Translations under genes and position numbers: made by a program
Part shown: piece by piece, positions 1-64,000 of the stretch
Numbering within the stretch: position 1 is the first letter of the stretch
How the letters are laid out: each line of letters begins with the position of its first letter
The notes under the pieces: model-generated
The model's input: the letters and a program-made list of their open reading frames with translations, nothing else
Told to the model about the DNA's origin: nothing
Databases searched by the model: none
From: Methylorubrum populi
Lineage (GTDB): Bacteria; Pseudomonadota; Alphaproteobacteria; Rhizobiales; Beijerinckiaceae
Direction: 5' to 3'
Length of the DNA: 64,000 nt
Assembly (NCBI GenBank): GCA_036946625.1
Contig: JAQIIU010000001.1
Span: forward strand, 1-64,000

Positions 1-818
1 CAGGCCGACGCTGACCTTCTCCGGCGTGTTGAGGTTGGCCCGCACGACGCCGAGCGCCAGGGCCTGCCGCGGGTCGGGGAAACCGATCGAGCCTTCGAGG
101 TCGTGATGGACCGAGGAGCGGTAGCCGACGCCGATCACCGTGCCGGCGGCGGGGGTGACCGTCACGCCCGCGGTGAAGCCGACGCCCCAGGAATCGCCCT
201 TGAGGAAGCCCGACGGATAGAGGGCCGGGGACAGGCCGGGCACGGGCACCGCCTGGCGCAGGGTCAGGCGGAAATACTCGATGTTCGGGCCGGCGGCGAC
301 GGACAGCCAGTCGTTGACCTTGAAGCCGACCACCGGGTTGAAGGCGAGCGAGAAGATCCGCGAGGAGCGGGCGTAGACCGAGCCCGCCCAGTCGTTGCGC
401 GGCTTGGTGACGAGGCCGTAGGGCGCGCCGGTCTGGAGGCCGACCCAGAGCCGGTCGGTGAGCTGGTAGGAGGTGGCGCCCGAGGGCACCACGGCGCCCT
501 GGCCGATCTCGCCGGAGGAGCCGAAGGGCAGCAGCCCCGGCGCGGTGCCCACCGTCGGCGTGATCTCACCCGAGAGGTTGATGAAGGTCAGGCTCTGCTC
601 GCTGGCAAATCCCGGCCGCATCGTCACGGTCGCCGGGTTCCAGAAGATCGACGAGACGCCCGCCCCGCCCGAGGCCGCGCCCGCGAAGGCGACGCCCGAA
701 CCCTGTGCACTCTGCTCACGCAGGCCGAAGGCACCGGCCTGCGCTCCCGTCACGCCCGCCATCGAAGCGGCCGCAACGGCTCCCGCGAGCCCGAGCGCGC
801 GGATCGTCCCCCAGTCAT
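1..818 (-). CDS. FadL/OmpP1/TodX-family outer membrane transport protein, 3' end cut by the window, start out of frame
   Basis: Reading from 807 down to 1 gives an open frame with a hydrophobic export signal (IRALGLAGAVAAASMAGVTG, then AQA), followed by the FadL hallmark GAFGLREQSAQGSG and the conserved SSIFWNPA. FadL proteins are outer-membrane beta-barrels that take up long-chain fatty acids or other hydrophobic compounds. The C-terminal half of the barrel lies outside the window. A good ribosome site (GGAGAGA at 823-829) precedes an ATG at 818, but that ATG is one base out of register with the coding frame across a run of five G (complement of 808-812). A sixth G would give MTGGTIRALGLAG. 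The family call is firm; whether the start is truly broken is not. Confidence 0.8.
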
Positions 819-1074
819 CTTGTCTCTCCGAAGCGTCTTCTTGCAGACCCAAGTTGCACCGACGATCGAAGAGGATTGCGCGCTCCCGGTCCAGAGGGAA
901 AAAGCCGAAAGCTGAATTATAGATCAATTGAGGAGTTTATGTCACGGAACCACGGCTGTCCCGGGCGCTCTCGGGAGGCAGAGGCTGAACCGAGGCCCCG
1001 CTTGCACCCCGGACCGGCGACGGCCATGGTCGGGCGCCCCAAGGCAGGCCTCGGGCAGGACGGAGACGCCGACG

Positions 1075-1959
1075 ATGAAGTTGATCCGGCACGGTGCGAG
1101 CGGTGACGAGAAGCCGGGCCTCGTGGACGCGAAGGGCGGCTTGCGCGACCTCTCGGGGACCCTGCGCGACATCGCGGGAGCGGGCCTCGCGCGGGAATCG
1201 CTCGACCGGCTCGCGCGAATCGATCCGCAGAGCCTGCCGCTGCTGCCGCCCGACACCCGCCTCGGCCCCTGCGTCGGCGGCACCCGCAACTTCGTGGCGA
1301 TCGGCCTGAACTACGCCGACCACGCCGCCGAGACCGGCGCCGCGATTCCGCCCGAGCCGATCGTCTTCAACAAGGCGCCCTCCTGCATCGTCGGCGCCAA
1401 CGACACGGTGATCCTGCCCAAGGCCTCCGCCAAGACCGACTGGGAGGTGGAGCTCGCCGTGGTGATCGGCGCCCGCGCCTCCTACGTCCACGCCAACGAG
1501 GCCCTGCGCTACGTGGCGGGCCTGTGCATCTGCAACGACCTGTCCGAGCGCGAATTCCAGATGGAGCGCGGCGGCACCTGGACCAAGGGCAAGGGCTGCC
1601 CGACCTTCGGCCCGCTCGGTCCCTGGCTCGTGACGCTGGACGAGATCCCCGACCTGAAGAACCTCTCGATGAGCCTCGACCTCAACGGCGAGCGGATGCA
1701 GACCGGCTCGACCGCGACGATGATCTTCGACGTCGCCCAGATCGTGGCCTACGTCTCGCACTTCATGATGCTGGAGCCCGGCGACGTCATCACCACCGGC
1801 ACCCCGCCGGGCGTGGGGCTCGGCATGAAGCCGCCGCGCTTCCTCAGGAGCGACGACGAGATGGTCCTGCGCATCGATCGTCTCGGCGAGCAGCGCCAAA
1901 GGGTCGTGGCCTTCGACGACTGGACCGCGAAGGTCGCCGCGGGCGAGCCGACGAACTGA
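1075..1959 (+). CDS. Fumarylacetoacetate hydrolase (FAA) family protein
   Basis: A 294-residue protein. A short N-terminal domain precedes the FAH catalytic fold with [52 protein letters not shown] and the terminal [19 protein letters not shown]. The acidic cluster (E-x-E in WEVELAVV and the D of NDLSERE) is the divalent-metal site of the family. Members hydrolyse or decarboxylate acylpyruvates and isomerise ring-cleavage products; the substrate cannot be read from sequence. ATG 1075 is chosen because GGAGA lies about ten bases upstream and the residues before it do not look coding. It stands alone, with bioB about 100 bp downstream on the same strand. Confidence 0.9.
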
Positions 1960-2059
1960 CGGCCCACCGGTCGATGAAGGGCGCGGCGGGCCGCTTCGAA
2001 CAGTCAGGCGCGGAACGGCGAGGCTTGATTTTCCCCCGCCTTCGCCCTCAAGGATGCGC

Positions 2060-3085
2060 ATGAGCGACGCCGTGGTCTCCCTCGCCTCTTCGCCGGCCTC
2101 TGGCCCGGCCCCCGCCGCCATCCGTCACGACTGGACGCTGGCCGAGATCCAGGCGATCCACGACATGCCGCTGCTCGATCTCGTGCATCGGGCGGGCCTC
2201 GTGCATCGGGCGCACAACGACCCCGCCGACATCCAGCGGGCGGCTCTGCTGTCGATCAAGACCGGCGGCTGCCCGGAGGATTGCGCCTATTGCCCGCAAT
2301 CGGCCCACCACAAGGGAGCCAACCTGCCCCGCGAGCGGCTGATGCCGGTCGAGGCCGTGCTCGAGGAGGCCGCCGCCGCCAAGGCCAACGGGGCGCACCG
2401 CTTCTGCATGGGCGCGGCGTGGCGCAAGCCGAAGGACGGGCCGGACTTCGACGCGGTGCTGGAGATGGTGCGCGGCGTGCGCGGCCTCGGCATGGAGGCC
2501 TGCGTCACCCTCGGCATGCTGACCCGGAGCCAGGCCCAGCGCCTCGCGGAAGCGGGGCTGACCTCCTACAACCACAACCTCGACACCGGCCCCGAATTCT
2601 ACGGCGACATCATCTCGACCCGCACCTACGACGACCGGCTCCGGACCCTGGAGCATGTCCGGCAGGCGGGCATCGGCGTCTGCTGCGGCGGCATCGTCGG
2701 GATGGGCGAGCGGGTGCGCGACCGGGCCGAGATGCTGCTCGTGCTCGCCAACCACGCGCCGCATCCCGAGAGCGTGCCGATCAACGCGCTCGTCGCCGTC
2801 GAGGGCACGCCGCTGGCGGACCGGCCGCCGATCGATCCCCTCGACCTCGTGCGGATGTGCGCCACCGCCCGCATCGTCATGCCGAAGGCTCGCGTCCGCC
2901 TCAGCGCCGGCCGCAAGAGCCTGACCCGCGAGGCGCAGATCCTCTGCTTCCTCGCCGGCGCCAACTCGATCTTCTACGGCGAACGCCTGCTCACCACCGC
3001 CAACAACGAGGCCGACGCCGACGCCGAACTGCTGCGCGACATCGGCGTGCCGGTGCCCGAGGTGACGCTCGCCGCCGCGGAGTAG
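2060..3085 (+). CDS. bioB: Biotin synthase
   Basis: Radical-SAM enzyme that inserts sulfur into dethiobiotin, the last step of biotin synthesis. The SAM [4Fe-4S] motif [11 protein letters not shown] (CxxxCxxC) lies near residue 70. [33 protein letters not shown] and VRLSAGR, which together build the active site and carry the [2Fe-2S] ligands, are all present. At 341 residues the length is normal. Two ATGs are in frame (2054 and 2060); AAGGA at 2050-2054 overlaps the first and is correctly spaced for the second, so 2060 is preferred. No other bio genes are in the window. The enzyme depends on Fe-S assembly, which the SUF operon at 24.8-33.6 kb provides. Confidence 0.97.
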
Positions 3086-3180
3086 GCGGCACGGCCCGAG
3101 GCGGGTCCGCCGAGCGGCCCCGTCGCCTTGACTTCACCCGCCTCCCGTGAATGGTGCCGGCTCCTTCTCAAGAGCCCGTC

Positions 3181-4995
3181 ATGCACCGTTACCGTACCCA
3201 TACCTGCGGGGCGCTTCGCCCGTCCGACGTCGGCGCGAGCGTCCGCCTGTCCGGCTGGTGCCACCGCGTCCGCGACCATGGCGGCGTGCTCTTCATCGAC
3301 CTGCGCGACCATTACGGCCTGACGCAGTGCGTGATCGATTCCGACTCGAAGGCCTTCAAGGCCGCCGAGACGGCGCGCTCCGAATGGGTGATCCGCATCG
3401 ACGGCCGCGTGCGCACCCGGCCCGCCGGCACCGAGAACCCGGAACTGCCGACCGGCGCGGTCGAGGTCTATATCGACGACCTCGAAGTGCTGGGCCCCGC
3501 GGGCGAACTGCCGCTGCCCGTCTTCGGCGATCAGGAATACCCGGAGGAGACCCGGCTCAAGTACCGCTTCCTCGATCTGCGCCGGGAGAAGCTGCACGCC
3601 AACATGATGAAGCGCGGCGCGATCATCGACAGCTTGCGCCGCCGCATGCGCGAGGGCGGTTTCTTCGAATTCCAGACGCCGATCCTGACCGCTTCGAGCC
3701 CCGAGGGCGCCCGCGACTACCTCGTGCCGTCCCGCGTGCACCCCGGAAAGTTCTACGCGCTGCCGCAGGCGCCGCAGCAGTTCAAGCAGCTCACGATGAT
3801 CGCGGGCTTCGACCGCTACTTCCAGATCGCGCCCTGCTTCCGCGACGAGGACGCGCGGGCCGACCGCTCGCCGGGCGAGTTCTATCAGCTCGACATCGAG
3901 ATGAGCTTCGTCACGCAGGAGGACGTGTTCCAGGCGGTCGAGCCGGTGCTGCGCGGCGTGTTCGAGGAATTTTCCGCGGGCAAGCGCGTGACGGACAAGT
4001 TTCCGCGCATCACCTACGCCGATGCGATGCTGAAATACGGCGTCGACAAGCCGGACCTGAGGAACCCGCTCCTCATCGCCGACGTCACCGACGAATTCGC
4101 CGACGACGCGGTGGCGTTCAAGGCGTTCAAGGGCGTGATCAAGTCGGGCGGCGTGGTGCGCGCCATCCCCGCCACCGGGGCGGCGGGCCAGCCGCGCTCG
4201 TTCTTCGACAAGCTCAACGACTGGGCCCGCTCGGAAGGCGCGCCGGGCCTGGGCTACATCGTGTTCGAGGAGGAGGGCGTGCATCTCTCCGGCAAGGGGC
4301 CGATCGCCAAGTTCATTCCGCCTGAGATCCAGGCACGGATCGCCGAGAAGGCCGGGGCGAAGGCGGGCGACGCGGTGTTCTTCGCCGCCGGCACCGAGGC
4401 GAAGGCGGCGGCGCTCGCGGGCAAGGCGCGCATCCGCATCGGCGACGAACTGAAGCTCTCCGACACGGACCAGTTCGCTTTCTGCTGGGTCGTCGATTTC
4501 CCGATGTACGAGTGGAACGAAGAAGACAAGAAAATCGACTTCTCCCACAACCCGTTCTCGATGCCGAACTTCGACCGCGACGAGTTCCTCGCGCTCGGCG
4601 ACGGAGACTCGGAAAAGATCCTTGGGATCAAGGCGTTCCAGTACGACATCGTCTGCAACGGCATCGAGCTGTCCTCGGGCGCGATCCGGAACCACCGCCC
4701 CGACGTGATGGAGAAGGCCTTCGCGATCGCCGGCTACGGCCGCGACGTGCTGGAGGAGAAGTTCGGCGGCATGCTGAACGCGCTGCGCCTCGGCGCCCCG
4801 CCGCACGGCGGCATCGCGCCGGGCGTCGACCGCATCGTCATGCTGCTGTGCGAGGAGCCGAACATCCGCGAGGTCGTGCTGTTCCCGATGAACCAGCGCG
4901 CCGAGGACCTGATGATGGGCGCGCCGGCCGAGGCGACCCCGAAGCAGTTGCGCGAGCTGCACATCCGCCTCAACCTGCCCGAGAAGAAGGGGTGA
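3181..4995 (+). CDS. aspS: Aspartyl-tRNA synthetase (probably Asp/Asn non-discriminating)
   Basis: A 604-residue class IIb synthetase. It has the N-terminal OB fold ([20 protein letters not shown]), motif 1 ([12 protein letters not shown]), the flipping loop and motif 2 ([11 protein letters not shown]), the bacterial GAD insertion domain in the middle, and motif 3 near the end ([14 protein letters not shown]). It charges tRNA-Asp; many alphaproteobacterial enzymes also charge tRNA-Asn for later amidation, so the non-discriminating description is from family knowledge only. ATG 3181 matches the usual N-terminus ([13 protein letters not shown]). A strong intrinsic terminator starts 15 bp after the stop. 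Confidence 0.97.
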
Positions 4996-5010
4996 GGGGC
5001 CCAGCAGAGT

Positions 5011-5067
5011 GCCGAGCGCATCGTCCTGGAAATCGGCTCCAGGACGATGCGCTCGGCTCTTGTTTTT
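5011..5067 (+). terminator. Intrinsic terminator of aspS
   Basis: A perfect 20-bp inverted repeat (5011-5030 with 5038-5057) with a 7-nt loop is followed by TCTTG and a run of five T at 5063-5067. It lies 15 bp past the aspS stop. This is one of the clearest terminators in the window, and it isolates aspS from the acquired Fic module. Confidence 0.93.
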
Positions 5068-5113
5068 GCATCGTCTTTTTCCGAAAGCCGGAGGCCACCT
5101 TTCGGGACGATGC
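5068..5113. repeat. 46-bp dispersed palindromic repeat, copy 1
   Basis: Outer arms GCATCGTC/GACGATGC and inner arms CCGAAAG/CTTTCGG form a bulged hairpin of exactly 46 nt. A second 46-nt copy lies at 16470-16515 with the shared core GCCGGnnGCCACCTTTCGGG, and a looser relative is at 18902-18938. This copy lies directly against the aspS terminator and at the left edge of the low-GC Fic insertion. Confidence 0.75.
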
Positions 5114-5226
5114 TCTAGCGAGACTGAGCCTCGCGCACAAAATTTCGTTCATAACTCCGAATCCCATCGCCGATGCCGGCAGGGAGGGCGTTCTAGTGAT
5201 AGCCTCTGGAAGGTGGAGTGATCGAC

Positions 5227-5421
5227 ATGAGCAAAAAACTTACCAATCTTCTAGATCGGGCCAAAGCGATTGGAATGTCGTTAAATGAGCGTGAAACACA
5301 GCGCAGAAGCTTTGCTTATGGATCCGCTCATATCGAAAATGAACGCGTAACACGCGACACAATCCGATTGGCTGAAGAAGATCTCAAGCGCCACAAAGGT
5401 GCGACAGGCGATGTCAGATAG
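5227..5421 (+). CDS. Antitoxin of Fic toxin (VbhA-like)
   Basis: A 64-residue acidic/basic helical protein. Residues 33-38 read SAHIEN, which fits the Fic inhibitory motif [S/T]xxxE[G/N]; in class I systems the Glu points into the Fic ATP pocket and blocks AMP transfer. The following ERVTRDTIRLAEEDL is typical of the antitoxin_VbhA domain. ATG 5227 is chosen because GGTGGAG (5212-5218) is well spaced; GTG 5218 is a weaker in-frame alternative. It overlaps the Fic gene by 11 bp, as expected for co-translated toxin and antitoxin. GC content is clearly below that of the neighbours, indicating transfer. Confidence 0.88.
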   Translation: MSKKLTNLLDRAKAIGMSLNERETQRRSFAYGSAHIENERVTRDTIRLAEEDLKRHKGATGDVR

Positions 5422-6271
5422 ACACAGCGAAACTGATGAGCCGGATCTGATCAAGGATCCGGCAGAGCGAGCATTTGCAGAAGCACGGAATGCTCTTCGA
5501 CAGTTTGATGTCGGAATGCTTTTACTTGACCACTGGCTTGATGTGGGCCGTCCCTACATCAGGCCGTCGGATCTATTAACTCTTAATCGCTTTGCCATCG
5601 CCGGTATTCATAAATTCGCTGGGACATTTCGTAACAGTGAAGTTCGGATTGGAGGCAGCCAGCATCAGCCGCCAAACGCCGCATTCGTGCCTGAGCTCGT
5701 CGAAGACTTTTGCGCATATCTAAATGCCAATTGGGATTCGAAGACCGCCGAACATTTAGCAGCCTACGCCCTCTGGAGAATGAACTGGATACATCCCTTT
5801 GCAGATGGCAATGGAAGAACTGCCCGCATACTCTCCTATATCGTACTATCAGCAAAAAGCGGGTTTCGGTTACCTGGAACAACAACTATTCCAGAGCAAA
5901 TCGCGGCCAACAAATCGCCGTACTATGCCGCCCTTGAAGATGCGGATCGCGCCTTTCTGAGAGGACGCATTGACGTATCTAAAGTCGAAGATTTGATTGA
6001 GGAATGTTTAGAAAAGCAAATTCTTTCGGCAGAATCACGGCCGGCTACCTCTTCAAAGAGTGAAGATAGGCGCGTCATCATAGACTCGGAATTGCTAGAC
6101 TCATTGATACCGACAATCGAGCGATCGTTGCTAACGGTACCTGGACGCGAGAAGCACATTTTAAAAATAATCGAGAAAAATCCAGTACTTTTCAATGGAT
6201 TGTTCAGTCTGCTTTCGGGGATTGGAGGTGCAGCGCTCGGGGCGATTCTAACTCTCACGCTAAGCAAGTAA
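5411..6271 (+). CDS. Fic-domain protein adenylyltransferase toxin with C-terminal membrane segment
   Basis: A 286-residue protein with the full Fic signature HPFADGNGRTAR at residues 128-139, matching HPFx[D/E]GNGRxxR; the His is the catalytic base and the D binds the metal. Fic enzymes transfer AMP (rarely other groups) from nucleotides to hydroxyl side chains of target proteins such as gyrase or GTPases. No inhibitory motif is seen inside this protein, so inhibition should come from the small gene just upstream (class I). Unusually, the last 25 or so residues (LFNGLFSLLSGIGGAALGAI, then LTLTLSK) form one hydrophobic segment, suggesting membrane anchoring at the C-terminus. GTG 5399 is an alternative start. 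The region is AT-richer than its surroundings. The stop overlaps the next gene's start as TAATG. Confidence 0.9.
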   Translation: MSDRHSETDEPDLIKDPAERAFAEARNALRQFDVGMLLLDHWLDVGRPYIRPSDLLTLNRFAIAGIHKFAGTFRNSEVRIGGSQHQPPNAAFVPELVEDFCAYLNANWDSKTAEHLAAYALWRMNWIHPFADGNGRTARILSYIVLSAKSGFRLPGTTTIPEQIAANKSPYYAALEDADRAFLRGRIDVSKVEDLIEECLEKQILSAESRPATSSKSEDRRVIIDSELLDSLIPTIERSLLTVPGREKHILKIIEKNPVLFNGLFSLLSGIGGAALGAILTLTLSK

Positions 6272-7149
6272 TGCACCTCGAAGCGCTGTGCGCGATCGTT
6301 GTCGCCCACGACAGCGCGGACGCCCTGCCCGCCTGCCTCGCGGCGCTGGCCCGCGAAACCGTCCCGGCGATCGTGGTCGACAACGCCAGCCGCGACGGCT
6401 CGGTGGCGGTGGCCGAGGCGCACGGCGCGCGGGTGATCGCCAACCCCCGCAACGAGGGCTACGGGCGGGCCAACAACATCGGCGTGCGCGCCGCCGACGG
6501 GGCAGGGCACGTCCTCATCCTCAACCCCGATCTCGTGCTGCAACCGGGCGCCGCCGCCGCGCTTCTCGCCGCGGCCGAGGCATGGCCCGATGCCGGACTG
6601 CTGGCGCCGCGCATCCACGAGCCGGACGGGCGCTTCTTCTACCAGCCGCGCTCGCTGCTCGCGCCCTACCTCACGAATCCGAAGGGCAGGCGCGCCCTGC
6701 CCGAGGGCGATGCCTGCGCCCCGTTCCTGTCCGGCGCCTGCCTGATGGTCGAGCGCGCGTTCTTCCTCGGACTCGGCGGCTTCGACCCAAAAATCTTCCT
6801 GTTCTACGAGGACGACGACCTCTGCCGCCGGGTGGCCGAGGCCGGCCGCACGCTGGTCCATGTCCACGGCGCGGTGGCCCTGCACGGGCGCGGGCGCTCC
6901 TCGGCGCCGGAGCCGGGCCGCGTGTTCCGCACCCGCTGGCATCAGGCGTGGTCGCGCGCCTACGTCTCGAAGAAGTACGGCCTGCCCGATCCGAGTCCCG
7001 GGATGCTCGCCACCAACGTCCCGAAGGCGGCGCTCTCCGCCCTCGCCTTCCGCCGCGCGGGGCTGGAACGCTACGGCGGCTCGGCGGCGGGCGCCCTGGC
7101 GGCGCTGCGGGGACGGAGCGCGCTCGCCCGCGAGGGTTTGGAGCCGTGA
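6271..7149 (+). CDS. Family 2 glycosyltransferase (rhamnosyltransferase-like)
   Basis: A 292-residue GT-A enzyme. The N-terminus LCAIVVAHDS begins the nucleotide-sugar fold, followed by VDNASRDGS, NEGYGRANNIG, the DxD-equivalent ILNPDLVL, and FLSGACLMVERAFF with GGFDPKIFLFYEDDDLCRR, typical of WbbL-like rhamnosyltransferases acting on cell-surface glycans. No membrane segment is seen. The start codon shares a base with the Fic stop (TAATG), so the gene is now translated behind an acquired toxin gene; its original upstream region seems to have been replaced. The next gene overlaps by 4 bp (GTGA) and encodes an acyltransferase, so the pair probably decorates an exported polysaccharide. The donor sugar is unknown. 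Confidence 0.88.
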   Translation: MHLEALCAIVVAHDSADALPACLAALARETVPAIVVDNASRDGSVAVAEAHGARVIANPRNEGYGRANNIGVRAADGAGHVLILNPDLVLQPGAAAALLAAAEAWPDAGLLAPRIHEPDGRFFYQPRSLLAPYLTNPKGRRALPEGDACAPFLSGACLMVERAFFLGLGGFDPKIFLFYEDDDLCRRVAEAGRTLVHVHGAVALHGRGRSSAPEPGRVFRTRWHQAWSRAYVSKKYGLPDPSPGMLATNVPKAALSALAFRRAGLERYGGSAAGALAALRGRSALAREGLEP

Positions 7150-8231
7150 GCGGCCTCCTCTGCGGTCCCACGGTCGCACAGGCGCTGGCGCGCCCGCACA
7201 ACGCCTTCTCGGCCCTGCGGCTGGCGCTGGCCCTGATGGTGGTGGTCTCCCACGCCTTCAGCGTCGTCTCCGGCCAGGCGCTCGACGAGCCGCTGGCCCG
7301 CGCCACCGGCTTCTCGCTCGGCGAGCACGCGGTGAACGGCTTCTTCGCCGTCTCCGGCTTCCTCGTCACCATGAGCTTCGACCGGCGCGGCTGGCGCGAC
7401 TACGCCATCGCCCGCTCGTTGCGCATCGTGCCGGGTCTCGTCGCCGCGACGCTGCTCGTGAGTCTCGGCCTCGGCGCGGCCCTGACCCGACTGCCGCTCG
7501 CCGAGTACTACGCCGCGCCGGAACTGTGGCGCTTCGTGCGCGGCACGCTCCTGTCCTTCAAGAGCCACGCGAGCCTGCCCGGCCTGTTCGAGGCCAACCC
7601 GTTCCGCAGCCCGCTCGGCACGGTCTGGACCCTGAAATACGAGACGATCTGCTATGTCGGCGTGCTGGTCGTCGGCTTGTTCGGATTGTTGCGGCGGCGC
7701 TGGGCCGTGCCGTCCCTCACCGCCGCCCTGGCGCTGACCCTGGCCGGGCTCGAAACCTTCCGGCCCGACATGCCGAAGGGCGCCGAGACGGCCCTTCGCC
7801 TGCCGCTGATCTTCGCGGCCGGCGCCTGCCTCTACCTGTGGCGCGACCGCGTGCGGCTCGGGGCGTGGCCGCTGCTCGGCCTCGTCGCGGCCGCCCTCCT
7901 CCAGGGGCACGCGCCCTCCCGCACGCTGCTGTTCCTCTCGGAGAGCTGCGCGGCGATCTGGCTCGCCTTCCTCCCGGCCCTGGCCCGCCCCGCCTTCGAT
8001 CCCCCCGCCGACCTCTCCTACGGGGTCTACCTCTACGGCTGGCCGATCCAGCAGAGCCTGCACGCGCTGTTCCCCGCGGCCTCCGCTCCGGTGCTGCTGG
8101 TCCCCGCGCTCGGGCTCGCCCTCCTCGTCGCGGCGCTCTCCTGGTACGCCGTCGAGAAGCCGGCCCTGCGCCTGAAGGCGCGGGCGCTCGGGCGGCGCAC
8201 GCTGGGCACCATCGAGCCCGCCGCGCCCTGA
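7146..8231 (+). CDS. Acyltransferase 3 family membrane protein
   Basis: A 361-residue polytopic protein with around ten hydrophobic segments. The N-terminus has the family hallmark (NAFSALRLALALMVVVSHAF, with the catalytic His in VVSHAF), then NGFFAVSGFLVTMSF, ARSLRIVPGL, GTVWTLKYETICY and the late SYGVYLYGWPIQQ. Such proteins O-acetylate or otherwise acylate surface polysaccharides and lipids in the inner membrane. GTG 7146 overlaps the glycosyltransferase stop (GTGA), which supports both the start choice and a two-gene operon. Confidence 0.88.
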   Translation: MSGLLCGPTVAQALARPHNAFSALRLALALMVVVSHAFSVVSGQALDEPLARATGFSLGEHAVNGFFAVSGFLVTMSFDRRGWRDYAIARSLRIVPGLVAATLLVSLGLGAALTRLPLAEYYAAPELWRFVRGTLLSFKSHASLPGLFEANPFRSPLGTVWTLKYETICYVGVLVVGLFGLLRRRWAVPSLTAALALTLAGLETFRPDMPKGAETALRLPLIFAAGACLYLWRDRVRLGAWPLLGLVAAALLQGHAPSRTLLFLSESCAAIWLAFLPALARPAFDPPADLSYGVYLYGWPIQQSLHALFPAASAPVLLVPALGLALLVAALSWYAVEKPALRLKARALGRRTLGTIEPAAP

Positions 8232-8391
8232 CGCGCGATCGATCCGATGGCCGGCTCGCCGCGTTTCCCGCTCCATCGGGAGCGTCAGGCCGCCGCCGTG
8301 GCGAGCGGACGGCGCCGCCCTAGCTTATCGCGTCGGCCCGCCGGTTCCGGCGGCCTCCCCGCATCGGCACAGGCAGAGCGAAAGCCTCCCC

Positions 8392-8610
8392 ATGAAGGTC
8401 GTCGTGGATCTCAACCGCTGCCAGGCCTACGCGCAGTGCATCTACGCGGCGCCGGGGCACTTTGCGCTGCACGGGCGCGAGGCCCTGGTCTACGACCCCT
8501 CCCCCGACGAGGCGGCGCGGGGCGCGATCGAGCGAGCCGTCCAGGCCTGCCCGGTCCGGGCGATCACCGCCTTTCCGGACGCCCCCGAGCAGGCCGGAGA
8601 GGCGTCGTGA
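8392..8610 (+). CDS. 3Fe-4S ferredoxin of the P450 system
   Basis: A 72-residue ferredoxin. The first Cys pair sits in RCQAYAQC (Cys10 and Cys16, spaced as CxxxxxC) and the third in ACPVRAI. The missing second cysteine of the usual CxxCxxC pattern is characteristic of the [3Fe-4S] ferredoxins that feed bacterial P450s. It should carry electrons from the reductase encoded next to the P450 two genes on. The ATG has a good upstream AG-rich site, and the stop overlaps the reductase start by 4 bp (GTGA). Confidence 0.92.
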   Translation: MKVVVDLNRCQAYAQCIYAAPGHFALHGREALVYDPSPDEAARGAIERAVQACPVRAITAFPDAPEQAGEAS

Positions 8611-9869
8611 CCGCACGACCCGAGCGCATCGTCGTCGTCGGCGCCTCGCTGGCGGGCCTGGCCGCCGCCCATCGCTTACGCGAGCGCGGCTTTGCCGGCT
8701 CCCTCACCCTGGTCGGCGACGAGCCCCACCTCCCCTACGACCGGCCGCCGCTCTCCAAGCAGGTGCTGCGCGGGCTCTGCACCGCCGACACCACCCTGCC
8801 CCGCCATCCCGACCTGCGAGCGGAGTTCCGCCTCGGCCGGCCGGCGACCCGGCTCGACCCTGCTGCGCGTACGGTCGAACTCGGCGATGGCAGCCGCCTG
8901 CCCTACGACCGCCTGCTGATCGCCACCGGCACCCGGGCGCGGCCCTGGCCCGCATCGGAAGAAGCGGCCCTCGACGGCGTCTTCACCCTGCGCGGTCGCG
9001 ACGACGCACGGCGGCTCGGCGCACGACTTCAGGCGAAGCCGCGCCGCGTCGTCCTCGTCGGCGGCGGCTTCATCGGCTTCGAGATGGCCTCGACCTGCCG
9101 CGACTTGCGTCTCCCCGTCACCCTGCTGGTGCGCGACGCCGTACCGTTGGCCGCCGCCCTCGGTCCGCGCCTCGGCGGCCTCGTCGGCGAGGTGGCGCGC
9201 GAAAAGGGCGTCGACCTGCGCCTGAAGACCGAGATCGAGCGGATGGAGGCGGAAGGCGACCGGCTCGCCGCCGTGACGCTGAAGGACGGCGAGCGGATCG
9301 AGACCGACTGCCTCGTCGCGGCGATCGGGACGCTGCGCAACGTCGAGTGGCTCGACGGCTCCGGGCTGGAGGCCGACGCCAAGGGTTTGCGCTGCGACGC
9401 CTTCTGCCGAGCCCTCCTCCGCGACGGGAGCGTGGCCGCGGGCGTGTTCGCGGCCGGCGACGTGGCGCGCTGGCCGAACCCGCACGACGACGACGCGCTG
9501 GTGGCGGTCGAGCACTGGGGCAACGCCCGGGCGCAAGCGGAGACCGTTGCGGACAACATGCTGGCCGGCGACGCCTCGGCCATGCGCCGCCACGACCACC
9601 TGCCCGATTTCTGGTCGCAGCAATTCGGCCTGACGATCAAGCTCGTCGGCCTGACCGAGGGCGCCGATGCCTTCGCGGTGATGCACGGCTCCCTGGAGGA
9701 GCGCCGCCTCGTGGCCGCCTTCGGACGTGACGGCCGCACCATCGCCGCGGCCTCGATCGACAGCGCCCGCTGGCTGCCGGCCTACAAGGCCGCGATCCGC
9801 GAGCGCGCCCCCTTCCCGCCGATCGGGGATGCCCTCGACCAGACCCGCATCCGTGTGCAGGACCCGTGA
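8607..9869 (+). CDS. NAD(P)H:ferredoxin reductase (FAD-dependent pyridine nucleotide-disulfide family)
   Basis: A 420-residue flavoprotein starting at GTG 8607. The FAD Rossmann motif VVVGASLAGLAAAHRL is at the N-terminus; PYDRPPLSK is the signature of ferredoxin/rubredoxin reductases. The NAD(P)H-binding VVLVGGGFIGFEMAS lies mid-protein, and the second FAD motif GVFAAGDVARW is near residue 290, followed by a reductase C-terminal domain. It moves electrons from NAD(P)H to the ferredoxin encoded immediately upstream. Overlap with that gene and proximity to the P450 make a three-component class I operon. Confidence 0.93.
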   Translation: MTARPERIVVVGASLAGLAAAHRLRERGFAGSLTLVGDEPHLPYDRPPLSKQVLRGLCTADTTLPRHPDLRAEFRLGRPATRLDPAARTVELGDGSRLPYDRLLIATGTRARPWPASEEAALDGVFTLRGRDDARRLGARLQAKPRRVVLVGGGFIGFEMASTCRDLRLPVTLLVRDAVPLAAALGPRLGGLVGEVAREKGVDLRLKTEIERMEAEGDRLAAVTLKDGERIETDCLVAAIGTLRNVEWLDGSGLEADAKGLRCDAFCRALLRDGSVAAGVFAAGDVARWPNPHDDDALVAVEHWGNARAQAETVADNMLAGDASAMRRHDHLPDFWSQQFGLTIKLVGLTEGADAFAVMHGSLEERRLVAAFGRDGRTIAAASIDSARWLPAYKAAIRERAPFPPIGDALDQTRIRVQDP

Positions 9870-9906
9870 TTCACATTCCAAAGCCCGCGCGGCGCCTGAG
9901 CGAAGC

Positions 9907-9944
9907 GGATTTTCCGCATCGCGCAGCGATCCATCGGAAAATCC
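9907..9944 (+). promoter_or_regulatory. Hairpin covering the P450 ribosome-binding site
   Basis: GGATTTTCCG (9907-9916) and CGGAAAATCC (9935-9944) form a perfect 10-bp stem with an 18-nt loop. The right arm contains the only purine-rich stretch (GGAAAA) before the P450 ATG at 9946. Folding would hide the ribosome site, so it could damp P450 translation relative to the ferredoxin and reductase. A role is inferred from position only; it may instead be a small intergenic repeat. Confidence 0.5.
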
Positions 9945-9945
9945 C

Positions 9946-11184
9946 ATGAGCGGAAGCACGCTGTTCGAACGGATCCTCGATCCCGCCAACCGGGCGAACC
10001 CCTACCCGCTCTACGCGGAGATGCGAAAGACCCCGGTCGCGCGGCAGGAGGACGGCACCTACGTCGTCAGCACCCATGCCGAGCTGGCGCGGCTGATCTC
10101 CGATCCGCGGATCAGCTCGGACGATCTGCCCGACCCCCGGAAATTCCGCTGGACCGGGCATCCGGTCACCGACCTGCTGGTGCGCCCGGTGCGGGCCGAG
10201 ATCCGCAAGCGGCACCGCCCCTTCATCTTCCGCGATCCGCCCGACCACGACCGCCTGCGGGCGCAGGTGATGCGCTGCTTCACGCCGGAGCGGGTGCGCG
10301 GCATGCGCGACAAGACGCAACGCATCACCGACGACCTGATCGGCAAGATGCGGGGGAAGGGACGCATCGACCTCGTCGACGACTTCTCCTACCCACTGCC
10401 CGTCACGGTGATCTGCGAGCTGCTCGGCGTGCCGCCGGAGGACGAGCCGCGGTTCCACGGCTGGGCGACGCAGCTCGCGACTGCCTTGGAGCCCAACCAG
10501 CGCGACGACGCGGAGACCCAGGCCAGGAACGAGGTCTGCTTCAATGAGATCGCCGACTACATCCGGGACCTGATCAAGGACAAGCGCAAGGCGCCGCAGG
10601 AGGACATTCTCTCCGATCTCGCGACCGACCGGGACGGGATGAACGACTACGACCTGATCGCCACCGCCGTGCTGCTGCTGGTGGCGGGCCACGAGACCAC
10701 GGTGAACCTGATCACCAACGGCATGCTGACGCTGCTGCGCTTCCCCGGGCATCTGGAGCGCCTGCGGGCCGAGCCGGAGACCGCGCCGCGCCTGATCGAG
10801 GAATTGCTGCGCTACGAGCCGCCGGTGCACTACCGCACCCGGCTGGCGCTGGCCGACATCCCGGTCGCCGGCACCACCATCCCGAAGGACGCGCCGGTGA
10901 TCCTCCTGCTCGCCGCCGGCAGCCGCGATCCCCTCCGCTTTCCCGATCCCGACCGCTTCGACCCGGACCGGCCCGACAACCGCCATCTCGGCTTCGGCGG
11001 CGGCCTGCACTACTGCGTCGGCGCCCCGCTCGCGCGGATCGAGGCGGAGGTGGCTTTGGTCTCCCTGGTGCGGCGGCTGAAGGGGCCGTCGCTGGTCAAG
11101 GACCCGCCGCCCTACCGCCCGGGTGCGTCGCTGCGGGGCCCGCGGCATCTGCCGCTGGCGCTGGAGGGGGTGGCGGACGAATGA
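9946..11184 (+). CDS. Cytochrome P450
   Basis: A 412-residue soluble bacterial P450. The I-helix oxygen-activation motif AGHETT is at 247-252, the K-helix ExxR is E286-R289 in EELLRYEPP, and the heme loop FGGGLHYCVG is at 350-359 with Cys357 as the proximal ligand. The enzyme hydroxylates a substrate that cannot be named from sequence; FIFRDPPDHDRLR resembles CYP families acting on terpenoids, fatty acids or xenobiotics. Its redox partners lie directly upstream, so the operon is self-contained. The start at 9946 follows a hairpin that may limit translation. No regulator or other biosynthetic gene is adjacent. Confidence 0.95.
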   Translation: MSGSTLFERILDPANRANPYPLYAEMRKTPVARQEDGTYVVSTHAELARLISDPRISSDDLPDPRKFRWTGHPVTDLLVRPVRAEIRKRHRPFIFRDPPDHDRLRAQVMRCFTPERVRGMRDKTQRITDDLIGKMRGKGRIDLVDDFSYPLPVTVICELLGVPPEDEPRFHGWATQLATALEPNQRDDAETQARNEVCFNEIADYIRDLIKDKRKAPQEDILSDLATDRDGMNDYDLIATAVLLLVAGHETTVNLITNGMLTLLRFPGHLERLRAEPETAPRLIEELLRYEPPVHYRTRLALADIPVAGTTIPKDAPVILLLAAGSRDPLRFPDPDRFDPDRPDNRHLGFGGGLHYCVGAPLARIEAEVALVSLVRRLKGPSLVKDPPPYRPGASLRGPRHLPLALEGVADE

Positions 11185-11202
11185 TTTCACCCGGGCGCCG
11201 GG

Positions 11203-11230
11203 CCCCTCTCCCCGCAAGCGGGGCGAGGGG
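11203..11230. repeat. Short intergenic hairpin of the CCCCTCTCCCC type
   Basis: The arms CCCCTCTCCCCGC and GCGGGGCGAGGGG pair with one mismatch around a two-base centre. Near-identical elements occur at 55461-55488 and, in extended form, at 63491-63543, so it is a repeated element. It lies 18 bp after the P450 stop and may also act as a transcript 3' end. Confidence 0.65.
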
Positions 11231-11294
11231 ATGCGCACGCGGCGCGCCGGAAAAGATGCGTCGGACGCCATCCGGTCGATGCGTTCGTGTCCTG

Positions 11295-11387
11295 CGTCCT
11301 TGCGAGGCGAAGCCGTGGCAAACCAGGGCGCGCCCTTTCCGGACCTGTCGCGCCCTGGATCGCTTCGCGGCCGCTCGCGATGACGGC
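11295..11387. repeat. Dispersed palindromic repeat of the GTCATTGCGAG/CGAAGCGATCCAG type
   Basis: The left half has TTGCGAGGCGAAGC and CCAGGGCGCG; the right half is the imperfect complement ending CTCGCGATGACG. Related copies lie at 24536-24625, 44001-44060, 56464-56549 and 60375-60467. All are between genes, never inside them. Confidence 0.8.
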
Positions 11388-11420
11388 GTGAGGCGAGACC
11401 CGAAGCGATCAAGCGGAAAC

Positions 11421-11458
11421 GGCAAAAAGAAAAGCGCCCGGCCTCTCGGTCGGGCGCT
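11421..11458 (-). terminator. Intrinsic terminator after rplA
   Basis: AGCGCCCG (11433-11440) pairs with CGGGCGCT (11451-11458). On the minus strand the stem is followed by TTTTCTTTTTG. It lies about 30 bp past the rplA stop and ends the secE-nusG-rplK-rplA transcript here, before any rplJ or rplL. Confidence 0.9.
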
Positions 11459-11486
11459 CTCGCAAAGACGTCCCTGCGGACGCGTC

Positions 11487-12185
11487 CTACGCGGTCAGGA
11501 CCGTGGAGGGTTCGACCTTCACGCCCGGGCCCATCGTCGAGGTGACGGCGATGCGCTGGATGTAGGTGCCCTTGGCGCCGGCGGGCTTCGCCTTGGCGAC
11601 CGCGTCGGCGAAGGCCTTGATGTTCTCGACGAGCTTCCGCTCGTCGAAGGACACCTTGCCGACGCCGGCGTGGATGATGCCGGCCTTCTCGACCCGGAAC
11701 TCGACCGCGCCGCCCTTGGCGGCGGCGACCGCGCCCTTCACGTCCATGGTGACGGTGCCGACCTTCGGGTTCGGCATCAGGCCGCGCGGGCCCAGCACCT
11801 TGCCGAGACGGCCGACGAGCGGCATCAGGTCCGGTGTCGCGATGCAGCGATCGAACTCGATCTTGCCGCCCTGGACGATCTCCAGAAGATCCTCGGCGCC
11901 GACGATGTCGGCACCGGCTGACCTAGCGTCGTCCGCCTTGGCGCCGCGGGCGAAGACCGCCACACGGACCGTCCGGCCGGAGCCGTTCGGCAGGTTGCAG
12001 ACGCCGCGGACCATCTGGTCGGCGTGGCGCGGGTCGACGCCGAGATTCATCGAGATCTCGACGGTCTCGTCGAACTTGGCCGAAGCCTTCGACTTCACCA
12101 GCTTGACCGCCTCGTCGATGGCGTAGAGCTTGGTCGGCTCCAGACCCTCGCGGGCGGCGCGGATGCGCTTTCCTTCGCGTGCCAT
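11487..12185 (-). CDS. rplA: 50S ribosomal protein L1
   Basis: A 232-residue protein with the L1 signature [20 protein letters not shown] followed by [12 protein letters not shown]1 binds 23S rRNA at the L1 stalk, moves E-site tRNA, and in many bacteria represses its own L11-L1 mRNA. ATG 12185 follows a purine-rich site 11 bp after rplK. The gene is the last of the trnW-secE-nusG-rplK-rplA group and is followed by a terminator. Confidence 0.98.
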
Positions 12186-12196
12186 GTCGCCCTCCC

Positions 12197-12646
12197 TCAG
12201 GCCGTGACTTCGAGGCCCATGGCCCGCGCGGAACCGCGGATCATGGCGACGGCGGAATCAACGCTGTCGCAGTTGAGGTCGGGCATCTTCTTCTCGGCGA
12301 TCTCGCGGAGCTGGGCCTCGGAGATCTTGCCGACGGTCCCGCCCTTGCCCGGGGTCTTGGAGCCGGAGGCCGGCTTCTTGCCGAGCTTCAGGCCCGCCGC
12401 CTTCTTCAGGAAGAAGGTGACCGGAGGCTGCTTCATCTCGAAGGTGAAGGAGCGATCCTGATACGCGGTGATGATCACCGGGATCGGGGTCCCCTTCTCC
12501 ATCTGCGCGGTCTTCGCGTTGAAGGCCTTGCAGAATTCCATGATGTTGAGGCCGCGCTGACCGAGCGCGGGGCCGATCGGCGGCGACGGGTTGGCGGCGC
12601 CGGCCGGGACCTGAAGCTTCACGTAGCCCGTGATCTTCTTCGCCAT
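12197..12646 (-). CDS. rplK: 50S ribosomal protein L11
   Basis: A 149-residue protein beginning [20 protein letters not shown] and containing the proline switch [20 protein letters not shown] and FFLKKAAGL. The C-terminal rRNA-binding region ends with the family signature [21 protein letters not shown]11 forms the GTPase-associated centre of the large subunit. A 277-bp spacer containing an inverted heptamer array separates it from nusG, which is longer than usual for this operon. Confidence 0.98.
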
Positions 12647-12769
12647 GGGACTGCTCCCAAGATTTGCGCGTCCCCGCGCTGCCTCGGCACGGACGGACGG
12701 GCGGTTGCAGGTCGCGGTGCGATCCGAACGCGATCCCGGAGGCGAAGCCGGGCGGATCTCCCGCGGTCG

Positions 12770-12917
12770 ATGGCGAATGGCGAATGGCGAATGGCGAATG
12801 GGGCCGTGCCCCAGCTCGCCGGTCGCCAACGACATTGCCGGAGGACGATCGGCGGATGGCTCGGCGCCGGAAGGCCTGACACCTTCCGTTCGCCATTCGC
12901 CATTCGCCATTCGCCCC
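12770..12917. repeat. Inverted heptamer tandem array between nusG and rplK
   Basis: Four tandem copies of ATGGCGA occupy 12770-12797. The reverse complement, in register, runs 12889-12915. The two arms form a perfect 27-bp stem around a 90-nt loop. In the nusG-rplK mRNA this would be a very stable long hairpin inside the operon. The exact 7-bp periodicity points to slipped-strand expansion. No open frame is likely here. Confidence 0.9.
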
Positions 12918-12923
12918 TTACGA

Positions 12924-13457
12924 TCAGGCCTTCTCGACCTGCCCGTATTCCAGCTCGACCGGGGTGGCGCGGCCGAAGATCGACACCGCCACCTTGAGGC
13001 GCGAGCGGGCCTCGTCGATCTCCTCGACGGTGCCGTTGAAGGAGGCGAAGGGGCCGTCTGAGACGCGCACCGTCTCGCCGATCTCGAAGGAGACCGTGTG
13101 CTTGGGGCGGTCCACGCCCTCCTGCACCTGCCCCTTGATGCGCTCGGCCTCCACATCCGGGATCGGCACCGGCTTGGCCTTGTCGGCGCCGAGGAAGCCG
13201 GTCACCTTCGGGGTGTTCTTGATGAGGTGGTAGACCTCGTCCGTCAGGTCGCACTTCACCAGCACGTAACCGGGGAAGAATTTCCGCTCGGCATCGACCT
13301 TGCGGCCTCGCCGGACCTCGGTGACCTTCTCGGTCGGCACCATGACCTCGTCGAACAGCTCGGTCAGCCCGCGCTGGGCCGCCTGGTCCTTGATGGACTG
13401 GGCGACCTTGTTCTCGAAGTTCGAGTAGGCGTGGACGATGTACCAGCGCTTCGACAC
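12924..13457 (-). CDS. nusG: Transcription termination/antitermination protein NusG
   Basis: 177 residues from GTG 13457, giving the standard N-terminus [19 protein letters not shown]. The NGN domain contains [12 protein letters not shown], and the C-terminal KOW domain contains [19 protein letters not shown]. NusG rides on RNA polymerase, increases processivity and links to Rho or the ribosome. TTG 13469 is in frame but lies directly on the GAGGAG site (13470-13475), so GTG 13457 is preferred. It follows secE by about 46 bp. Confidence 0.97.
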
Positions 13458-13503
13458 GGGTCTTCTCAACTCCTCGGCGTTCTCGAAGAACGCCCGCGAT
13501 GAT

Positions 13504-13806
13504 TCAGGCGCCGATCCCGAGGATCAGGCTGACGGCGAAGCGCAGCACCTGATCGACGGCGACGAAGAACAGGCTCGCCACCACCACCATGATGAACACC
13601 ATCACGGTGGTGATCGTGGTCTCCTTGCGGGTCGGCCACGTGACCTTGCGGGCCTCGTCGCGCACCTCGCCCAGGAACTCCGCCGGGCCCACGCGCTTCG
13701 GCGCGGGACGGGCCGGCGGGGTCGCGCGCTGGGGCGCTGCGGGCGCCGCGCCGCGATGGGGTCCGCGCGCCGCGTCGGCTTTCTTGGTCGCTTCGTTCGA
13801 TGCCAT
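13504..13806 (-). CDS. secE: Preprotein translocase subunit SecE
   Basis: A 100-residue protein. An Ala/Pro-rich N-terminal extension of about 38 residues precedes the conserved PAEFLGEVRDEARKVTWPTR, followed by one membrane segment (TTVMVFIMVVVASLFFVAVD). SecE clamps SecY in the inner-membrane translocon. ATG 13806 is used because it gives the shortest sensible protein. It lies directly downstream of tRNA-Trp, as in many proteobacteria. Confidence 0.97.
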   Translation of the reverse strand: MASNEATKKADAARGPHRGAAPAAPQRATPPARPAPKRVGPAEFLGEVRDEARKVTWPTRKETTITTVMVFIMVVVASLFFVAVDQVLRFAVSLILGIGA

Positions 13807-13979
13807 GGCGCAACTGAAACCGGACAGGGTTCCGGGAACCGCCGATCGCGGTGCGGGGACGGAAACGTCCCGCACCGACGGCCTCTGAGGATCTCGGAAT
13901 GCGCCCGCTCTAGCGCAAGTGATCCGGCTTGTCGATGGGTTCGGAAGGGCTGCCGCTCGCGGGCGGTTCGCGTGCGCCG

Positions 13980-14056
13980 TGGCAGGAGTGGAGGGACTCG
14001 AACCCCCAACCCCCGGTTTTGGAGACCGGTGCTCTGACCAGTTGAGCTACACTCCT
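13980..14056 (-). tRNA. trnW: tRNA-Trp (CCA anticodon)
   Basis: A 77-nt cloverleaf on the minus strand. The acceptor stem AGGAGTG pairs with CACTCCT, the D arm contains GCTCAACTGGTCAGAGC, the anticodon loop is CTCCAAA (anticodon CCA), and the T arm contains GGTTCGAGTCC. The CCA end is encoded. It sits upstream of secE in the same direction. Confidence 0.97.
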
Positions 14057-14126
14057 ACGGCGCGCGCGGCGCGGTTCGCCTCATGCCGCAAGCGGGCGCT
14101 CAAAGCAAGGGCGGAACGCGGCGTCA

Positions 14127-14164
14127 CCAGGGCCATCGCTTGAAGCGATGGCCCTGGTTTTCTT
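14127..14164 (+). terminator. Orphan terminator-like hairpin
   Basis: CCAGGGCCATCGCTT (14127-14141) and AAGCGATGGCCCTGG (14143-14157) form a perfect palindrome around one base, followed on the plus strand by TTTTCTT. All adjacent genes are on the minus strand, so no plus-strand gene explains it. It may be a repeat or may stop antisense transcription across trnW-secE. Confidence 0.55.
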
Positions 14165-14290
14165 GCCAGCCTCAGTCGCCGGCGCCCGCCTCCGCGGGCT
14201 CAGGCTTTCGCTCCGCTCGATGTTTCTCAGGACGAATGTCCTGACAAACCCGCTCCGCGCGGCGCTCTTGCCCGTGTCCCTTGGCGCCGC

Positions 14291-14310
14291 GAAGCCGCTC
14301 GAGCGGCTTC
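14291..14310. repeat. 20-bp perfect palindrome
   Basis: GAAGCCGCTCGAGCGGCTTC reads the same on both strands. It lies 20 bp beyond the thpR stop, in the 273-bp spacer that also holds the orphan hairpin. It could be a binding site or part of the 3' end of the thpR mRNA. Function is unknown. Confidence 0.5.
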
Positions 14311-14329
14311 GAGCGATGCCCTGGCGGCA

Positions 14330-14917
14330 TCACACGGGGCGCCGGCCGTCTTCTCCCTCGTCCGGCTCGCATTCGCCATCCGCGAACGGATAGGCCGCCT
14401 CCACGAGGTAGGGACCGCCGCCGCGGGAGGTTCGGGCCGAGAACAGGGCGGCGCGGTGCGCCGTGAAGGCCAGGCGGGGAAACACGCCGGCCTGCGTCAG
14501 CACCCGCGCCACCGCCTCCGGCGTGGCCTCGCGGTTGAGGCGGGCGAGCGTGACGTGGGGCGTGAACTTGCGCCGCTCCGGCGCGGCGCCGGCACGGCGG
14601 GCGATGCGCTCGTGCTCCTCCTGCAGGCCGGCCAGCTCCGGCGTGGGCACGACCGAGGCGTAGAGCGCCCGCGGCCGGTCGCCGCCGAAGCTCGCGAGCC
14701 CGTCGAGCGTGACGGCGAAGGCCGGGCGCGCCCGCGCCTCCCGCAGGCCGGCATCGACATCGGCGGCGACCACGTCGTCGATCTCGCCGAGGAAGAGCAG
14801 GGTGACGTGGTAGTCGCCCGGCTCGATCCAGCGGGCGCCGGGCAGGCCGCCGCGGAAGAACGACAGCCGTTCGGCGATCGCCGCCGGGATCTCGAGACCG
14901 GTGAACAGGCGCGGCAT
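14330..14917 (-). CDS. thpR: RNA 2',3'-cyclic phosphodiesterase (2'-5' RNA ligase family)
   Basis: A 195-residue 2H phosphoesterase. The two catalytic HxT motifs are HVTLLFLG near residue 37 and HVTLARLN near residue 120, the normal spacing. The N-terminus MPRLFTGLEIP is typical. The enzyme opens 2',3'-cyclic phosphates on RNA; the ligase activity named for the family is a reverse reaction seen in vitro. The gene starts 2 bp after the arylesterase stop, so the two are co-transcribed. Confidence 0.93.
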   Translation of the reverse strand: MPRLFTGLEIPAAIAERLSFFRGGLPGARWIEPGDYHVTLLFLGEIDDVVAADVDAGLREARARPAFAVTLDGLASFGGDRPRALYASVVPTPELAGLQEEHERIARRAGAAPERRKFTPHVTLARLNREATPEAVARVLTQAGVFPRLAFTAHRAALFSARTSRGGGPYLVEAAYPFADGECEPDEGEDGRRPV

Positions 14918-14919
14918 CG

Positions 14920-15597
14920 CTACGGACCCTTCCGCTCCAGGCGGTCCACGAAGGTCTCGGCGGTGGGCAGGATGCCCTCGACGATCCGCTCGACGCCCTT
15001 GGCCGTGGGGTGCAGCCCGTCATCCATGGTGTCGGCGCGCCGGCCCGCCACGCCGTCGAGGAAGAACGGGTAGAGGACGAGGCCGTGCGCCTTGGCGAGA
15101 TCGGGATAGATCGCGTCGAAGCGGGCGCGGTACTCGGTGCCGAGATTGGGCGCGGCCAGCATGCCGGCGAGCAGCACCGGGATGCCGCGCTCCTTCAGCC
15201 GCACGATGATCGTGTCGAGCGCCTTGCGGGTCACCGTCGGATCGATGCCGCGCAGCATGTCGTTGGCGCCGAGTTCGAGGATCACCCCTTGGGTGCCCTC
15301 GGGCACCGACCAGTCGAGCCGGTCGAGCCCGCCGGTGCTGGTGTCGCCCGACACGCCGGCATTGGCGATCTCGACCCGGTGCCCCTTGGCCTTCAAGGCC
15401 CGCTCCAGCACCGCGGGGAAGGCGGCCTCGGCCGGCAGGCGGTAGCCCGCGGTGAGGCTGTCGCCGAAGGCGACGAGCTTGAGCGGCGCGTCGGCGGCCC
15501 GCCCGGCGCCGGGAAGGAGGCCGGCGGCGCCCGCGAGCGTGGCTGCGGCGAAGAGGAGCATCAGCACGGCCCTGCGCCGGGGGCGGGGCGGCCCCAC
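14920..15597 (-). CDS. tesA: Periplasmic GDSL arylesterase/acyl-CoA thioesterase I type
   Basis: SGNH hydrolase with block I AFGDSLTAGYRL (nucleophile Ser), block III ELGANDMLRGID and block V DDGLHPTAKG (catalytic Asp/His). A signal peptide precedes it: the basic RPRRR, the hydrophobic VLMLLFAAATLAGAAGLL and the cleavage site GRAADA. The start is uncertain: GTG 15597 keeps the basic n-region, whereas GTG 15567 and ATG 15561 lie within or just before the hydrophobic core and would remove it; none has a clear ribosome site. The gene is divergent from a YbbA-type ABC ATPase, the same pairing as tesA-ybbA in enterobacteria, which supports the assignment. Confidence 0.88.
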   Translation of the reverse strand: MGPPRPRRRAVLMLLFAAATLAGAAGLLPGAGRAADAPLKLVAFGDSLTAGYRLPAEAAFPAVLERALKAKGHRVEIANAGVSGDTSTGGLDRLDWSVPEGTQGVILELGANDMLRGIDPTVTRKALDTIIVRLKERGIPVLLAGMLAAPNLGTEYRARFDAIYPDLAKAHGLVLYPFFLDGVAGRRADTMDDGLHPTAKGVERIVEGILPTAETFVDRLERKGP

Positions 15598-15771
15598 ATC
15601 GGGGCGGGGCGTCTCGCGCCGGGGGCGCGAGCGTGACACAAGCCCGTCACCGGATTCGGCTTCCGCCTCGTGCGCGTGGTGCAAGGCCGTGTCCTGGTGC
15701 AAAGCCGTGTCCTTTCGCTCGAACCTGTCCGTGTGGCTCTCAAGCCCCTTGCCAAGATCGGTCGGTGCCTG

Positions 15772-16455
<684 letters not shown>

Positions 16456-16469
16456 CGGCAGCGCCTGGA

Positions 16470-16515
16470 GCGTCGTCTTTTCAGACAAGCCGGCAGCCAC
16501 CTTTCGGGACGAGGC
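16470..16515. repeat. 46-bp dispersed palindromic repeat, copy 2
   Basis: It has the same length and core as the element at 5068-5113, with arms GCGTCGTC/GACGAGGC. It lies 14 bp after the ybbA stop, exactly where a permease gene would be expected to start. Confidence 0.75.
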
Positions 16516-16642
16516 TCTTAAGCGGAAAACCTCTCGGAGCGCGGCAACCTCCGAAAGGCGAGAAAGCCCAAGAAAGCCGTTGAGTGGTTCAGCCGACCTT
16601 CCTCGCACGGCGTCTCGACGCGTGCCGAGGGCGCGGAAAAGC

Positions 16643-16849
16643 TCAGGCGCTCGGCGGTGCGCCGATTCGGGCGCGGAGCCGGGCCCGCAGGTTCTGGTTG
16701 GCGGCGCTGCGGTCGGCATCGAGCGCCCACATCAGGCGCAGGAGCCGGCTGATCGGCAGGGCCCGGTCCTCGATCGCTTCGGCAACCTGCTGCTGGAGGG
16801 ATTTCGAGGTCGTCATCACCGTCTCGGCCGTGCTCTGCATGGATCGCAT
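16643..16849 (-). CDS. Small hypothetical protein, 68 residues
   Basis: The frame has strongly GC-biased third positions like the real genes around it. The product is mostly helical (MTTSKSLQQQVAEAIEDRAL, then ISRLLRLMWALDADRSAAN) with a basic tail. No known domain was recognised. Several Met codons (16849, 16840, 16816) could start it. It stands alone between the ybbA repeat and a HAD phosphatase. Confidence 0.6.
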   Translation of the reverse strand: MRSMQSTAETVMTTSKSLQQQVAEAIEDRALPISRLLRLMWALDADRSAANQNLRARLRARIGAPPSA

Positions 16850-16985
16850 CCGGAAGCGGGCTCGCCCCCGCGGGGCGCGCTCTTAAACGGTTCCAAATCG
16901 CGACGCCATAGGTTTGCCGGCTCGCGGTTAGCGGCTCCCTCAAGCGGCGGATCGACAGCCCACGGGTTTTCGACGCCCGCTCCCC

Positions 16986-17657
16986 TCATGCGAGCGGCGA
17001 GCGGCCGTAGCCGTCGAGCAGATCCTGCGGATCGCGGTAGATCGCGACGCAGCCGGCCGCCGACAGCTCGGCCTCGGGGAAGCCGCCGCACAGGACGCCG
17101 ATGGTGGAAAGCCCAGCGCGTGCAGCGGCTTGCGCGTCATAGGGCGTATCGCCGACCACCATCGCCGCCTCCCTGGGAATGCCGGAGAGCTTCTCCAGCA
17201 CCGCCTCGAAGATGTCGGGATGCGGCTTCGAACGGTCGGCGGCGTCGGAGGTGGTCACCACGTCGACGAGACCGGCGATGCCGAGGATCCTTTGGTACTT
17301 CTCCACTTCGTCGGCCTTGCCCGAGGAGGCCAGCGCGACAATCTGGCCTGCATCGCGCACATGGCTCAACAGCGCCTGCACGCCGGAAAACGGCTCAGCC
17401 TGCGCCAGATAGGCCCGCTTGAACAGGTCGGAGCGGTAGGATTCGATCGCTTCGCCCTCCCGGGCGAGCCGCGCCGCGTCCACGAAGACGGGCAGAAGCT
17501 GGTCGCCGCCCTTGCCGATCTGGCGGCGAACGTCCGCCTCCTGCACACGAATCCCGAAATGCGCGAAGGCCTCGGCCCAGGCACGGGCGTGCAGGTCGAC
17601 GCTGTCGAGGAGGGTGCCGTCGATGTCGAACACGACGGCCCTGATGCGGGCGCTCAT
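16986..17657 (-). CDS. HAD-superfamily hydrolase (phosphoglycolate phosphatase-like)
   Basis: A 223-residue HAD with motif I FDIDGTLLDS (nucleophile Asp), a helical cap, motif II VALASSGK, the Lys of DRSKPHPDIF and motif IV VVGDTPYDAQAA. It belongs to the subfamily I phosphatases that act on small sugar phosphates or phosphoglycolate; the substrate is not deducible. ATG 17657 fits the usual short N-terminus. A small exported protein starts about 15 bp upstream of it on the same strand frame of transcription. Confidence 0.92.
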   Translation of the reverse strand: MSARIRAVVFDIDGTLLDSVDLHARAWAEAFAHFGIRVQEADVRRQIGKGGDQLLPVFVDAARLAREGEAIESYRSDLFKRAYLAQAEPFSGVQALLSHVRDAGQIVALASSGKADEVEKYQRILGIAGLVDVVTTSDAADRSKPHPDIFEAVLEKLSGIPREAAMVVGDTPYDAQAAARAGLSTIGVLCGGFPEAELSAAGCVAIYRDPQDLLDGYGRSPLA

Positions 17658-17672
17658 CCGAAAAGCCGGCGC

Positions 17673-17966
17673 TCAGCGCGGAAAGATCCGAAGGCCGTCG
17701 TCCGGCAGGAGGTTGCGGGCCGGACCGCCGGTCTGCTGGCCGCGGCCCTGCTGGTAGTAGGGCAGTTCGGGCCGCCGGTCGTTGCCGCTGCCGGAATCGT
17801 ATTCCCAGGGCGCATTCCAGGGCGCCCGGCCGCCGACCGCCGGGACCGCGGGCGCGGCGTCGAACGCCGCGTCGCCACGCCCGGGCCCGGCCGCGGCGGG
17901 CAGAATCGCCAGGGTCGCCGCGCCGAGCAGCGCGACCGCAACACTCCGTCCGATCAGCGCCTGCAT
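17673..17966 (-). CDS. Small exported protein of unknown function
   Basis: 97 residues. A signal peptide (IGRSVAVALLGAATLAILPA, then AAAGPG) is followed by a Gly/Pro/Gln-rich low-complexity chain ending DDGLRIFPR. There is no catalytic motif. It ends 15 bp before the HAD gene and may be co-transcribed with it. ATG 17966 is the only start that retains a short basic n-region. Confidence 0.7.
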   Translation of the reverse strand: MQALIGRSVAVALLGAATLAILPAAAGPGRGDAAFDAAPAVPAVGGRAPWNAPWEYDSGSGNDRRPELPYYQQGRGQQTGGPARNLLPDDGLRIFPR

Positions 17967-18091
17967 CGCGAAGTCCGTCCCCGGTCCGTGAGATCGCCGC
18001 CGCGCGTCGCGGGGCGTGCGATGGGCAACGGCCGGGCCTGCCCCGCGTTCCCCGCGGCCGTTCGTGTGCGCGAAAAGCCTCCCCGAAAAGC

Positions 18092-18124
18092 GAAAAGCCC
18101 GCCGGCCCCGAGGGGCGGCGGGCT
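18092..18124 (-). terminator. Intrinsic terminator after the DUF2934 gene
   Basis: AGCCCGCCG (18096-18104) pairs with CGGCGGGCT (18116-18124). On the minus strand the stem is followed by TTTTCGCTTTTC. It lies 27 bp past the stop of the DUF2934 gene. Confidence 0.85.
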
Positions 18125-18150
18125 CTCGAACCGCATCGGCCTGAAGGTTT

Positions 18151-18540
18151 TCAGTGCAGGACGGCGGCCTCGGCCCCGGCGCGGGCCTTGGCGCGGCGCG
18201 CGGCCGGCTTCTCCGCGGATTTCGCGGAGACCTTGGCAGGAGCCTTCGCCGACTTGGCAACCTTGGCAGCCTTGGCGACGCCCGCCAGCACCTCGGCCGG
18301 CGCCTTCACGGCAACCGTTTTCGCCGCGGCCTTGGCTTCCACGGTGGTCTTGGCACGGTCGGCCCGCGGCTTGGCGGCCTCGGCCGGCGCGGCGTCCGCC
18401 CTGGCCTCGACCGTCACGCCGGTCCGGCGCAGCTCGGCCTCGGCCTGCAGCCAGTGGGCCTCGGCCCGGCCGAACACCCGGCCCTCGCCCTCCCAGATGT
18501 AGTAGGCGCGCTCGCGCACGCTCGTCTCGCACAGCACCAT
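18151..18540 (-). CDS. DUF2934 protein with Ala/Lys-rich tail
   Basis: 129 residues. Residues 6-38 match DUF2934 (SVRERAYYIWEGEGRVFG, then RAEAHWLQAEAE), a short domain of unknown role common in Hyphomicrobiales. The rest is histone H1-like repeats of Ala, Lys and Val (AKAAAKTVAVKAPAE, GVAKAAKVAKSAKAPAKVSA), strongly basic and probably disordered, suggesting contact with nucleic acid or other polyanions. It is single and followed by its own terminator. Function unknown. Confidence 0.85.
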   Translation of the reverse strand: MVLCETSVRERAYYIWEGEGRVFGRAEAHWLQAEAELRRTGVTVEARADAAPAEAAKPRADRAKTTVEAKAAAKTVAVKAPAEVLAGVAKAAKVAKSAKAPAKVSAKSAEKPAARRAKARAGAEAAVLH

Positions 18541-18602
18541 GAAGCTCTCCTGAAATCGTCCGACCCGAGCCCGAACGATGGAAGCCGATGGTTAAGGTAC
18601 GG

Positions 18603-18875
18603 TTAACCGCGTTTCGCACCGCGGGAGAGACGGCGCTGGTTCGCCCGGACCTTGCGACGGTAGCCGGCCACCACCGTGCCGTGCGAGGCGCCGGTGGCGA
18701 ACTGCATCGCCGCCTCGCCGGCGGCGAACACCTTCTCGCTGACCATGCGCTGCGCCTCCAGATGGGCGGCGCTGCCGCCGGTCGCGAGCTTGGCCATCCG
18801 CAGGGCGATCACCGACTGCGCCTCGAAGGCGAGCATGGTCGTGTCGAGGCCGAGCTTCCACCACGATGCGAACAT
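18603..18875 (-). CDS. Small helical protein of unknown function
   Basis: 90 residues starting at MFASWWKLGLDTTMLAFEAQ. It is helical throughout with a basic C-terminus (YRRKVRANQRRLSR). The pattern WWKLGLD...EAQSVIALRM resembles phasin-like or surface-coating small proteins of Hyphomicrobiales, but no domain can be named with certainty. GGGAAG precedes the ATG. Confidence 0.65.
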   Translation of the reverse strand: MFASWWKLGLDTTMLAFEAQSVIALRMAKLATGGSAAHLEAQRMVSEKVFAAGEAAMQFATGASHGTVVAGYRRKVRANQRRLSRGAKRG

Positions 18876-18901
18876 CGAATCTTCCCAAGCCGTCCCGAGA
18901 C

Positions 18902-18938
18902 ATCGTTTCCGAGCGCGACGGCCGCCTTCGGGAACGAT
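18902..18938. repeat. Imperfect inverted repeat, possible divergent member of the 46-bp family
   Basis: ATCGTTTCCGA and TCGGGAACGAT pair with one mismatch around a 15-nt loop, 27 bp upstream of the small helical gene. It resembles the 46-bp repeat at 5068 and 16470 in layout, or it could be a regulator site. Confidence 0.4.
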
Positions 18939-19001
18939 ACGCATCACAATACGAGGATCGAGGCCGCTCCCGTTCGCCCGGCGAACGGGAGCGGCCCGAA
19001 C

Positions 19002-19400
19002 TCAATCGAAACTGCGGCCCTTGGCGGCGGAGCCGCCGAGGCTGATCTTGACCTTCTTCGGCGGGGCCGCCTGGGCGCCCCGGCCGGCGGGAACCTCGAC
19101 CTCGGGGGCGGCCTGGGCGGGTTTGAGCCGCGACTGGCCGTAGATCACCGCGCCGATCTCGCCCACCGCCCGGATCAGGTCGTCGCGCTCGCAGGCGCGG
19201 GCCACCTTCAGGCCGAGCTGGTGCATGTGGCTCTTGCCGTAGAGATAGGCCGCGAGCTTGGCCCGCGTCAGCGCCGGGATCGTCTCCAGGATATAGGGCA
19301 GGTCGTACTCGTCGGCACGGTAGACCGCGCCGAGTTGTTCGAGGGAGACCGGGCATTCCGGATCGACGGTCGCGCCGGTGGTCGGATGGGCCTGGGTCAT
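19002..19400 (-). CDS. Conserved-looking hypothetical protein
   Basis: 132 residues. The body CPVSLEQLGAVYRADEYDLP and ILETIPALTRAKLAAYLYG is compact and helical with normal codon bias. The C-terminus is Pro/Ala/Lys-rich and likely flexible. No domain was recognised. Its ATG overlaps the stop of the frameshifted exported protein upstream (CCATGA), so the two were one operon. Confidence 0.7.
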   Translation of the reverse strand: MTQAHPTTGATVDPECPVSLEQLGAVYRADEYDLPYILETIPALTRAKLAAYLYGKSHMHQLGLKVARACERDDLIRAVGEIGAVIYGQSRLKPAQAAPEVEVPAGRGAQAAPPKKVKISLGGSAAKGRSFD

Positions 19401-19829
19401 GGATCACCTGCTGTCGGTGCGAAGGGTGAGGGGACGGGCGGAGGCGTGTCGGAGCCCGGGGCTTCCGCCACGGACGAGGGCATGAACGCGCGCAACGTGG
19501 AACGCGGGGCGAGACATCCGGCGCAGACCGAGGCGATCGCGATCCGGGCGCGCCGGTCGCTGCGCTCCCACACGGATTCTTCGCGCGGGGGCGCATCGGC
19601 GGCGGGCCCGGATGCCGGCCCGGATGTCGGCCCTTGCGCGGCGGCCCCGTCGAGCGGGGCCTCCGGGTTCGAGCGGATTCGCAGGTAGAGCGGTTTGCTC
19701 GGCCCGGACAGCGGGGACAGGCCCGCAGAGGCTCGCGAACAGGGCGGCGCAGAGAAGCGTCCGCCTGCGCCCGCCCCGATCGACCGGGGCCATCCGCCGT
19801 GCGGTGCGGACTGTCGTGCCGGGTGTCAT
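19397..19829 (-). pseudogene. Exported protein gene with a +1 frame break
   Basis: Starting at ATG 19829 (or 19793) the frame gives a clean signal peptide: GGRRRTLLCAALFASLCGPV, then PAVRAEQ. Beyond about 19700 this frame turns Arg-rich and loses codon bias, while the +1 frame becomes well biased (SKPLYLRIRSNPEAPLDGAA ... ERSDRRARIAIASVCAGCLA) and ends exactly at the start of the next gene (TGA within CCATGA). One extra base between 19700 and 19740, probably in a CCCC or GGG run, explains this. The product would be a Pro-rich exported protein of unknown function. Sequencing error or a real lesion cannot be told apart. Confidence 0.6.
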
Positions 19830-19955
19830 GCGGATGCCGGGTCTCGCCGTGGCGGTTGCGGGCGCCGGCGCGCGGGCCCCGTGCCGGCAGGATCGGCCAG
19901 GATGGTAAGCGAGACCTTAACCGCGGCCGTCGCCCGAGGCGAGGCGCCCGACGCG

Positions 19956-19983
19956 AAAAAGCCCGGCGCGCGGCCGGGCTTTT
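19956..19983 (-). terminator. Terminator after the porin gene
   Basis: AAAAAGCCCGGC (19956-19967) and GCCGGGCTTTT (19973-19983) form a short GC stem flanked by A on one side and T on the other, so it can act in both directions. It lies 46 bp past the porin stop. Confidence 0.9.
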
Positions 19984-20029
19984 CCGAGGACGACCGGCCG
20001 TCCGATGAGGGACTGCCGGCTGTTCGGTC

Positions 20030-20896
20030 TCAGTACGAGCCGAACTTGTAGTTCAGGCCGGCGCGGACGACGGCGAACTCGGTGTCGCGCACCTGCTGGC
20101 CGCCGCTGACGAGCACGACGCCCGGGCTGGTCACGGTGACCGTGCGGCCCTGGTTGTCCACCGCGAAGGCGCCACGGCCGCCGGTGCCGCGGTCGAGGTT
20201 CACGTAGAGACCTTCGACCTTCAGGGTCACGGCCGAGGACTTGAAGAAGTTCAGGAACGAGTCGGTCGGGAGAGCGTACTCGATACCGCCGCCCGCGGCC
20301 CAGCCGGTCTGGAAGTCGTCGCTCGACACGCCGGTGCCGAAGTCGCGGCCGCCGCCGGAGCCGTAGGCGAAGCCGCCGGTGCCGTACACGAGGGTGCGGT
20401 CGAAGGCGTAGCCGAGGCGGCCGCGGACGGTGCCGAAGAAGTCGAGGCCCGAGAGACCGGCCGGGTTGAACACCTGCTGGGCGGCCAGCGGGCTGGTCGT
20501 CAGGAAGCGGTTCCGGCTACGGCCGAAATCGGCGTACTGGGCGTCGGCCTCGACACCGATCACGAAGCCCGAGCCCGGGGTGAACTGGTAGTTGTAGCCG
20601 ATCTGGCCGCCGCCGACGAAGCCCTCGTTGGCCTCGCGGTTGTTGAAGGCCACCACGGCCGTGGTGCCGGCGGGGACGAGGAGCGAGGCCGGGCCGACGC
20701 CGAGCACGGTCGGGGCACGGTCGTCCTGGGTGCCGAAGCCGTAACCGGCGTTGAAACCGGCATAGAAGCCCGTCCAGGTGAAGACCGGCACCGGCTGGAA
20801 CACCGGCGGGGGCGCCGCGCGACGGGGCAGGTCGGCGGCCGAGGCGGCGACCGTGGCGGCAACGAGCGCGCTCGAAGCGAGAAGCAGGCTTTTCAT
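20030..20896 (-). CDS. Omp25/Omp31-type outer membrane beta-barrel protein
   Basis: 288 residues. Signal peptide MKSLLLASSALVAATVAASA with cleavage before ADLPRR, the usual mature start of this family. A Pro-rich linker precedes FTWTGFYAGFNAGYGFG, the first strand of the eight-stranded barrel, and the protein ends with the barrel-sorting pattern VVRAGLNYKFGSY (closing aromatic). These porin-like surface proteins stabilise the outer membrane of alphaproteobacteria. It is monocistronic with its own terminator. Confidence 0.92.
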   Translation of the reverse strand: MKSLLLASSALVAATVAASAADLPRRAAPPPVFQPVPVFTWTGFYAGFNAGYGFGTQDDRAPTVLGVGPASLLVPAGTTAVVAFNNREANEGFVGGGQIGYNYQFTPGSGFVIGVEADAQYADFGRSRNRFLTTSPLAAQQVFNPAGLSGLDFFGTVRGRLGYAFDRTLVYGTGGFAYGSGGGRDFGTGVSSDDFQTGWAAGGGIEYALPTDSFLNFFKSSAVTLKVEGLYVNLDRGTGGRGAFAVDNQGRTVTVTSPGVVLVSGGQQVRDTEFAVVRAGLNYKFGSY

Positions 20897-21287
20897 CGTG
20901 TCGTGTCCTGGTTTGGCGGGAGCCGGTGCTTGTGTGAAGTGGTCCGGGGGATCTCCCCGGTATCCGTCGCCCTCCTGCGATGAAGCGATGAATGCACCCG
21001 AACCCGTCAACGAAAGGTGAAGCTTACCCGGCCGTGAGCGTCCGCCCCGGCCCGATGTGCCGTTGCGCACATCGGCGGCTCGCCCTGTCGAAAACCGGCA
21101 ACAGTCAAACGTTCGGACGAAACCTAACGCCGATACGGTTAACGGAACCCTGCGGCGCCTGGGCAGGTCCTTGGGGCGAGTCCTTGGGGCAGGTCCTCGG
21201 GCAAGTCCGCATTAACCCTGTCCGGGCGATGCTGGCCCCTGCCGGCACTCCGCTTCCGGGAGCGGCCGGGCGGACGGATGCGCGCCC
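20897..21287. other. 391-bp gene-free region upstream of the porin
   Basis: It must contain the divergent promoters of the porin (minus) and the small exported protein at 21288 (plus). It holds a 13-bp tandem repeat (21167-21204). No open frame with native codon bias was found; no promoter box could be assigned with confidence. Confidence 0.6.
21167..21208. repeat. 13-bp tandem repeat, three copies
   Basis: GTCCTTGGGGCGA, GTCCTTGGGGCAG and GTCCTCGGGCAA follow each other, then a fourth partial GTCC. It is a simple slippage-type repeat upstream of the small exported protein gene. Confidence 0.6.
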
Positions 21288-21533
21288 ATGTCCCTCGATT
21301 CCGGCTCCTCCAGACCGCGCGGTCCCCTCGCCTGGTCGATCAAGGTGACACTGGTCCTCGGCCTCGCCGCCACGGCGCTCGCCCACCACGCCGCCAAGCC
21401 GACCGACCCGCACCGGCGCTCGGCCCGCCTGCCCGGCGACCCGGAGGTGACCGGCTCGATCGGCCCCCGGGCGCAGGCGACGCGGCTCGACCCATGCGCG
21501 CTGGGAGCGCCCCTGCGCGCGGGCGTGCGGTAA
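21288..21533 (+). CDS. Small exported or membrane-anchored protein
   Basis: 81 residues. After a short basic start the segment LAWSIKVTLVLGLAATALAH is a signal peptide or anchor, followed by a polar tail with PEVTGSIGP. The TGSI tetrapeptide also occurs in the exported lipoprotein at 51006-51533 (EPLVTGSIPK) and is frequent just after the export signal of small Hyphomicrobiales proteins. Function unknown. Confidence 0.6.
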   Translation: MSLDSGSSRPRGPLAWSIKVTLVLGLAATALAHHAAKPTDPHRRSARLPGDPEVTGSIGPRAQATRLDPCALGAPLRAGVR

Positions 21534-21793
21534 CTGACGGCACCGGTCCCCGCCGGGCGAATAACAGCGTTGCGGACGCGCGCAGGATGTCCACGGGTGC
21601 AGCCGTGCCTTCCCGATGCCCGCGAAGGCCTCAGGCCGCCGCAGTCGATTGACAAGCAGGCACAGGGGTCTAAGTGTCGCGCGCGTTCGGACGCGTGACG
21701 GCGTACCGCGCACGGCTCTCGCGATCAGCCGCCGGCGCGAGTTCTGAGCCCCCGATCGGCCCATCCCACGCGCACAATGGTTTTTCCGACCCG

Positions 21794-23288
21794 ATGTCTT
21801 TCGCCGATCTTGGACTGAGCGACAAGGTTCTCCAGGCCGTGTCCGCGGCCGGCTACACCGAGCCGACGCCGATCCAGGCCCAGGCGATCCCGCACGTGCT
21901 CGCCCGGCGCGACGTGCTCGGCATCGCCCAGACCGGAACCGGCAAGACCGCCGCCTTCACCCTGCCGATGCTGACCATGCTGGAGTCGGGCCGCGCCCGG
22001 GCCCGCATGCCGCGCACCCTGATCCTCGAACCGACCCGCGAACTCGCCGCGCAGGTCGAGGAGAATTTCGAGCGCTACGGCACCAACCACAAGCTCAACG
22101 TGGCGCTGATCATCGGCGGCGTCTCCTTCGCCGACCAGGACGCCAAGCTCACCCGCGGCACCGACGTGCTGATCGCCACGCCGGGGCGCCTGCTCGACCA
22201 TTTCGAGCGCGGCAAGCTGCTGCTGACCGGCGTCGAGCTCCTCGTCATCGACGAGGCCGACCGGATGCTCGACATGGGCTTCATCCCCGACATCGAGCGC
22301 ATCGTGAAGATGGTGCCGTTCACGCGCCAGACGCTGTTCTTCTCCGCGACCATGCCGCCGGAGATCGAGCGGCTGGCGGACATGTTCCTCTCGAACCCGC
22401 AGCGGGTCGAGGTCGCCCGCCCCTCCTCCACCGCCACGACCATCGAGCAGCGCCTCGTGGCCACGGGCGCGGAGGGCCACGAGAAGCGCAGGATCCTGCG
22501 CCCACCTCATCCGCTCGGCGGATGCGTTGAAGAACGGCATCATCTTCTGCAACCGCAAGCGCGACGTGGCCCAGCTCCAGCGCTCGCTGACCAGCCACGG
22601 CTTCAACGCGGCGGCGCTGCACGGCGACATGGACCAGCGCGCCCGCATGGCCGCCCTCGACGGCTTCCGCACCGGCGAGACGCCGCTGCTGGTGGCCTCC
22701 GACGTCGCCGCCCGCGGCCTCGACATCCCGGCGGTGAGCCACGTCTTCAACTTCGACGTGCCGCACCACCCCGAAGACTACGTCCACCGGATCGGCCGCA
22801 CCGGCCGCGCCGGCCGCGCCGGTCACGCCTTCACCCTGGCGAGCCGCGCCGACGAGCGCTCGCTCTCGGCGATCGAGAGCCTGATCGGCCGGCCGATCGA
22901 ATGGCTCGACGGCGGCCTCGCGACCCTGCCCGAGGACGCGGAGGGCGACGAGCCGCGCCGCCGCCGCGGCAGCCGCCGGGCCAAAGGGCCCGAGAAGGGC
23001 GGCGACCACGAGAGCGACCGGGGCGGTGAGAGGGCGGGCGAGGGCCGCTCCCGCGGCGGGCGCCGCCCGGCCGCCGAGCGCGGCCGCGGCGAGGATGCGC
23101 GGCGCGATCCGGTCCGCGAGCCGGAGCCGGTCCCGCCCGTGCGCGAGGCCGCCCGCGGCGTCTCCGAGCGCCCGCGCGGCGAGCGGCGCCCCTCCCGCCG
23201 GGACGAGGACGACGACACGCCGGTCGGCCTCGGCTCGCACGTACCGGCCTTCCTGCTGAAACCGACCGGGTTCGGGAAGAGCAAGTAG
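21794..23288 (+). pseudogene. DEAD-box RNA helicase (RhlE type) with a frameshift
   Basis: The N-terminal half has the Q motif (YTEPTPIQAQAIP), Walker A AQTGTGKT, PTRELA, GG in IIGGVSF, DEAD and SAT. The C-terminal half, in a different frame, has IIFCNRKRDVAQL, SDVAARGLDIP and HRIGRTGRAGRAG, then a basic Arg/Glu-rich tail ending FLLKPTGFGKSK. The break is one extra C in CCC at 22501-22503: removing it gives ...RRILRHLIRSADALKNGIIF... without a gap. Intact length would be about 497 residues. RhlE-type helicases remodel rRNA and mRNA, with roles in cold adaptation and decay. As written, only a truncated N-terminal ATPase domain with an aberrant tail would be made. Confidence 0.88.
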
Positions 23289-23448
23289 CGGCAGGTTCGC
23301 GGATTCAGCCGCGGGTTGCGACGGGGATCGGCGGACGGCGCTTTCCGGCATCTTCTTAACGTCCTGGCGAGGTTCTGGAGCGACACTCCGGGCGCCGGAT
23401 CAGATTTCGAGGGCGCCGCGCCCCGTCCGGAGGAGTCCACGTCACCGG

Positions 23449-24522
23449 ATGAGCCACGGCCCCGATCCCGACCGTGAACGCAGCCTCGTCCTCGCGCAAC
23501 GCAGCTTCGAGTTGATGCGCGACTACTGCACCTGCGCCACCCCGCGCGCCTACGCCGTGTGGTATCTCTACGTGGCCGGCACGCAGCCGCTGATGAACGA
23601 CGCGATCAAGCGGCTCACCACGCAGCACGGCACGCTGACGAGCGCCGACATCGAGCAACTGCACGACACCTACATCGACCGGCGCCGCCTCGCGGTCGAG
23701 GTGGACCGGATGAATTCCAGCCTGATCGCCGAGGTCGAGGGCATCATGGAGATGATCGAGGTTTCGATCCGCTCCACCGCACAGTACGGCGAGTCGCTCC
23801 AGGCCCTGACCCACGACATCGCCAACACGGCGACCAGCCGGACGAGGCTGCGCGAGATCGTCACCACGATCATCGCCAACACCCGCGACGTGACCGCCAA
23901 CAACCGCACCCTCGAAGCGCGGATGCGCGAGAGCCGCAGCGAGATCGAGACGCTGCGCGAGACGCTGGAGGCGGCGCGCCTGGAGAGCCTGACCGACGCG
24001 CTGACGGGATTGGGCAACCGCAAGAGCTTCGAGGAGGCCCTGCGCCGGACCGTCGGCGTGCCGTCGGCCCCCGGGCGCGGCGGCCGGCCGACCAGCCTGA
24101 TCGTCCTCGACATCGATTTCTTCAAGCGCTTCAACGACCTCTACGGCCACCTGACCGGCGATCAGGTGCTGCGCCTCGTCGCGATCGTGATGCGCGAGCA
24201 TGTGGGCCACGAGAACGCCACCCTCGCCCGCTTCGGCGGCGAGGAGTTCGGCATCGTCCTGCCGGAGACGGTCGGAACGGAAGCCCGCGTCATCGCCGAG
24301 CGGGTGCGCACCGGCGTGACAGGCCGCGAACTGGTGAAGCGCTCGACGGGCGAGTCGCTCGGCAAGGTCACCGTCTCGCTCGGGGTCGCGACCCAGCGCG
24401 AGGACGACAACGCCGTCTCGCTGCTGGAGCGGGCGGATGCCTGCCTGTTCGCCGCCAAGCGCGCCGGCCGCAACCGCACCCTCGACGAGACCGAGGTCGC
24501 CGGCTTGCGCGACGTGGCGTGA
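23449..24522 (+). CDS. Diguanylate cyclase (GGDEF domain)
   Basis: 357 residues, no membrane segment. About 170 residues of helical N-terminus with coiled-coil character (RSEIETLRETLEAARLESLT) lead into the GGDEF domain: DALTGLGNRKSFEE, DIDFFKRFND, and the active motif FGGEEF. It should make cyclic di-GMP from two GTP. The product-inhibition site RxxD expected a few residues before GGEEF is replaced (HENATLARFGG), so it is probably not feedback-inhibited. A strong GGAGGAG site precedes ATG 23449. It stands alone. Confidence 0.93.
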   Translation: MSHGPDPDRERSLVLAQRSFELMRDYCTCATPRAYAVWYLYVAGTQPLMNDAIKRLTTQHGTLTSADIEQLHDTYIDRRRLAVEVDRMNSSLIAEVEGIMEMIEVSIRSTAQYGESLQALTHDIANTATSRTRLREIVTTIIANTRDVTANNRTLEARMRESRSEIETLRETLEAARLESLTDALTGLGNRKSFEEALRRTVGVPSAPGRGGRPTSLIVLDIDFFKRFNDLYGHLTGDQVLRLVAIVMREHVGHENATLARFGGEEFGIVLPETVGTEARVIAERVRTGVTGRELVKRSTGESLGKVTVSLGVATQREDDNAVSLLERADACLFAAKRAGRNRTLDETEVAGLRDVA

Positions 24523-24535
24523 GGCGGGCCGGCTC

Positions 24536-24625
24536 CGTCGTCGCCGGAGCGAAGCGTTCCGGCACCCGCGACCTTTTCGGACATCACGGCGCACTGGATT
24601 GCTTGCGCCGAGCCTCGCAACGACG
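24536..24625. repeat. Dispersed palindromic repeat (GCGAAGC/GGATTGCTT type)
   Basis: The left half CGTCGTCGCCGGAGCGAAGC and the right half CTGGATTGCTTGCGCC...CGCAACGACGG are imperfect complements, as at 11295 and 60375. It lies in the convergent space between the diguanylate cyclase and sufA. Confidence 0.75.
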
Positions 24626-24769
24626 GAGAGGCAGACCAGAACCGTCCGCGAGGCGTCAGGCAAAGCCATCTTAAGGGCGCGACGGCGCCGGGAGGGACCA
24701 TTTCAGGGCTGCCCGACATCGTTCGCCCGCCGTATCGGTCTCGCCTAATGACGGGCGGCGGACTTCCGA

Positions 24770-25150
24770 TCAGGCCGGGGCGCCGGCCGCCAGGCGGTCG
24801 GGATTCGCCGGCGTGATCGCCACGGACTCACCGCAGCCGCAGGCCGAGGTCTGGTTCGGGTTGTTGAACACGAACTGGGACGACAGCTTGGTCGTCCGGA
24901 AATCCATCTCGGTGCCGAGCAGGAACAGCACCGCCTTCGGATCGATGAACACGGTCACGCCCCGGTCCTCGATCACGTCCTCGCCGGCTTTCCGCGCCTC
25001 GGCATATTCCATCGTGTAGGACATGCCGGCGCAGCCGCCGTTCTTCACGCCGACGCGCAAGCCGGCGATCGGCCTCTCCGCATCGGCCATGATCGCCTTG
25101 ATCCGATCCGCCGCCCGGTCGGTCAGCGTGATCACCTTGAAACCTGACAT
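24770..25150 (-). CDS. sufA: A-type iron-sulfur carrier of the SUF system
   Basis: 126 residues of the HesB/IscA fold. The three cluster-binding cysteines are in NGGCAGMSYTMEY and the terminal SACGCGESV. It accepts clusters from SufBCD and passes them to apo-proteins. It belongs to the SUF group upstream but is cut off from it by the divergently transcribed Uma2 gene, so it must use its own promoter in 25151-25306. Confidence 0.94.
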   Translation of the reverse strand: MSGFKVITLTDRAADRIKAIMADAERPIAGLRVGVKNGGCAGMSYTMEYAEARKAGEDVIEDRGVTVFIDPKAVLFLLGTEMDFRTTKLSSQFVFNNPNQTSACGCGESVAITPANPDRLAAGAPA

Positions 25151-25306
25151 CGTCGTCTCTCTCCTGCGGCCGGGTTCAAGGCCCGGGCGGGTGAGTCTTT
25201 TTCGGGTCTCGAAGAGATAAGCACTCCCGGGGCGGGGGTCCACTGCGAGACCCGATGCGCCGAGTGATTGCAGCCGTGCTATGCTGAATCGGTGACGGAG
25301 GGTGCG

Positions 25307-25912
25307 ATGGCCGATCCTGCGCAGCGTCTGATGACGCCGGACGCGTTTTTCGCGTGGCAGCTCCACCAGGACGAGCGCTACGAACTCGTCGACGGCGTTC
25401 CGATCCTGCGCCATCGGATGATGACGGGCAGCAGCCCGCAGCACGACCGAGCCACCGTCAACATCATCGCTTCGCTGCATGCACAATTGCGTGGCTCGGG
25501 CTGCCGGCCGACGACGGCAGACATCGCGATCCGAACCGGCATTCGCGATCTGCGACGCCCCGACGTGATGGTCGAGTGCGCCGAACTCGTCCGTGACACC
25601 GACGAGGCCCGCGAACCGCGGCTGGTCGTCGAGGTCGCCTCCCCCTCGACGAGTGCCGTCGACCGAACGCGCAAGCTGGAGGAGTACAAGCGCCATCCCA
25701 CTCTGCGCTGCATCCTCCTCGTCGAGACAATCCTGCCGCAGGTTCTTCTCTATCGCCGCAACGACGAGGGCTGGGCGATCGAGACGTTCGACGGTCTCGA
25801 GACGATCGTCGATCTGCCCGAGATCGGTGCGCGGCTGACGCTGTCGGACATCTACGACGGATTGACGTTCGGACCGCGCTGGGACCCGGCCGCCCCCTCG
25901 CCGGAGGGCTGA
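25307..25912 (+). CDS. Uma2/DUF820-family PD-(D/E)XK nuclease-like protein
   Basis: 201 residues. DERYELVDGVPI, HDRATVNIIASLHAQLRG, RRPDVMVECAEL, PRLVVEVASPSTSAVDRTRK and EEYKRHP are the standard Uma2 blocks; the Asp, the Glu of VEVASPS and the Lys form a restriction-nuclease-like metal site. Family members are frequent, multicopy and of unknown physiological role; linkage to mobile DNA is common. GGAGGGTGCG precedes ATG 25307. Orientation opposite to the SUF genes and a lower GC content indicate a later insertion between sufT and sufA. Confidence 0.9.
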   Translation: MADPAQRLMTPDAFFAWQLHQDERYELVDGVPILRHRMMTGSSPQHDRATVNIIASLHAQLRGSGCRPTTADIAIRTGIRDLRRPDVMVECAELVRDTDEAREPRLVVEVASPSTSAVDRTRKLEEYKRHPTLRCILLVETILPQVLLYRRNDEGWAIETFDGLETIVDLPEIGARLTLSDIYDGLTFGPRWDPAAPSPEG

Positions 25913-25918
25913 ATCCTG

Positions 25919-25946
25919 CCGACCTTGCGGGGGGACGCAAGGTCGG
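25919..25946. terminator. Hairpin between convergent Uma2 and sufT genes
   Basis: CCGACCTTGCG and CGCAAGGTCGG form a perfect 11-bp stem around GGGGGA, right after the Uma2 stop. There is no clear T run, so it is probably a 3'-end stabiliser or weak bidirectional terminator. Confidence 0.6.
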
Positions 25947-25962
25947 TCGATTGGATCGTCCC

Positions 25963-26346
25963 TCACCACATGTCCAGCGCGACGCGGGCCTCGTCGGACA
26001 TCCGGCTCTGGTCCCACGGCGGGTCGAACACCATCGTCACTTGGCAGGACTGAACGCCCGGCACCGCCGAGACCGCGTTCTCGACCCAGCCCGGCATCTC
26101 GCCGGCCACGGGACAGCCCGGGGCGGTCAGCGTCATGTCGATCAGCACGCGCCGGTCGTCCTCGATCTGCACCCGGTAGATCAGGCCGAGTTCGTAGATG
26201 TCGGCGGGGATCTCGGGATCGTAGACGGATTTCAGCGCGACGACGATCTCGTCCGTCAGGCGGTCGATCTCTTCCGCGGGGATCGCGGAAGCGGCCGCGA
26301 GGGCGGGGGTGTTGGTGCCGCCGGTGATGGTGGCGTCGGTGCTCAT
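25963..26346 (-). CDS. sufT: SUF system protein SufT (DUF59/MIP18 family)
   Basis: 127 residues. The DUF59 core EIVVALKSVYDPEIPADIYE, LGLIYRVQI, LTAPGCPVAGEMPGWVENAV and VTMVFDPPWDQSRMSD is complete; the Cys in APGCP is the conserved one. SufT helps mature Fe-S proteins, with family links to the eukaryotic MIP18 late-acting factor. It follows sufS by 53 bp. Confidence 0.93.
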   Translation of the reverse strand: MSTDATITGGTNTPALAAASAIPAEEIDRLTDEIVVALKSVYDPEIPADIYELGLIYRVQIEDDRRVLIDMTLTAPGCPVAGEMPGWVENAVSAVPGVQSCQVTMVFDPPWDQSRMSDEARVALDMW

Positions 26347-26399
26347 CGGATCACTCCTTCCGGCCCCCCGCGTCCGGCGGCCGAAACTCCTTCAAGAAC

Positions 26400-27656
26400 T
26401 TACGCGAACAACATCTCGGCCTTGGCCAAAGCCTCGGCGAGCGCGTCGATCTCGTGGATCGTATTATACAGGCCGAACGAGGCGCGACAGGTGGAGGTGA
26501 CGCCGAAGCGGTTCAGAAGCGGCATGGCGCAGTGGGTGCCCGCGCGCACGGCCACGCCCTGACGGTCGATCACCGTGGCGATGTCGTGGGCATGCGCGCC
26601 CTTCATCGCGAAGGCGATGACGCCGCCCTTGCCCCGGGCCGTGCCGATCAGCTTCAGCGCGTTCATCGCACCGAGCCGCTCCTGCGCGTAAGCCGTCAGC
26701 CCGGCCTCGTGCGCGGCGATCCTGTCGCGCCCCACCGTCATCATGAACTCCAGGGCGGCGCCGAGGCCGACCGCCTCGACGATGGCCGGGGTGCCGGCCT
26801 CGAAGCGGTGCGGCGGGTCGTTGTAGGTGATCGCGTCCTGCGTGACGGTGTGGATCATCTCGCCGCCGCCCTGGTAGGGGGGCAGCCGCTCCAGCCACTC
26901 CTTCTTGCCGTAGAGCACGCCGATGCCGGTCGGCCCGTAGACCTTGTGGCCGGTGAAGACGAAGAAGTCGCAATCGAGCGCCCGCACGTCGATGGGGCGG
27001 TGGACGGCGCTCTGAGCCCCGTCGAGCAGCACCGGCACACCGTGGGCGTGGGCGATTGCCACGATGTCTTCCGCCGGCGTCACCGTGCCGAGCACGTTCG
27101 ACATGTGGGTGAGCGCCACCATCCTGGTGCGCGGACTGAACAGCTTTTCGTATTCCTCGACGAGGAAGTTGCCCTCGTCATCGACCGGCGCCCACTTGAT
27201 CACCGCCCCGCGCCGCTCGCGCAGGAAATGCCAGGGGACGATGTTGGAGTGGTGCTCCATGATCGAGAGGATGATCTCGTCCCCCTCCCCGATCAGCCCG
27301 GCCCAACCCATGGAGGAGGCGACGAGGTTGTAGGCCTCCGTCGCGTTGCGGGTGAAGACGATCTCGTCGGTGGAAGCCGCGTTGAGGAACTGGCGCGTGG
27401 TCTCGCGCGCGCCCTCGAAGCCTTCGGTGGCGGCATTGGCCATGTAGTGCAGGCCGCGGTGGACGTTGGCGTAGCCCGTCTCCATGCAGGAGACCATGGC
27501 GTCGACGACCGCCTTGGGCTTCTGCGCCGAGGCGGCGTTGTCGAGGTAGACCAGCGGCTTGCCGTAGACCTTTTCCGAGAGGATCGGGAATTCCTTTCGA
27601 ATTGCCTCGACGTCGTAGCTCATGGTGCCTCGATCGGTGCGCAGTGGTGCGTTCAT
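26400..27656 (-). CDS. sufS: SufS-type (class II) cysteine desulfurase
   Basis: 418 residues, fold-type I PLP enzyme. PLP Lys in FTGHKVYGPTG, cofactor contacts in NATEAYNLV and MEHHSNIVPW, catalytic Cys in RAGTHCAMPLL (the RxGxHCA motif of class II). It takes sulfur from cysteine for SufBCD. ATG 27656 (MNAPLRTDRG) overlaps the stop of the upstream membrane gene by 4 bp; an internal Met in the N-terminal stretch (MSYDVEAIRKEFP) is a possible alternative. This is the second cysteine desulfurase of the operon, the other being at 32377. Confidence 0.96.
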   Translation of the reverse strand: MNAPLRTDRGTMSYDVEAIRKEFPILSEKVYGKPLVYLDNAASAQKPKAVVDAMVSCMETGYANVHRGLHYMANAATEGFEGARETTRQFLNAASTDEIVFTRNATEAYNLVASSMGWAGLIGEGDEIILSIMEHHSNIVPWHFLRERRGAVIKWAPVDDEGNFLVEEYEKLFSPRTRMVALTHMSNVLGTVTPAEDIVAIAHAHGVPVLLDGAQSAVHRPIDVRALDCDFFVFTGHKVYGPTGIGVLYGKKEWLERLPPYQGGGEMIHTVTQDAITYNDPPHRFEAGTPAIVEAVGLGAALEFMMTVGRDRIAAHEAGLTAYAQERLGAMNALKLIGTARGKGGVIAFAMKGAHAHDIATVIDRQGVAVRAGTHCAMPLLNRFGVTSTCRASFGLYNTIHEIDALAEALAKAEMLFA

Positions 27657-28303
27657 GGCGTCGCTCCGTCGGCAAGTCCCGCGAAGTCGTCGTGGATCAG
27701 CGTCCCGTAGAGGCCAGCGATGGCTGCCGCGATCACGACGGATGCGAGAACCGTCGCGCCCAGTGCGAGGCCGGTGCCGGCGCGGGCATCGAGACCCGTG
27801 GCTTCGGACAGGCAGAGGCCGGCATAGGCCGTCCACAGGCCTAGCATCAGAACCCCGCCGACGGTCTCGAACCCGGCGAGGGAGGCCACCAGACCGGTGG
27901 CGAGGATCGGGAGCGTCGAGACCCAGCTCGCGACCGCGACCGCCGTGCGCAGGGCCGCGAACGCGGGCTTGGCGGGACTCGGCCGCGTGAACAGCCACAG
28001 CGTTCCGGCCACCCCGCCGTAGAAGAGCGGCAGAACCGCGAGGAGGCAGACGCTCCACAGGGCGACCTCCCCGAGTGAGGCCGCAAGGGTCGCCCTGTTC
28101 GCCGCCTGCGCGGCGACGAAACGCGGAAAGCCGTCCTCGGCCGGATCCGCCAGCACGACGATGGCGCCGGACAGGATGACGAGGCCAAGCCGCCGCCCCT
28201 CGCCGATCGTCCTTCCGGCCTCGCGCATCGCCGCCCGCGGCGATCGCCAGCCGAGCGCCAGATGGCGCCCGGCCGTCGCAGCGTCGGAGCGGTCTCCGCT
28301 CAC
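27653..28303 (-). CDS. YIP1-like integral membrane protein inside the SUF operon
   Basis: About 216 residues with five hydrophobic segments (LGLVILSGAIVVLA, ALWSVCLLAVLPLFYGGVAG, VASWVSTLPILATGLVASLA, GGVLMLGLWTAYAGLCL, ATVLASVVIAAAIAGLYG). GTG 28303 overlaps the sufD stop as GTGA and is preferred over GTG 28321. The TM layout and PA-rich N-terminus fit the YIP1 family, but the match is by eye. It overlaps both neighbours by 4 bp and so is translationally coupled to sufD and sufS, which suggests a real role; none is known for such a protein in SUF. Confidence 0.75.
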   Translation of the reverse strand: MSGDRSDAATAGRHLALGWRSPRAAMREAGRTIGEGRRLGLVILSGAIVVLADPAEDGFPRFVAAQAANRATLAASLGEVALWSVCLLAVLPLFYGGVAGTLWLFTRPSPAKPAFAALRTAVAVASWVSTLPILATGLVASLAGFETVGGVLMLGLWTAYAGLCLSEATGLDARAGTGLALGATVLASVVIAAAIAGLYGTLIHDDFAGLADGATP

Positions 28304-29622
28304 CCCCGTGCCGCCAGCCACGCCTCGATCCCGCCGATCAGCGCGTCGCGCGCGCCCTCGTGCGTGACCGATTCCACCGCCTCGCCGACGAAGGCCTGGA
28401 CCAGCAGGCTCTCGGCGGCGGCGCGCGGCAGGCCGCGGGCCATGAGGTAGAACAGCAGATCCTCGTCCGGCGCGCCGCAGGTGGCACCATGGCCGCAGGC
28501 CACGTCGTCGGCGAAGATCTCCAGTTCCGGCTTGTTCATCATCTGACCGTCGTCGGCCAGCAGCAGGCAGTCGGACTTCATCTTGCCGTCGGTCTGCTGC
28601 GCGACCTGCCGGACGATGATCTTGCCCTGGAACACGCCGGTGGAATCGCCGTCGATCACCGTCTTGAACATCTCGCGGCCCACGCCCCCGGTCGCCGCGT
28701 GGTCGGCGAGCAGGGTCGAGTCCGCGAGCTGGCCGTGGCCGAGCAGCGCCGCGCCGTTGACCACGGCGTCGGCGTCCTCGCCCGCGACGTGCAGGTAGAT
28801 CTGATGGCGCGAGAGCCTGGCGCCGGTGACGAGGTTGACGGTCTCGAGTCGCGCCCGGGCGTCGAGCCGCACCGAGAGCGTCGAGAGGGCGATGGCCGCA
28901 TCCCCCTCCCGGTTGAGCCGGGTGTGGCGGAAGGCGGCCTCGTCACCGATGCGCACGTCGAGGGCGTCGTTGGGCTGGTAGGTCAGCCCGGCCGGGCCCT
29001 CGTGGCTCTCGAGCAGGAAGAACTCGGACGCCGCGCCGAGTTCGACCAGCACGCGGGTCGCGGTCGAGAACGCGGCTCCGCCGGTGCCGACGAAGCGCAG
29101 GTGCACCGGAACCTGCGGCTTGGCACCGGGGGCGACCGAGATCAGCGCGCCGTCCGCCAGGAAGGCGGTGTTGAGCTGATAGATCGGGTTCTCGCGCACC
29201 TGCTCGACGGGGGCGAGCAGCTTCAGGCGGGCATCGCCCTGCGCAAGCGCTTCGTTGAGCGGCGTGACCGTCACGCCCTCGGGCAGGCGGCCGAGATCGG
29301 ACAGCGCGGCCACGAGATGGCCGTTGACGAAGGTCAGGCGCGCGGCCTCGATCTCGTCGAAGCCCGTCGCACCGGCAACCGCGGCCTTGGCCGCATCCTC
29401 GGACGGCGCCTCGGCGGGCGGGGCGGCCTCCGTGATGGCGGCGCGCAGGTCCGTGTACTTGAACGCCTCGACCCGGCGGCTCGGCAGGCCGGTCGCCTCG
29501 AAGAAGCGGAACGCCTCCTCGCGGCTGATCGCCTGCTCGGTGGCGAAGCTTTTCCGCGCGGACTCGAAGAGTTTGGAGAGGCCGGCCTCGGCGGGGGAGC
29601 GGAGATTGGTGACGTCGGCCAT
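28300..29622 (-). CDS. sufD: SUF scaffold subunit SufD
   Basis: 440 residues. N-terminal helical region with SRRVEAFKYTDLR, then the long right-handed beta helix, ending in KSDCLLLADDGQMMNKPELE, DVACGHGATCGA and the C-terminal helices AESLLVQAFVGEAVE. The His in CGHGATCG lies at the SufB-SufD cluster site. It forms the SufBC2D scaffold with SufB and SufC. The ATG shares a base with the sufC stop (TGATG). Confidence 0.96.
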   Translation of the reverse strand: MADVTNLRSPAEAGLSKLFESARKSFATEQAISREEAFRFFEATGLPSRRVEAFKYTDLRAAITEAAPPAEAPSEDAAKAAVAGATGFDEIEAARLTFVNGHLVAALSDLGRLPEGVTVTPLNEALAQGDARLKLLAPVEQVRENPIYQLNTAFLADGALISVAPGAKPQVPVHLRFVGTGGAAFSTATRVLVELGAASEFFLLESHEGPAGLTYQPNDALDVRIGDEAAFRHTRLNREGDAAIALSTLSVRLDARARLETVNLVTGARLSRHQIYLHVAGEDADAVVNGAALLGHGQLADSTLLADHAATGGVGREMFKTVIDGDSTGVFQGKIIVRQVAQQTDGKMKSDCLLLADDGQMMNKPELEIFADDVACGHGATCGAPDEDLLFYLMARGLPRAAAESLLVQAFVGEAVESVTHEGARDALIGGIEAWLAARG

Positions 29623-30374
29623 CACGCAGCCTCGCTCGCGCGGTACTCGGCGTAGCCGCTGGCCTCGAGTTCGAGCGCCAGTTCCTTGCCGCCGGTCTTC
29701 ACGATCCGGCCCTTCGACATGACGTGCACGGTGTCGGGCACGATGTGGTTGAGGAGCCGCTGGTAGTGGGTGATGACGAGGAACGAGCGTCCTTCGGCGC
29801 GCAGCGCGTTCACCCCCTCGGAGACGATGCGCAGGGCATCGATGTCGAGGCCGGAATCGGTCTCGTCGAGGACGCAGAACTTCGGGGCCAGCAGCGCCAT
29901 CTGGAGGATCTCCATGCGCTTCTTCTCACCACCCGAGAAGCCGACGTTGAGCGCGCGCTTGAGCATCTCCTTGTCGATCTCGAGCTTGTCGGCCGCCGCG
30001 TTCACCGCGCGGATGAAATCGGGGGTCGAGAGTTCGTCCTCGCCCCGCGCCTTGCGCTGTGCGTTGAGGCAGGCCTTGAGGAAGGTCATGGTGCCGACGC
30101 CCGGGATCTCCAGCGGGTACTGGAAGGCCAGGAAGATGCCGGCGGCCGCGCGCGCGTCGGCCTCCATCTCCAGCACGTTCTGCCCGTCGAGCAGGATCTC
30201 GCCGTCGAGGACCTCGTAGTCCTCCTTGCCGGCGATGACGTAGGAGAGCGTCGACTTGCCGGACCCGTTCGGGCCCATGATCGCGGCGACCTCGCCGTCG
30301 TTCACGGTGAGGTTCAGGCCGTTGAGGATGCGGTTGTCCTCGATCTGCACGACGAGGTTTTTGATTTCGAGCAT
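29622..30374 (-). CDS. sufC: SUF ATPase SufC
   Basis: 250 residues, ABC-type ATPase. Walker [11 protein letters not shown]-loop [13 protein letters not shown], signature FSGGEKKR, Walker [16 protein letters not shown] and H-loop VITHYQ are all present. It drives shape change in the SufBC2D scaffold. GGACG precedes ATG 30374. It is separated from sufB by 440 bp containing an unrelated gene, an unusual break in this normally tight pair. Confidence 0.97.
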
Positions 30375-30386
30375 TTTTGGAACGTC

Positions 30387-30803
30387 CTAATTTGACATCC
30401 ATCCACCACGGGACGGCCTACGCCTTGTAGCCAAGCGTGCTTTGCGTTCGGCCTCGTTACGGGCGAGAATCGCTTTAGCCACCATTTTACCAAGCTCTTC
30501 AATGCACCCCTCAGCATCACCACTGAACGATTGCGATTGTGAGCCGACTTTTATCTTGAATTCATCGCCTGACGCAGCAGGAGAAATCTTTGCAAACTCA
30601 TTCTCACCGAACATGAGAAATAGCTCTCCCTCCCTCACGATGGGCGAGAGATGATTCTCATGGAGGCGAGATGAACTGGCATTAAGGATATCGAAAAGGA
30701 TGCCGACCTGTGCTCGCTTGGCTTCTGCATCCCGCTGCCGAGCAGTATTTTCAGCATCTTGCTCGGCACGAAATGCGTCGAAACCTTTGTCAAAGGCAGC
30801 CAT
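30387..30803 (-). CDS. Hypothetical protein inserted between sufB and sufC
   Basis: 138 residues, AT-richer than its neighbours. A charged helical N-terminus (FDAFRAEQDAENTARQRDAE) precedes ILFDILNASSSRLHENHLSP, a beta-type middle (EGELFLMFGENEFAKISP, FKIKVGSQSQSFSG) and a helical, Arg-rich end (RNEAERKARLATRRRPSR). No family was recognised. GGAGGATTTGG precedes the ATG and only 11 bp separate it from sufB and 12 bp from sufC, so it has been fitted into the operon without breaking it. Codon use and GC point to recent gain. Confidence 0.75.
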   Translation of the reverse strand: MAAFDKGFDAFRAEQDAENTARQRDAEAKRAQVGILFDILNASSSRLHENHLSPIVREGELFLMFGENEFAKISPAASGDEFKIKVGSQSQSFSGDAEGCIEELGKMVAKAILARNEAERKARLATRRRPSRGGWMSN

Positions 30804-30814
30804 CCAAATCCTCC

Positions 30815-32284
<1,470 letters not shown>

Positions 32285-32376
32285 TCAACGTCTCCTACCG
32301 ACTCCGGCGTCAAGGACCGGGGGTTTCCAACGACACGGCGGGTATCCCGCCGAAAAATGGCTTGGGCGGGCGGCGT

Positions 32377-33552
32377 TCAGGCGGCCTGCCCTCGCCGCTG
32401 ATATAGGGACGAAACGACCCGTTCGAACCCCGCGACGAAGCGTTCGAGATCCGTACCTTGCGAATTCCAGCCGAAGCTGACGCGCAGCGCTCCCGCGGCG
32501 AGCGCAGGGCTCACGCCCATCGCCGCGAGCACGGGGGAGCGGGCCACCTTGCCCGAGGCGCAGGCCGAGCCCGACGAGACGGACAGGCCGGCGAGATCGA
32601 GGGCGATCAGCGCCGTGGCGGCCTCCAGGCCCGGCACGGCGAAGCTGAGGGTGTTGGGCAGGCGCGGCGCGCCCTCGCCGAACACGACGAAGCCGGGCGC
32701 GAGCGCCCGCAGGCGCGCTTCGAGGGCGTCGCGCAGGCCGGCGAGCCGCACCGCCTCGGCGGCCTCCAGGGCCGCCTGGGCGATCGCCGCCGCCTCGCCC
32801 ATGCCGACGATCCCCGAAAGGTTCTCGGTGCCGCAGCGCAGGCGCGCCTCCTGGCCGCCGCCGCGCAGGAAGGGCGCCTCCAGGCTCACCCCCTCGGCCA
32901 GCACCATCGCGCCGACGCCCTTCGGAGCGGCGAACTTGTGGCCGGACAGGGTCAGGGCATCGAGGCCGAGCGCGGAAAAATCGAGCGGGATCTTGCCCAC
33001 CGCCTGCACCGCGTCGCTGTGGACCAGGGCGTTTCCGTGATCGCGGGCGAGCCGCACGATCTCGGACAGCGGCTGCACCACCCCGGTCTCGTTGTTGGCC
33101 GCATGAACCGAGATCAGCACGACCTCGCCGCGGGCCGCGTCGAGCCGCGCCGCCAGCGCGTCGAGGCGAAAGCGGCCGGCCGCGTCGACGGGCAACACCT
33201 CCACCGCCTCGGGTGCGAAGCGGTGGCCGGCGGCGACGCAAGGGTGCTCGGTGGCCGAGATCATCAGCCGGGCCGGGGCGGGCCGGCCGGCCTTGCGCAA
33301 CGCGCCGGAGAGCACGGCGTTGGCGGCCTCGGTGCCGCCGCTGGTGAAGGTCACGCGCTCAGGGTCCGTCCCGAGCAGGGCGGCGAGCCGTCCCCGCGCC
33401 GTCTGGAGCGCGTGGCGGGCGGCGCGGCCTTCCGCGTGGATCGAGGAGGGGTTGCCGGGCAGTTCGAGCGCGCGCGCGACCGCCGCCGCGACCTCCGGCC
33501 GCACCGGGGAGGTCGCATTGTGATCGAGATAGCTGCGAGCACCTGACATCAT
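32377..33552 (-). CDS. NifS/IscS-type (class I) cysteine desulfurase, first gene of the SUF operon
   Basis: 391 residues. YLDHNATSPVRPEV at the N-terminus, TSGGTEAANAVL for PLP phosphate, SHAANNETGVVQP-like VHAANNETG, the PLP Lys in LSGHKFAAPKG and the mobile catalytic Cys in SSGSACASGK. Class I enzymes normally serve the ISC machinery; placing one at the head of a SUF operon is common in alphaproteobacteria. ATG 33552 and 33549 are adjacent. An Irr-type iron box lies about 140 bp upstream. Confidence 0.95.
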   Translation of the reverse strand: MMSGARSYLDHNATSPVRPEVAAAVARALELPGNPSSIHAEGRAARHALQTARGRLAALLGTDPERVTFTSGGTEAANAVLSGALRKAGRPAPARLMISATEHPCVAAGHRFAPEAVEVLPVDAAGRFRLDALAARLDAARGEVVLISVHAANNETGVVQPLSEIVRLARDHGNALVHSDAVQAVGKIPLDFSALGLDALTLSGHKFAAPKGVGAMVLAEGVSLEAPFLRGGGQEARLRCGTENLSGIVGMGEAAAIAQAALEAAEAVRLAGLRDALEARLRALAPGFVVFGEGAPRLPNTLSFAVPGLEAATALIALDLAGLSVSSGSACASGKVARSPVLAAMGVSPALAAGALRVSFGWNSQGTDLERFVAGFERVVSSLYQRRGQAA

Positions 33553-33673
33553 CCCGCCGTTCCGCTCCGCATCGTCTTGTCGATTCCTGATTTTCTTGAT
33601 TTCGCCCCCCTCCCCCGTGCTAAGCCGCGCGGATCGCGCGCCTCGTGCATCGCGGTCGAGGTCCGATGTTCAG

Positions 33674-33709
33674 TTTAGAATGACTCCAATCGCCTAGAAT
33701 TATTCTAAG
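33674..33709 (-). promoter_or_regulatory. Irr-type iron-control element (ICE) upstream of the SUF operon
   Basis: CTAGAATTATTCTAAG at 33694-33709 matches the rhizobial Irr/ICE consensus TTTAGAAnnnTTCTAAA at 12 of 14 fixed positions, with a perfect TAGAA/TTCTA core. A second half-match TTTAGAATGA starts at 33674, about two helical turns away. It lies between the SUF operon (minus) and the alpha/beta hydrolase (plus). In Bradyrhizobium-type bacteria Irr represses or activates iron genes through such sites. Binding here is inferred. Confidence 0.72.
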
Positions 33710-33823
33710 AGCGCTTGTAAGTGGCGCGCCCAGCGAGTCAAGCCATGGCCGGCGCCGTGCCGGCCCGCGCCCCTGCGCCCTCCGAAAGCGTGAGGGGTGG
33801 GGTCGGATCATCCCGAGGACACC

Positions 33824-34480
33824 ATGCCCGAAGTCATCTTTTCCGGCCCCGCCGGCCGCCTGGAAGGCCGCTATCAGGCCCCCAAGAAGAAGGGTGCGCC
33901 GATCGCGATCGTGCTCCACCCGCACCCCCAGTTCGGGGGCACGATGAACAATCAAATCGTGTACAATCTTTTCTACACCTTCGCCAATCGCGGATTCGCA
34001 GCCCTGCGCTTCAATTTCCGCGGGGTCGGGCGCAGCCAGGGCGCGTTCGACCACGGTTCGGGCGAACTCTCCGACGCGGCCGCCGCCCTCGACTGGGTGC
34101 AGTCGGTCAACCCGGAGGCGAAGTCCTGCTGGATCGCCGGGGTCTCGTTCGGCTCGTGGATCGGGATGCAGCTCCTGATGCGGCGCCCGGAGATCGAGGG
34201 CTTCATCTCGATCGCCGCCATGGCCAACCGCTACGACTTCACCTTCCTCGCCCCCTGCCCCTCCTCCGGCCTGTTCGTGCACGGCTCCGAGGACCGGGTG
34301 GCGCCGGCCCGCGAGGTGATCCCGGTGATCGAGAAGGTGAAGACGCAGAAGGGCGTCATCATCGAGCACCAGATGGTCGAGGGCGCCAACCACTTCTTCG
34401 ACGGCAAGGTCGACGAACTGACCCGGACGGTCGACACCTACCTCGACCAGCGCCTCGGGGCGAAGACCGAGGCGGCCTGA
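33824..34480 (+). CDS. Alpha/beta hydrolase
   Basis: 218 residues. IAIVLHPHPQFGGTMNNQIV supplies the oxyanion region, FNFRGVGRSQG is the usual strand, the nucleophile elbow is GVSFGSW, the acid is in VHGSEDRVAP and the His in EGANHFFDG. This subfamily (serine hydrolase, YqhD-type HPHPxxGG) is of unknown substrate but is often found beside SUF operons in alphaproteobacteria. It is divergent from the operon and shares the iron-box region. Confidence 0.9.
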   Translation: MPEVIFSGPAGRLEGRYQAPKKKGAPIAIVLHPHPQFGGTMNNQIVYNLFYTFANRGFAALRFNFRGVGRSQGAFDHGSGELSDAAAALDWVQSVNPEAKSCWIAGVSFGSWIGMQLLMRRPEIEGFISIAAMANRYDFTFLAPCPSSGLFVHGSEDRVAPAREVIPVIEKVKTQKGVIIEHQMVEGANHFFDGKVDELTRTVDTYLDQRLGAKTEAA

Positions 34481-34825
34481 GGCCCGCGCCGGCGCTCCGA
34501 GCAGGGTTCGTCCCGCGTTCCTCCGGGCATCGCCGACGGCCGGAGCAGGATGCACGGACAATGCACGGACATGGCAAGGGGTCCGGAACGGGGTTCGGCA
34601 CGCCCGTTCCGGCGGTTGGCGAATCCCCGCCTTCCGGGGACGAGCCGTCCGTTGCGGCCTCACGCGATGCGGGAAGAAACCTTGTGCGCGCCGAAACGGT
34701 CCGGGCAGCGCCGCTCGTTACGATTCGTCAACCATGCGGAACAAGTTGTTAGGGAGCCGCACCGGCGACTGCACCCTTTTCTCACATCCGATGGTTTATG
34801 TTCGTATGCGTTCGGAGCCGGTGAG
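34481..34825. other. 345-bp gene-free region
   Basis: Between the hydrolase and the membrane diguanylate cyclase. The last 120 bp are AT-richer (AAGTTGTTAGGG ... GGTTTATGTTCGTATG) and probably hold the cyclase promoter. No open frame with native codon bias and no clear repeat was seen. Confidence 0.55.
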
Positions 34826-35983
34826 ATGTCGCTCAAACGTATCGAGACCGACCACTTGCCACGCACCCGGCCGATGCGCTGGCTGACGGCCTCCGGGCCG
34901 CACGTGCCGGACGAGGTCCAGGCACGCTTGGTCAAGGATTTCATGGTCCCGCTCCGTGCCGGCGCGGTCGGCGTGATCGGCGACGGCAGCCTGCAGTTGA
35001 TCGCCGCCATCCGGCATCCCGATGGCCCGTTCCTGTACCTGCTCGGCGCCGGGCTGCTGATCCTCGGCCTGCGCGCGGCCTTCGATCTGGCTCGGCGGCA
35101 GCCCGGATGGGGGCGCCGGGTTCCCATCGATCTCTACTTCCTGCTGGGGCACCTGTCGCTGGCGGTCGTCGGCATCGGCAGCGCGCTGGTGTTCGCAACC
35201 GGCGACCCGCTGCTCCAGATCCTCGCTCCGGCCATCATGATGGGCATCGCCAGCGGCGTGACCATGCGCGACAACGGGGCGCCGCGCTTCCTCGTCGTGC
35301 AGATCCTGCTGTGCACCGTGCCGATGATGGTGGCGATCGCCCTCAGCGGCCAGCCCCTGCTCTCCATCCTCCTCGTCCACATCCCGATGTTCGACGCCTA
35401 CGTCATCGCGAAGGTGTTCGAGCTGAACCGGCTCCACCTCGCCTCGGTGCTGGCGGAGCGCGAGAGCGAGCGCCGCGCCATGCGCGACGTGCTCACCGGG
35501 CTCTCCAACCGGGCCGGCCTGATGGAGGCCCTGACCCGCAACCTGCAGCGCCGGGGCGCGGGGCCGTTTTCGCTGCTCTATCTCGACCTCGACGGCTTCA
35601 AGGCGGTCAACGACACCTACGGCCACGCCACCGGCGACCTGCTGCTCCAGGCGGTGGCCGCACGGATCGGCGAGACGATGCCGGAGCGCTGCGTCGCGGC
35701 CCGGCTCGGCGGCGACGAGTTCGTGGTGCTCATCCCCGATTGCGGCGACCGGACCGCCGCGAAACTCGGCACGAGGCTCGTCGCCGCGGTCTCCCGTCCC
35801 TACACGGTCGGCGCGGGCACGGTGCAGGTCGGGGTCAGCATCGGAATCGCCTGCGCCGGGGCCGATCTCTGCCCGGACGAGCTCCTCGCCCGGGCCGACG
35901 CGGCGCTCTACGCCGCCAAGGCCGCCGGCAAGGGCCGCTGCGCCCTGGCCGAGGCGAAGGCGGACGCGCGCCTCGCCGCCTGA
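34826..35983 (+). CDS. Membrane-bound diguanylate cyclase
   Basis: 385 residues. About five membrane segments (for example FLYLLGAGLLILGLRAAFDL, LGHLSLAVVGIGSALVF, FLVVQILLCTVPMMVAIAL) form a MASE-like sensor, followed by the GGDEF domain: DVLTGLSNRAGLMEAL, LDLDGFKAVNDTYGHATGD and ARLGGDEFVVLI. It should synthesise cyclic di-GMP at the inner membrane. The RxxD inhibitory site is absent here too (PERCVAARLGG). GGAGCCGGTGAG precedes ATG 34826. It converges on the peptide synthetase gene 11 bp away. Confidence 0.92.
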   Translation: MSLKRIETDHLPRTRPMRWLTASGPHVPDEVQARLVKDFMVPLRAGAVGVIGDGSLQLIAAIRHPDGPFLYLLGAGLLILGLRAAFDLARRQPGWGRRVPIDLYFLLGHLSLAVVGIGSALVFATGDPLLQILAPAIMMGIASGVTMRDNGAPRFLVVQILLCTVPMMVAIALSGQPLLSILLVHIPMFDAYVIAKVFELNRLHLASVLAERESERRAMRDVLTGLSNRAGLMEALTRNLQRRGAGPFSLLYLDLDGFKAVNDTYGHATGDLLLQAVAARIGETMPERCVAARLGGDEFVVLIPDCGDRTAAKLGTRLVAAVSRPYTVGAGTVQVGVSIGIACAGADLCPDELLARADAALYAAKAAGKGRCALAEAKADARLAA

Positions 35984-35994
35984 TCCCTCCGACG

Positions 35995-38900
35995 CTACGC
36001 CGCCCCGTGCACCACCGGCACGGCGGGTGCGCCCTCCCACTCGGAATGCGGGGGGATCGACTCGCCCTTCATGACGATGGTGAGCGGGCGCAGCCGCGCG
36101 TAGTCGCCGACATGGCTGTCGTAGAGCACGGTGGAGAAGGCGCCGACCGAGACGCCCCGGCCGACCACGACGCGGCCGACCTTCATGATGCGGTCCTCGT
36201 AGAGATGGGTCTGGAGCGCCGCCGAGCGGTTGACCGCCGCGTAGTCGCCGATGGTGACGCAGTCGAACTCGGTGATGTCGGTCATCAGCAGGCAGGTGCC
36301 CCGGCCGACCTTCACGCCGAACAGCCGCAGCAGCCAGGGCAGGAACGGCGTGCCCATCAGGTGTTCGAGGAGCACCTTGCCGGCCAAGCCCCAATAGGCC
36401 ACCGCGATGGCCTCGGTGCGCATCGCCCACCACGACCACATCGGCCGCATGCCGGGGCGGTAGACGCCCATCAGCAGCCACTTGAGGGCGATCACGCTCG
36501 CGGTCTGGATCAGCGCGATGACGACGCTCGCGGCGACGAAGGCGAATCCCAAGCCGATCCAGTCCCCTTCGAGGATCTCGGGATAGAACACCCAGTCGAT
36601 CGCGCAGATGGCGAGCGAGATGTAGAGCATCGGCGAGAACGAGGTGGCGAAGGCCTCGAACAGGCCGCGTCTCAGCTTGGCCGCCTTGCTCGGCTCGAAG
36701 GTCTGGGCGGCCGAGCCGAGATCGACCCGCTGGCGCACCGGCAGGCGGATCGGCGGCGAGCCGAACCACGTCTCGCCCGGCCCCATGGCCTCGTTCGCCG
36801 GCGGCTTCGACTTGATGCCGATCAGCACGTCGTCGGGGATCTTCGCCCCCGGCGGCAGCACGCCGTCATTGCCGACGAAGACGCGCGCGCCGGTCTCGAC
36901 CGGATGGAGATGCATCCAGCCGCGGCGGATCTCCTCCTCGCCGACCACCACCTCGTCGGCGATGAAGTTGTCGGCGCCGACCGAAACGAGGTCGTGGCGC
37001 GAGCCGAGATTGGTCGAGATCTCGGCGCCCCGGCCCATCCGCGCGCCCATCAGCCGGTACCACGCCCGCATGTAGACGGTGGCGAACAGCGAGGAGAGCG
37101 TCTCCAGCGTCACCTCGGAGGCGAGCGCCACGAGCCACTTGCGCAGATAGAGGCCCGACCAGATCGAGACGGTGCCGTGCGTCGCCCGCGGCAGCACCAC
37201 CCAGCGGATGGCGGCGATGAGCAGCACCGTGCCCGCCGTCATCAGCATGGCGGTGGGCCAGGTCAGCAGCGGCAGGTAGAGGTGGTAATCGACGTCGGTC
37301 ATCTCCGAGAGATTGTCCGAGATCTGGTCGAAGATGTAGAAGGCCGGGAAGATCGGCAGCAGCCCGATCGCCGGCACCGCCGCGAGCAGGAAGGCATAAG
37401 CCCCGCCGAAGGCCGCCCGGCGGCCGGGCGAGGCGGTGGCCGGTTCGGGGAGCGCGGAAAAGTCGACCGTGCCGACCCGGCGGCCCGGCGAGCCGTCCCA
37501 GGCCTCGGCCGGACCGATTTCGGTGCCGGCGGGCACGGTGGTCAGATCGGCGATCTCGGCGTGATCGCCGATCACGGTGCCGGGGCCGATGACGCAGGAG
37601 GTGCCGATGGCCACATCCTCGCCGATGGCGACCCGGCCGATGACGAGTTCGTTGCCGACGACCTCGGCATTGGCGATGACGAGCCGGCCGCCGAGCGAGG
37701 CGCCGCGGCCGACGCTGAGGAGGTCGGGGGCGCCGACATCGAGGTCGGAGATCAGCACGTCGTCGCCGATCTTCGCGCCGAGCAGGCGCAGATAGGCGAC
37801 GACGGCGGGCGAGCCTTGCAGCCACTTGACGTGCACCAGCGGCGTCAGCCGCTGCGCCAGCCACCAGCGGTAATAATAGACGCCCCAGAGCGGGTAGCGG
37901 CCTGCCTTGGTCCGCCCGAGGATCAGCCACTTGGCGACGATCGCGATCGTCGCGGTCACCGCGTTGATGCCGATGTAGACGAGCAGCAGGACGCCGAGTT
38001 CGCCCCAGAATCCGAGCCCGCCGCCGGTCAGCAGCAGGTAGGTGACGAAGATGCCGAGCCACTGCGCCGTGGAGAGCGCGATCACGAAGGGCAGCGCCAC
38101 GGCCTGCGCCAGCCCGCACAGGGCGCGGCGCAGGAGCGGGGGCGGATCGAAGCTCAGGTTCCGCAAAGCCGCCTGCGCGCCGACGCCGCCGCTGCGCTCG
38201 ATCAGGCTTGCTGCCATCGCCCGCAGGGTCCGGCCGGCATAGACGTCCTGCAGGGTGATCCCGGCGAGCGCCGGGGTCTCGCGCACCGCGCCGACGAAGC
38301 GGGCGGCGAGCAGCGAGTGGCCGCCGAGCCCGGAGAAGAAGTCGGCCTCGAGCCCGATCGGCCCCCCGCCGAACACCTTTCTCGCCGCCGCCAGCAAAGC
38401 GGCCTCGGTCTCGTTGTCGGGGGCTTCCTGCTCGCCTTCCGGCCCGGCGACGGTCAGCGGGGCGATCCGCAACGCCTTGCGGTCGACCTTGCCCGATGTG
38501 AGCCGGGGCAGGGTCTCCACCGTCTCGAAATGGCCGGGCACCATGTAGGGCGGCATCTGCGCCGCCAGATTCCTTCGCACGTTCGCCCGGTCGAGGGTGG
38601 CGCCGCGCTCGGGCACGAGAAAGGCCACCAGCCGGTCCACCTCGTCGTCCCGGCGCAGCACCACCGCCGCCTGGTTGATCCCGTCCTGCGCCCGGATGCG
38701 GGCCTCGATCTCGCCGAGTTCCACGCGAAAACCGCGGATCTTGACCTGATCGTCGATGCGGCCGTGGAAGACGATGTCGCCTTCCGCCGTCATCGAGACG
38801 GCGTCGCCCGAGCGGTAGAGCACCGGATCGGTCCCGTCGGACGGATAGGGGTTGGCGACGAACTTTTCCGCCGTCAGTTCGGGCCGCTTGAGGTAGCCCG

Positions 38901-40053
38901 CCGCGACGCCGGGGCCGCCGATCAGCAATTCACCTTGTTCGCCGGGCCCGAGCAGGTTCAGCGCCTCGTCGGCGACGTAGACGGAATAGTTCGGGATCGG
39001 GCCGCCGATCGTCACGGGCCGGCCCGGCCGCATCTCGGCGGCGGTCGCCACCACGGTGGCCTCGGTCGGCCCGTAGGTGTTGAACAGGCGCCGCCGATCG
39101 GTCGCCCAGCGCGCCACCAGCGGCTCGGGCAAGGCTTCGCCCCCGAGCAGGACGAGGCGGACGGTGGGCAGGTCGCTCGCGATCATCGCGAGCAGGGTCG
39201 GCACCGTGTCGAGCACGGTGACGCGCGCCTGCGCGATGATCGCGGGCAGGGACTCGACGTCGCCCATCATGGCGGGGCTCGCCACGAACAGGCAGGCGCC
39301 GACGAGATAGGGAACCCAGATCTCCTCCATCGAGAGATCGAAGGCGACGGAAGCGCCCTGGAACACCACGTCGTCGGCGCGCAGGCCGTAGACGGCGTTG
39401 CCCGCGCGCAGGAAGTGGCAGATGTTGGCGTGGCTGATGACGATGCCCTTCGGCACGCCGGTCGAGCCCGAGGTGTAGATCAGGTAGGCCGGGTGCTCGG
39501 GGCCGAGGCCGGCGGCATCGAGATCGGGTATGGGCGCGCCCTGCCCCGCCGCCAGCAGCGCCGCACCCGTGACGGCGGGCGTGCCCTCCGGCGCCTGGGG
39601 CCGCAGGGCGTCGGAGACGAGCAGCGCCTTGGCCGCGGCGTCGCCCAGGCACACCGCGACCCGGTCGGCCGGCGCCTCGGCGTCGAAGGGGAGCCACGCG
39701 GCGCCGGATTTGGTGATGCCGATCTGCGCGACCAGCAGCTCCGTGCCGCGGGCCATCCAGAGGCCGACGACGTCGCCGGGGCCGATGCCGCGGGCGGACA
39801 GTCCCGCGGCGATCGCGTCGGAGCGGGCATCGACCTCGGCGTAGCTCAGGACCGGGCGGCGGCCCTCCGCATCGGCGCTCGCGGCATCGATCAGGCAGGG
39901 CGCGTCGGCATGCGCGGCCGCGCTCGCCCGGAACAGGGCGGCCAGGGTTTCCCGGCGGATCAGGTCGGGTCGCGCAGGGCCCCGCAGGACGGCGCGGCCT
40001 TCGTCCCGTCCGCCGTCCTGCCGGTTCCGGCTCTTCTCGGCGAGACCGCTCAT
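35995..40053 (-). CDS. Pls/PosA-type single-module nonribosomal peptide synthetase with membrane domain
   Basis: 1352 residues. Adenylation domain about 30-530: A3 YLIYTSGSTGVPKG (190-203), A4 VAFDLSMEEIW with the amino-group-binding Asp239, A5 NTYGPTEA (325-332), A7 YRSGD, A8 GRIDDQVKIRGFRVELGEIE (431-450), A10 Lys in TSGKVDRKAL. Carrier domain Ser580 in GLGGHS. Then about six membrane segments alternating with three soluble blocks that carry left-handed beta-helix hexapeptides (IGEDVAIGTSCVIGPGTVIG). This A-T-TM architecture is that of epsilon-poly-lysine synthetase (Pls) and relatives that make homopolymers of amino acids. The monomer cannot be read safely. There are no accessory export or protease genes nearby. 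Confidence 0.9.
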   Translation of the reverse strand: MSGLAEKSRNRQDGGRDEGRAVLRGPARPDLIRRETLAALFRASAAAHADAPCLIDAASADAEGRRPVLSYAEVDARSDAIAAGLSARGIGPGDVVGLWMARGTELLVAQIGITKSGAAWLPFDAEAPADRVAVCLGDAAAKALLVSDALRPQAPEGTPAVTGAALLAAGQGAPIPDLDAAGLGPEHPAYLIYTSGSTGVPKGIVISHANICHFLRAGNAVYGLRADDVVFQGASVAFDLSMEEIWVPYLVGACLFVASPAMMGDVESLPAIIAQARVTVLDTVPTLLAMIASDLPTVRLVLLGGEALPEPLVARWATDRRRLFNTYGPTEATVVATAAEMRPGRPVTIGGPIPNYSVYVADEALNLLGPGEQGELLIGGPGVAAGYLKRPELTAEKFVANPYPSDGTDPVLYRSGDAVSMTAEGDIVFHGRIDDQVKIRGFRVELGEIEARIRAQDGINQAAVVLRRDDEVDRLVAFLVPERGATLDRANVRRNLAAQMPPYMVPGHFETVETLPRLTSGKVDRKALRIAPLTVAGPEGEQEAPDNETEAALLAAARKVFGGGPIGLEADFFSGLGGHSLLAARFVGAVRETPALAGITLQDVYAGRTLRAMAASLIERSGGVGAQAALRNLSFDPPPLLRRALCGLAQAVALPFVIALSTAQWLGIFVTYLLLTGGGLGFWGELGVLLLVYIGINAVTATIAIVAKWLILGRTKAGRYPLWGVYYYRWWLAQRLTPLVHVKWLQGSPAVVAYLRLLGAKIGDDVLISDLDVGAPDLLSVGRGASLGGRLVIANAEVVGNELVIGRVAIGEDVAIGTSCVIGPGTVIGDHAEIADLTTVPAGTEIGPAEAWDGSPGRRVGTVDFSALPEPATASPGRRAAFGGAYAFLLAAVPAIGLLPIFPAFYIFDQISDNLSEMTDVDYHLYLPLLTWPTAMLMTAGTVLLIAAIRWVVLPRATHGTVSIWSGLYLRKWLVALASEVTLETLSSLFATVYMRAWYRLMGARMGRGAEISTNLGSRHDLVSVGADNFIADEVVVGEEEIRRGWMHLHPVETGARVFVGNDGVLPPGAKIPDDVLIGIKSKPPANEAMGPGETWFGSPPIRLPVRQRVDLGSAAQTFEPSKAAKLRRGLFEAFATSFSPMLYISLAICAIDWVFYPEILEGDWIGLGFAFVAASVVIALIQTASVIALKWLLMGVYRPGMRPMWSWWAMRTEAIAVAYWGLAGKVLLEHLMGTPFLPWLLRLFGVKVGRGTCLLMTDITEFDCVTIGDYAAVNRSAALQTHLYEDRIMKVGRVVVGRGVSVGAFSTVLYDSHVGDYARLRPLTIVMKGESIPPHSEWEGAPAVPVVHGAA

Positions 40054-40299
40054 CGATGCTCCGCTGCCGCTCTTCCAATGCGTTCGGGATTCGCCGCACG
40101 ACGCGCCCGATCGAGCGGCCCCATGGGCGCCGCCCTTGGCGGTTTTGCGACGAAGATCGCGCCGTTCGCGGGATTTCTCGGGCCGAGGCCCGTCTCCGAC
40201 GGTCTCTTACACACGCATGCTCTTACACGCGCACGGCAGCGAAGGACCACCCGTTCGAAAACGTCGTATCGGCCCGCGCGATCCGCCCGTCCGGGATTC

Positions 40300-41193
40300 C
40301 TACCCGGCGACCAATCGAAGCGTGCGGGCGGCGGGCGCGAGCCGCACCTGCCGGCCCCAGCCGAAGCCCAGGAAATCCTGCTCGATCCCGTCGGCGAACA
40401 CGACGCCGCCCTCGTTCATCCGCGAGGTGACGACCAGCGCGGCGTCGGCGAGCTTGCCGGCGCGCAGCCGCGTGGCGGTGGCGACGCTGGGAAACGGCTC
40501 GCGCACCCAGTAGCCGACCGCCCGCTCGTCGGGGGCGAGGCGAAAGGACAGACCGGTCGCCTCGGCGATCGAGCGGGCCCAGCCGGTGGCCCCGGTGCCG
40601 GAGGCGACGATGAGCCCGCTGGAGGAATGCTCCTCCGCCGCATCCGCCGCCTCGATCCGGTAGCGGGCGGATTGGTGGCCGCGGTGGCCGACGAAGATCT
40701 CGTTGAGGGCGAACAGGCGCTCGCCGCCGTCGAGCACCGCCTGGACCATGGTGCGGCGCTCGCATCCGACATCGCCCGCGAGGCTTGCCGGCAGCAGGCG
40801 GGGGAGCCGCTCGACGGGATGGCGCGCCAGCACCCCGTCGTAGAGGTCGGGCGCCGGGTTGACCCCGATCACCGGCTGCTCGCCCAGATACTTCGCGACG
40901 TTGGCGATCAGCCCGTCCTGACCGACGGCGACGATGACGTCGTCGTCCGCGAACAGGAAGCGGTCGAGGTCGGGTCGCCGCACCAGGGCCTGACGCCACG
41001 CGCCGGGCACGGCGGCCCGCGCCCGGGCCAGCACGGCGTGGAAGCGTTCGTGGCGCGCCTCGACCTCGGCGAGCCCCTGGCCGCGGCTCTCCAGGAAGAA
41101 GCGGGCCTGACCCCGCGTGGCGTGCCGGGCGATCAGCAGCTCGTAATCGGTCTCGCGGGTGACGAAGACCGCCCGCGGGGTGAGCGCGGCCAT
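40300..41193 (-). CDS. NAD kinase-like protein
   Basis: 297 residues. FADDDVIVAVGQDGLIANVA stands where NAD kinases have GGDGT, with the Asp kept but the Gly-Gly changed to Val-Gly-Gln. GTGATGWARSIAEA corresponds to the TPTGSTAYS loop. The overall NAD kinase/diacylglycerol kinase fold is therefore likely, but catalysis is uncertain. It starts 11 bp after the SPFH gene in the same operon, under a NrtR-like regulator, which points to NAD(P) metabolism. It is often labelled a sugar kinase in databases. Confidence 0.78.
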   Translation of the reverse strand: MAALTPRAVFVTRETDYELLIARHATRGQARFFLESRGQGLAEVEARHERFHAVLARARAAVPGAWRQALVRRPDLDRFLFADDDVIVAVGQDGLIANVAKYLGEQPVIGVNPAPDLYDGVLARHPVERLPRLLPASLAGDVGCERRTMVQAVLDGGERLFALNEIFVGHRGHQSARYRIEAADAAEEHSSSGLIVASGTGATGWARSIAEATGLSFRLAPDERAVGYWVREPFPSVATATRLRAGKLADAALVVTSRMNEGGVVFADGIEQDFLGFGWGRQVRLAPAARTLRLVAG

Positions 41194-41204
41194 GGGACCC
41201 TCCC

Positions 41205-42185
41205 TCAGCGCGCCGGAAGGCCGGTGGGCCGGCGGACCTCGCCGAGCAGAGTGGCGAGCAGGTCCGGCGTCACGTTGACGTGCTCGATCGTGTCGAGCTT
41301 GCCCGCCAGCGCCTGGGCGGCGAGGCCGAGCAGGGTGCCCGGCGCCACGTCGCGGTAGATCGCGATGCGCGCCTGCTCGGCTTCCGCCCGGGCGCCCTCG
41401 ACCGCGCGGATGCGCTCGGCCTCGGCGCCGGCCGCGATGCCTTCCGCCTCGGCCCGTCCCTGCGCCCGGTTGCGGGCGTTCTGCGCCTCTTCCGCGATCA
41501 GCAGGGCCTCGCGCCGGGCCAGTTCGGTCCTGGTGGCGAGTTCGTTCTCGGCGATCGCCCGCTCCTTCTCCACGGCCAGCGCCCGGCGGGCGAAGGTGGC
41601 CTCGTCCGCCTTCTGCTGCAGCGCCTCGTAGGTCGGCGTCTGGAGCGCGCGCTCCAGTTCGCTCGACGGGGCGAGGTCGGTGAGGCGCACCGACACCACG
41701 GCGACGCCGATCTCGGCGAGCGACGGCTCGGCGGCGAGCGCCGCCTGCAACGGCCCGCGCAAGGCTTCCGGTCCGGCATCGAGCAGGGCGCGCACCGGCG
41801 CCTGTCCCAGGAACTGGAGCACGGTCTGGTTGGCCAGCCCCGCGATGCGCGCCTCGATCCGCTCGACCGGCTCGCCCTGGAGCCGGCCGGTGCGCAGGTC
41901 GAGGGAGAAGTCGACCCGGGCGGCGAGGCGTTCGGGATCGGCGACGTGCCAGCCGACGCTGCCCTGCACCGCCACGGTCTGGAAATCGCCGCTGCGCCCG
42001 CGCACGAACAGCGTCATCTCGCGGTCGTCCATCGGCAGTTCGCTGATGCTCGCGGTCTCCGGCCGGAACCAGAACACGAGGCCGCGCCCGCTCTGGCGCG
42101 GGCGGCCGTTGCGGTAGCGGATGACGTGGTGGCTGGCCTCGCTGCGAAGCTGCGAGAGGACGCCGAACCGGCGGATCGTGGCCAT
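41205..42185 (-). CDS. SPFH/Band 7 domain protein
   Basis: 326 residues. SPFH domain in the first 190 residues (RGLVFWFRPETASISELPMD, GSVGWHVADPERLAARVDFS) and a long coiled coil (ARRALAVEKERAIAENELAT, EAEGIAAGAEAERIRAVEGA) as in flotillins. No obvious membrane segment is present, so membrane contact would be peripheral. SPFH proteins form large ring or cage scaffolds. It starts one base after the NrtR-like gene and precedes the NAD-kinase-like gene, so all three are co-translated. Confidence 0.9.
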   Translation of the reverse strand: MATIRRFGVLSQLRSEASHHVIRYRNGRPRQSGRGLVFWFRPETASISELPMDDREMTLFVRGRSGDFQTVAVQGSVGWHVADPERLAARVDFSLDLRTGRLQGEPVERIEARIAGLANQTVLQFLGQAPVRALLDAGPEALRGPLQAALAAEPSLAEIGVAVVSVRLTDLAPSSELERALQTPTYEALQQKADEATFARRALAVEKERAIAENELATRTELARREALLIAEEAQNARNRAQGRAEAEGIAAGAEAERIRAVEGARAEAEQARIAIYRDVAPGTLLGLAAQALAGKLDTIEHVNVTPDLLATLLGEVRRPTGLPAR

Positions 42186-42186
42186 G

Positions 42187-42948
42187 TCAGTCTCCTTGCG
42201 AAGAGGTTTGCGAGGGGGGTTGGCGGAAGCGGTAGAGTTCGGCGGGGCGGTAGGAGACCCCGGTCTCGAGCCGGCCGGTGGGCGCGAGCCAGCCGCGGTC
42301 GAGCATCCGGCGGCGGAAGGCCGGCTTGTTGAGGCGCGCACCGAGGATCGCCTCGTGCACGTCCTGGAGCTGGCGCAGGGTGAACAGCTCGGGCAGCAGG
42401 GCGAAGCCGACCTCCGACGTGTCGAGCTTGCCCCGCAGGCGCCGGATGGCCAGCGCGACGATCCCGGCGTGGTCGAAGGCGAGGGTGAGCGCCTCGCCCG
42501 TCCGCGACAGCACCGTCACCGGGCCGCCGGCCTCCCCCGCCCGAGGCGGTATGACCGTGCCCGGATGCAGGGCGGGGGCGCGCTCCAGCGCCTCGGTGAA
42601 GGCCGCCTCGGTCAGGAGCGCGAGATGGGCCACCGTGACGATGCGCATGCGCGGATCGCGCTCCACGGCGCCGAAGGTGTAGAGCTGCTCCAGATGCGCC
42701 CGCGCCCCACCCGCCTTCTCGCGCAGGACGCGCCCGGCGGCCGCGTCGAGCGCCTCGTCGATCCCGACGAAGCCGCCGGGCAGCGCGTGGCGCCCCGCAT
42801 GCGGGTGCCGGGCGCGCCGCAGCAGCAGGATGGCGGGGCGCCCGCCGGCGAGGCCCAGCAGCACCAGATCGACGGCCAGCGCCGGCCGCGCGTAATCGGC
42901 GGGATCGTAGCGGGCCAGGAACTCGGATTCCGACTCGGCTCGGCTCAT
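42187..42948 (-). CDS. NrtR-like regulator: Nudix fold plus winged helix
   Basis: 253 residues. The Nudix box GGFVGIDEALDAAAGRVLRE has lost the usual REUxEExGU acidic pair (here REKAGG), as in the ADP-ribose-sensing NrtR regulators that no longer hydrolyse substrate. The C-terminal 85 residues (LLPELFTLRQLQDVHEAILG, ARLNKPAFRRRMLDRGWLAP, TGRLETG) form the NrtR winged helix. NrtR represses NAD synthesis and salvage genes. Here the gene heads an operon with SPFH and NAD-kinase-like genes, so it likely controls its own operon from the AT-rich region upstream. Confidence 0.88.
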   Translation of the reverse strand: MSRAESESEFLARYDPADYARPALAVDLVLLGLAGGRPAILLLRRARHPHAGRHALPGGFVGIDEALDAAAGRVLREKAGGARAHLEQLYTFGAVERDPRMRIVTVAHLALLTEAAFTEALERAPALHPGTVIPPRAGEAGGPVTVLSRTGEALTLAFDHAGIVALAIRRLRGKLDTSEVGFALLPELFTLRQLQDVHEAILGARLNKPAFRRRMLDRGWLAPTGRLETGVSYRPAELYRFRQPPSQTSSQGD

Positions 42949-42964
42949 CGCAGCGTCTCGTCGA

Positions 42965-43015
42965 TCTTATATCCAATGTGCGATTTAGTTATTTTTGTTT
43001 TGAATATATGTCAAG
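42965..43015 (-). promoter_or_regulatory. AT-rich promoter/operator region of the NrtR-SPFH operon
   Basis: About 50 bp with far lower GC than its surroundings, including TTATATCC, TTTAGTTATTTTTG and AATATATG, directly upstream of the NrtR-like gene. An operator is expected here because NrtR regulators usually bind AT-rich palindromes, but no clean palindrome was found by eye. Confidence 0.5.
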
Positions 43016-43241
43016 CGGTCGGTCGGAGCCGCCGCGAGGATCGGCCGGAAAGGGTCGGCAGCGGGAGGGGTGGAGGCCGCTCGGCAGGGGGCCCGGCTCG
43101 CCCCTGGCCACGGGTCGGGCCGCCCGCCGACGGAGCGCCGAACCGCGCGCCGAACCCGCCGCGCATCATGGTGCACCGCAACCAAGCGACCGTGCCGTGT
43201 GTTGGGGACCGCAACCCATCTCAGAAAACGGGAGCCCCGCC

Positions 43242-43889
43242 ATGACGACCACCCAGACGACCACCACCCAATCCACGATGCGCACCCGCGTCCTGCGCCT
43301 GACCGCCGCCGCCGGCCTGCTGGCCCTGACGACGGGCGTCGCCGCGGCCCAGAACCCCGACCTGACCAAGAACCCGGAGAACACCGGCCGCGCGCCGACC
43401 GCGACGGAGGCCACCAAATCCAACGGCAACCTGAAAGAGTGGCAGGTGGCCAAATCGGCCAAGACCGGCCTCGCCCAGGCGATCGCCACCGCCGAGGGCG
43501 CGGGCGAGGAGAAGGGCGGCCGGGCGATCGACGCCGATTTCGAGAAGGCCGACGGCAAGAACCCGGCGCATTACGCGATCAAGGTGGTCTACCCGAGCGG
43601 CAAGCTCGTCGAGCACGGCATCGACGCCGACACCGGCGCCCTCTACAAGTCCGAGAACCAGCCGATCGAGCGCTACTTCACCCGCCTGAAGGTCAGCGAC
43701 TTCCAGAACGCCAAGGTCTCGCTGAAGGACGCGATCGCGCTCGCCGAGAAGAAGGCTCCCGGCGGCAAGGCCTACGAGGCCGAGGTCGAGCGCGAGGGCA
43801 AGGCGGTCGAGTACGAGATCAAGGTGGCGCTCACCGACCGCGAGCAGGAGATCAAGGTCGGCCCCGACGGCACCGTGAAGAACGACTGA
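43242..43889 (+). CDS. Exported protein with two PepSY domains
   Basis: 215 residues. The signal peptide (MRTRVLRLTAAAGLLALTTG, then VAAAQNP) is followed by two PepSY-like repeats: KTGLAQAIATAEG...PAHYAIKVVYPSGKLVEHGI-type, and KVSLKDAIALAEKKAPGGKA...EYEIKVALTDREQEIKVGPD. PepSY modules in the periplasm often act as inhibitors or sensors of peptidases. ATG 43242 has GGGAGCC upstream. It stands alone with a 14-bp hairpin after the stop. Confidence 0.88.
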   Translation: MTTTQTTTTQSTMRTRVLRLTAAAGLLALTTGVAAAQNPDLTKNPENTGRAPTATEATKSNGNLKEWQVAKSAKTGLAQAIATAEGAGEEKGGRAIDADFEKADGKNPAHYAIKVVYPSGKLVEHGIDADTGALYKSENQPIERYFTRLKVSDFQNAKVSLKDAIALAEKKAPGGKAYEAEVEREGKAVEYEIKVALTDREQEIKVGPDGTVKND

Positions 43890-43901
43890 TCGTTTCCCGG
43901 A

Positions 43902-43933
43902 CCCACGGCGGAGCGGTCCCGCTCCGCCGTGGG
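43902..43933 (+). terminator. Hairpin after the PepSY gene
   Basis: CCCACGGCGGAGCG and CGCTCCGCCGTGGG pair perfectly (14 bp) around GTCC, 13 bp past the stop. There is no T run, so it may protect the 3' end rather than terminate on its own. Confidence 0.65.
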
Positions 43934-44000
43934 ACGGCAGGCCCGTCGTGACGGGGCGGCCCTCCGGGCGATCGGCCCGCCCTCTGCCCAAAATCGTCGC

Positions 44001-44060
44001 CCGTCATCGCGCGCCTCGGCGAAGCGATCCAGGGGCGCGACCTTTTTCGGAGAAAGGCGC
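44001..44060. repeat. Partial dispersed palindromic repeat
   Basis: CGTCATCGCGCGCCTCGGCG and AAGCGATCCAGGGGCGCGAC match the left half of the family seen at 60375. The right half is missing or degenerate. Confidence 0.65.
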
Positions 44061-44137
44061 TCCGGGCCACCTCGCCGTTGGGTGCGCGGAGACGGGCGAC
44101 CGATGCCGCGGCGCCCTCCCCCAAAAAATTCCGGCCC

Positions 44138-44734
44138 TCAGGCCCAGCGCCAGCCGCCGGGCTCGATGACGAGGATGTGGCCCTGGCGGATGCCGAGCCG
44201 CGGGGCGGCGTGGACGTCGAGATGGCCGACGATGACCAGGAGCGCCCGGGCGACGCCGCCATGGGCGACCATCACCGTCGGGCGGCGCAGCTCCGCCACC
44301 ACCTCCTCCACCCGCGCCTCGACCATGGCGTAGCTCTCCGCCCCCTCCCCGCGGGGCCGGTAGCCCCAGCGGTCGCGGTCGCGCGCGGCGGCGCCCGCCG
44401 CGTCGCGCCGCCGGATCTCGGCCCAGGTCCGGCCCTCCCAGGCGCCGAAGCCGATCTCCTTCAGCCGCGGATCGGCGCGGTAGCCCGCCGCGGGCAGGCC
44501 GATGCCGGCGCGCAGGATCTCCATGGTCCGGCGGGTGCGGGTCAGCGGGCTCGCCACGTAGTCGGCGGTCGGCAGTTCCGCCCCGGCGACGCGGCGCAGG
44601 CGCTCGGCAGCCTCCGCCGCGTGGGCGAGGCCGTTGGCGTTGAGGTCGGTGTCGCGGTGGCCCTGGAGGCGGCCTTCCGCGTTCCAGTCGGTCTGGCCGT
44701 GGCGCACGAACCAGATCGTCGGCACCCCGCTCAC
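44138..44734 (-). CDS. Histidine phosphatase family protein (phosphoglycerate mutase-like)
   Basis: 198 residues from GTG 44734. Phospho-acceptor motif FVRHGQTDWN, the second Arg in SPLTRTRRTMEIL, the Glu in KEIGFGAWEG and the second catalytic His in VMVAHGGVARAL. These enzymes act on sugar phosphates or other phosphoesters by a phosphohistidine intermediate; the particular substrate is not clear. It is divergent from ppk2 with a 159-bp spacer. Confidence 0.92.
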   Translation of the reverse strand: MSGVPTIWFVRHGQTDWNAEGRLQGHRDTDLNANGLAHAAEAAERLRRVAGAELPTADYVASPLTRTRRTMEILRAGIGLPAAGYRADPRLKEIGFGAWEGRTWAEIRRRDAAGAAARDRDRWGYRPRGEGAESYAMVEARVEEVVAELRRPTVMVAHGGVARALLVIVGHLDVHAAPRLGIRQGHILVIEPGGWRWA

Positions 44735-44893
44735 GCCCCTGCCCCGCTCCGGCCGGAGCGTCCCGCGAAAAACCCCGGCACGCCGGATCGGGAACGGCGG
44801 AGGCGGCACATCTGTTGGGGCTCCAAGCTTGTCCCTTCCTGCGGGTCCGGGCCGGCGGCCTCGCAATCGGCTCGTGAGCGGGTAATTTTCGGC

Positions 44894-45886
44894 ATGGCGC
44901 ACAAGAACGGCAAGGACGGCGACGGTTCCCGGCGTGACAAAGCGCGGGAAACAAAGCCGCAGGACGGCGTTCCCGGCGGCGATCCCCCGCCCTCCTCCGC
45001 CGGCCAGGCGCGTGCGGCGGAGGCGGGCGCCGGCACCGCGCCGAGCCTGTCGCCGCATCTCCACCCCGTCCTGCCGCCTGCGGCCCGGGGCATCGTCACG
45101 GTCGAGCCCGGCCGGGGCTTCACCCTCGCCTCGGTCGATCCGGACGCCGCCGGCGGCCTCGACAAGGCGCAGGCCAAGGGCGCGCTCACCGAGGAGCGGG
45201 CGCGCATCAGGGCGCTGCAGGAAAGGCTCTACGCCGAGCGCCGCCGCTCCCTGCTGGTGGTGTTCCAGGCCATCGACACCGGCGGCAAGGACGGCACCAT
45301 CCGCAACGTCCTGGAGGGGGTGAACCCGCAGGGCTGCCGGGTCTGGTCGTTCAAGGTGCCGAGCGCCGAGGAGCTCGATCAGGACTTTCTCTGGCGCTAT
45401 CACGCCCGCGTCCCCGGCCGCGGCCTGATCGGCGTGTTCAACCGCAGCCACTACGAGGACGTGCTGGTGGTGCGGGTGAAGGGGCTGGTGCCGGAGGAGA
45501 CGTGGCGCGAGCGCTACGGGCTCATCAACGATTTCGAGCGGCTGCTGACGCTCTCAGGGGTCGTGATCCTGAAGTTCTTCCTGCACATCTCCAAGGACGA
45601 GCAGAAGGAGCGCCTGGAGGCGCGCCTCGCCGACCCGAAGAAGCACTGGAAGTTCGACCCCGCCGACCTCGTGGAGCGGAAAAGCTGGGATGCCTACCAG
45701 ACCGCCTTCGACGACGCGCTGACCCGCTGCTCGACCCCTTACGCCCCCTGGCACGTGGTGCCGGCCGACCGCAAATGGGCCCGCAACCTGATGGTCGCGA
45801 AAACCATCGCCGACACGCTGGAGGCGATGGACCCGCACTTCCCGGAGCCGCGCGAGGGGCTGGAAGGCCTCACGGTGCCGGATTGA
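44894..45886 (+). CDS. ppk2: Polyphosphate kinase 2 family protein
   Basis: 330 residues. A disordered Gly/Pro-rich N-terminus of about 60 residues precedes the PPK2 core: VVFQAIDTGGKDGTIRNVL (Walker A GGKDG), FLWRYHARVPGRGLIGVFNR, SHYEDVLVVRV, FERLLTLSGVVILKFFLHIS, the lid ERLEARLADPKKHWKFDPAD and the late APWHVVPADRKWARNLMV. PPK2 enzymes use polyphosphate to phosphorylate nucleoside mono- or diphosphates. Class cannot be decided by eye. ATG 44894 is preferred. Confidence 0.94.
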   Translation: MAHKNGKDGDGSRRDKARETKPQDGVPGGDPPPSSAGQARAAEAGAGTAPSLSPHLHPVLPPAARGIVTVEPGRGFTLASVDPDAAGGLDKAQAKGALTEERARIRALQERLYAERRRSLLVVFQAIDTGGKDGTIRNVLEGVNPQGCRVWSFKVPSAEELDQDFLWRYHARVPGRGLIGVFNRSHYEDVLVVRVKGLVPEETWRERYGLINDFERLLTLSGVVILKFFLHISKDEQKERLEARLADPKKHWKFDPADLVERKSWDAYQTAFDDALTRCSTPYAPWHVVPADRKWARNLMVAKTIADTLEAMDPHFPEPREGLEGLTVPD

Positions 45887-45889
45887 GGT

Positions 45890-46487
45890 CCGTTTCCGGA
45901 TCGAGGCCGACGCCCCGGCAGGCGGGAAGGCTGGAACGGGACGCCGCAGGTCACCGCGAGCCAGTTCAGCCGCCGCACCATCTCGGCCGCCTCGGGCGCT
46001 GCATCGGGCATGCGATCGAGGCGCGCGGCCATCCGTTCGAGGGAGAAGAGCCGAGCCCTGATCCCGGATGCGATCCAGCTTCTGTCCTTGATCCCTCCAA
46101 GCCACGACTTTCGCCAAGGCCACGTCATCGATGTCAGGGACGATGGCGGTCACGCCGGGGCATCCGCCGCCCTGGTAGGGGCTGTGCGCGATCCTTCCAA
46201 TCGGTCGGCATCACCGCTGTTCCGGGCGAGACGCCATCGGCGTAGTATCCGTACTGGTTGTGGAAGGCCGAACCCTGGCCGATATTGGCGTCGATCGCGC
46301 CCGACAGCGCCTCGGTGTCGGGCGTGCCGGGAACGAAGATGTCGGCCTCCCGCGTCATCAGCATGTCGCCGGGAATAGTCCTGCATCGGACGACGATCAC
46401 CGAGGAGCCGACCAGAACGAAGGTGTCGTGGCCCGTCACCCCCGCTGCCGCGCGCAGGATGTGGTCGAGCCGGTCCCTCCGCATCAT
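45890..46487 (-). pseudogene. Nucleotidyltransferase-like protein (DUF6036 type) broken by two +1 frameshifts
   Basis: From ATG 46487/46484: MRRDRLDHILRAAAGVTGHD, TFVLVGSSVIVV and TREADIFVPGTPDTEALSGA give the GS and ExD parts of a nucleotidyltransferase fold, then GSAFHNQYGYYADGVSPGTA. At CCCC (complement of about 46170-46173) the frame slips; the +1 frame gives GVTAIVPDIDDVALAKVVAW. At GGG about 50 codons later it slips again, giving KDRSWIASGIRARLFSLERM and AARLDRMPDAAPEAAEMVRR. Deleting one base at each run yields the expected continuous protein. The exact 3' end is uncertain. It overlaps the upstream gene by TGATG, so the two formed a pair. Confidence 0.7.
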
Positions 46488-46870
46488 CCGTGGCGGTCCG
46501 GGCTCGCCGACGGCCGATCCTGAAGTCCGGCCACCTCGACCATTTCGATCCGCTCCCGCGGGGACAGGACCGCGAAGACGGGCTGCGTATCCCGGAGCAG
46601 GTCGCCTCGCGGCGTATCCTCCAGCAACTGGCGCACGACCTGCCTGATGTCCTGGTCCAGAAGAGCGGTCCAGAGGATGTAGGCATGGGCCTGTGCCGGA
46701 TCCGGGCGGACCAAGCGCTCCAGATAGGACCTGCCGTTGGCGACGAGGCCGGGATCGTCGATCAGACGCGCCGCGATCCGGCGCGTCAGCTCGTAGGACC
46801 GGCGCTTGTTGCGGTCGTGGAAGTCGGCCTTGCGCGGAAACGATCCGACGAAGCGCTCTCCTTCCGTCAT
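46484..46870 (-). CDS. Hypothetical partner of the nucleotidyltransferase
   Basis: 128 residues, charged and largely helical (NKRRSYELTRRIAARLIDDP, AHAYILWTALLDQDIRQVVR, QLLEDTPRGDLLRDTQPVFA). No domain recognised. Position and overlap of its stop with the next start resemble toxin-antitoxin pairs of the nucleotidyltransferase kind, where the first gene is the antitoxin. That is a guess from layout. It is divergent from the AAA ATPase, with a 170-bp shared promoter region. Confidence 0.65.
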   Translation of the reverse strand: MTEGERFVGSFPRKADFHDRNKRRSYELTRRIAARLIDDPGLVANGRSYLERLVRPDPAQAHAYILWTALLDQDIRQVVRQLLEDTPRGDLLRDTQPVFAVLSPRERIEMVEVAGLQDRPSASPDRHG

Positions 46871-47041
46871 GCGGCATCCCCGGTAATCGGCAACGGTCGT
46901 CCTCGGATGCTAACCTCTTCCCGCCACGGGAAGAAGATGGGCGGTGGCGATCAGGGGCCGGCAGCCGCATCTCCCTCCTCGAATCGTCCTCCGAACGGTC
47001 TAGACTGGCCCGCTCCAACGCGCGGGAGGTCACCGTTGCCG

Positions 47042-48187
47042 ATGGTTCGGGAGATCGAGGCGGCCGGGTATCGCTCGTTGAAGAGCATCCGGTTTCCGGT
47101 CGGGCCTCTGTCGGTCTTCGTCGGCGGCAACGGCACCGGCAAGACCAACCTGTACCGGGCCCTCGCCCTGCTCCAGACGGCTTCCACCGGCACGCTGACG
47201 CGGGCGCTCGCCGCCGAGGGCGGGATGGAATCCGTGCTCTGGGCGGGTCCGCGCCGCCGTGGCGAGCCGGCCCGGGTGCGGCTGTCCGCCGAACTGTTCG
47301 ACGAGGCCACCGGCCATGCTTACACCTACGCGGTGGAGGTCGGCCTCGTGTCACAGGCCGGGGATCGGATCTTCGGGGCGGCCTTCGCCCTGGAGCCCCA
47401 GGTGAAGAGCGAGCGACTCACCGTGCAGGCGGGTGCACGGCCTGTGACGGTGCTCGACCGCGACGGCCCGGCAGGCTTCGTGCGCGACGAGGCGGGTCGC
47501 AAGCGCGCCTTCGGCCTCGACCTGCTGCCCACCGAGACGGCGCTCGCCGCGCTTCAGGACGCCGTGCGCTTCCCCGAGTTGCAGAGCGTCCGCCAGGCGC
47601 TGGATGCGTGGCGCTTCCATCACGGCGTGCGCACCGATGCCGACTCGCCCCTGCGCCGTCCCTGCCTCGCGGTGACGACGCCGACGCTCTCGTCCGACGG
47701 CGCCGACCTCGCGGCGGTCTTCGCCACCCTGGTCCATATCCGTGCCGACACGGCCGACCTCGACGCCGCGATCGCCGATGCCTTCCCCGGTGCGCGCCTC
47801 GTGGTGCCGCCGCCGGGCCGCGAGGCGCGGTTCGGCGTGATCTTTTCCGATTATCCGAAGCGGGTATTCGAGCCGTCCGAACTCTCCGACGGGACGCTGC
47901 GCTACCTCGCGCTCGCCGGCACGCTGCTCGCCTACCGGCTGCCGCCCTTCCTGGCGCTCAACGAGCCCGAGACCAGCCTGCATCCGGACCTGATGGCGCC
48001 GCTCGCACGGATGATCGTGCAGGCTTCGAAGCGCACGCAGGTCTGGCTGGTGACGCATTCCGAGCGCCTCGCCGCCGCGGTGGCCGAGCACGGCGGCGTG
48101 CGCCCGCGCGTCGTGCTCAAGCGCGAGGGCGCGACCTGGATCGAGGGCCTGCGCCTGGCCGGCGATTTCTCCGATGAGGACGATTGA
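47042..48187 (+). CDS. AAA family ATPase (AAA_21/RecF-like)
   Basis: 381 residues. N-terminal YRSLKSIRFPVGPLSVFVGG with Walker A GGNGTGKTN, an insertion of about 220 residues, ABC-like signature ELSDGTLRYLAL, Walker B PFLALNEPETSLHPDL and switch His in VTHSER. These SMC/RecF-like ATPases are found alone or with nucleases in repair and phage-defence loci. No partner nuclease is encoded here. GGGAGGT at 47024-47030 fits TTG 47036 (spacing 5) as well as ATG 47042 (spacing 11). MOSC starts 3 bp after the stop. Confidence 0.88.
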   Translation: MVREIEAAGYRSLKSIRFPVGPLSVFVGGNGTGKTNLYRALALLQTASTGTLTRALAAEGGMESVLWAGPRRRGEPARVRLSAELFDEATGHAYTYAVEVGLVSQAGDRIFGAAFALEPQVKSERLTVQAGARPVTVLDRDGPAGFVRDEAGRKRAFGLDLLPTETALAALQDAVRFPELQSVRQALDAWRFHHGVRTDADSPLRRPCLAVTTPTLSSDGADLAAVFATLVHIRADTADLDAAIADAFPGARLVVPPPGREARFGVIFSDYPKRVFEPSELSDGTLRYLALAGTLLAYRLPPFLALNEPETSLHPDLMAPLARMIVQASKRTQVWLVTHSERLAAAVAEHGGVRPRVVLKREGATWIEGLRLAGDFSDEDD

Positions 48188-48190
48188 GCG

Positions 48191-48874
48191 ATGCGGGTCG
48201 CGATTCAGGCCGTGCTGACCGGACGTGTCGCGCCGCTCGGGACGGCGACGAGTGCCATTGCCAAGGCGCCCGTGGAGGGGCCGGTCGCGGTGGGGCCGCT
48301 CGGGCTTTCGGGCGACGAGCAGGCCGACCGGCGCGTCCACGGCGGCCCGGAGAAGGCCGTGCATCACTACGCCCTCGACCACGCCGCCGCGTGGCGCGCG
48401 GACCTGCCCGGATTGCCGGACCTGCTGGAACGGCCCGGTGCCTTCGGCGAGAATTTTTCCTCGCACGGCCTGACGGAGGGGCAGGTCTGCGTCGGCGACC
48501 TGTGGCGGGCGGGCGGCGCCCTGCTCCAGGTCTCCCAGGCGCGCCAGCCCTGCTTCAAGCTGAACCTGCGCTTTTCCGTGCCGGACATGGCCCGCCGCGT
48601 CCAGGCGAGCGGGCGCACCGGCTGGTACTACCGGGTGATCGAGCCGGGGAGCGTGGCGGCGGGGGATACCCTGGACCTCGTGGAGCGCCCGCATCCGGAC
48701 TGGCCGCTCGCGCGGCTCCTCCACCACTTTTACGTCGACCGCCTCGACGCGGCGGCCTTGCGGGCGATCGCGGTGCTCGCCCCTCTCACGGAATCCTGGC
48801 GCACGCTGGCCGCCCGCCGGCTCGCGAGCGGCGCCGTGGAGGATTGGCGCCGGAGGCTCGGGGAAGACGTTTGA
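48191..48874 (+). CDS. MOSC domain protein (YiiM type)
   Basis: 227 residues. GLSGDEQADRRVHGGPEKAV, the MOSC core GAFGENFSSHGLTEGQVCVG, the conserved Cys in SQARQPCFKLN and the tail domain ALRAIAVLAPLTESWRTLAA match YiiM/YflK-like proteins. MOSC domains bind sulfur carried on Cys and molybdenum cofactor; YiiM reduces N-hydroxylated bases with Moco. It starts 3 bp after the AAA ATPase, so co-transcription is likely, with no known functional link. Confidence 0.92.
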   Translation: MRVAIQAVLTGRVAPLGTATSAIAKAPVEGPVAVGPLGLSGDEQADRRVHGGPEKAVHHYALDHAAAWRADLPGLPDLLERPGAFGENFSSHGLTEGQVCVGDLWRAGGALLQVSQARQPCFKLNLRFSVPDMARRVQASGRTGWYYRVIEPGSVAAGDTLDLVERPHPDWPLARLLHHFYVDRLDAAALRAIAVLAPLTESWRTLAARRLASGAVEDWRRRLGEDV

Positions 48875-48943
48875 GGCCTGTGCGGGTTCAGGTCGAGGCG
48901 AGAGGATGCTTACCCACCTCGACCGGATGCCTGGAAGCAGAGT

Positions 48944-49771
48944 CTATTCCCGCTCGCGGGTGATGTCCGGTGCCTCGGGGTTCTTCATGCCGACGACGTG
49001 GTAGCCGGCATCGACGTGCAGGATCTCGCCGGTCATGCCGCGGGACATGTCGGAGAACAGGTAGGCCGCCGTCTCGCCGACCTCCTCGATGGTCACGGTC
49101 CGGCGCATCGGCGCGTTGTACTCGTTCCACTTGAGGATGTAGCGGAAGTCGCCGATGCCCGACGCCGCCAGCGTCTTGATCGGGCCGGCCGAGATCGCGT
49201 TGACGCGGATCTGCTTCGGGCCGAGATCGGCGGCGAGGTAGCGCACGGAGGCCTCCAGCGCGGCCTTGGCGACGCCCATCACGTTGTAGTGGGGCATCCA
49301 CTTCTCGGCGCCGTAATAGGTCAGGGTCAGCATCGAGCCGCCCTCGCGCATGATCTTTTCCGCCCGCTGCGCCACCGCGGTGAACGAGTAGCAGGAGATC
49401 AGGAGCGACTTGGTGAAGTTGGCCTCCGAGGTCTCGATGTAGCGGCCGGTCAGCTCGTCCTTGTCGGAGAAGGCGATGCAGTGGACGACGAAATCGAGCC
49501 CCTCGGGGAACACCTCGGCCGTGGCGGCGAAGGCGGAATCGATCGAGACCGGGTCGGTCACGTCGCAATGGCCGACCACCTGCGCGTTCAGTTCGCGCGC
49601 CAGCGGCTCGACGCGCTTCTTCAGCGCCTCGCCCTGGTAGGTGAAGGCCAGTTCCGCCCCGTGGGCGGCGGCGCTGCGGGCGATGCCCCAGGCGATCGAG
49701 CGGTTGTTGGCCACTCCCAGCACCAGCCCGCGCTTGCCCGCGAGCAGCCCGCCCGGCTTCCGATCCGACAT
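48944..49771 (-). CDS. fabI: Enoyl-[acyl-carrier-protein] reductase (NADH)
   Basis: 275 residues, short-chain dehydrogenase fold. GLVLGVANNRSIAWGIA is the modified FabI cofactor motif. The active site reads TYYGAEKWMPHYNVMGVAKA, with the Tyr-x6-Lys pattern of FabI (Y...MGVAK). It completes each cycle of fatty acid elongation and is the triclosan/isoniazid-class target. ATG 49771 gives the usual start MSDRKPGGLLAGKRG. Confidence 0.97.
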   Translation of the reverse strand: MSDRKPGGLLAGKRGLVLGVANNRSIAWGIARSAAAHGAELAFTYQGEALKKRVEPLARELNAQVVGHCDVTDPVSIDSAFAATAEVFPEGLDFVVHCIAFSDKDELTGRYIETSEANFTKSLLISCYSFTAVAQRAEKIMREGGSMLTLTYYGAEKWMPHYNVMGVAKAALEASVRYLAADLGPKQIRVNAISAGPIKTLAASGIGDFRYILKWNEYNAPMRRTVTIEEVGETAAYLFSDMSRGMTGEILHVDAGYHVVGMKNPEAPDITRERE

Positions 49772-49877
49772 GCGTCACCTTCGCTTCGGCCGCGCGGGCG
49801 CCCCCGAGGGGCGACCCTGCGCCGGGGGCTTCCTTAGCGGAGGGCCGCCAGGGGGGGAAGCCTGAAGGCGACATGCG

Positions 49878-49907
49878 GGCCCGATCCGGCCGATGCCGGG
49901 TCGGGCC
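49878..49907 (-). terminator. Hairpin after the DnaJ-type gene
   Basis: GGCCCGATCCGG and CCGGGTCGGGCC pair over 12 bp with one G-T and a 6-nt loop, 17 bp beyond the stop of the chaperone gene. There is no T run. It could lie at the 3' end of that mRNA. Confidence 0.5.
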
Positions 49908-49923
49908 GGATTCCCCTCCGGCC

Positions 49924-50877
49924 CTACACCGTCCCGGCCTTCGCCTCGCGGCGGCGGCGGGCGTAGTCGGTCAGCGCCGCGTCCTCGCCCGCGGGCAGGG
50001 CCACGGCGGTCGTCGCGAACAGGTCGCCGCGGGTGCCGTCCTTCTTCGGCAGGCCCTTTCCGCGCAGGCGGAAGGTGCGGCCGGAGCCCGTCATCGCCGG
50101 CACCTTCATCTCGACCGCGCCGGTCAGCGTCGGCACGCGCAAGAGGCCGCCCAGCACCGCATCCTCCAGCGGCAGGTCGACGGTGGTGCGCAGGTCCGCC
50201 CCCTCGACCTCGAACAGCGGGTGGGGCTGGATGCGGATGGTGAGCAGCGCGTCGCCCGGTTCCGCGCGCGGGCCGCCCGGGCCGCCGAGGCCCCGCAGGC
50301 GGATGGTCTGGCCGTCGACGACGCCCTTGGGGATCATCACGTCGACGTCGCGCCCGCCGGGCAGGCCGATCCGCATCTTCTCCTCGCCCGCGACCTGCTC
50401 CAGCGTCACGCCGAGTTCGGCCGCCACGTCCTCGCCGCGCGACGGACCGCCGCGGCCGAAGCCGCCGGCTCCCGCGGGGCCCGCCCCGCCCGCGCGAAAG
50501 GCCTCGCCGAAGATGTGGCTGATGAAGTCCTCGCCGATGCCGCCCGGGCCCGCCCCGCCGGCGCCGCCGCGCCTCTGGGTGAAGCCCTCGAAGTCGAAGC
50601 CGCCGCCCCCGCGCCCGCCGCCGAAGCCGGAAAAGCCCTCGAAGCCGGTCGCGCGCGGCTTGCCCTCGGCGTCGATCTCGCCGCGGTCGAACTGGGCGCG
50701 CTTCTCCTTGTCGCCGAGGATCTCGTAGGCGGTGTTCGCCTCCGCGAAGCGCTCGGCGGCCTTCGAATCCTTGTTGCTGTCGGGGTGATAGGCCTTGGCG
50801 AGCTTACGGAAGGCCTTCTTGATCTCGGCCTCGCCCGCGCCCTTGGGCACACCCAGAACGTCGTAGGGGTTTCGCAT
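49924..50877 (-). CDS. DnaJ C-terminal domain chaperone (CbpA type)
   Basis: 317 residues. J domain at the start ([31 protein letters not shown] with the essential HPD), a Gly/Phe/Arg-rich linker of about 90 residues, then the two DnaJ C-terminal beta domains ([40 protein letters not shown]). The zinc finger of DnaJ is absent, so it is CbpA-like. It stimulates DnaK ATPase and delivers substrates. It lies 128 bp downstream of the lipoprotein gene in the same direction. Confidence 0.93.
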
Positions 50878-51005
50878 CGGGGCTCTTTTGAAGGGATCGC
50901 AACCGCCGAGGGATACGGCCTCTGCCGCGTCGCTTCAACGTGGGAAGGGCGTTGCGGTTCTGCAACACCCCTCGCGATCATCGCTCGACGATTGCGGGGA
51001 GCCCG

Positions 51006-51533
51006 TCAGGACTTCGCCGCGCGCAGCCGCTTCAGCGCCCACTCGCCGCCGGAGGGCTTGCAGCCGGTGCCGCGCACGAAGCGGCTGGTCGCGCCGCCGA
51101 CCACCGTCGCGAGGAAGTCGCGGCAGATCTCGTCGCCAGCCACGTAGGGCAGGCCGGTCGGGTTGATCGAGCCGCGCAGGGCGGTCTCCGGGTTCTCCCA
51201 CTTCACCGGGCGCCCGTTGCCCTGCGGGTCGAGGGCGACCGAGAGCGCCGCGTGGGCGCGCCGCCAGTCCTCGCCGTCGAGGTCGCGCCCGAAGCTCGCG
51301 GACCGCTTCGGGATGCTGCCGGTGACGAGCGGTTCGGGCGCGGCCGGCGCCTCCTCCGACCGGAACGACAGGATCGGCCCGCTGCACGCCCCGCAGGCGG
51401 AGGCGAGCAGGCCCGCGGCCAGAAGGGACACGGCCCGCGGCGCGGCGCGATCCTGCGCGCGGCCGGCATCCGTTGCGGCGGAGCGCGCCCGGGCGAGGGC
51501 TTGACCGAGGGCTTTACACGGACGCAGACGCAT
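51006..51533 (-). CDS. RT0821/Lpp0805-family surface lipoprotein
   Basis: 175 residues. After a basic N-terminus the hydrophobic AVSLLAAGLLASAC ends at a lipobox-like Cys (LASAC). The mature part begins with EPLVTGSIPK, followed by DGEDWRRAHAALSVALDPQG, WENPETALRGSINPTGLPYV and GDEICRDFLATVVGG, which resemble the RT0821 family of outer-membrane 17-kDa-antigen-like proteins. An internal Met or Val may be the true start, because the first 30 residues are unusually Arg-rich. It is divergent from pdxH. Confidence 0.8.
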   Translation of the reverse strand: MRLRPCKALGQALARARSAATDAGRAQDRAAPRAVSLLAAGLLASACGACSGPILSFRSEEAPAAPEPLVTGSIPKRSASFGRDLDGEDWRRAHAALSVALDPQGNGRPVKWENPETALRGSINPTGLPYVAGDEICRDFLATVVGGATSRFVRGTGCKPSGGEWALKRLRAAKS

Positions 51534-51620
51534 TACACCTGAACTCGAGACAGACGGGGGTCCGACAGGGTGTGCCGCCCGACGTCGGTGCCCCCCGACC
51601 CGGCTGCCACAGGGACGAAA

Positions 51621-52265
51621 ATGGCCATCGATCGGTTAAGAGAGGGTGAGCCCGGCGGATCGGCGGTCCACCCCGAGGATTTCACGTTGTCGTCGGATCC
51701 CTGGGCGCTGTTTTCCGCCTGGATGGCGGAAGCGGAGGCCTCCGAACCCGCGGACGCCAACGCCATGGCGCTCGCCACCGCCGGCCCCGACGGCCTGCCC
51801 GACGTGCGGGTGGTGCTGCTGAAGGGCCTCGATCCCCGCGGCCTCGTCTTCTACACCAACGCGGAATCGGCCAAGGGCGAGCAGCTCCTCGCCAACCCGC
51901 AGGCCGCGACCGTGCTGTACTGGAAGTCGCTCGGCCGGCAGATCCGCGCCCGCGGCCCCGTCTCCCGCGTCACGCGCGAGGAGGCCGACGCCTACTTCGC
52001 CAGCCGCCACAGGGACAGCCGCATCGGCGCGCTCGCGAGCCGGCAGTCGCGCCCGCTCACCGACCGCCCGACCCTGATGGCCGAGGTCGCCGCCCTTTCG
52101 GAGACGTACGAGAACGGCCCGGTGCCGCGCCCCGAGCACTGGCTGGGGTTTCGCATCGCCCCGGTGCAGCTCGAGTTCTGGCGGAACGGCACCTACCGCC
52201 TGCACGACCGGGTGCGCTTCACCCGCGAGGGCGACGGCTGGGCCCGCTCGCGGCTCTATCCCTGA
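51621..52265 (+). CDS. pdxH: Pyridoxamine 5'-phosphate oxidase
   Basis: 214 residues. FMN-binding barrel with LPDVRVVLLKGLDPRGLVFY (Arg/Lys FMN contacts), TNAESAKGEQLLANPQAATV, YWKSLGRQIRARGPV, SRHRDSRIGALASRQS and the C-terminal substrate block PEHWLGFRIAPVQLEFW and RLHDRVRF, ending in the invariant RLYP. It oxidises pyridoxine or pyridoxamine phosphate to PLP, the cofactor of the two cysteine desulfurases. ATG 51621 is favoured because upstream in-frame codons are unlikely coding. Confidence 0.96.
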   Translation: MAIDRLREGEPGGSAVHPEDFTLSSDPWALFSAWMAEAEASEPADANAMALATAGPDGLPDVRVVLLKGLDPRGLVFYTNAESAKGEQLLANPQAATVLYWKSLGRQIRARGPVSRVTREEADAYFASRHRDSRIGALASRQSRPLTDRPTLMAEVAALSETYENGPVPRPEHWLGFRIAPVQLEFWRNGTYRLHDRVRFTREGDGWARSRLYP

Positions 52266-52314
52266 CCGGACGCCCGGAAGACGACCATCGGCCGGCTTCC
52301 GGGCCGTTTCGGGA

Positions 52315-52698
52315 TCAGTCCATCACCGAACGGATCGCCGCCAGGAGCTCCTCCTCGGTGTAGGGCTTGCGGATGAACAGGCCGTCGGGCGGCACGTCGC
52401 CCGGGGCCGGCCGCACCTTGCCGGAGGTGATGACGATGCCGATGCCGGGCCAGCGCCGGGCGATGCAGGCGGCGAGCTTGATGCCGTCGATGCCGAGCGG
52501 CATGTCGATGTCGGTCACGACGGCGCGCACGCCCGCCCCGGCCTCCCCGCCCTCGTCGAGGACGCGGATGGCCGCATTGCCGTTGGTGGCCTCGCACACG
52601 GCATAGCCGGCTTCCGCGATCGTCTCGACCGCGGCGTGGCGGGTCACGGCATCGTCCTCGACGACGAGCACGACCGGCTTGGCTTCCGCTTCGCTCAC
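52315..52698 (-). CDS. Single-domain response regulator (CheY-like)
   Basis: 127 residues from GTG 52698. Receiver fold: VVLVVEDDAVTRHAAV with the acidic pair, phospho-acceptor Asp in AVVTDIDMPLGIDGI, switch Thr/Ser in IVITSGK and Lys in FIRKPYTEEELLAAI. No output domain, so it probably relays phosphate or binds a partner. No sensor kinase gene is nearby. It converges on pdxH. Confidence 0.92.
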   Translation of the reverse strand: MSEAEAKPVVLVVEDDAVTRHAAVETIAEAGYAVCEATNGNAAIRVLDEGGEAGAGVRAVVTDIDMPLGIDGIKLAACIARRWPGIGIVITSGKVRPAPGDVPPDGLFIRKPYTEEELLAAIRSVMD

Positions 52699-53016
52699 GC
52701 GTCTTGATTCCCGAACCGACCGCAAGCCCCCCTCCTTCCGCTCGCACGAAGGCCGCCCGGGAGCAAGCGTGGGCTGCCTCGCTCCGCGACACGCCCTTCG
52801 CGATGCGGCGCGGACCCTGGATTTCCGGCGAGGCGCGGCTTATCCCTTGGGACGAAGGCCCGCCTCGCGTGCAGCGCGGCGCTTCTCTTCGAGAGCGCTC
52901 CCGTCGCCGAAGCGGATGTCGCTTCGGCGACGGGAGCGTGCGTCAAAACAAGGGCTTGGAGCCGTGCCCGTCGCGTCGCGGCCGGGCGGCTCGAAGCGGA
53001 CAGCGAGGGACCGGCC
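52699..53016. other. 318-bp gene-free region
   Basis: Between the divergently oriented response regulator and SDR genes. It contains a perfect 18-bp hairpin (52896-52938); the rest shows no credible frame or promoter box by eye. Confidence 0.55.
52896..52938. repeat. Perfect 18-bp inverted repeat
   Basis: CGCTCCCGTCGCCGAAGC (52896-52913) pairs with GCTTCGGCGACGGGAGCG (52921-52938) around 7 nt. No T run follows on either strand and no upstream gene ends nearby, so it is not an ordinary terminator. It lies 78 bp before the SDR start and may be a regulator site or a mobile repeat. Confidence 0.75.
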
Positions 53017-53769
53017 TTGGCCTCATCCAACGACCGTCGACGGGTGATGCTGCTCACCGGCGCCAGCCGGGGCATCGGGCACGCCACCGTGAAGCGCTTC
53101 TCCGCCGCGGGCTGGCGGGTCATCACCTGCTCGCGCCACGCCTTCCCCGAGAACTGCCCCTGGGAGATGGGGCCGGAGGACCACCTCCAGGTCGATCTCG
53201 CCGACGCGGCCGACACCGTGCGCGGGGTGCGCGAGGTGGCCGAGCGGCTCGCCGCCGAGGGCGGCCTGCTGCACGCGCTGGTCAACAATGCCGGCATCTC
53301 GCCCAAGGGCCCCGGGGGCGAGCGGCTCGGCGCCCTGACCACCGAATACGAGGACTGGGCCCGCGTCTTCCAGGTGAACTTCTTCGCGCCGATCCTGCTG
53401 GCGCGCGGCCTCACCGACGAGCTGACCCGGGCGCGCGGCTCGATCGTCAACGTCACCTCGATCGCCGGCTCGCGGGTCCACCCCTTCGCGGGCGCGGCCT
53501 ACGGCACCTCGAAGGCGGCGCTCGCCGGCCTGACCCGCGAGATGGCCGCGGATTTCGGGCCGCTCGGCGTGCGCGTCAACGCGATCTCGCCCGGCGAGAT
53601 CGACACCTCGATCCTTTCGCCGGGCACCGACAAGCTGGTGCGGCAGATCCCGCAGCGCCGGCTCGGCACCCCCGACGAGGTGGCCAAGGCGATCTACTTC
53701 CTCTGCACCGAGGCCTCCTCCTACGTGAACGGCGCCGAACTCCACATCAACGGCGGACAGCATGTCTGA
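53017..53769 (+). CDS. Short-chain dehydrogenase/reductase
   Basis: 250 residues from TTG 53017 (GAGGGA nearby), with ATG 53047 as alternative. Cofactor motif TGASRGIGHATV, NNAG in ALVNNAGISP, catalytic Ser in NVTSIAGS, YxxxK in AAYGTSKAALAG, and SPGEIDTS. Likely NAD(P)-dependent oxidation of an alcohol; the substrate is unknown. It overlaps the next gene by 8 bp. Confidence 0.92.
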   Translation: MASSNDRRRVMLLTGASRGIGHATVKRFSAAGWRVITCSRHAFPENCPWEMGPEDHLQVDLADAADTVRGVREVAERLAAEGGLLHALVNNAGISPKGPGGERLGALTTEYEDWARVFQVNFFAPILLARGLTDELTRARGSIVNVTSIAGSRVHPFAGAAYGTSKAALAGLTREMAADFGPLGVRVNAISPGEIDTSILSPGTDKLVRQIPQRRLGTPDEVAKAIYFLCTEASSYVNGAELHINGGQHV

Positions 53770-54931
53770 CCGCCGGGCGGCGCCGATCGCGCTGCTGCTG
53801 TCGCTGGCCGCCCTCCCCGCCCTCGCGGCGGAGGCCGGAGCGGTCGAGCCGGTGGCGCTGCCCTTCCCGGTCGAGGCGATGCGCGGTCCCGGCAGCGACG
53901 TGGCCCTCTCGGTCGCGACCTCGGGGCTGCTGCCGGTCGCCCGCGCCCCCGCCGGCGCCGACCCGAAGGCCGCGGCCGGTGCCGCGCCGCCCTCCGTCGT
54001 CGTGGTCTGGGGCGGGGGCGGGGGCGGCGGCGCCGTGCTCAGCCTGGAGGGCGACCGCTTGCGCACCACGCTGATCGGCGCGGAGGCGATCGAGGGATTC
54101 GCCGCCGCCGAGACGCCGCGCGGGGCCGTGCCCGGCTCGCGCCGCGCCCTCGACGGCCCCTTGAGCGCCTATCTCACCGGGCCGACCCGGGCGCTGGGCG
54201 GCGCGCCGGGCCAGGGCGCCGCCCTCACCCTTCGCGAGCGCCAGCCGCTCGGCGTCACCGCCGAGCCGAAGGCGGTGCCGGTGACGACCCACACCCTCGC
54301 GCCGGGCGACGACCGGGTCTTCGCCGGCCGCACGCCCCGCATCGCGCAGATCGACGGCCGTCCGGCGGTGGTGGCCGTGACCGCGCAAGGCACGGCCGGC
54401 TCCGGCCTCGCCCTCGCGGTGAAGGCGAAGGACAAGGGCTGGACGCTCGCTGCACAGACGCCGCCGCAGGCCGGCAAGGCGCCGCAGGCCGATGAAGGCC
54501 CCGGCGGCGCGCCGCTGTCGCTCGCCGGCATCGCCGATTTCCTTGGCACCGGCCACCCGCAGATCGCCGCGATCCGCGCCCCCGACGGCGAGGGTGGGCT
54601 CCAGCTCTGGCGCACCGGCGACGGGGCCTTGACGCTCGCGGGCGAGTGGCCGGGCTATGCCGGCCCGGCGGCCGGCGAGGAAGCCGACCTCGCCGCCCCG
54701 GTGCCCCGCGGCGCCGGCACCCCGCCCGACCTCGCCCTGCCGGTCGCGGGCCGCGGATCGCTCGCCGTGCTCTCCCTTGAGGGCGGCGGCCCGCGCGAGC
54801 GCTGGCGCGCGGCCCTGCCCGCCCCCGCCGCCCACGGCGTCGCCGTGCTCGAAGCGGGCGGAACCGCCAAGACGATTCTCGTCGGCCTCGCCGACGGGCG
54901 CCTCGTCGCGCTGCCGGCGGAGGCGCCGTGA
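53762..54931 (+). CDS. Exported protein of unknown function, beta-propeller-like
   Basis: 389 residues. Signal peptide (RRAAPIALLLSLAALPALAA, then EAGAV). The mature chain repeats short beta blocks with GxDxAL and W motifs (GSDVALSVATSGLLPVARAP, FLGTGHPQIAAIRAPDGEGG, AKTILVGLADGRLVALPAEA) suggestive of FG-GAP or PQQ-like propellers, but no family was firmly recognised. A seven-Gly run follows VVVVWGG. It lies between SDR and Nudix genes with overlaps on both sides (8 bp and 4 bp), so the three are one operon. Confidence 0.75.
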   Translation: MSDRRAAPIALLLSLAALPALAAEAGAVEPVALPFPVEAMRGPGSDVALSVATSGLLPVARAPAGADPKAAAGAAPPSVVVVWGGGGGGGAVLSLEGDRLRTTLIGAEAIEGFAAAETPRGAVPGSRRALDGPLSAYLTGPTRALGGAPGQGAALTLRERQPLGVTAEPKAVPVTTHTLAPGDDRVFAGRTPRIAQIDGRPAVVAVTAQGTAGSGLALAVKAKDKGWTLAAQTPPQAGKAPQADEGPGGAPLSLAGIADFLGTGHPQIAAIRAPDGEGGLQLWRTGDGALTLAGEWPGYAGPAAGEEADLAAPVPRGAGTPPDLALPVAGRGSLAVLSLEGGGPRERWRAALPAPAAHGVAVLEAGGTAKTILVGLADGRLVALPAEAP

Positions 54932-55425
54932 GCGGCTCCCCCCAGGACACCGCTCGGGACGACGGGCGGCTGTTCCCGGCCCGCCCGCTGATCGGCGTGT
55001 CGATCGCGGTGATCCGGGACGGCCGCGTGCTGCTCGCCGCCCGCGCCAACGCGCCGATGCGCGGCGTCTGGACCTTGCCGGGCGGGCTCGTCGAGGCCGG
55101 CGAAACGCTGGCGGACGCCGCCCTGCGCGAATTGCGGGAGGAGGTCGGCGCGGAGGCCGGGATCGTCGGCCCGAGCCTGACGCCGACCGAGATCATCCTG
55201 CGCGACGCGGGCGCGCGCGTCCGCCACCACTACGTCATCCATCCCCATGCCGCCCTCTGGCGCGGGGGCGAGCCGGCGCCGGGGCCGGAGGCGCTCGCCG
55301 TGCGCTGGGCGCGTCTCGAAGAGGTCGAAGGCTTGCCTACCACGCCAGGACTGCTCGACACCCTGCGCGCGGCGTTCTTTCGCGTGACGTCGCAGGATGA
55401 AGGCTCGGCAGAAGGTTCGGCATGA
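54928..55425 (+). CDS. Nudix hydrolase
   Basis: 165 residues from GTG 54928 (GTGA overlap). Complete Nudix box GGLVEAGETLADAALRELRE followed by EVGAEAG, so metal-dependent hydrolysis of a nucleoside diphosphate-X substrate is expected. The N-terminus RPLIGVSIAVIRDGRVLLAA and C-terminal HHYVIHPHAALWRGGE resemble ADP-ribose pyrophosphatase-type or MutT-like proteins. Contrast the NrtR-like protein at 42187, whose box is degenerate. It overlaps the next gene's first possible ATG by 4 bp. Confidence 0.92.
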   Translation: MSGSPQDTARDDGRLFPARPLIGVSIAVIRDGRVLLAARANAPMRGVWTLPGGLVEAGETLADAALRELREEVGAEAGIVGPSLTPTEIILRDAGARVRHHYVIHPHAALWRGGEPAPGPEALAVRWARLEEVEGLPTTPGLLDTLRAAFFRVTSQDEGSAEGSA

Positions 55426-55460
55426 GGGGTTCGATCGTTCCCCGGCGGCTGCCCGTGAGT

Positions 55461-55488
55461 CCCCTCTCCCCGCGTGCGGGGAGAGGGG
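55461..55488. repeat. Perfect intergenic hairpin of the CCCCTCTCCCC type
   Basis: CCCCTCTCCCCGC and GCGGGGAGAGGGG form a perfect 13-bp stem with GT in the centre. The same element is at 11203 with one mismatch. Here it lies between two possible starts of the TIGR02301 gene. Confidence 0.8.
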
Positions 55489-55508
55489 AAACCCGCGGCC
55501 GGTCCGGC

Positions 55509-55985
55509 ATGCGGGCGGCATCGTCTCGCGGCCGGGGATCTCTCCCGCCTCGCCTGATCCTCGCCGCCCTGCTCGCCCTGGCCCCGGTGGCGGACGCGTT
55601 CGCCCAGCAGCGCCCGGGCCCGGCCAAGTCCGCGCCGAAGCCGCCGGAGAAGGACAGGGAGCCGCCGCCGTCCGAGCCGCCGCCCGCGCCCTACGACCGC
55701 GACCTGATGCGGCTCGCCGAGATCGTCGGGGCGCTGGCCTTCCTGCGCCATCTCTGCACCGCGCCCGACGCCGCCGAGTGGCCGGCGCGGATGAAGGCGA
55801 TCCTCGACACGGAAGGGCTGACGCAGAACCGCCGCGACCGGCTGGCCGGCGCCTACAATCGCGGCTTCCGCGGCTACAGCCTGACCTACCGAGTCTGCAC
55901 CCCGGCCGCGGGCGAGGCCGCCCGCCGCTTCCTCGCCGAGGGCGAGCGCCTGTCGCACGCCATCGCCGGACGGTTCGGGGGATGA
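55509..55985 (+). CDS. TIGR02301 family exported protein
   Basis: 158 residues from ATG 55509. Signal peptide PPRLILAALLALAPVADAFA with cleavage before QQRPGP; then a Pro/Lys-rich linker and the conserved domain DLMRLAEIVGALAFLRHLCT, WPARMKAILDTEGLTQNRRD and AYNRGFRGYSLTYRVCTPAA, with two Cys that may pair. Role unknown, alphaproteobacterial only. ATG 55422, overlapping the Nudix stop, would add 29 residues read through the repeated hairpin, which is why 55509 is chosen. Confidence 0.85.
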   Translation: MRAASSRGRGSLPPRLILAALLALAPVADAFAQQRPGPAKSAPKPPEKDREPPPSEPPPAPYDRDLMRLAEIVGALAFLRHLCTAPDAAEWPARMKAILDTEGLTQNRRDRLAGAYNRGFRGYSLTYRVCTPAAGEAARRFLAEGERLSHAIAGRFGG

Positions 55986-56170
55986 GCGTGGCTGCGACGC
56001 ATCGCCTGTGGCAAGGGCATCACACTGCGCCGCCGTTGCGAAATTCCTTCGCAATCGAGCCTCCGCGTTAACCTCTTCGCAATTCCCTGCTTCCCGGCCT
56101 GTCGAGGCTGCCGTATCGTGGCGATGTCTTGCCGGCACCGTTCCGGCCGAGAAGCGAAGCCGCCCCCGCC

Positions 56171-56425
56171 ATGATCCACGACGCCGACACCGCTCCCTTC
56201 GACGCCGATGCGGAGAGCAAGCGCCTCGCGCTCGGCCTCGTGACGGAAGCCTTCGCGGAGGGCTGCCTCGACGGGATCGACGGCGACTGCATGGCCCAGG
56301 CCGCCCTGTTCGCGGCCTTCCAGGAACTCGTCGCCACCTACGGCGAGGACGCCACCGCCCGCTACGCCGAGACCCTGCCCGAGCGCATCCGCGGCGGCGG
56401 CTTCACCACGACGCTGCAGCACTGA
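56171..56425 (+). CDS. Small hypothetical protein, 84 residues
   Basis: Acidic helical protein (ESKRLALGLVTEAFAEGCLD, GDCMAQAALFAAFQELVATY, ARYAETLPERIRGG). Codon bias is native. No domain recognised. ATG 56171 fits, with upstream in-frame Met at 56129 less likely. It stands alone, with the convergent dihydroorotase after a repeat. Confidence 0.7.
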   Translation: MIHDADTAPFDADAESKRLALGLVTEAFAEGCLDGIDGDCMAQAALFAAFQELVATYGEDATARYAETLPERIRGGGFTTTLQH

Positions 56426-56463
56426 GGCGGGCTGCTCTGTCACACCCGGCCAGCGTCGCGGAA

Positions 56464-56549
56464 CTGGATTGCTTCGGCTGCGCCTCGCAATGACGGAAGA
56501 GGCAGACTCACACCGTCATTGCGAGCCGTCAGGCGAAGCAATCCAGCCG
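56464..56549. repeat. Dispersed palindromic repeat in inside-out arrangement
   Basis: The right half (CTGGATTGCTTCGG...CGCAATGACGG) comes first and the left half (CGTCATTGCGAGCC...CGAAGCAATCCAG) second, the reverse of copies at 11295 and 60375, with 17 bp between. It lies between convergent genes. Confidence 0.75.
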
Positions 56550-56581
56550 CGCGGACCTTTCCGGAAAGGTCGCCGCCGGCC

Positions 56582-57919
56582 CTATCCCGCCGGCAGCGCC
56601 TCCTCGAACACCACCGCCTCGCCCCGCGACGGGTTGGCCAACTCGCCCTGCCACATCACGGGAATGCCGCGCACCAGCGTTCCCACCGGCCAGCCGGTGA
56701 CGGTGAGCCCGTCATACGGCGTCCAGCCGCATTTCGAGGCGATCCAGTCGTTGCGGATCGTCTCGCGGCGCTTGAGGTCCACCACCGTCACGTCGGCGTC
56801 GCAGCCCACCGCCAGCCGTCCTTTCCGGGCGATGCCGAACAGGCGCTTGGGGCCGGCGCTGGTCAGGTCGACGAACCGGGCGAGCGAGAGCCGGCCGGCA
56901 TTGACGTGGTCGAGCATGATCGGCACCAGCGTCTGCACCCCGGTCATGCCCGAGGGCGAATCCGGGTAGGGCTCGGCCTTCTCCGCAAGCGTGTGCGGCG
57001 CGTGGTCGGAGCCGAGCACGTCGACCACGCCGTCGCCGAGCCCGCGCCAGATTCCTTCGCGATGGGCGGCGTCGCGCACCGGCGGGTTCATCTGCACCAG
57101 CGTCCCGAGCCGGGCGTAGGCTTGCGCGCCGTCGAGCGTCAGGTGGTGCGGCGTCACCTCGACGCTCGCCACGTCCTTCGCCTCGGCCAGGATCGGCATC
57201 TCGTCCATGGTCGAGATGTGCAGGATGTGGATGCGGGCCCCCGTCTCCCGCGCGAGCGCGATCAGCCGCTGCGTGGCCTTCACCGCGACCTCGGGCGAGC
57301 GCCAGACCGGGTGCGAAGCGGGATCGCCCGGCACGCGAAGACCTTTTCGCTCACGCAGCATCGGCTCGTCCTCGGAATGGAAGGCGGCGCGGCGGCGGAT
57401 GCGCTTCAGGATCGCGCGCACGCCGGCATCGTCCTCGACCAGCAGCGAGCCGGTGGAGGAGCCGATGAACACCTTGATCCCGGCCGCCCCCGGCCGCCGT
57501 TCGAGCTCCGCCGCCTCCCCCGCATTCTCGTGGGTGCCGCCGACCCAGAAGGCGAAGTCGCAATGCATCCGGTGGTGGGCGCGGGCCACCTTGTCGGCGA
57601 GCGCTTCGGCGCTCGTGGTCTGCGGGTTGGTGTTGGGCATCTCGAACACCGCCGTGACGCCGCCCATCACCGCCGCGCGCGAGCCCGTCTCCAGATCCTC
57701 CTTGTGGTCGAGGCCGGGCTCGCGGAAATGCACCTGGCTGTCGATCACGCCGGGCAGCAGGTGCAGGCCGCGGCAATCCCGCCGCTCCGCGGCGGCCGCC
57801 CGCGAGAGGTCGCCGATGGCGGCCACGCGCCCCGCGCGGATGCCGAGGTCGGCGATCGCCTCGCCGTCGTGGTTCACCAGCGTGCCGCCGGACAGGACGA
57901 GGTCCAAAGGTGATTCCAT
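56582..57919 (-). CDS. pyrC: Dihydroorotase (PyrC-type, non-canonical first metal motif)
   Basis: 445 residues of the amidohydrolase fold. LLPGVIDSQVHFREPGLDHK carries the metal motif; the usual HxH is QVH here, so one ligand is changed. ETGSRAAVMGGVTAVFEMPN, the Lys of AAGIKVFIGSSTG, HILHISTM and the late Asp in LGSDHAPHTLAEK are conserved. It cyclises carbamoyl-aspartate in pyrimidine synthesis. The Q variant is frequent in alphaproteobacterial homologues, so activity is likely but not assured. It is divergent from ygfZ. Confidence 0.9.
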   Translation of the reverse strand: MESPLDLVLSGGTLVNHDGEAIADLGIRAGRVAAIGDLSRAAAAERRDCRGLHLLPGVIDSQVHFREPGLDHKEDLETGSRAAVMGGVTAVFEMPNTNPQTTSAEALADKVARAHHRMHCDFAFWVGGTHENAGEAAELERRPGAAGIKVFIGSSTGSLLVEDDAGVRAILKRIRRRAAFHSEDEPMLRERKGLRVPGDPASHPVWRSPEVAVKATQRLIALARETGARIHILHISTMDEMPILAEAKDVASVEVTPHHLTLDGAQAYARLGTLVQMNPPVRDAAHREGIWRGLGDGVVDVLGSDHAPHTLAEKAEPYPDSPSGMTGVQTLVPIMLDHVNAGRLSLARFVDLTSAGPKRLFGIARKGRLAVGCDADVTVVDLKRRETIRNDWIASKCGWTPYDGLTVTGWPVGTLVRGIPVMWQGELANPSRGEAVVFEEALPAG

Positions 57920-58020
57920 CGGGCTCTCCCGGTTCGCATCGTGCGATTGAGACGAAGGTGAGCGCGGCTTATGTCAGGCGTCTTACGCGCGCAACGCCGC
58001 CGTCCTCTCGAGGAGATGCC

Positions 58021-58875
58021 ATGCCGATCGCCCTGCTGCCGGACCGCGCCGTCGTCGCCGTGTCGGGGCCGGACGCGCTCCCCTTCCTGCAAGGCATCCT
58101 CACCTGCAACGTCGAGACCCTGCCCGAGGGCGAGGCCCGGCTCGGCGCGCTACTGACGCCCCAGGGCAAGATCCAGTTCGATTTTCTGGTGTCCCGCGCC
58201 GGGGACGGCTTTCGGCTCGACGTGGCCGCCGAGCGCGTGGCCGACCTCGTCAAGCGGCTCGGGCTCTACCGCCTGCGCGCCAAGGTGAGCGTCGCCGCCG
58301 ACCCGACGCCCGGCGTCGCCGCCGCCTGGGCAGGAGCCGAGACCATGGCGGAGACGACCCGTGTCCGCGACGGACGCCTGCCCGCCCTCGGCGAGCGGCT
58401 GTACGTCTCGCAAGGCGCCTTCTCGGCGGATGCGACGGAGGACGCCTATCACGCCCACCGCATCGGCCTCGGCGTGCCGGAGGGGGGTCGCGACTTCGCG
58501 TTCGGCGACGCCTTCCCGCACGAGGCGCTGATGGACCAGCTCGGCGGCGTGGACTTCCGGAAAGGCTGCTACGTCGGCCAGGAAGTGGTCTCGCGGATGC
58601 AGCACCGCGGCACCGCCCGCACCCGCATCCTGCCGCTGGTCTACCGCGACGGCCCGGCCCCGGAGCCCGGCACGGAGGTGACGGCGGGGGCGCGCAGCCT
58701 CGGCACCACGGGGAGCGCGGCGGGGAATCGCGGGCTCGCCACGATCCGCCTCGACCGCCTCGGCGACGCGCTGGCCGCCGGCGAGCCGGTGCGGGCCGGC
58801 GGCGCGGTCGCGGGCGTGGGCAAGCCCGATTTCGCCAGCTTCGCCGTCCCCGCCGACACGGCCGCCGCCGGATGA
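58021..58875 (+). CDS. ygfZ: YgfZ/GcvT-domain protein for Fe-S enzyme maintenance
   Basis: 284 residues. The folate-binding GcvT-like fold has FLQGILTCNVETLPEGEARL, LTPQGKIQFDFLV and the YgfZ signature KGCYVGQEVVSRMQHRG with its reactive Cys. YgfZ (IBA57 in eukaryotes) uses tetrahydrofolate to help mature or repair certain [4Fe-4S] enzymes. ATG 58021 follows GAGGAG. It heads an operon with tag and an HD hydrolase, each overlapping by 4 bp. Confidence 0.95.
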   Translation: MPIALLPDRAVVAVSGPDALPFLQGILTCNVETLPEGEARLGALLTPQGKIQFDFLVSRAGDGFRLDVAAERVADLVKRLGLYRLRAKVSVAADPTPGVAAAWAGAETMAETTRVRDGRLPALGERLYVSQGAFSADATEDAYHAHRIGLGVPEGGRDFAFGDAFPHEALMDQLGGVDFRKGCYVGQEVVSRMQHRGTARTRILPLVYRDGPAPEPGTEVTAGARSLGTTGSAAGNRGLATIRLDRLGDALAAGEPVRAGGAVAGVGKPDFASFAVPADTAAAG

Positions 58876-59498
58876 GCGCGGACGCGAGCGGTCTCGTCAT
58901 CCATCCCGACGGCTGCCCGCGCTGCTGGTGGCCGGGGCTCGACCCTCTCTACGTCGCCTATCACGACACCGAGTGGGGCGTGCCGGAATACGATTCCCGC
59001 GCCTTGTACGAAAAGCTGATCCTCGACGGGTTCCAGGCGGGGCTCTCCTGGATCACCATCCTGCGCCGCCGCGAGGGGTTCCGCCGGGCCTTCGAGGGGT
59101 TCGCGCCGGAGCGCGTCGCCCGCTTCACCGACGCCGATGTCGAGCGGCTGATGGGCGACGCCGGCATCATCCGCAACCGCGCCAAGATCCGCGGCGCGAT
59201 CGCCGGCGCGCGGGCGTGGCTCGCCATCGAGGAGGCGGGACCGGGCTTCTCGCCCTTCCTCTGGGATTTTTGCGACGGCCGGCCGATCCGGACCGACGCG
59301 GCCACCCGCGCCGCGATCGCCACGGAGACGGACGTGTCCCGCCGGATGGGCAAGGCCCTGAAGGCCAAGGGCTTCACCTTCTGCGGGCCCACCATCGTCC
59401 ACGCCTTCATGCAGGCGGTCGGCATGGTCAACGACCATCTCACCGGCTGCCACCGCCACGCCGCGTGCGCCGCCCTCGGCGAGGACCGCCATCCGTGA
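58872..59498 (+). CDS. tag: DNA-3-methyladenine glycosylase I
   Basis: 208 residues. The zinc ligands are in CPRCWWPG and the C-terminal TGCHRHAAC with His near HDTEWGVP; EKLILDGFQAGLSWITILRR and the catalytic/base-pocket region GFTFCGPTIVHAFMQAVGMV complete the family. It removes 3-methyladenine from alkylated DNA. ATG overlaps the ygfZ stop (ATGA). Confidence 0.96.
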   Translation: MSADASGLVIHPDGCPRCWWPGLDPLYVAYHDTEWGVPEYDSRALYEKLILDGFQAGLSWITILRRREGFRRAFEGFAPERVARFTDADVERLMGDAGIIRNRAKIRGAIAGARAWLAIEEAGPGFSPFLWDFCDGRPIRTDAATRAAIATETDVSRRMGKALKAKGFTFCGPTIVHAFMQAVGMVNDHLTGCHRHAACAALGEDRHP

Positions 59499-60121
59499 GT
59501 GTCGCCGCGGGGACTTCCAAGAAACCGGTGCGGGCGTGGCAGCGGATGCTGTCGGGCCGGCGGCTCGACCTGCTCGACCCCTCGCCGCGCGATGTCGAGA
59601 TCGGCGACATCGCCCACGGGCTCGCCCGCGTCGCCCGCTGGAACGGGCAGACGGCGGGGCCGCACGTCTTCTCCGTGGCGCAGCACTCGCTGCTGGTCGA
59701 GGCGATCGGCGGCGCCCTCGACCCCCGGCTCGGGGCGCCCGAGCGGCTCGAACTGCTGCTGCACGACGCGCCGGAATACGTCATCGGCGACATCATCTCG
59801 CCCCTGAAGAACGCCATCGGCGACGCCTATCGCAGCGTCGAGCGGCGCCTGCTCGCGGCGATCCGCCAGCGCTTCGGCCTCACCGCCCCCTCCCCGGCGC
59901 TCGCCCGCCTCGTCAAGCGCGCCGACCGGATCGCCGCCGCGATCGAGGCGACCCGGCTCGCCGGGTTTTCGGAGACCGAGGCCGACGGGATCTTCGGGCG
60001 TCCCCCGGCCTTGCCGGAGGTCTTTCGCGATGAGATCGAGCGGCTGATCGCCGGCCGGCCGACCGCGGAGGCGCAGGCGTGCTATCTCGCCCGCTTCGAG
60101 GCGCTCCGGCGCGGGGCGTGA
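59495..60121 (+). CDS. HD-domain phosphohydrolase (YfbR/5'-nucleotidase type)
   Basis: 208 residues from GTG 59495. HD motif residues are in VAQHSLLVEAI, LLLHDAPEYVIGD (His-Asp pair) and the late Asp in KRADRIAAAIEA. The start RAWQRMLSGRRLDLLDPSPR and DIAHGLARVARWNG are typical of the family often called phosphohydrolase next to tag. Likely acts on deoxynucleotides. GTGA overlap with tag. Confidence 0.9.
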   Translation: MSVAAGTSKKPVRAWQRMLSGRRLDLLDPSPRDVEIGDIAHGLARVARWNGQTAGPHVFSVAQHSLLVEAIGGALDPRLGAPERLELLLHDAPEYVIGDIISPLKNAIGDAYRSVERRLLAAIRQRFGLTAPSPALARLVKRADRIAAAIEATRLAGFSETEADGIFGRPPALPEVFRDEIERLIAGRPTAEAQACYLARFEALRRGA

Positions 60122-60190
60122 GAGCCTGTTTGACCGGCCGCCGTGTCTTGGCAACGGCAAGACGAGAGGAAGATCATACTCCCATCCCCA

Positions 60191-60301
60191 CCCTCATCCT
60201 GAGGTGCCGGAGCGGAGCGGAGACCTCGAAGGGGGCTCCAGGAATCGCGCGGAACCTGGAGCACCCTTCGAGGCCGCTCACGCGGCACCTCAGGATGAGG
60301 G
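60191..60301. repeat. 111-bp palindromic repeat of the CCTCATCCTGAGGTGCC type
   Basis: The left arm CCCTCATCCTGAGGTGCCGG ... CTCGAAGGGGGCTCCAGG (60191-60242) is matched by CCTGGAGCACCCTTCGAGG ... GGCACCTCAGGATGAGGG (60255-60301). It forms a long imperfect hairpin. Only this copy is in the window; similar sequence is known to be common in Methylobacterium and Bradyrhizobium relatives. Confidence 0.85.
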
Positions 60302-60374
60302 GCGAGAGGGGATCACTACAGTCAAACAGGCTCTGAGACGGTTGTCGGGCGATCGCCTCAGGTCTTGCCGCACT

Positions 60375-60467
60375 CCGTCATCGCGAGCGGTAGCGAAGCG
60401 ATCCAGGGCGCGACTTCTCCGTATGATGCGGCGCGCTGGATTGCTTCGGCTTCGCCGCGCAAGGACG
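60375..60467. repeat. Dispersed palindromic repeat, best-preserved copy
   Basis: CCGTCATCGCGAGCGGTAGC, GAAGCGATCCAGGGCGCGAC and, opposite, GCGCTGGATTGCTTCGGC...CGCAAGGACGG. It serves as the reference copy for those at 11295, 24536, 44001 and 56464. Confidence 0.8.
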
Positions 60468-60516
60468 GAAAGAGGCACCGAAACGATCAAGCGGATACCA
60501 TGAGACTTCCAAAAAA

Positions 60517-61029
60517 ATGCCGAGCCTCCACGTCTGCCCCCTCTCGCGCCTGCCCGACACGATCGCGGCCAGCGGGGCGAGCCATCTCGTGACGCTGGTC
60601 ACCCCCGGCAGCGCGGTGGAGCGCCCGGCCGAGATCTCTCCGGAGCACCACCTGCGGGTGGCGTTCAGCGACATCGTCGCGCCGTTGGACGGCCATCGGC
60701 CGCCGGGCGAAGAGCATGTCCGGGCGGTGCTCGACTTCGTGCAGGCCTGGCCGCGCGAAAACCCGATGGTGATCCACTGCTATGCCGGCATCAGCCGCTC
60801 CACGGCGGCGGCTTTCGCCGCGGCCTGCGCCCTGCGGCCGGACCGGGACGAGGCGGCACTCGCTCATGAGCTGCGCCGGCGCGCGCCGAGCGCCACGCCG
60901 AACCGCCTGTTCGTGGCGATCGCCGACCGCCTGCTCGGGCGCGCGGGCCGGATGAGCGCCGCCGTCAGCGGGATCGGCCGGGGCGCCGAGGCGTTCGAGG
61001 GGACGCCGTTCCGGCTCGACCTGGAATGA
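60517..61029 (+). CDS. Dual-specificity/tyrosine phosphatase-like protein
   Basis: 170 residues. The P-loop [11 protein letters not shown] matches HCx5R[S/T] with catalytic Cys and Arg. The Asp general acid probably lies in [10 protein letters not shown]. Bacterial small phosphatases of this type act on phosphotyrosine proteins or inositol/nucleotide phosphates; the target is unknown. ATG 60517 follows repeats, so its promoter lies within or after them. Confidence 0.9.
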
Positions 61030-61132
61030 GGGAACGGGGCGCTTCCGCCCCCTCCGGTCGGTCGCACGCAATCGACCCGGACTTGTGCGACCGCACCGCG
61101 CCCGTCATAACCCGCCCCAAAGGGGATCCGGG

Positions 61133-61411
61133 ATGAACGCTCACACACCCGACGCGCCTGCGGAGGAGATCGCGGCGAAGACGCCGGACGACCTGCCGTT
61201 CGAGCGGGCGATGGAGCAGCTCGAAGAGATCGTGCGCCGCCTGGAGCGGGGCGACGTGCCCCTCGACGAGTCGGTGGCGATCTACGAGCGCGGCGAGGCG
61301 CTCAAGCGCCATTGCGAGGCCCTGCTGAAGCGGGCCGAGGCGCGCATCCAGAAGATCGCGATCGGGCCGGACGGCCGGGCCGCCGGCACCGCGCCGCTCG
61401 ACGTCGAGTAG
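61133..61411 (+). CDS. xseB: Exodeoxyribonuclease VII small subunit
   Basis: 92 residues. Core [20 protein letters not shown] and [20 protein letters not shown], then [16 protein letters not shown]. It binds the XseA large subunit and helps degrade single-stranded DNA. GGGGATCCGGG precedes ATG 61133. It lies just before dxs, a common order in alphaproteobacteria. Confidence 0.96.
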
Positions 61412-61499
61412 GCGGCCGGATGCGGCTTCGATCTCGGGAACACTCATCGCGCGCAAGGATTTGCGCGCCGTTTTTTACTGCGGACATGAGGCTGGTCCG

Positions 61500-63476
61500 G
61501 TGGCACTAGCGGACACGACGATCCTCGAAGGTCTTGAGACGCCGGATCGTCTCCGGCTTCTGCCGGAGGGCGAGTTGCAGCGGGTGGCCGACGCGGTGCG
61601 CGCCGAGATGATCGACGCGGTCTCGATCACCGGGGGGCATCTCGGCTCGGGGCTCGGCGTGGTCGAACTGACGGTCGCGCTGCACCACGTGTTCGACACC
61701 CCCGACGACCGCATCGTCTGGGACGTCGGGCACCAGTGCTACCCGCACAAGATCCTGACCGGGCGGCGCGACCGCATCCGGACGCTGCGCCAGGGCGGCG
61801 GGCTGTCGGGCTTCACCAAGCGCTCGGAGAGCGCCTACGATCCCTTCGGCGCGGCGCATTCCTCCACCTCGATCTCGGCCGCGCTCGGCATGGCGGTCGC
61901 CCGCGACCTCGACGCGGCGCAGGCGAAGGCCAGGGGCGAGGCGCAGCCGAAGCGCCGCAACATGGTGGCGGTGATCGGCGACGGCTCGATGTCGGCGGGC
62001 ATGGCCTACGAGGCGATGAACAACGCCGGCGCCCTGCACTCGCGCCTGATCGTCATCCTCAACGACAACGACATGTCGATCGCGCCGCCGGTCGGCGCCA
62101 TGTCGGCCTACCTCGCAAGGCTCGCCTCGGGCGGCACCTACCGCTCCTTGCGCGAGACCGCCAAGCAACTGGGCAAGCTCCTGCCCAAGGCGCTCTACCA
62201 GCGCGCGGCGGCAGCCGAGGAATACGCCCGCTCGCTGATCGTCGGCGGCGGGACGATGTTCGAGGAGATGGGCTTCCACTACGTCGGCCCGGTCGACGGG
62301 CACAACCTCGACCACCTGCTGCCGGTGCTCAAGAACGTGCGCGACTCGGACCAGGGCCCGATCCTGCTCCACGTGGTGACGCGGAAGGGCAAGGGCTACG
62401 CGCCGGCCGAGGCCTCGGCCGACCGCTACCACGGCGTGGTCAGGTTCGACGTGGTGTCGGGGATCCAGGCCAAGGCCAAGGCCAACGCCCCGGCCTATAC
62501 CCGGGTGTTCGGCGAGAGCCTGATCAAGGCGGCGGACGCCGATCCGAAGGTGGTGGCGATCACCGCGGCCATGCCCGGCGGCACCGGCATCGACCTGTTC
62601 GGCAAGGCGCACCCGGACAGGACGTTCGACGTCGGCATCGCCGAGCAGCACGCGGTGACCTTCGCCGGCGGCCTGGCGACGGAAGGCTGCAAGCCGTTCG
62701 TGGCGATCTACTCGACCTTCCTGCAGCGGGCCTACGATCAGGTCGTGCACGATGTCGCGCTTCAGAACCTGCCGGTGCGCTTCTGCCTCGACCGGGCGGG
62801 CCTGGTCGGCGCGGACGGGGCGACCCATGCGGGCGCGTTCGATCTGGCCTATCTGTGCTGCCTGCCGAACATGACGGTGATGGCGGCCGCCGACGAGGCG
62901 GAGCTGGTGCACATGGTGGCGACCGCCCACGCGCACGACGCGGGGCCGATCGCGCTGCGCTATCCCCGCGGCGAGGGCGTGGGCGTCGAGCTGCCCGAGC
63001 GGGGCGAGCCTCTGGCGATCGGCCGGGGCCGCGTGGTGCGGCGTCCGGAGGGGGCGCGGGTGGCGCTGCTGTCGCTCGGCACGCGTCTGTCGGAGGCGCT
63101 GAAGGCGGCCGACGCGCTGGAGGCCGAGGGCGTGGCGGCGAGCGTGGCGGATGCGCGCTTCGCCAAGCCGCTGGACGCGGAACTGATCGTGGATCTGGCG
63201 AACAGCCACGAGGTTCTGGTGACGGTGGAGGAGGGCTCGGTCGGCGGCTTCGGCGCACAGGTGCTGCACCTGCTGTCGGAGCGGGGCGTTCTGGATGCGG
63301 GCCGGGTCAGGGTGCGCACCCTGACCCTGCCCGATGCGTACCAGGACCACGACAAGCCCGAAAGGATGTACGCCGAGGCCGGGCTCGATGCCGACGGCAT
63401 CCGCAACGCCGTCCGCGACGCCATGCCGGAGAAGCCGGCGCAGCGCGAGGGCAGCGTGGTGAGCCTGAAGCGGTAA
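61500..63476 (+). CDS. dxs: 1-deoxy-D-xylulose-5-phosphate synthase
   Basis: 658 residues from GTG 61500 (GAGG about 8 bp upstream; TTG 61461 is a weaker alternative). TPP-binding [20 protein letters not shown] (GDG...NN), [27 protein letters not shown], then the C-terminal pyrimidine domain [20 protein letters not shown] (EQH with catalytic His). It condenses pyruvate and glyceraldehyde-3-phosphate at the start of the MEP isoprenoid pathway, feeding carotenoids, hopanoids and quinones. Confidence 0.97.
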
Positions 63477-63490
63477 CGGCTCACGGACCC

Positions 63491-63543
63491 CGCTCCCCTC
63501 CGCGGGAGAGGGCGGCCCCCGAGGGGGTCGGGTGAGGGGAGCG
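63491..63543. repeat. Extended C/G-rich hairpin after dxs
   Basis: CGCTCCCCTC pairs with GAGGGGAGCG around an inner stem (GGCGGCCCCCGAGGGGGTCGG). It resembles the shorter hairpins at 11203 and 55461. A further C/G-rich stretch with CCCTCCCCCGCAGAGGGAGGG follows around 63597-63617. Both lie between convergent dxs and sodC. Confidence 0.65.
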
Positions 63544-63632
63544 ACGCTTCGGATGGACCTGAGCCGGCCCCGCTCCCGCCTCGCATCCGCGAGGCACCCT
63601 CCCCCGCAGAGGGAGGGTTGAAGGGTCGCCCC

Positions 63633-64000
63633 CTACTTGATCACCGCGCAGGCGATGCGCGGACCCGCGCCGCCGATCGGCTGGCTGGTATGGTCGTCCT
63701 CGTTGGCGTGGATGATCAGCGCCGAGCCGTCGCCGTCGCGCAGGCCCCCCTCGCCGGTCAGCGGGGTCTCGCTCGACACCTCCGCGTTCACCGAGCCGTC
63801 GGCGTTGGCGTAGACGTTGGGCAGGTCGCCCTCGTCCGGCCCGTCGGCGTTGAGCAGGCCGTGCTTGCTCTGGTCGTGGTTCACGTGGGCCTTCGACTTC
63901 TCGAACTTCTCAAGGTCCGAGCAGTCGCCGACCGCGTGGAAGTGGATGCCGTGCCAGCCCGGGGGCAGGCCGCCGGTCTGAATCGTCACCCGCATCACCA
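63633..64000 (-). CDS. sodC: Cu/Zn superoxide dismutase, 5' end outside the window
   Basis: The last 122 residues of a SodC. GLPPGWHGIHFHAVGDCSD carries metal His and disulfide Cys, HVNHDQSKHGLLNADGPDEG gives the bridging His and more ligands, and GAGPRIACAVIK ends the barrel with the partner Cys. It dismutates superoxide, usually in the periplasm; the signal peptide would lie beyond the right edge. It is convergent with dxs. Confidence 0.93.
   Translation of the reverse strand, partial: VMRVTIQTGGLPPGWHGIHFHAVGDCSDLEKFEKSKAHVNHDQSKHGLLNADGPDEGDLPNVYANADGSVNAEVSSETPLTGEGGLRDGDGSALIIHANEDDHTSQPIGGAGPRIACAVIK

What the first reader, a model, noticed from the sequence alone, without database searches (positions are those of the whole stretch)
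40300..42948. NrtR-like, SPFH and NAD-kinase-like genes in one coupled operon
The Nudix box of the first protein has lost its catalytic acids and carries an NrtR winged helix; the third protein looks like an NAD kinase with an altered GGDG motif; between them is a flotillin-like scaffold. Spacers are 1 and 11 bp. An ADP-ribose-sensing regulator controlling a scaffold plus NAD(P)-linked enzyme is not a standard NAD pathway and could be a stress or defence system.
Basis: partly seen in the sequence, partly recalled or inferred. Interest (0 to 1): 0.65.

Follow-up and report, generated by a model that had tools for sequence, protein, structure and literature searches.

The report
NrtR-controlled SPFH and NADK2-like pair
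[quoted passage not shown] the last two genes travel together across many bacteria and look like an uncharacterised NAD-linked module.

Summary
In detail: three coupled minus-strand genes (40300-42948) encode an NrtR-type Nudix/winged-helix protein, an SPFH protein and a protein with the NAD-kinase fold. The trio is a conserved module: in 297 genomes of the order the SPFH and kinase-like families occupy the same 21 genomes; in 80 named loci SPFH is adjacent in 79 and NrtR present in 75. The kinase-like protein is closest to human mitochondrial NADK2 in sequence and fold, but GGDG is replaced by GQDG in 100 of 101 sequences. The SPFH protein lacks an N-terminal membrane anchor. A conserved, partly palindromic operator overlaps the promoter; its pattern occurs once in the genome. 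In five sphingomonad loci it lies between a pncA-like gene and the operon, which runs into pncB; in one Chloroflexota locus nadE-C-A-B and kptA flank the pair. Most likely an NrtR autorepressor, relieved by an NAD breakdown product, controls an obligate SPFH/NAD(H)-kinase-like effector. Ligand, activity and physical pairing are untested; defence is not supported. I found no description of the combination, though the main NrtR survey was not held.

The parts
42187..42948 (-). NrtR-type regulator: degenerate Nudix domain plus NrtR winged helix (P0001, 253 aa)
41205..42185 (-). SPFH (Band 7) protein without N-terminal hydrophobic segment, long C-terminal helix (P0002, 326 aa)
40300..41193 (-). 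NADK-superfamily protein, NADK2-like, GQDG in place of GGDG (P0003, 297 aa)
42966..43014 (-). promoter/operator region: TTGACATATAT - N12 - TAACTAA ... GGATATAAG; TTGACA and TAACTA are 17 bp apart, inside a decayed extended palindrome; binding not tested
   Evidence: not found by the strict consensus promoter scan

Best explanation
The operon is a self-contained NAD-status response unit. The NrtR-type protein is an autorepressor that sits on an extended palindrome overlapping the promoter and is released when a product of NAD breakdown, most likely ADP-ribose, accumulates. It then derepresses an obligate two-protein effector: a soluble SPFH protein that should assemble into rings or a cage, and a NADK2-like enzyme that works with it. 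The enzyme most likely still phosphorylates NAD or NADH, raising NADP(H) when NAD turnover is high; in some sphingomonads the same switch would also turn on salvage (pncA-like gene, pncB). Shown by computation: the gene unit, the shared occurrence of SPFH and kinase-like genes, the NADK2-like fold, retained Asp/Asn/Glu/Thr positions, the conserved promoter sequence, NAD-gene linkage in six loci. Inferred: ligand, operator binding, SPFH-kinase contact, oligomer form, reaction.
For: SPFH family (21 of 297 genomes) and full-length kinase-like family (21 of 297) occupy the same 21 genomes. SPFH lies within 324 bp of the kinase-like gene on the same strand in 79 of 80 named loci; NrtR is present in 75 of 80. 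SPFH and kinase-like distances correlate at r 0.968 over 65 of 80 loci. Best profile hit is human NADK2, E 7.2e-16; Z 26.0 to NADK2 versus 22.1 to the best other NAD kinase. G91, D93, G94 and N164 are invariant in 45 sequences, E165 and T203 nearly so. Operator symmetry: 591 of 1155 pairs versus 305.6 +/- 15.2 in 500 shuffles. The pattern matches once in the genome, at this promoter; reversed control 0. A pncA-like gene, operator, trio and pncB in five loci at three places of the tree; nadE, nadC, nadA, a nadB-like gene and kptA beside the pair in L108. ADP-ribose releases NrtR from DNA in M. smegmatis (PMC6800001, passages).
Against: GGDG is replaced in all 101 full-length sequences checked (GQDG in 100, GPDG in L109), so catalysis may be lost or changed. 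The canonical Asp and Tyr of region II are Ser and Trp (NADK2 shares this in the alignments). 74 of 80 named loci show none of the nine query genes, most of them NAD-linked, and the window has none. The pair exists without a detected NrtR in L141, L142, L151 (Actinomycetota), L108 and L059, so that kind of sensing is not universal. The window's own operator symmetry is modest (11 of 21 pairs). The genome has an ordinary NADK as well. In C. glutamicum the NrtR homologue responds to NAD rather than being released by ADP-ribose (PMC6800001, passage), so the effector may differ.
Confidence: 0.5

Rival explanations
1. P0003 is a pseudokinase: the NADK fold was kept to bind NAD(H) or NADP(H) as a sensor that gates the SPFH assembly, with no phosphoryl transfer.
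For: GGDG is lost in 101 of 101 sequences; score below the NAD_kinase cut-off; an ordinary NADK elsewhere in the genome; constant pairing with an SPFH protein.
Against: The loop Asp (D93) and the Asn of the NE motif (N164) are invariant and E165 is 92% conserved; 65 of 297 positions are invariant in 45 sequences, many of them polar and near the presumed site, which is more typical of an enzyme.
Confidence: 0.2
2. P0003 is an active kinase with another donor or acceptor, for example polyphosphate as donor, or a damaged or partial dinucleotide as acceptor, which would explain the changed loop.
For: A change in the same loop (GGDG to GGDD) goes with PPi use in phosphofructokinases (PMC12203962, one passage). 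Human NADK2 uses polyphosphate, and NADH in a preliminary result (PMC8553519, passages). N98, K101, Y102, H173, E187, E271 and D273 are invariant here and not among the columns conserved in 18 canonical NADKs. A PPK2 gene lies about 2 kb away in the window.
Against: PPK2 is near the module in only 2 of the 80 named loci, both close relatives. ATP/polyphosphate NADKs did not phosphorylate ADP-ribose (PMC8553519, passage). There is no substrate evidence of any kind.
Confidence: 0.22
3. The module is an anti-phage or conflict system that acts on cellular NAD.
For: Patchy distribution (21 of 297 genomes of the order, 3 of 6 of the genus), plasmid copies (65 records with a match, 57 covering at least 80% of P0003), a tree with Hyphomicrobiales and sphingomonad members mixed.
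Against: No PADLOC model at E up to 1 for the three proteins; none in phage records or viral contigs; NAD biosynthesis and salvage genes as neighbours in six loci.
Confidence: 0.05
4. A 'sugar kinase', as several plasmid records name relatives of P0003.
For: Names on Rhizobium and Methylomonas records.
Against: Fold and sequence point to NAD kinases; no sugar gene was recognised among the recurring ORF clusters shown.
Confidence: 0.03

Closest known systems
Human mitochondrial NAD kinase NADK2 (MNADK, C5orf33; PDB 7r4j-7r4m, 7n29)
   Same: Best hit by profile (E 7.2e-16) and fold (Z 26.0, 277 residues, rmsd 2.8); shares the Ser-Gly, Gly-for-Pro and Trp-for-Tyr pattern in region II (printed alignments).
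   Different: GQDG instead of GGDGT; 24-25% identity over the structural alignment; bacterial operon with SPFH and NrtR partners.
NrtR family of Nudix-related NAD repressors (3gz5, MsNrtR)
   Same: Two-domain plan, degenerate Nudix box, palindromic sequence at its own promoter.
   Different: Sits with an SPFH/kinase-like pair instead of nadABC; the palindrome is about 46 bp in its best form (L040, L053) against 23 bp in mycobacteria (PMC6800001, passage); 153.6 bits against a 400-bit cut-off for the NCBIfam equivalog.
NadQ of alphaproteobacteria (PDB 7q91)
   Same: Homologous winged helix.
   Different: Different N-terminal domain (PMC5343134, passage); the genome has its own NadQ-like protein elsewhere (E 2.1e-90).
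Prokaryotic SPFH proteins (12 subfamilies; SPFH8 and SPFH9 said to be soluble, PMC2636767)
   Same: Band_7 domain, SPFH fold plus long C-terminal helix; probably soluble, like SPFH8/9.
   Different: Kinase-like partner gene; I could not compare it with SPFH8/9 sequences. A term search of that paper's main text found no word beginning 'nudix', 'kinase' or 'nad'.

Membership tests
NrtR regulators | Nudix-like domain followed by NrtR winged helix | tested here: met
   NUDIX 36 bits over 21.1, NrtR_WHD 80 over 27
NrtR regulators | NCBIfam NF050029 equivalog cut-off | tested here: not met
   153.6 bits, cut-off 400; so it is filed as NrtR-type, not as that equivalog
NrtR regulators | Palindromic operator in the promoter of the regulated operon | tested here: met
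   conserved across relatives; in the window 11 of 21 pairs; protein binding not tested
NrtR regulators | Controls NAD biosynthesis or salvage genes | tested here: inconclusive
   only its own promoter in the window's genome with one fixed-spacing pattern; operator beside a pncA-like gene, pncB in the same run of genes, in 5 sphingomonad loci
NrtR regulators | Released from DNA by ADP-ribose | not testable with these tools
   no binding data
NAD kinase (PF01513, canonical NADK) | Pfam gathering score | tested here: not met
   P0003 17.5 bits vs 25.5; 20 of 45 members match at E up to 0.01
NAD kinase (PF01513, canonical NADK) | GGDG motif | tested here: not met
   GQDG in 100 of 101 sequences, GPDG in L109
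NAD kinase (PF01513, canonical NADK) | Loop Asp and NE/D motif | tested here: met
   D93 and N164 invariant, E165 92%
NAD kinase (PF01513, canonical NADK) | Overall fold | tested here: met
   pLDDT 91.3; the 50 rows listed are NAD kinase entries
NAD kinase (PF01513, canonical NADK) | Phosphorylates NAD or NADH | not testable with these tools
   needs an enzyme assay
NADK2 (mitochondrial type) | Closer to NADK2 than to canonical NADKs | tested here: met
   E 7.2e-16 vs 6.6e-7 for the best other; Z 26.0 vs 22.1; no tree with eukaryotic sequences was possible
NADK2 (mitochondrial type) | GGDGT motif | tested here: not met
   therefore filed as NADK2-like, not as NADK2
SPFH / Band 7 | Band_7 domain over cut-off | tested here: met
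   52.3 vs 23.6
SPFH / Band 7 | N-terminal hydrophobic membrane segment of classic members | tested here: not met
   best 19-residue mean hydropathy in the first 60 residues 0.2 (window), at most 1.05 in 42 members; two soluble subfamilies are described (PMC2636767, section 11), so this does not exclude SPFH
SPFH / Band 7 | NfeD partner gene of several subfamilies | not tested
   no NfeD search was run; no such cluster was noticed
   stomatin, HflK/C, erlin and prohibitin rank above flotillin
Known anti-phage defence systems | Match to a PADLOC-DB model | tested here: not met
   none at E up to 1 for the three proteins; neighbours not scanned

The most novel reading that the evidence does not exclude
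A soluble SPFH shell encloses or arrays a retooled NADK2-like enzyme, forming an NAD-breakdown-induced compartment in bacteria: a functional parallel to SPFH assemblies in mitochondria and to the SPFH-containing vault shell, with a bacterial relative of the mitochondrial NAD kinase that has a changed phosphoryl-donor loop.
Probability: 0.2. Interest if true: 0.85.

Novelty: new variant of a known kind. Interest (0 to 1): 0.62.

Why it matters
Small bacterial SPFH families mostly lack a known function (PMC2636767 says subfamilies 6-12 contain no documented member proteins). An SPFH family whose distribution matches that of one enzyme-like partner offers a directly testable client. The partner is a bacterial relative of NADK2 with a nearly invariant change in the phosphate loop, so it bears on how NAD kinases choose donor and acceptor. 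It also suggests a second, locally acting NAD-linked NrtR circuit in a genome that has a NadQ-like protein. Current names in records ('sugar kinase', 'hypothetical protein', 'NUDIX domain-containing protein') hide this.

Tried and rejected
Defence or phage origin: PADLOC, PHROGs (only Nudix matches, for P0001), phage records and viral contigs gave no support. Sugar kinase: rejected on fold. A further conserved neighbour: clustering of called ORFs in the 80 loci found no real family beyond the trio in more than 7 loci (a crude gene caller that also produced an antisense artefact cluster and missed trio members, so counts come). Polyphosphate link through the nearby PPK2 gene: near the module in 2 of 80 named loci. 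Strict sigma-70 scan: no hit, since TAACTA lacks the required T at position 6. An absent family in the fold lists proves nothing.

Limits of the counts; the full-length cut (E below 1e-50; the next best match is 7e-7) was set after seeing the list, and A2 was listed at E up to 1e-20. One search kept only ORFs with a resolved start and stop (101, 96 and 68 of 111 loci for P0003, P0002, P0001). One search used 55 of 66 upstream regions (11 dropped, no usable anchor within 2 mismatches). The distance correlation used 65 of 80 loci; the tree used 80. One search's 18 canonical NADKs were chosen to contain a GGDG-type motif and NE, so those columns are fixed by construction. One search's nine queries came from loci where I had already seen these genes by eye, so other or distant NAD genes may be missed; the 31 unnamed loci in that search have only about 1.5 kb of flank, so I count over the 80 named ones. 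Pfam checked the PncA-like and PncB proteins in one locus each; the other four of each rest on tblastn. A1 holds the window and 44 of the 80 loci, thinned by me for redundancy. The 125 rows include repeats (the window three times, several unnamed-genome loci twice).
Full report
What is there. The minus strand from 42948 to 40300 carries three ORFs spaced 1 and 11 bp apart. P0001 is a Nudix domain followed by the NrtR winged helix. P0002 is an SPFH/Band 7 protein. P0003 has the NAD-kinase fold but scores under Pfam's NAD_kinase cut-off. The window's genome also has an ordinary NADK and a NadQ-like protein.

The unit is real and conserved. In 80 named loci found with P0003 alone, an SPFH gene lies within 324 bp on the same strand in 79; the exception, L085, has 17 bases upstream of the gene. 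An NrtR-type gene is present in 75 of 80; of the five without, L071, L085 and L106 are cut off by contig ends, L059 and L108 are not. In 73 of the 75 it is on the same strand, in L090 and L092 it is divergent. In 297 genomes of the order, the SPFH family is in 21 and the full-length kinase-like family in the same 21; 3 of the 6 genomes of the genus have it. In 398 genomes of the phylum, 12 have full-length members at 273 bits or more and the next best match is 43.6 bits, over the canonical NADK core only. So this is a discrete family. It also occurs in Actinomycetota, Spirochaetota and beta- and gammaproteobacteria. SPFH and kinase-like distances correlate at 0.968; each correlates less with the regulator (0.889 and 0.886). 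The constant core is the SPFH/kinase-like pair. The regulator is the variable part: not detected within 7-9 kb upstream in the three Streptomyces and Kitasatospora loci (L141, L142, L151), and 5 kb away in Treponema.

The kinase-like protein. The family profile finds human NADK2 at E 7.2e-16, other NADKs at 6.6e-7 or weaker. The model (pLDDT 91.3, pTM 0.88) matches NADK2 at Z 24.8-26.0 and other NADKs at 22.1 or less. D93 and N164 are invariant, E165 and T203 nearly so; by motif counting these correspond to residues found vital in the M. tuberculosis enzyme, whose fifth such residue, a Tyr, is Trp here (PMC8553519, passages). Ser192, Gly199 and Trp205 replace the canonical Asp, Pro and Tyr, as in the NADK2 stretches printed. 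The second glycine of GGDG is Gln in 100 of 101 sequences; L109 has Pro. A change in the same loop goes with a different phosphoryl donor in phosphofructokinases (PMC12203962, one passage). Whether P0003 is an NAD(H) kinase, a kinase with another donor or acceptor, or a sensor is open.

The SPFH protein. The model (mean pLDDT 83.4, pTM 0.54) has the SPFH beta-domain and a helix from residue 186 to 277, less certain towards the C-terminus; top-ranked folds are stomatin, HflK/C, erlin and prohibitin, with flotillin and vault lower. There is no N-terminal hydrophobic stretch in the window's protein or in the 42 aligned members. Two soluble prokaryotic SPFH subfamilies are described (SPFH8, SPFH9; PMC2636767, section 11 read), but I had no sequences to test membership.

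The control region. Upstream of the regulator, TTGACATATAT-N12-TAACTAA or close variants recur in Methylorubrum, Methylobacterium and sphingomonads, with another form in Mesorhizobium. In L040 and L053 it is part of a palindrome of about 46 bp; over 55 of 66 upstream regions the symmetric centre gives 591 of 1155 complementary pairs against 305.6 +/- 15.2 in 500 shuffles, next best centre 427 of 1100. The window's copy is decayed (11 of 21). With up to 3 mismatches the fixed-spacing pattern matches once in the genome, at this promoter, reversed control 0. A local autoregulated unit is the simplest reading; sites of other spacing would be missed.

Link to NAD. In L054, L055, L074, L075 and L076 an isochorismatase-family, PncA-like gene is divergent from the regulator with the TTGACATAT sequence between them, and a nicotinate phosphoribosyltransferase gene (pncB) starts 8-67 bp after the kinase-like gene. 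These loci fall at three places in the tree. In L108 (Chloroflexota) nadE, nadC, nadA and a nadB-like gene precede the pair and an RNA 2'-phosphotransferase (kptA) follows. Against this, 74 of the 80 named loci show none of the query genes nearby, and neither does the window.

Mechanism. NrtR is released from DNA by ADP-ribose in M. smegmatis, though the C. glutamicum homologue responds to NAD (PMC6800001, passages). Seven rows carry a regulator with an intact Nudix box, which fits an ancestral nucleotide-diphosphate ligand. I infer that an NAD breakdown product relieves repression and that the SPFH/kinase-like pair then acts on the NAD(P)(H) pool. Ligand, reaction and physical pairing are inferred, not shown.

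Known or new. Searches of the open library for the combination (listings seen) gave no paper that names it in title or abstract start; the 2009 SPFH survey holds no word beginning 'nudix', 'kinase' or 'nad'. The 2008 NrtR survey was not held, so prior mention there cannot be excluded. The parts are known kinds; the pair and the GQDG family are, as far as I could check, undescribed.

Noticed in passing
L148 (Proteus mirabilis), L150 (Acinetobacter lwoffii), L152 (pAST2): Gammaproteobacterial copies of the module lie beside tet(J) or tetR(H)-tet(H); matches to about 40% of the kinase-like protein occur on Psychrobacter and Pasteurella plasmids. SPFH scores are low in L150 and L152. Described only.
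   Followed up: no
window 44903-45883 (+): Polyphosphate kinase 2 (PPK2, 254.8 bits) about 2 kb from the operon; human NADK2 can use polyphosphate, but PPK2 is near the module only in L032 and L038.
   Followed up: partly
window 35995-40053 (-): Large AMP-binding/hexapeptide protein (1352 aa) starting about 250 bp after the kinase-like gene on the same strand; a related ORF follows the module in 7 Methylorubrum-type loci.
   Followed up: partly
window 43242-43886 (+): PepSY-domain protein, divergent from the operon; a similar ORF lies nearby in 5 loci.
   Followed up: no
L143: 2978-3832: Treponema plasmid NrtR-type protein with an intact Nudix box 5 kb from the SPFH/kinase-like pair, near genes annotated as HEPN nuclease and DUF3990.
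   Followed up: no
L108: 6955-7626 and L144: 8939-9550: Small P-loop kinase-like genes next to the kinase-like gene in two distant loci (AAA_33 and AAA_18 just below their Pfam cut-offs, CPT above).
   Followed up: no
upstream of nrtR in Mesorhizobium loci (L049, L050, L057, L111): A compact inverted repeat of the form ACATATAT-N9-ATATATGT, with arms about 18 bp closer than in the extended form.
   Followed up: partly
L109: 6001-6891: The one kinase-like member with GPDG instead of GQDG.
   Followed up: no
window 13980-14056 (-): tRNA-Trp.
   Followed up: no
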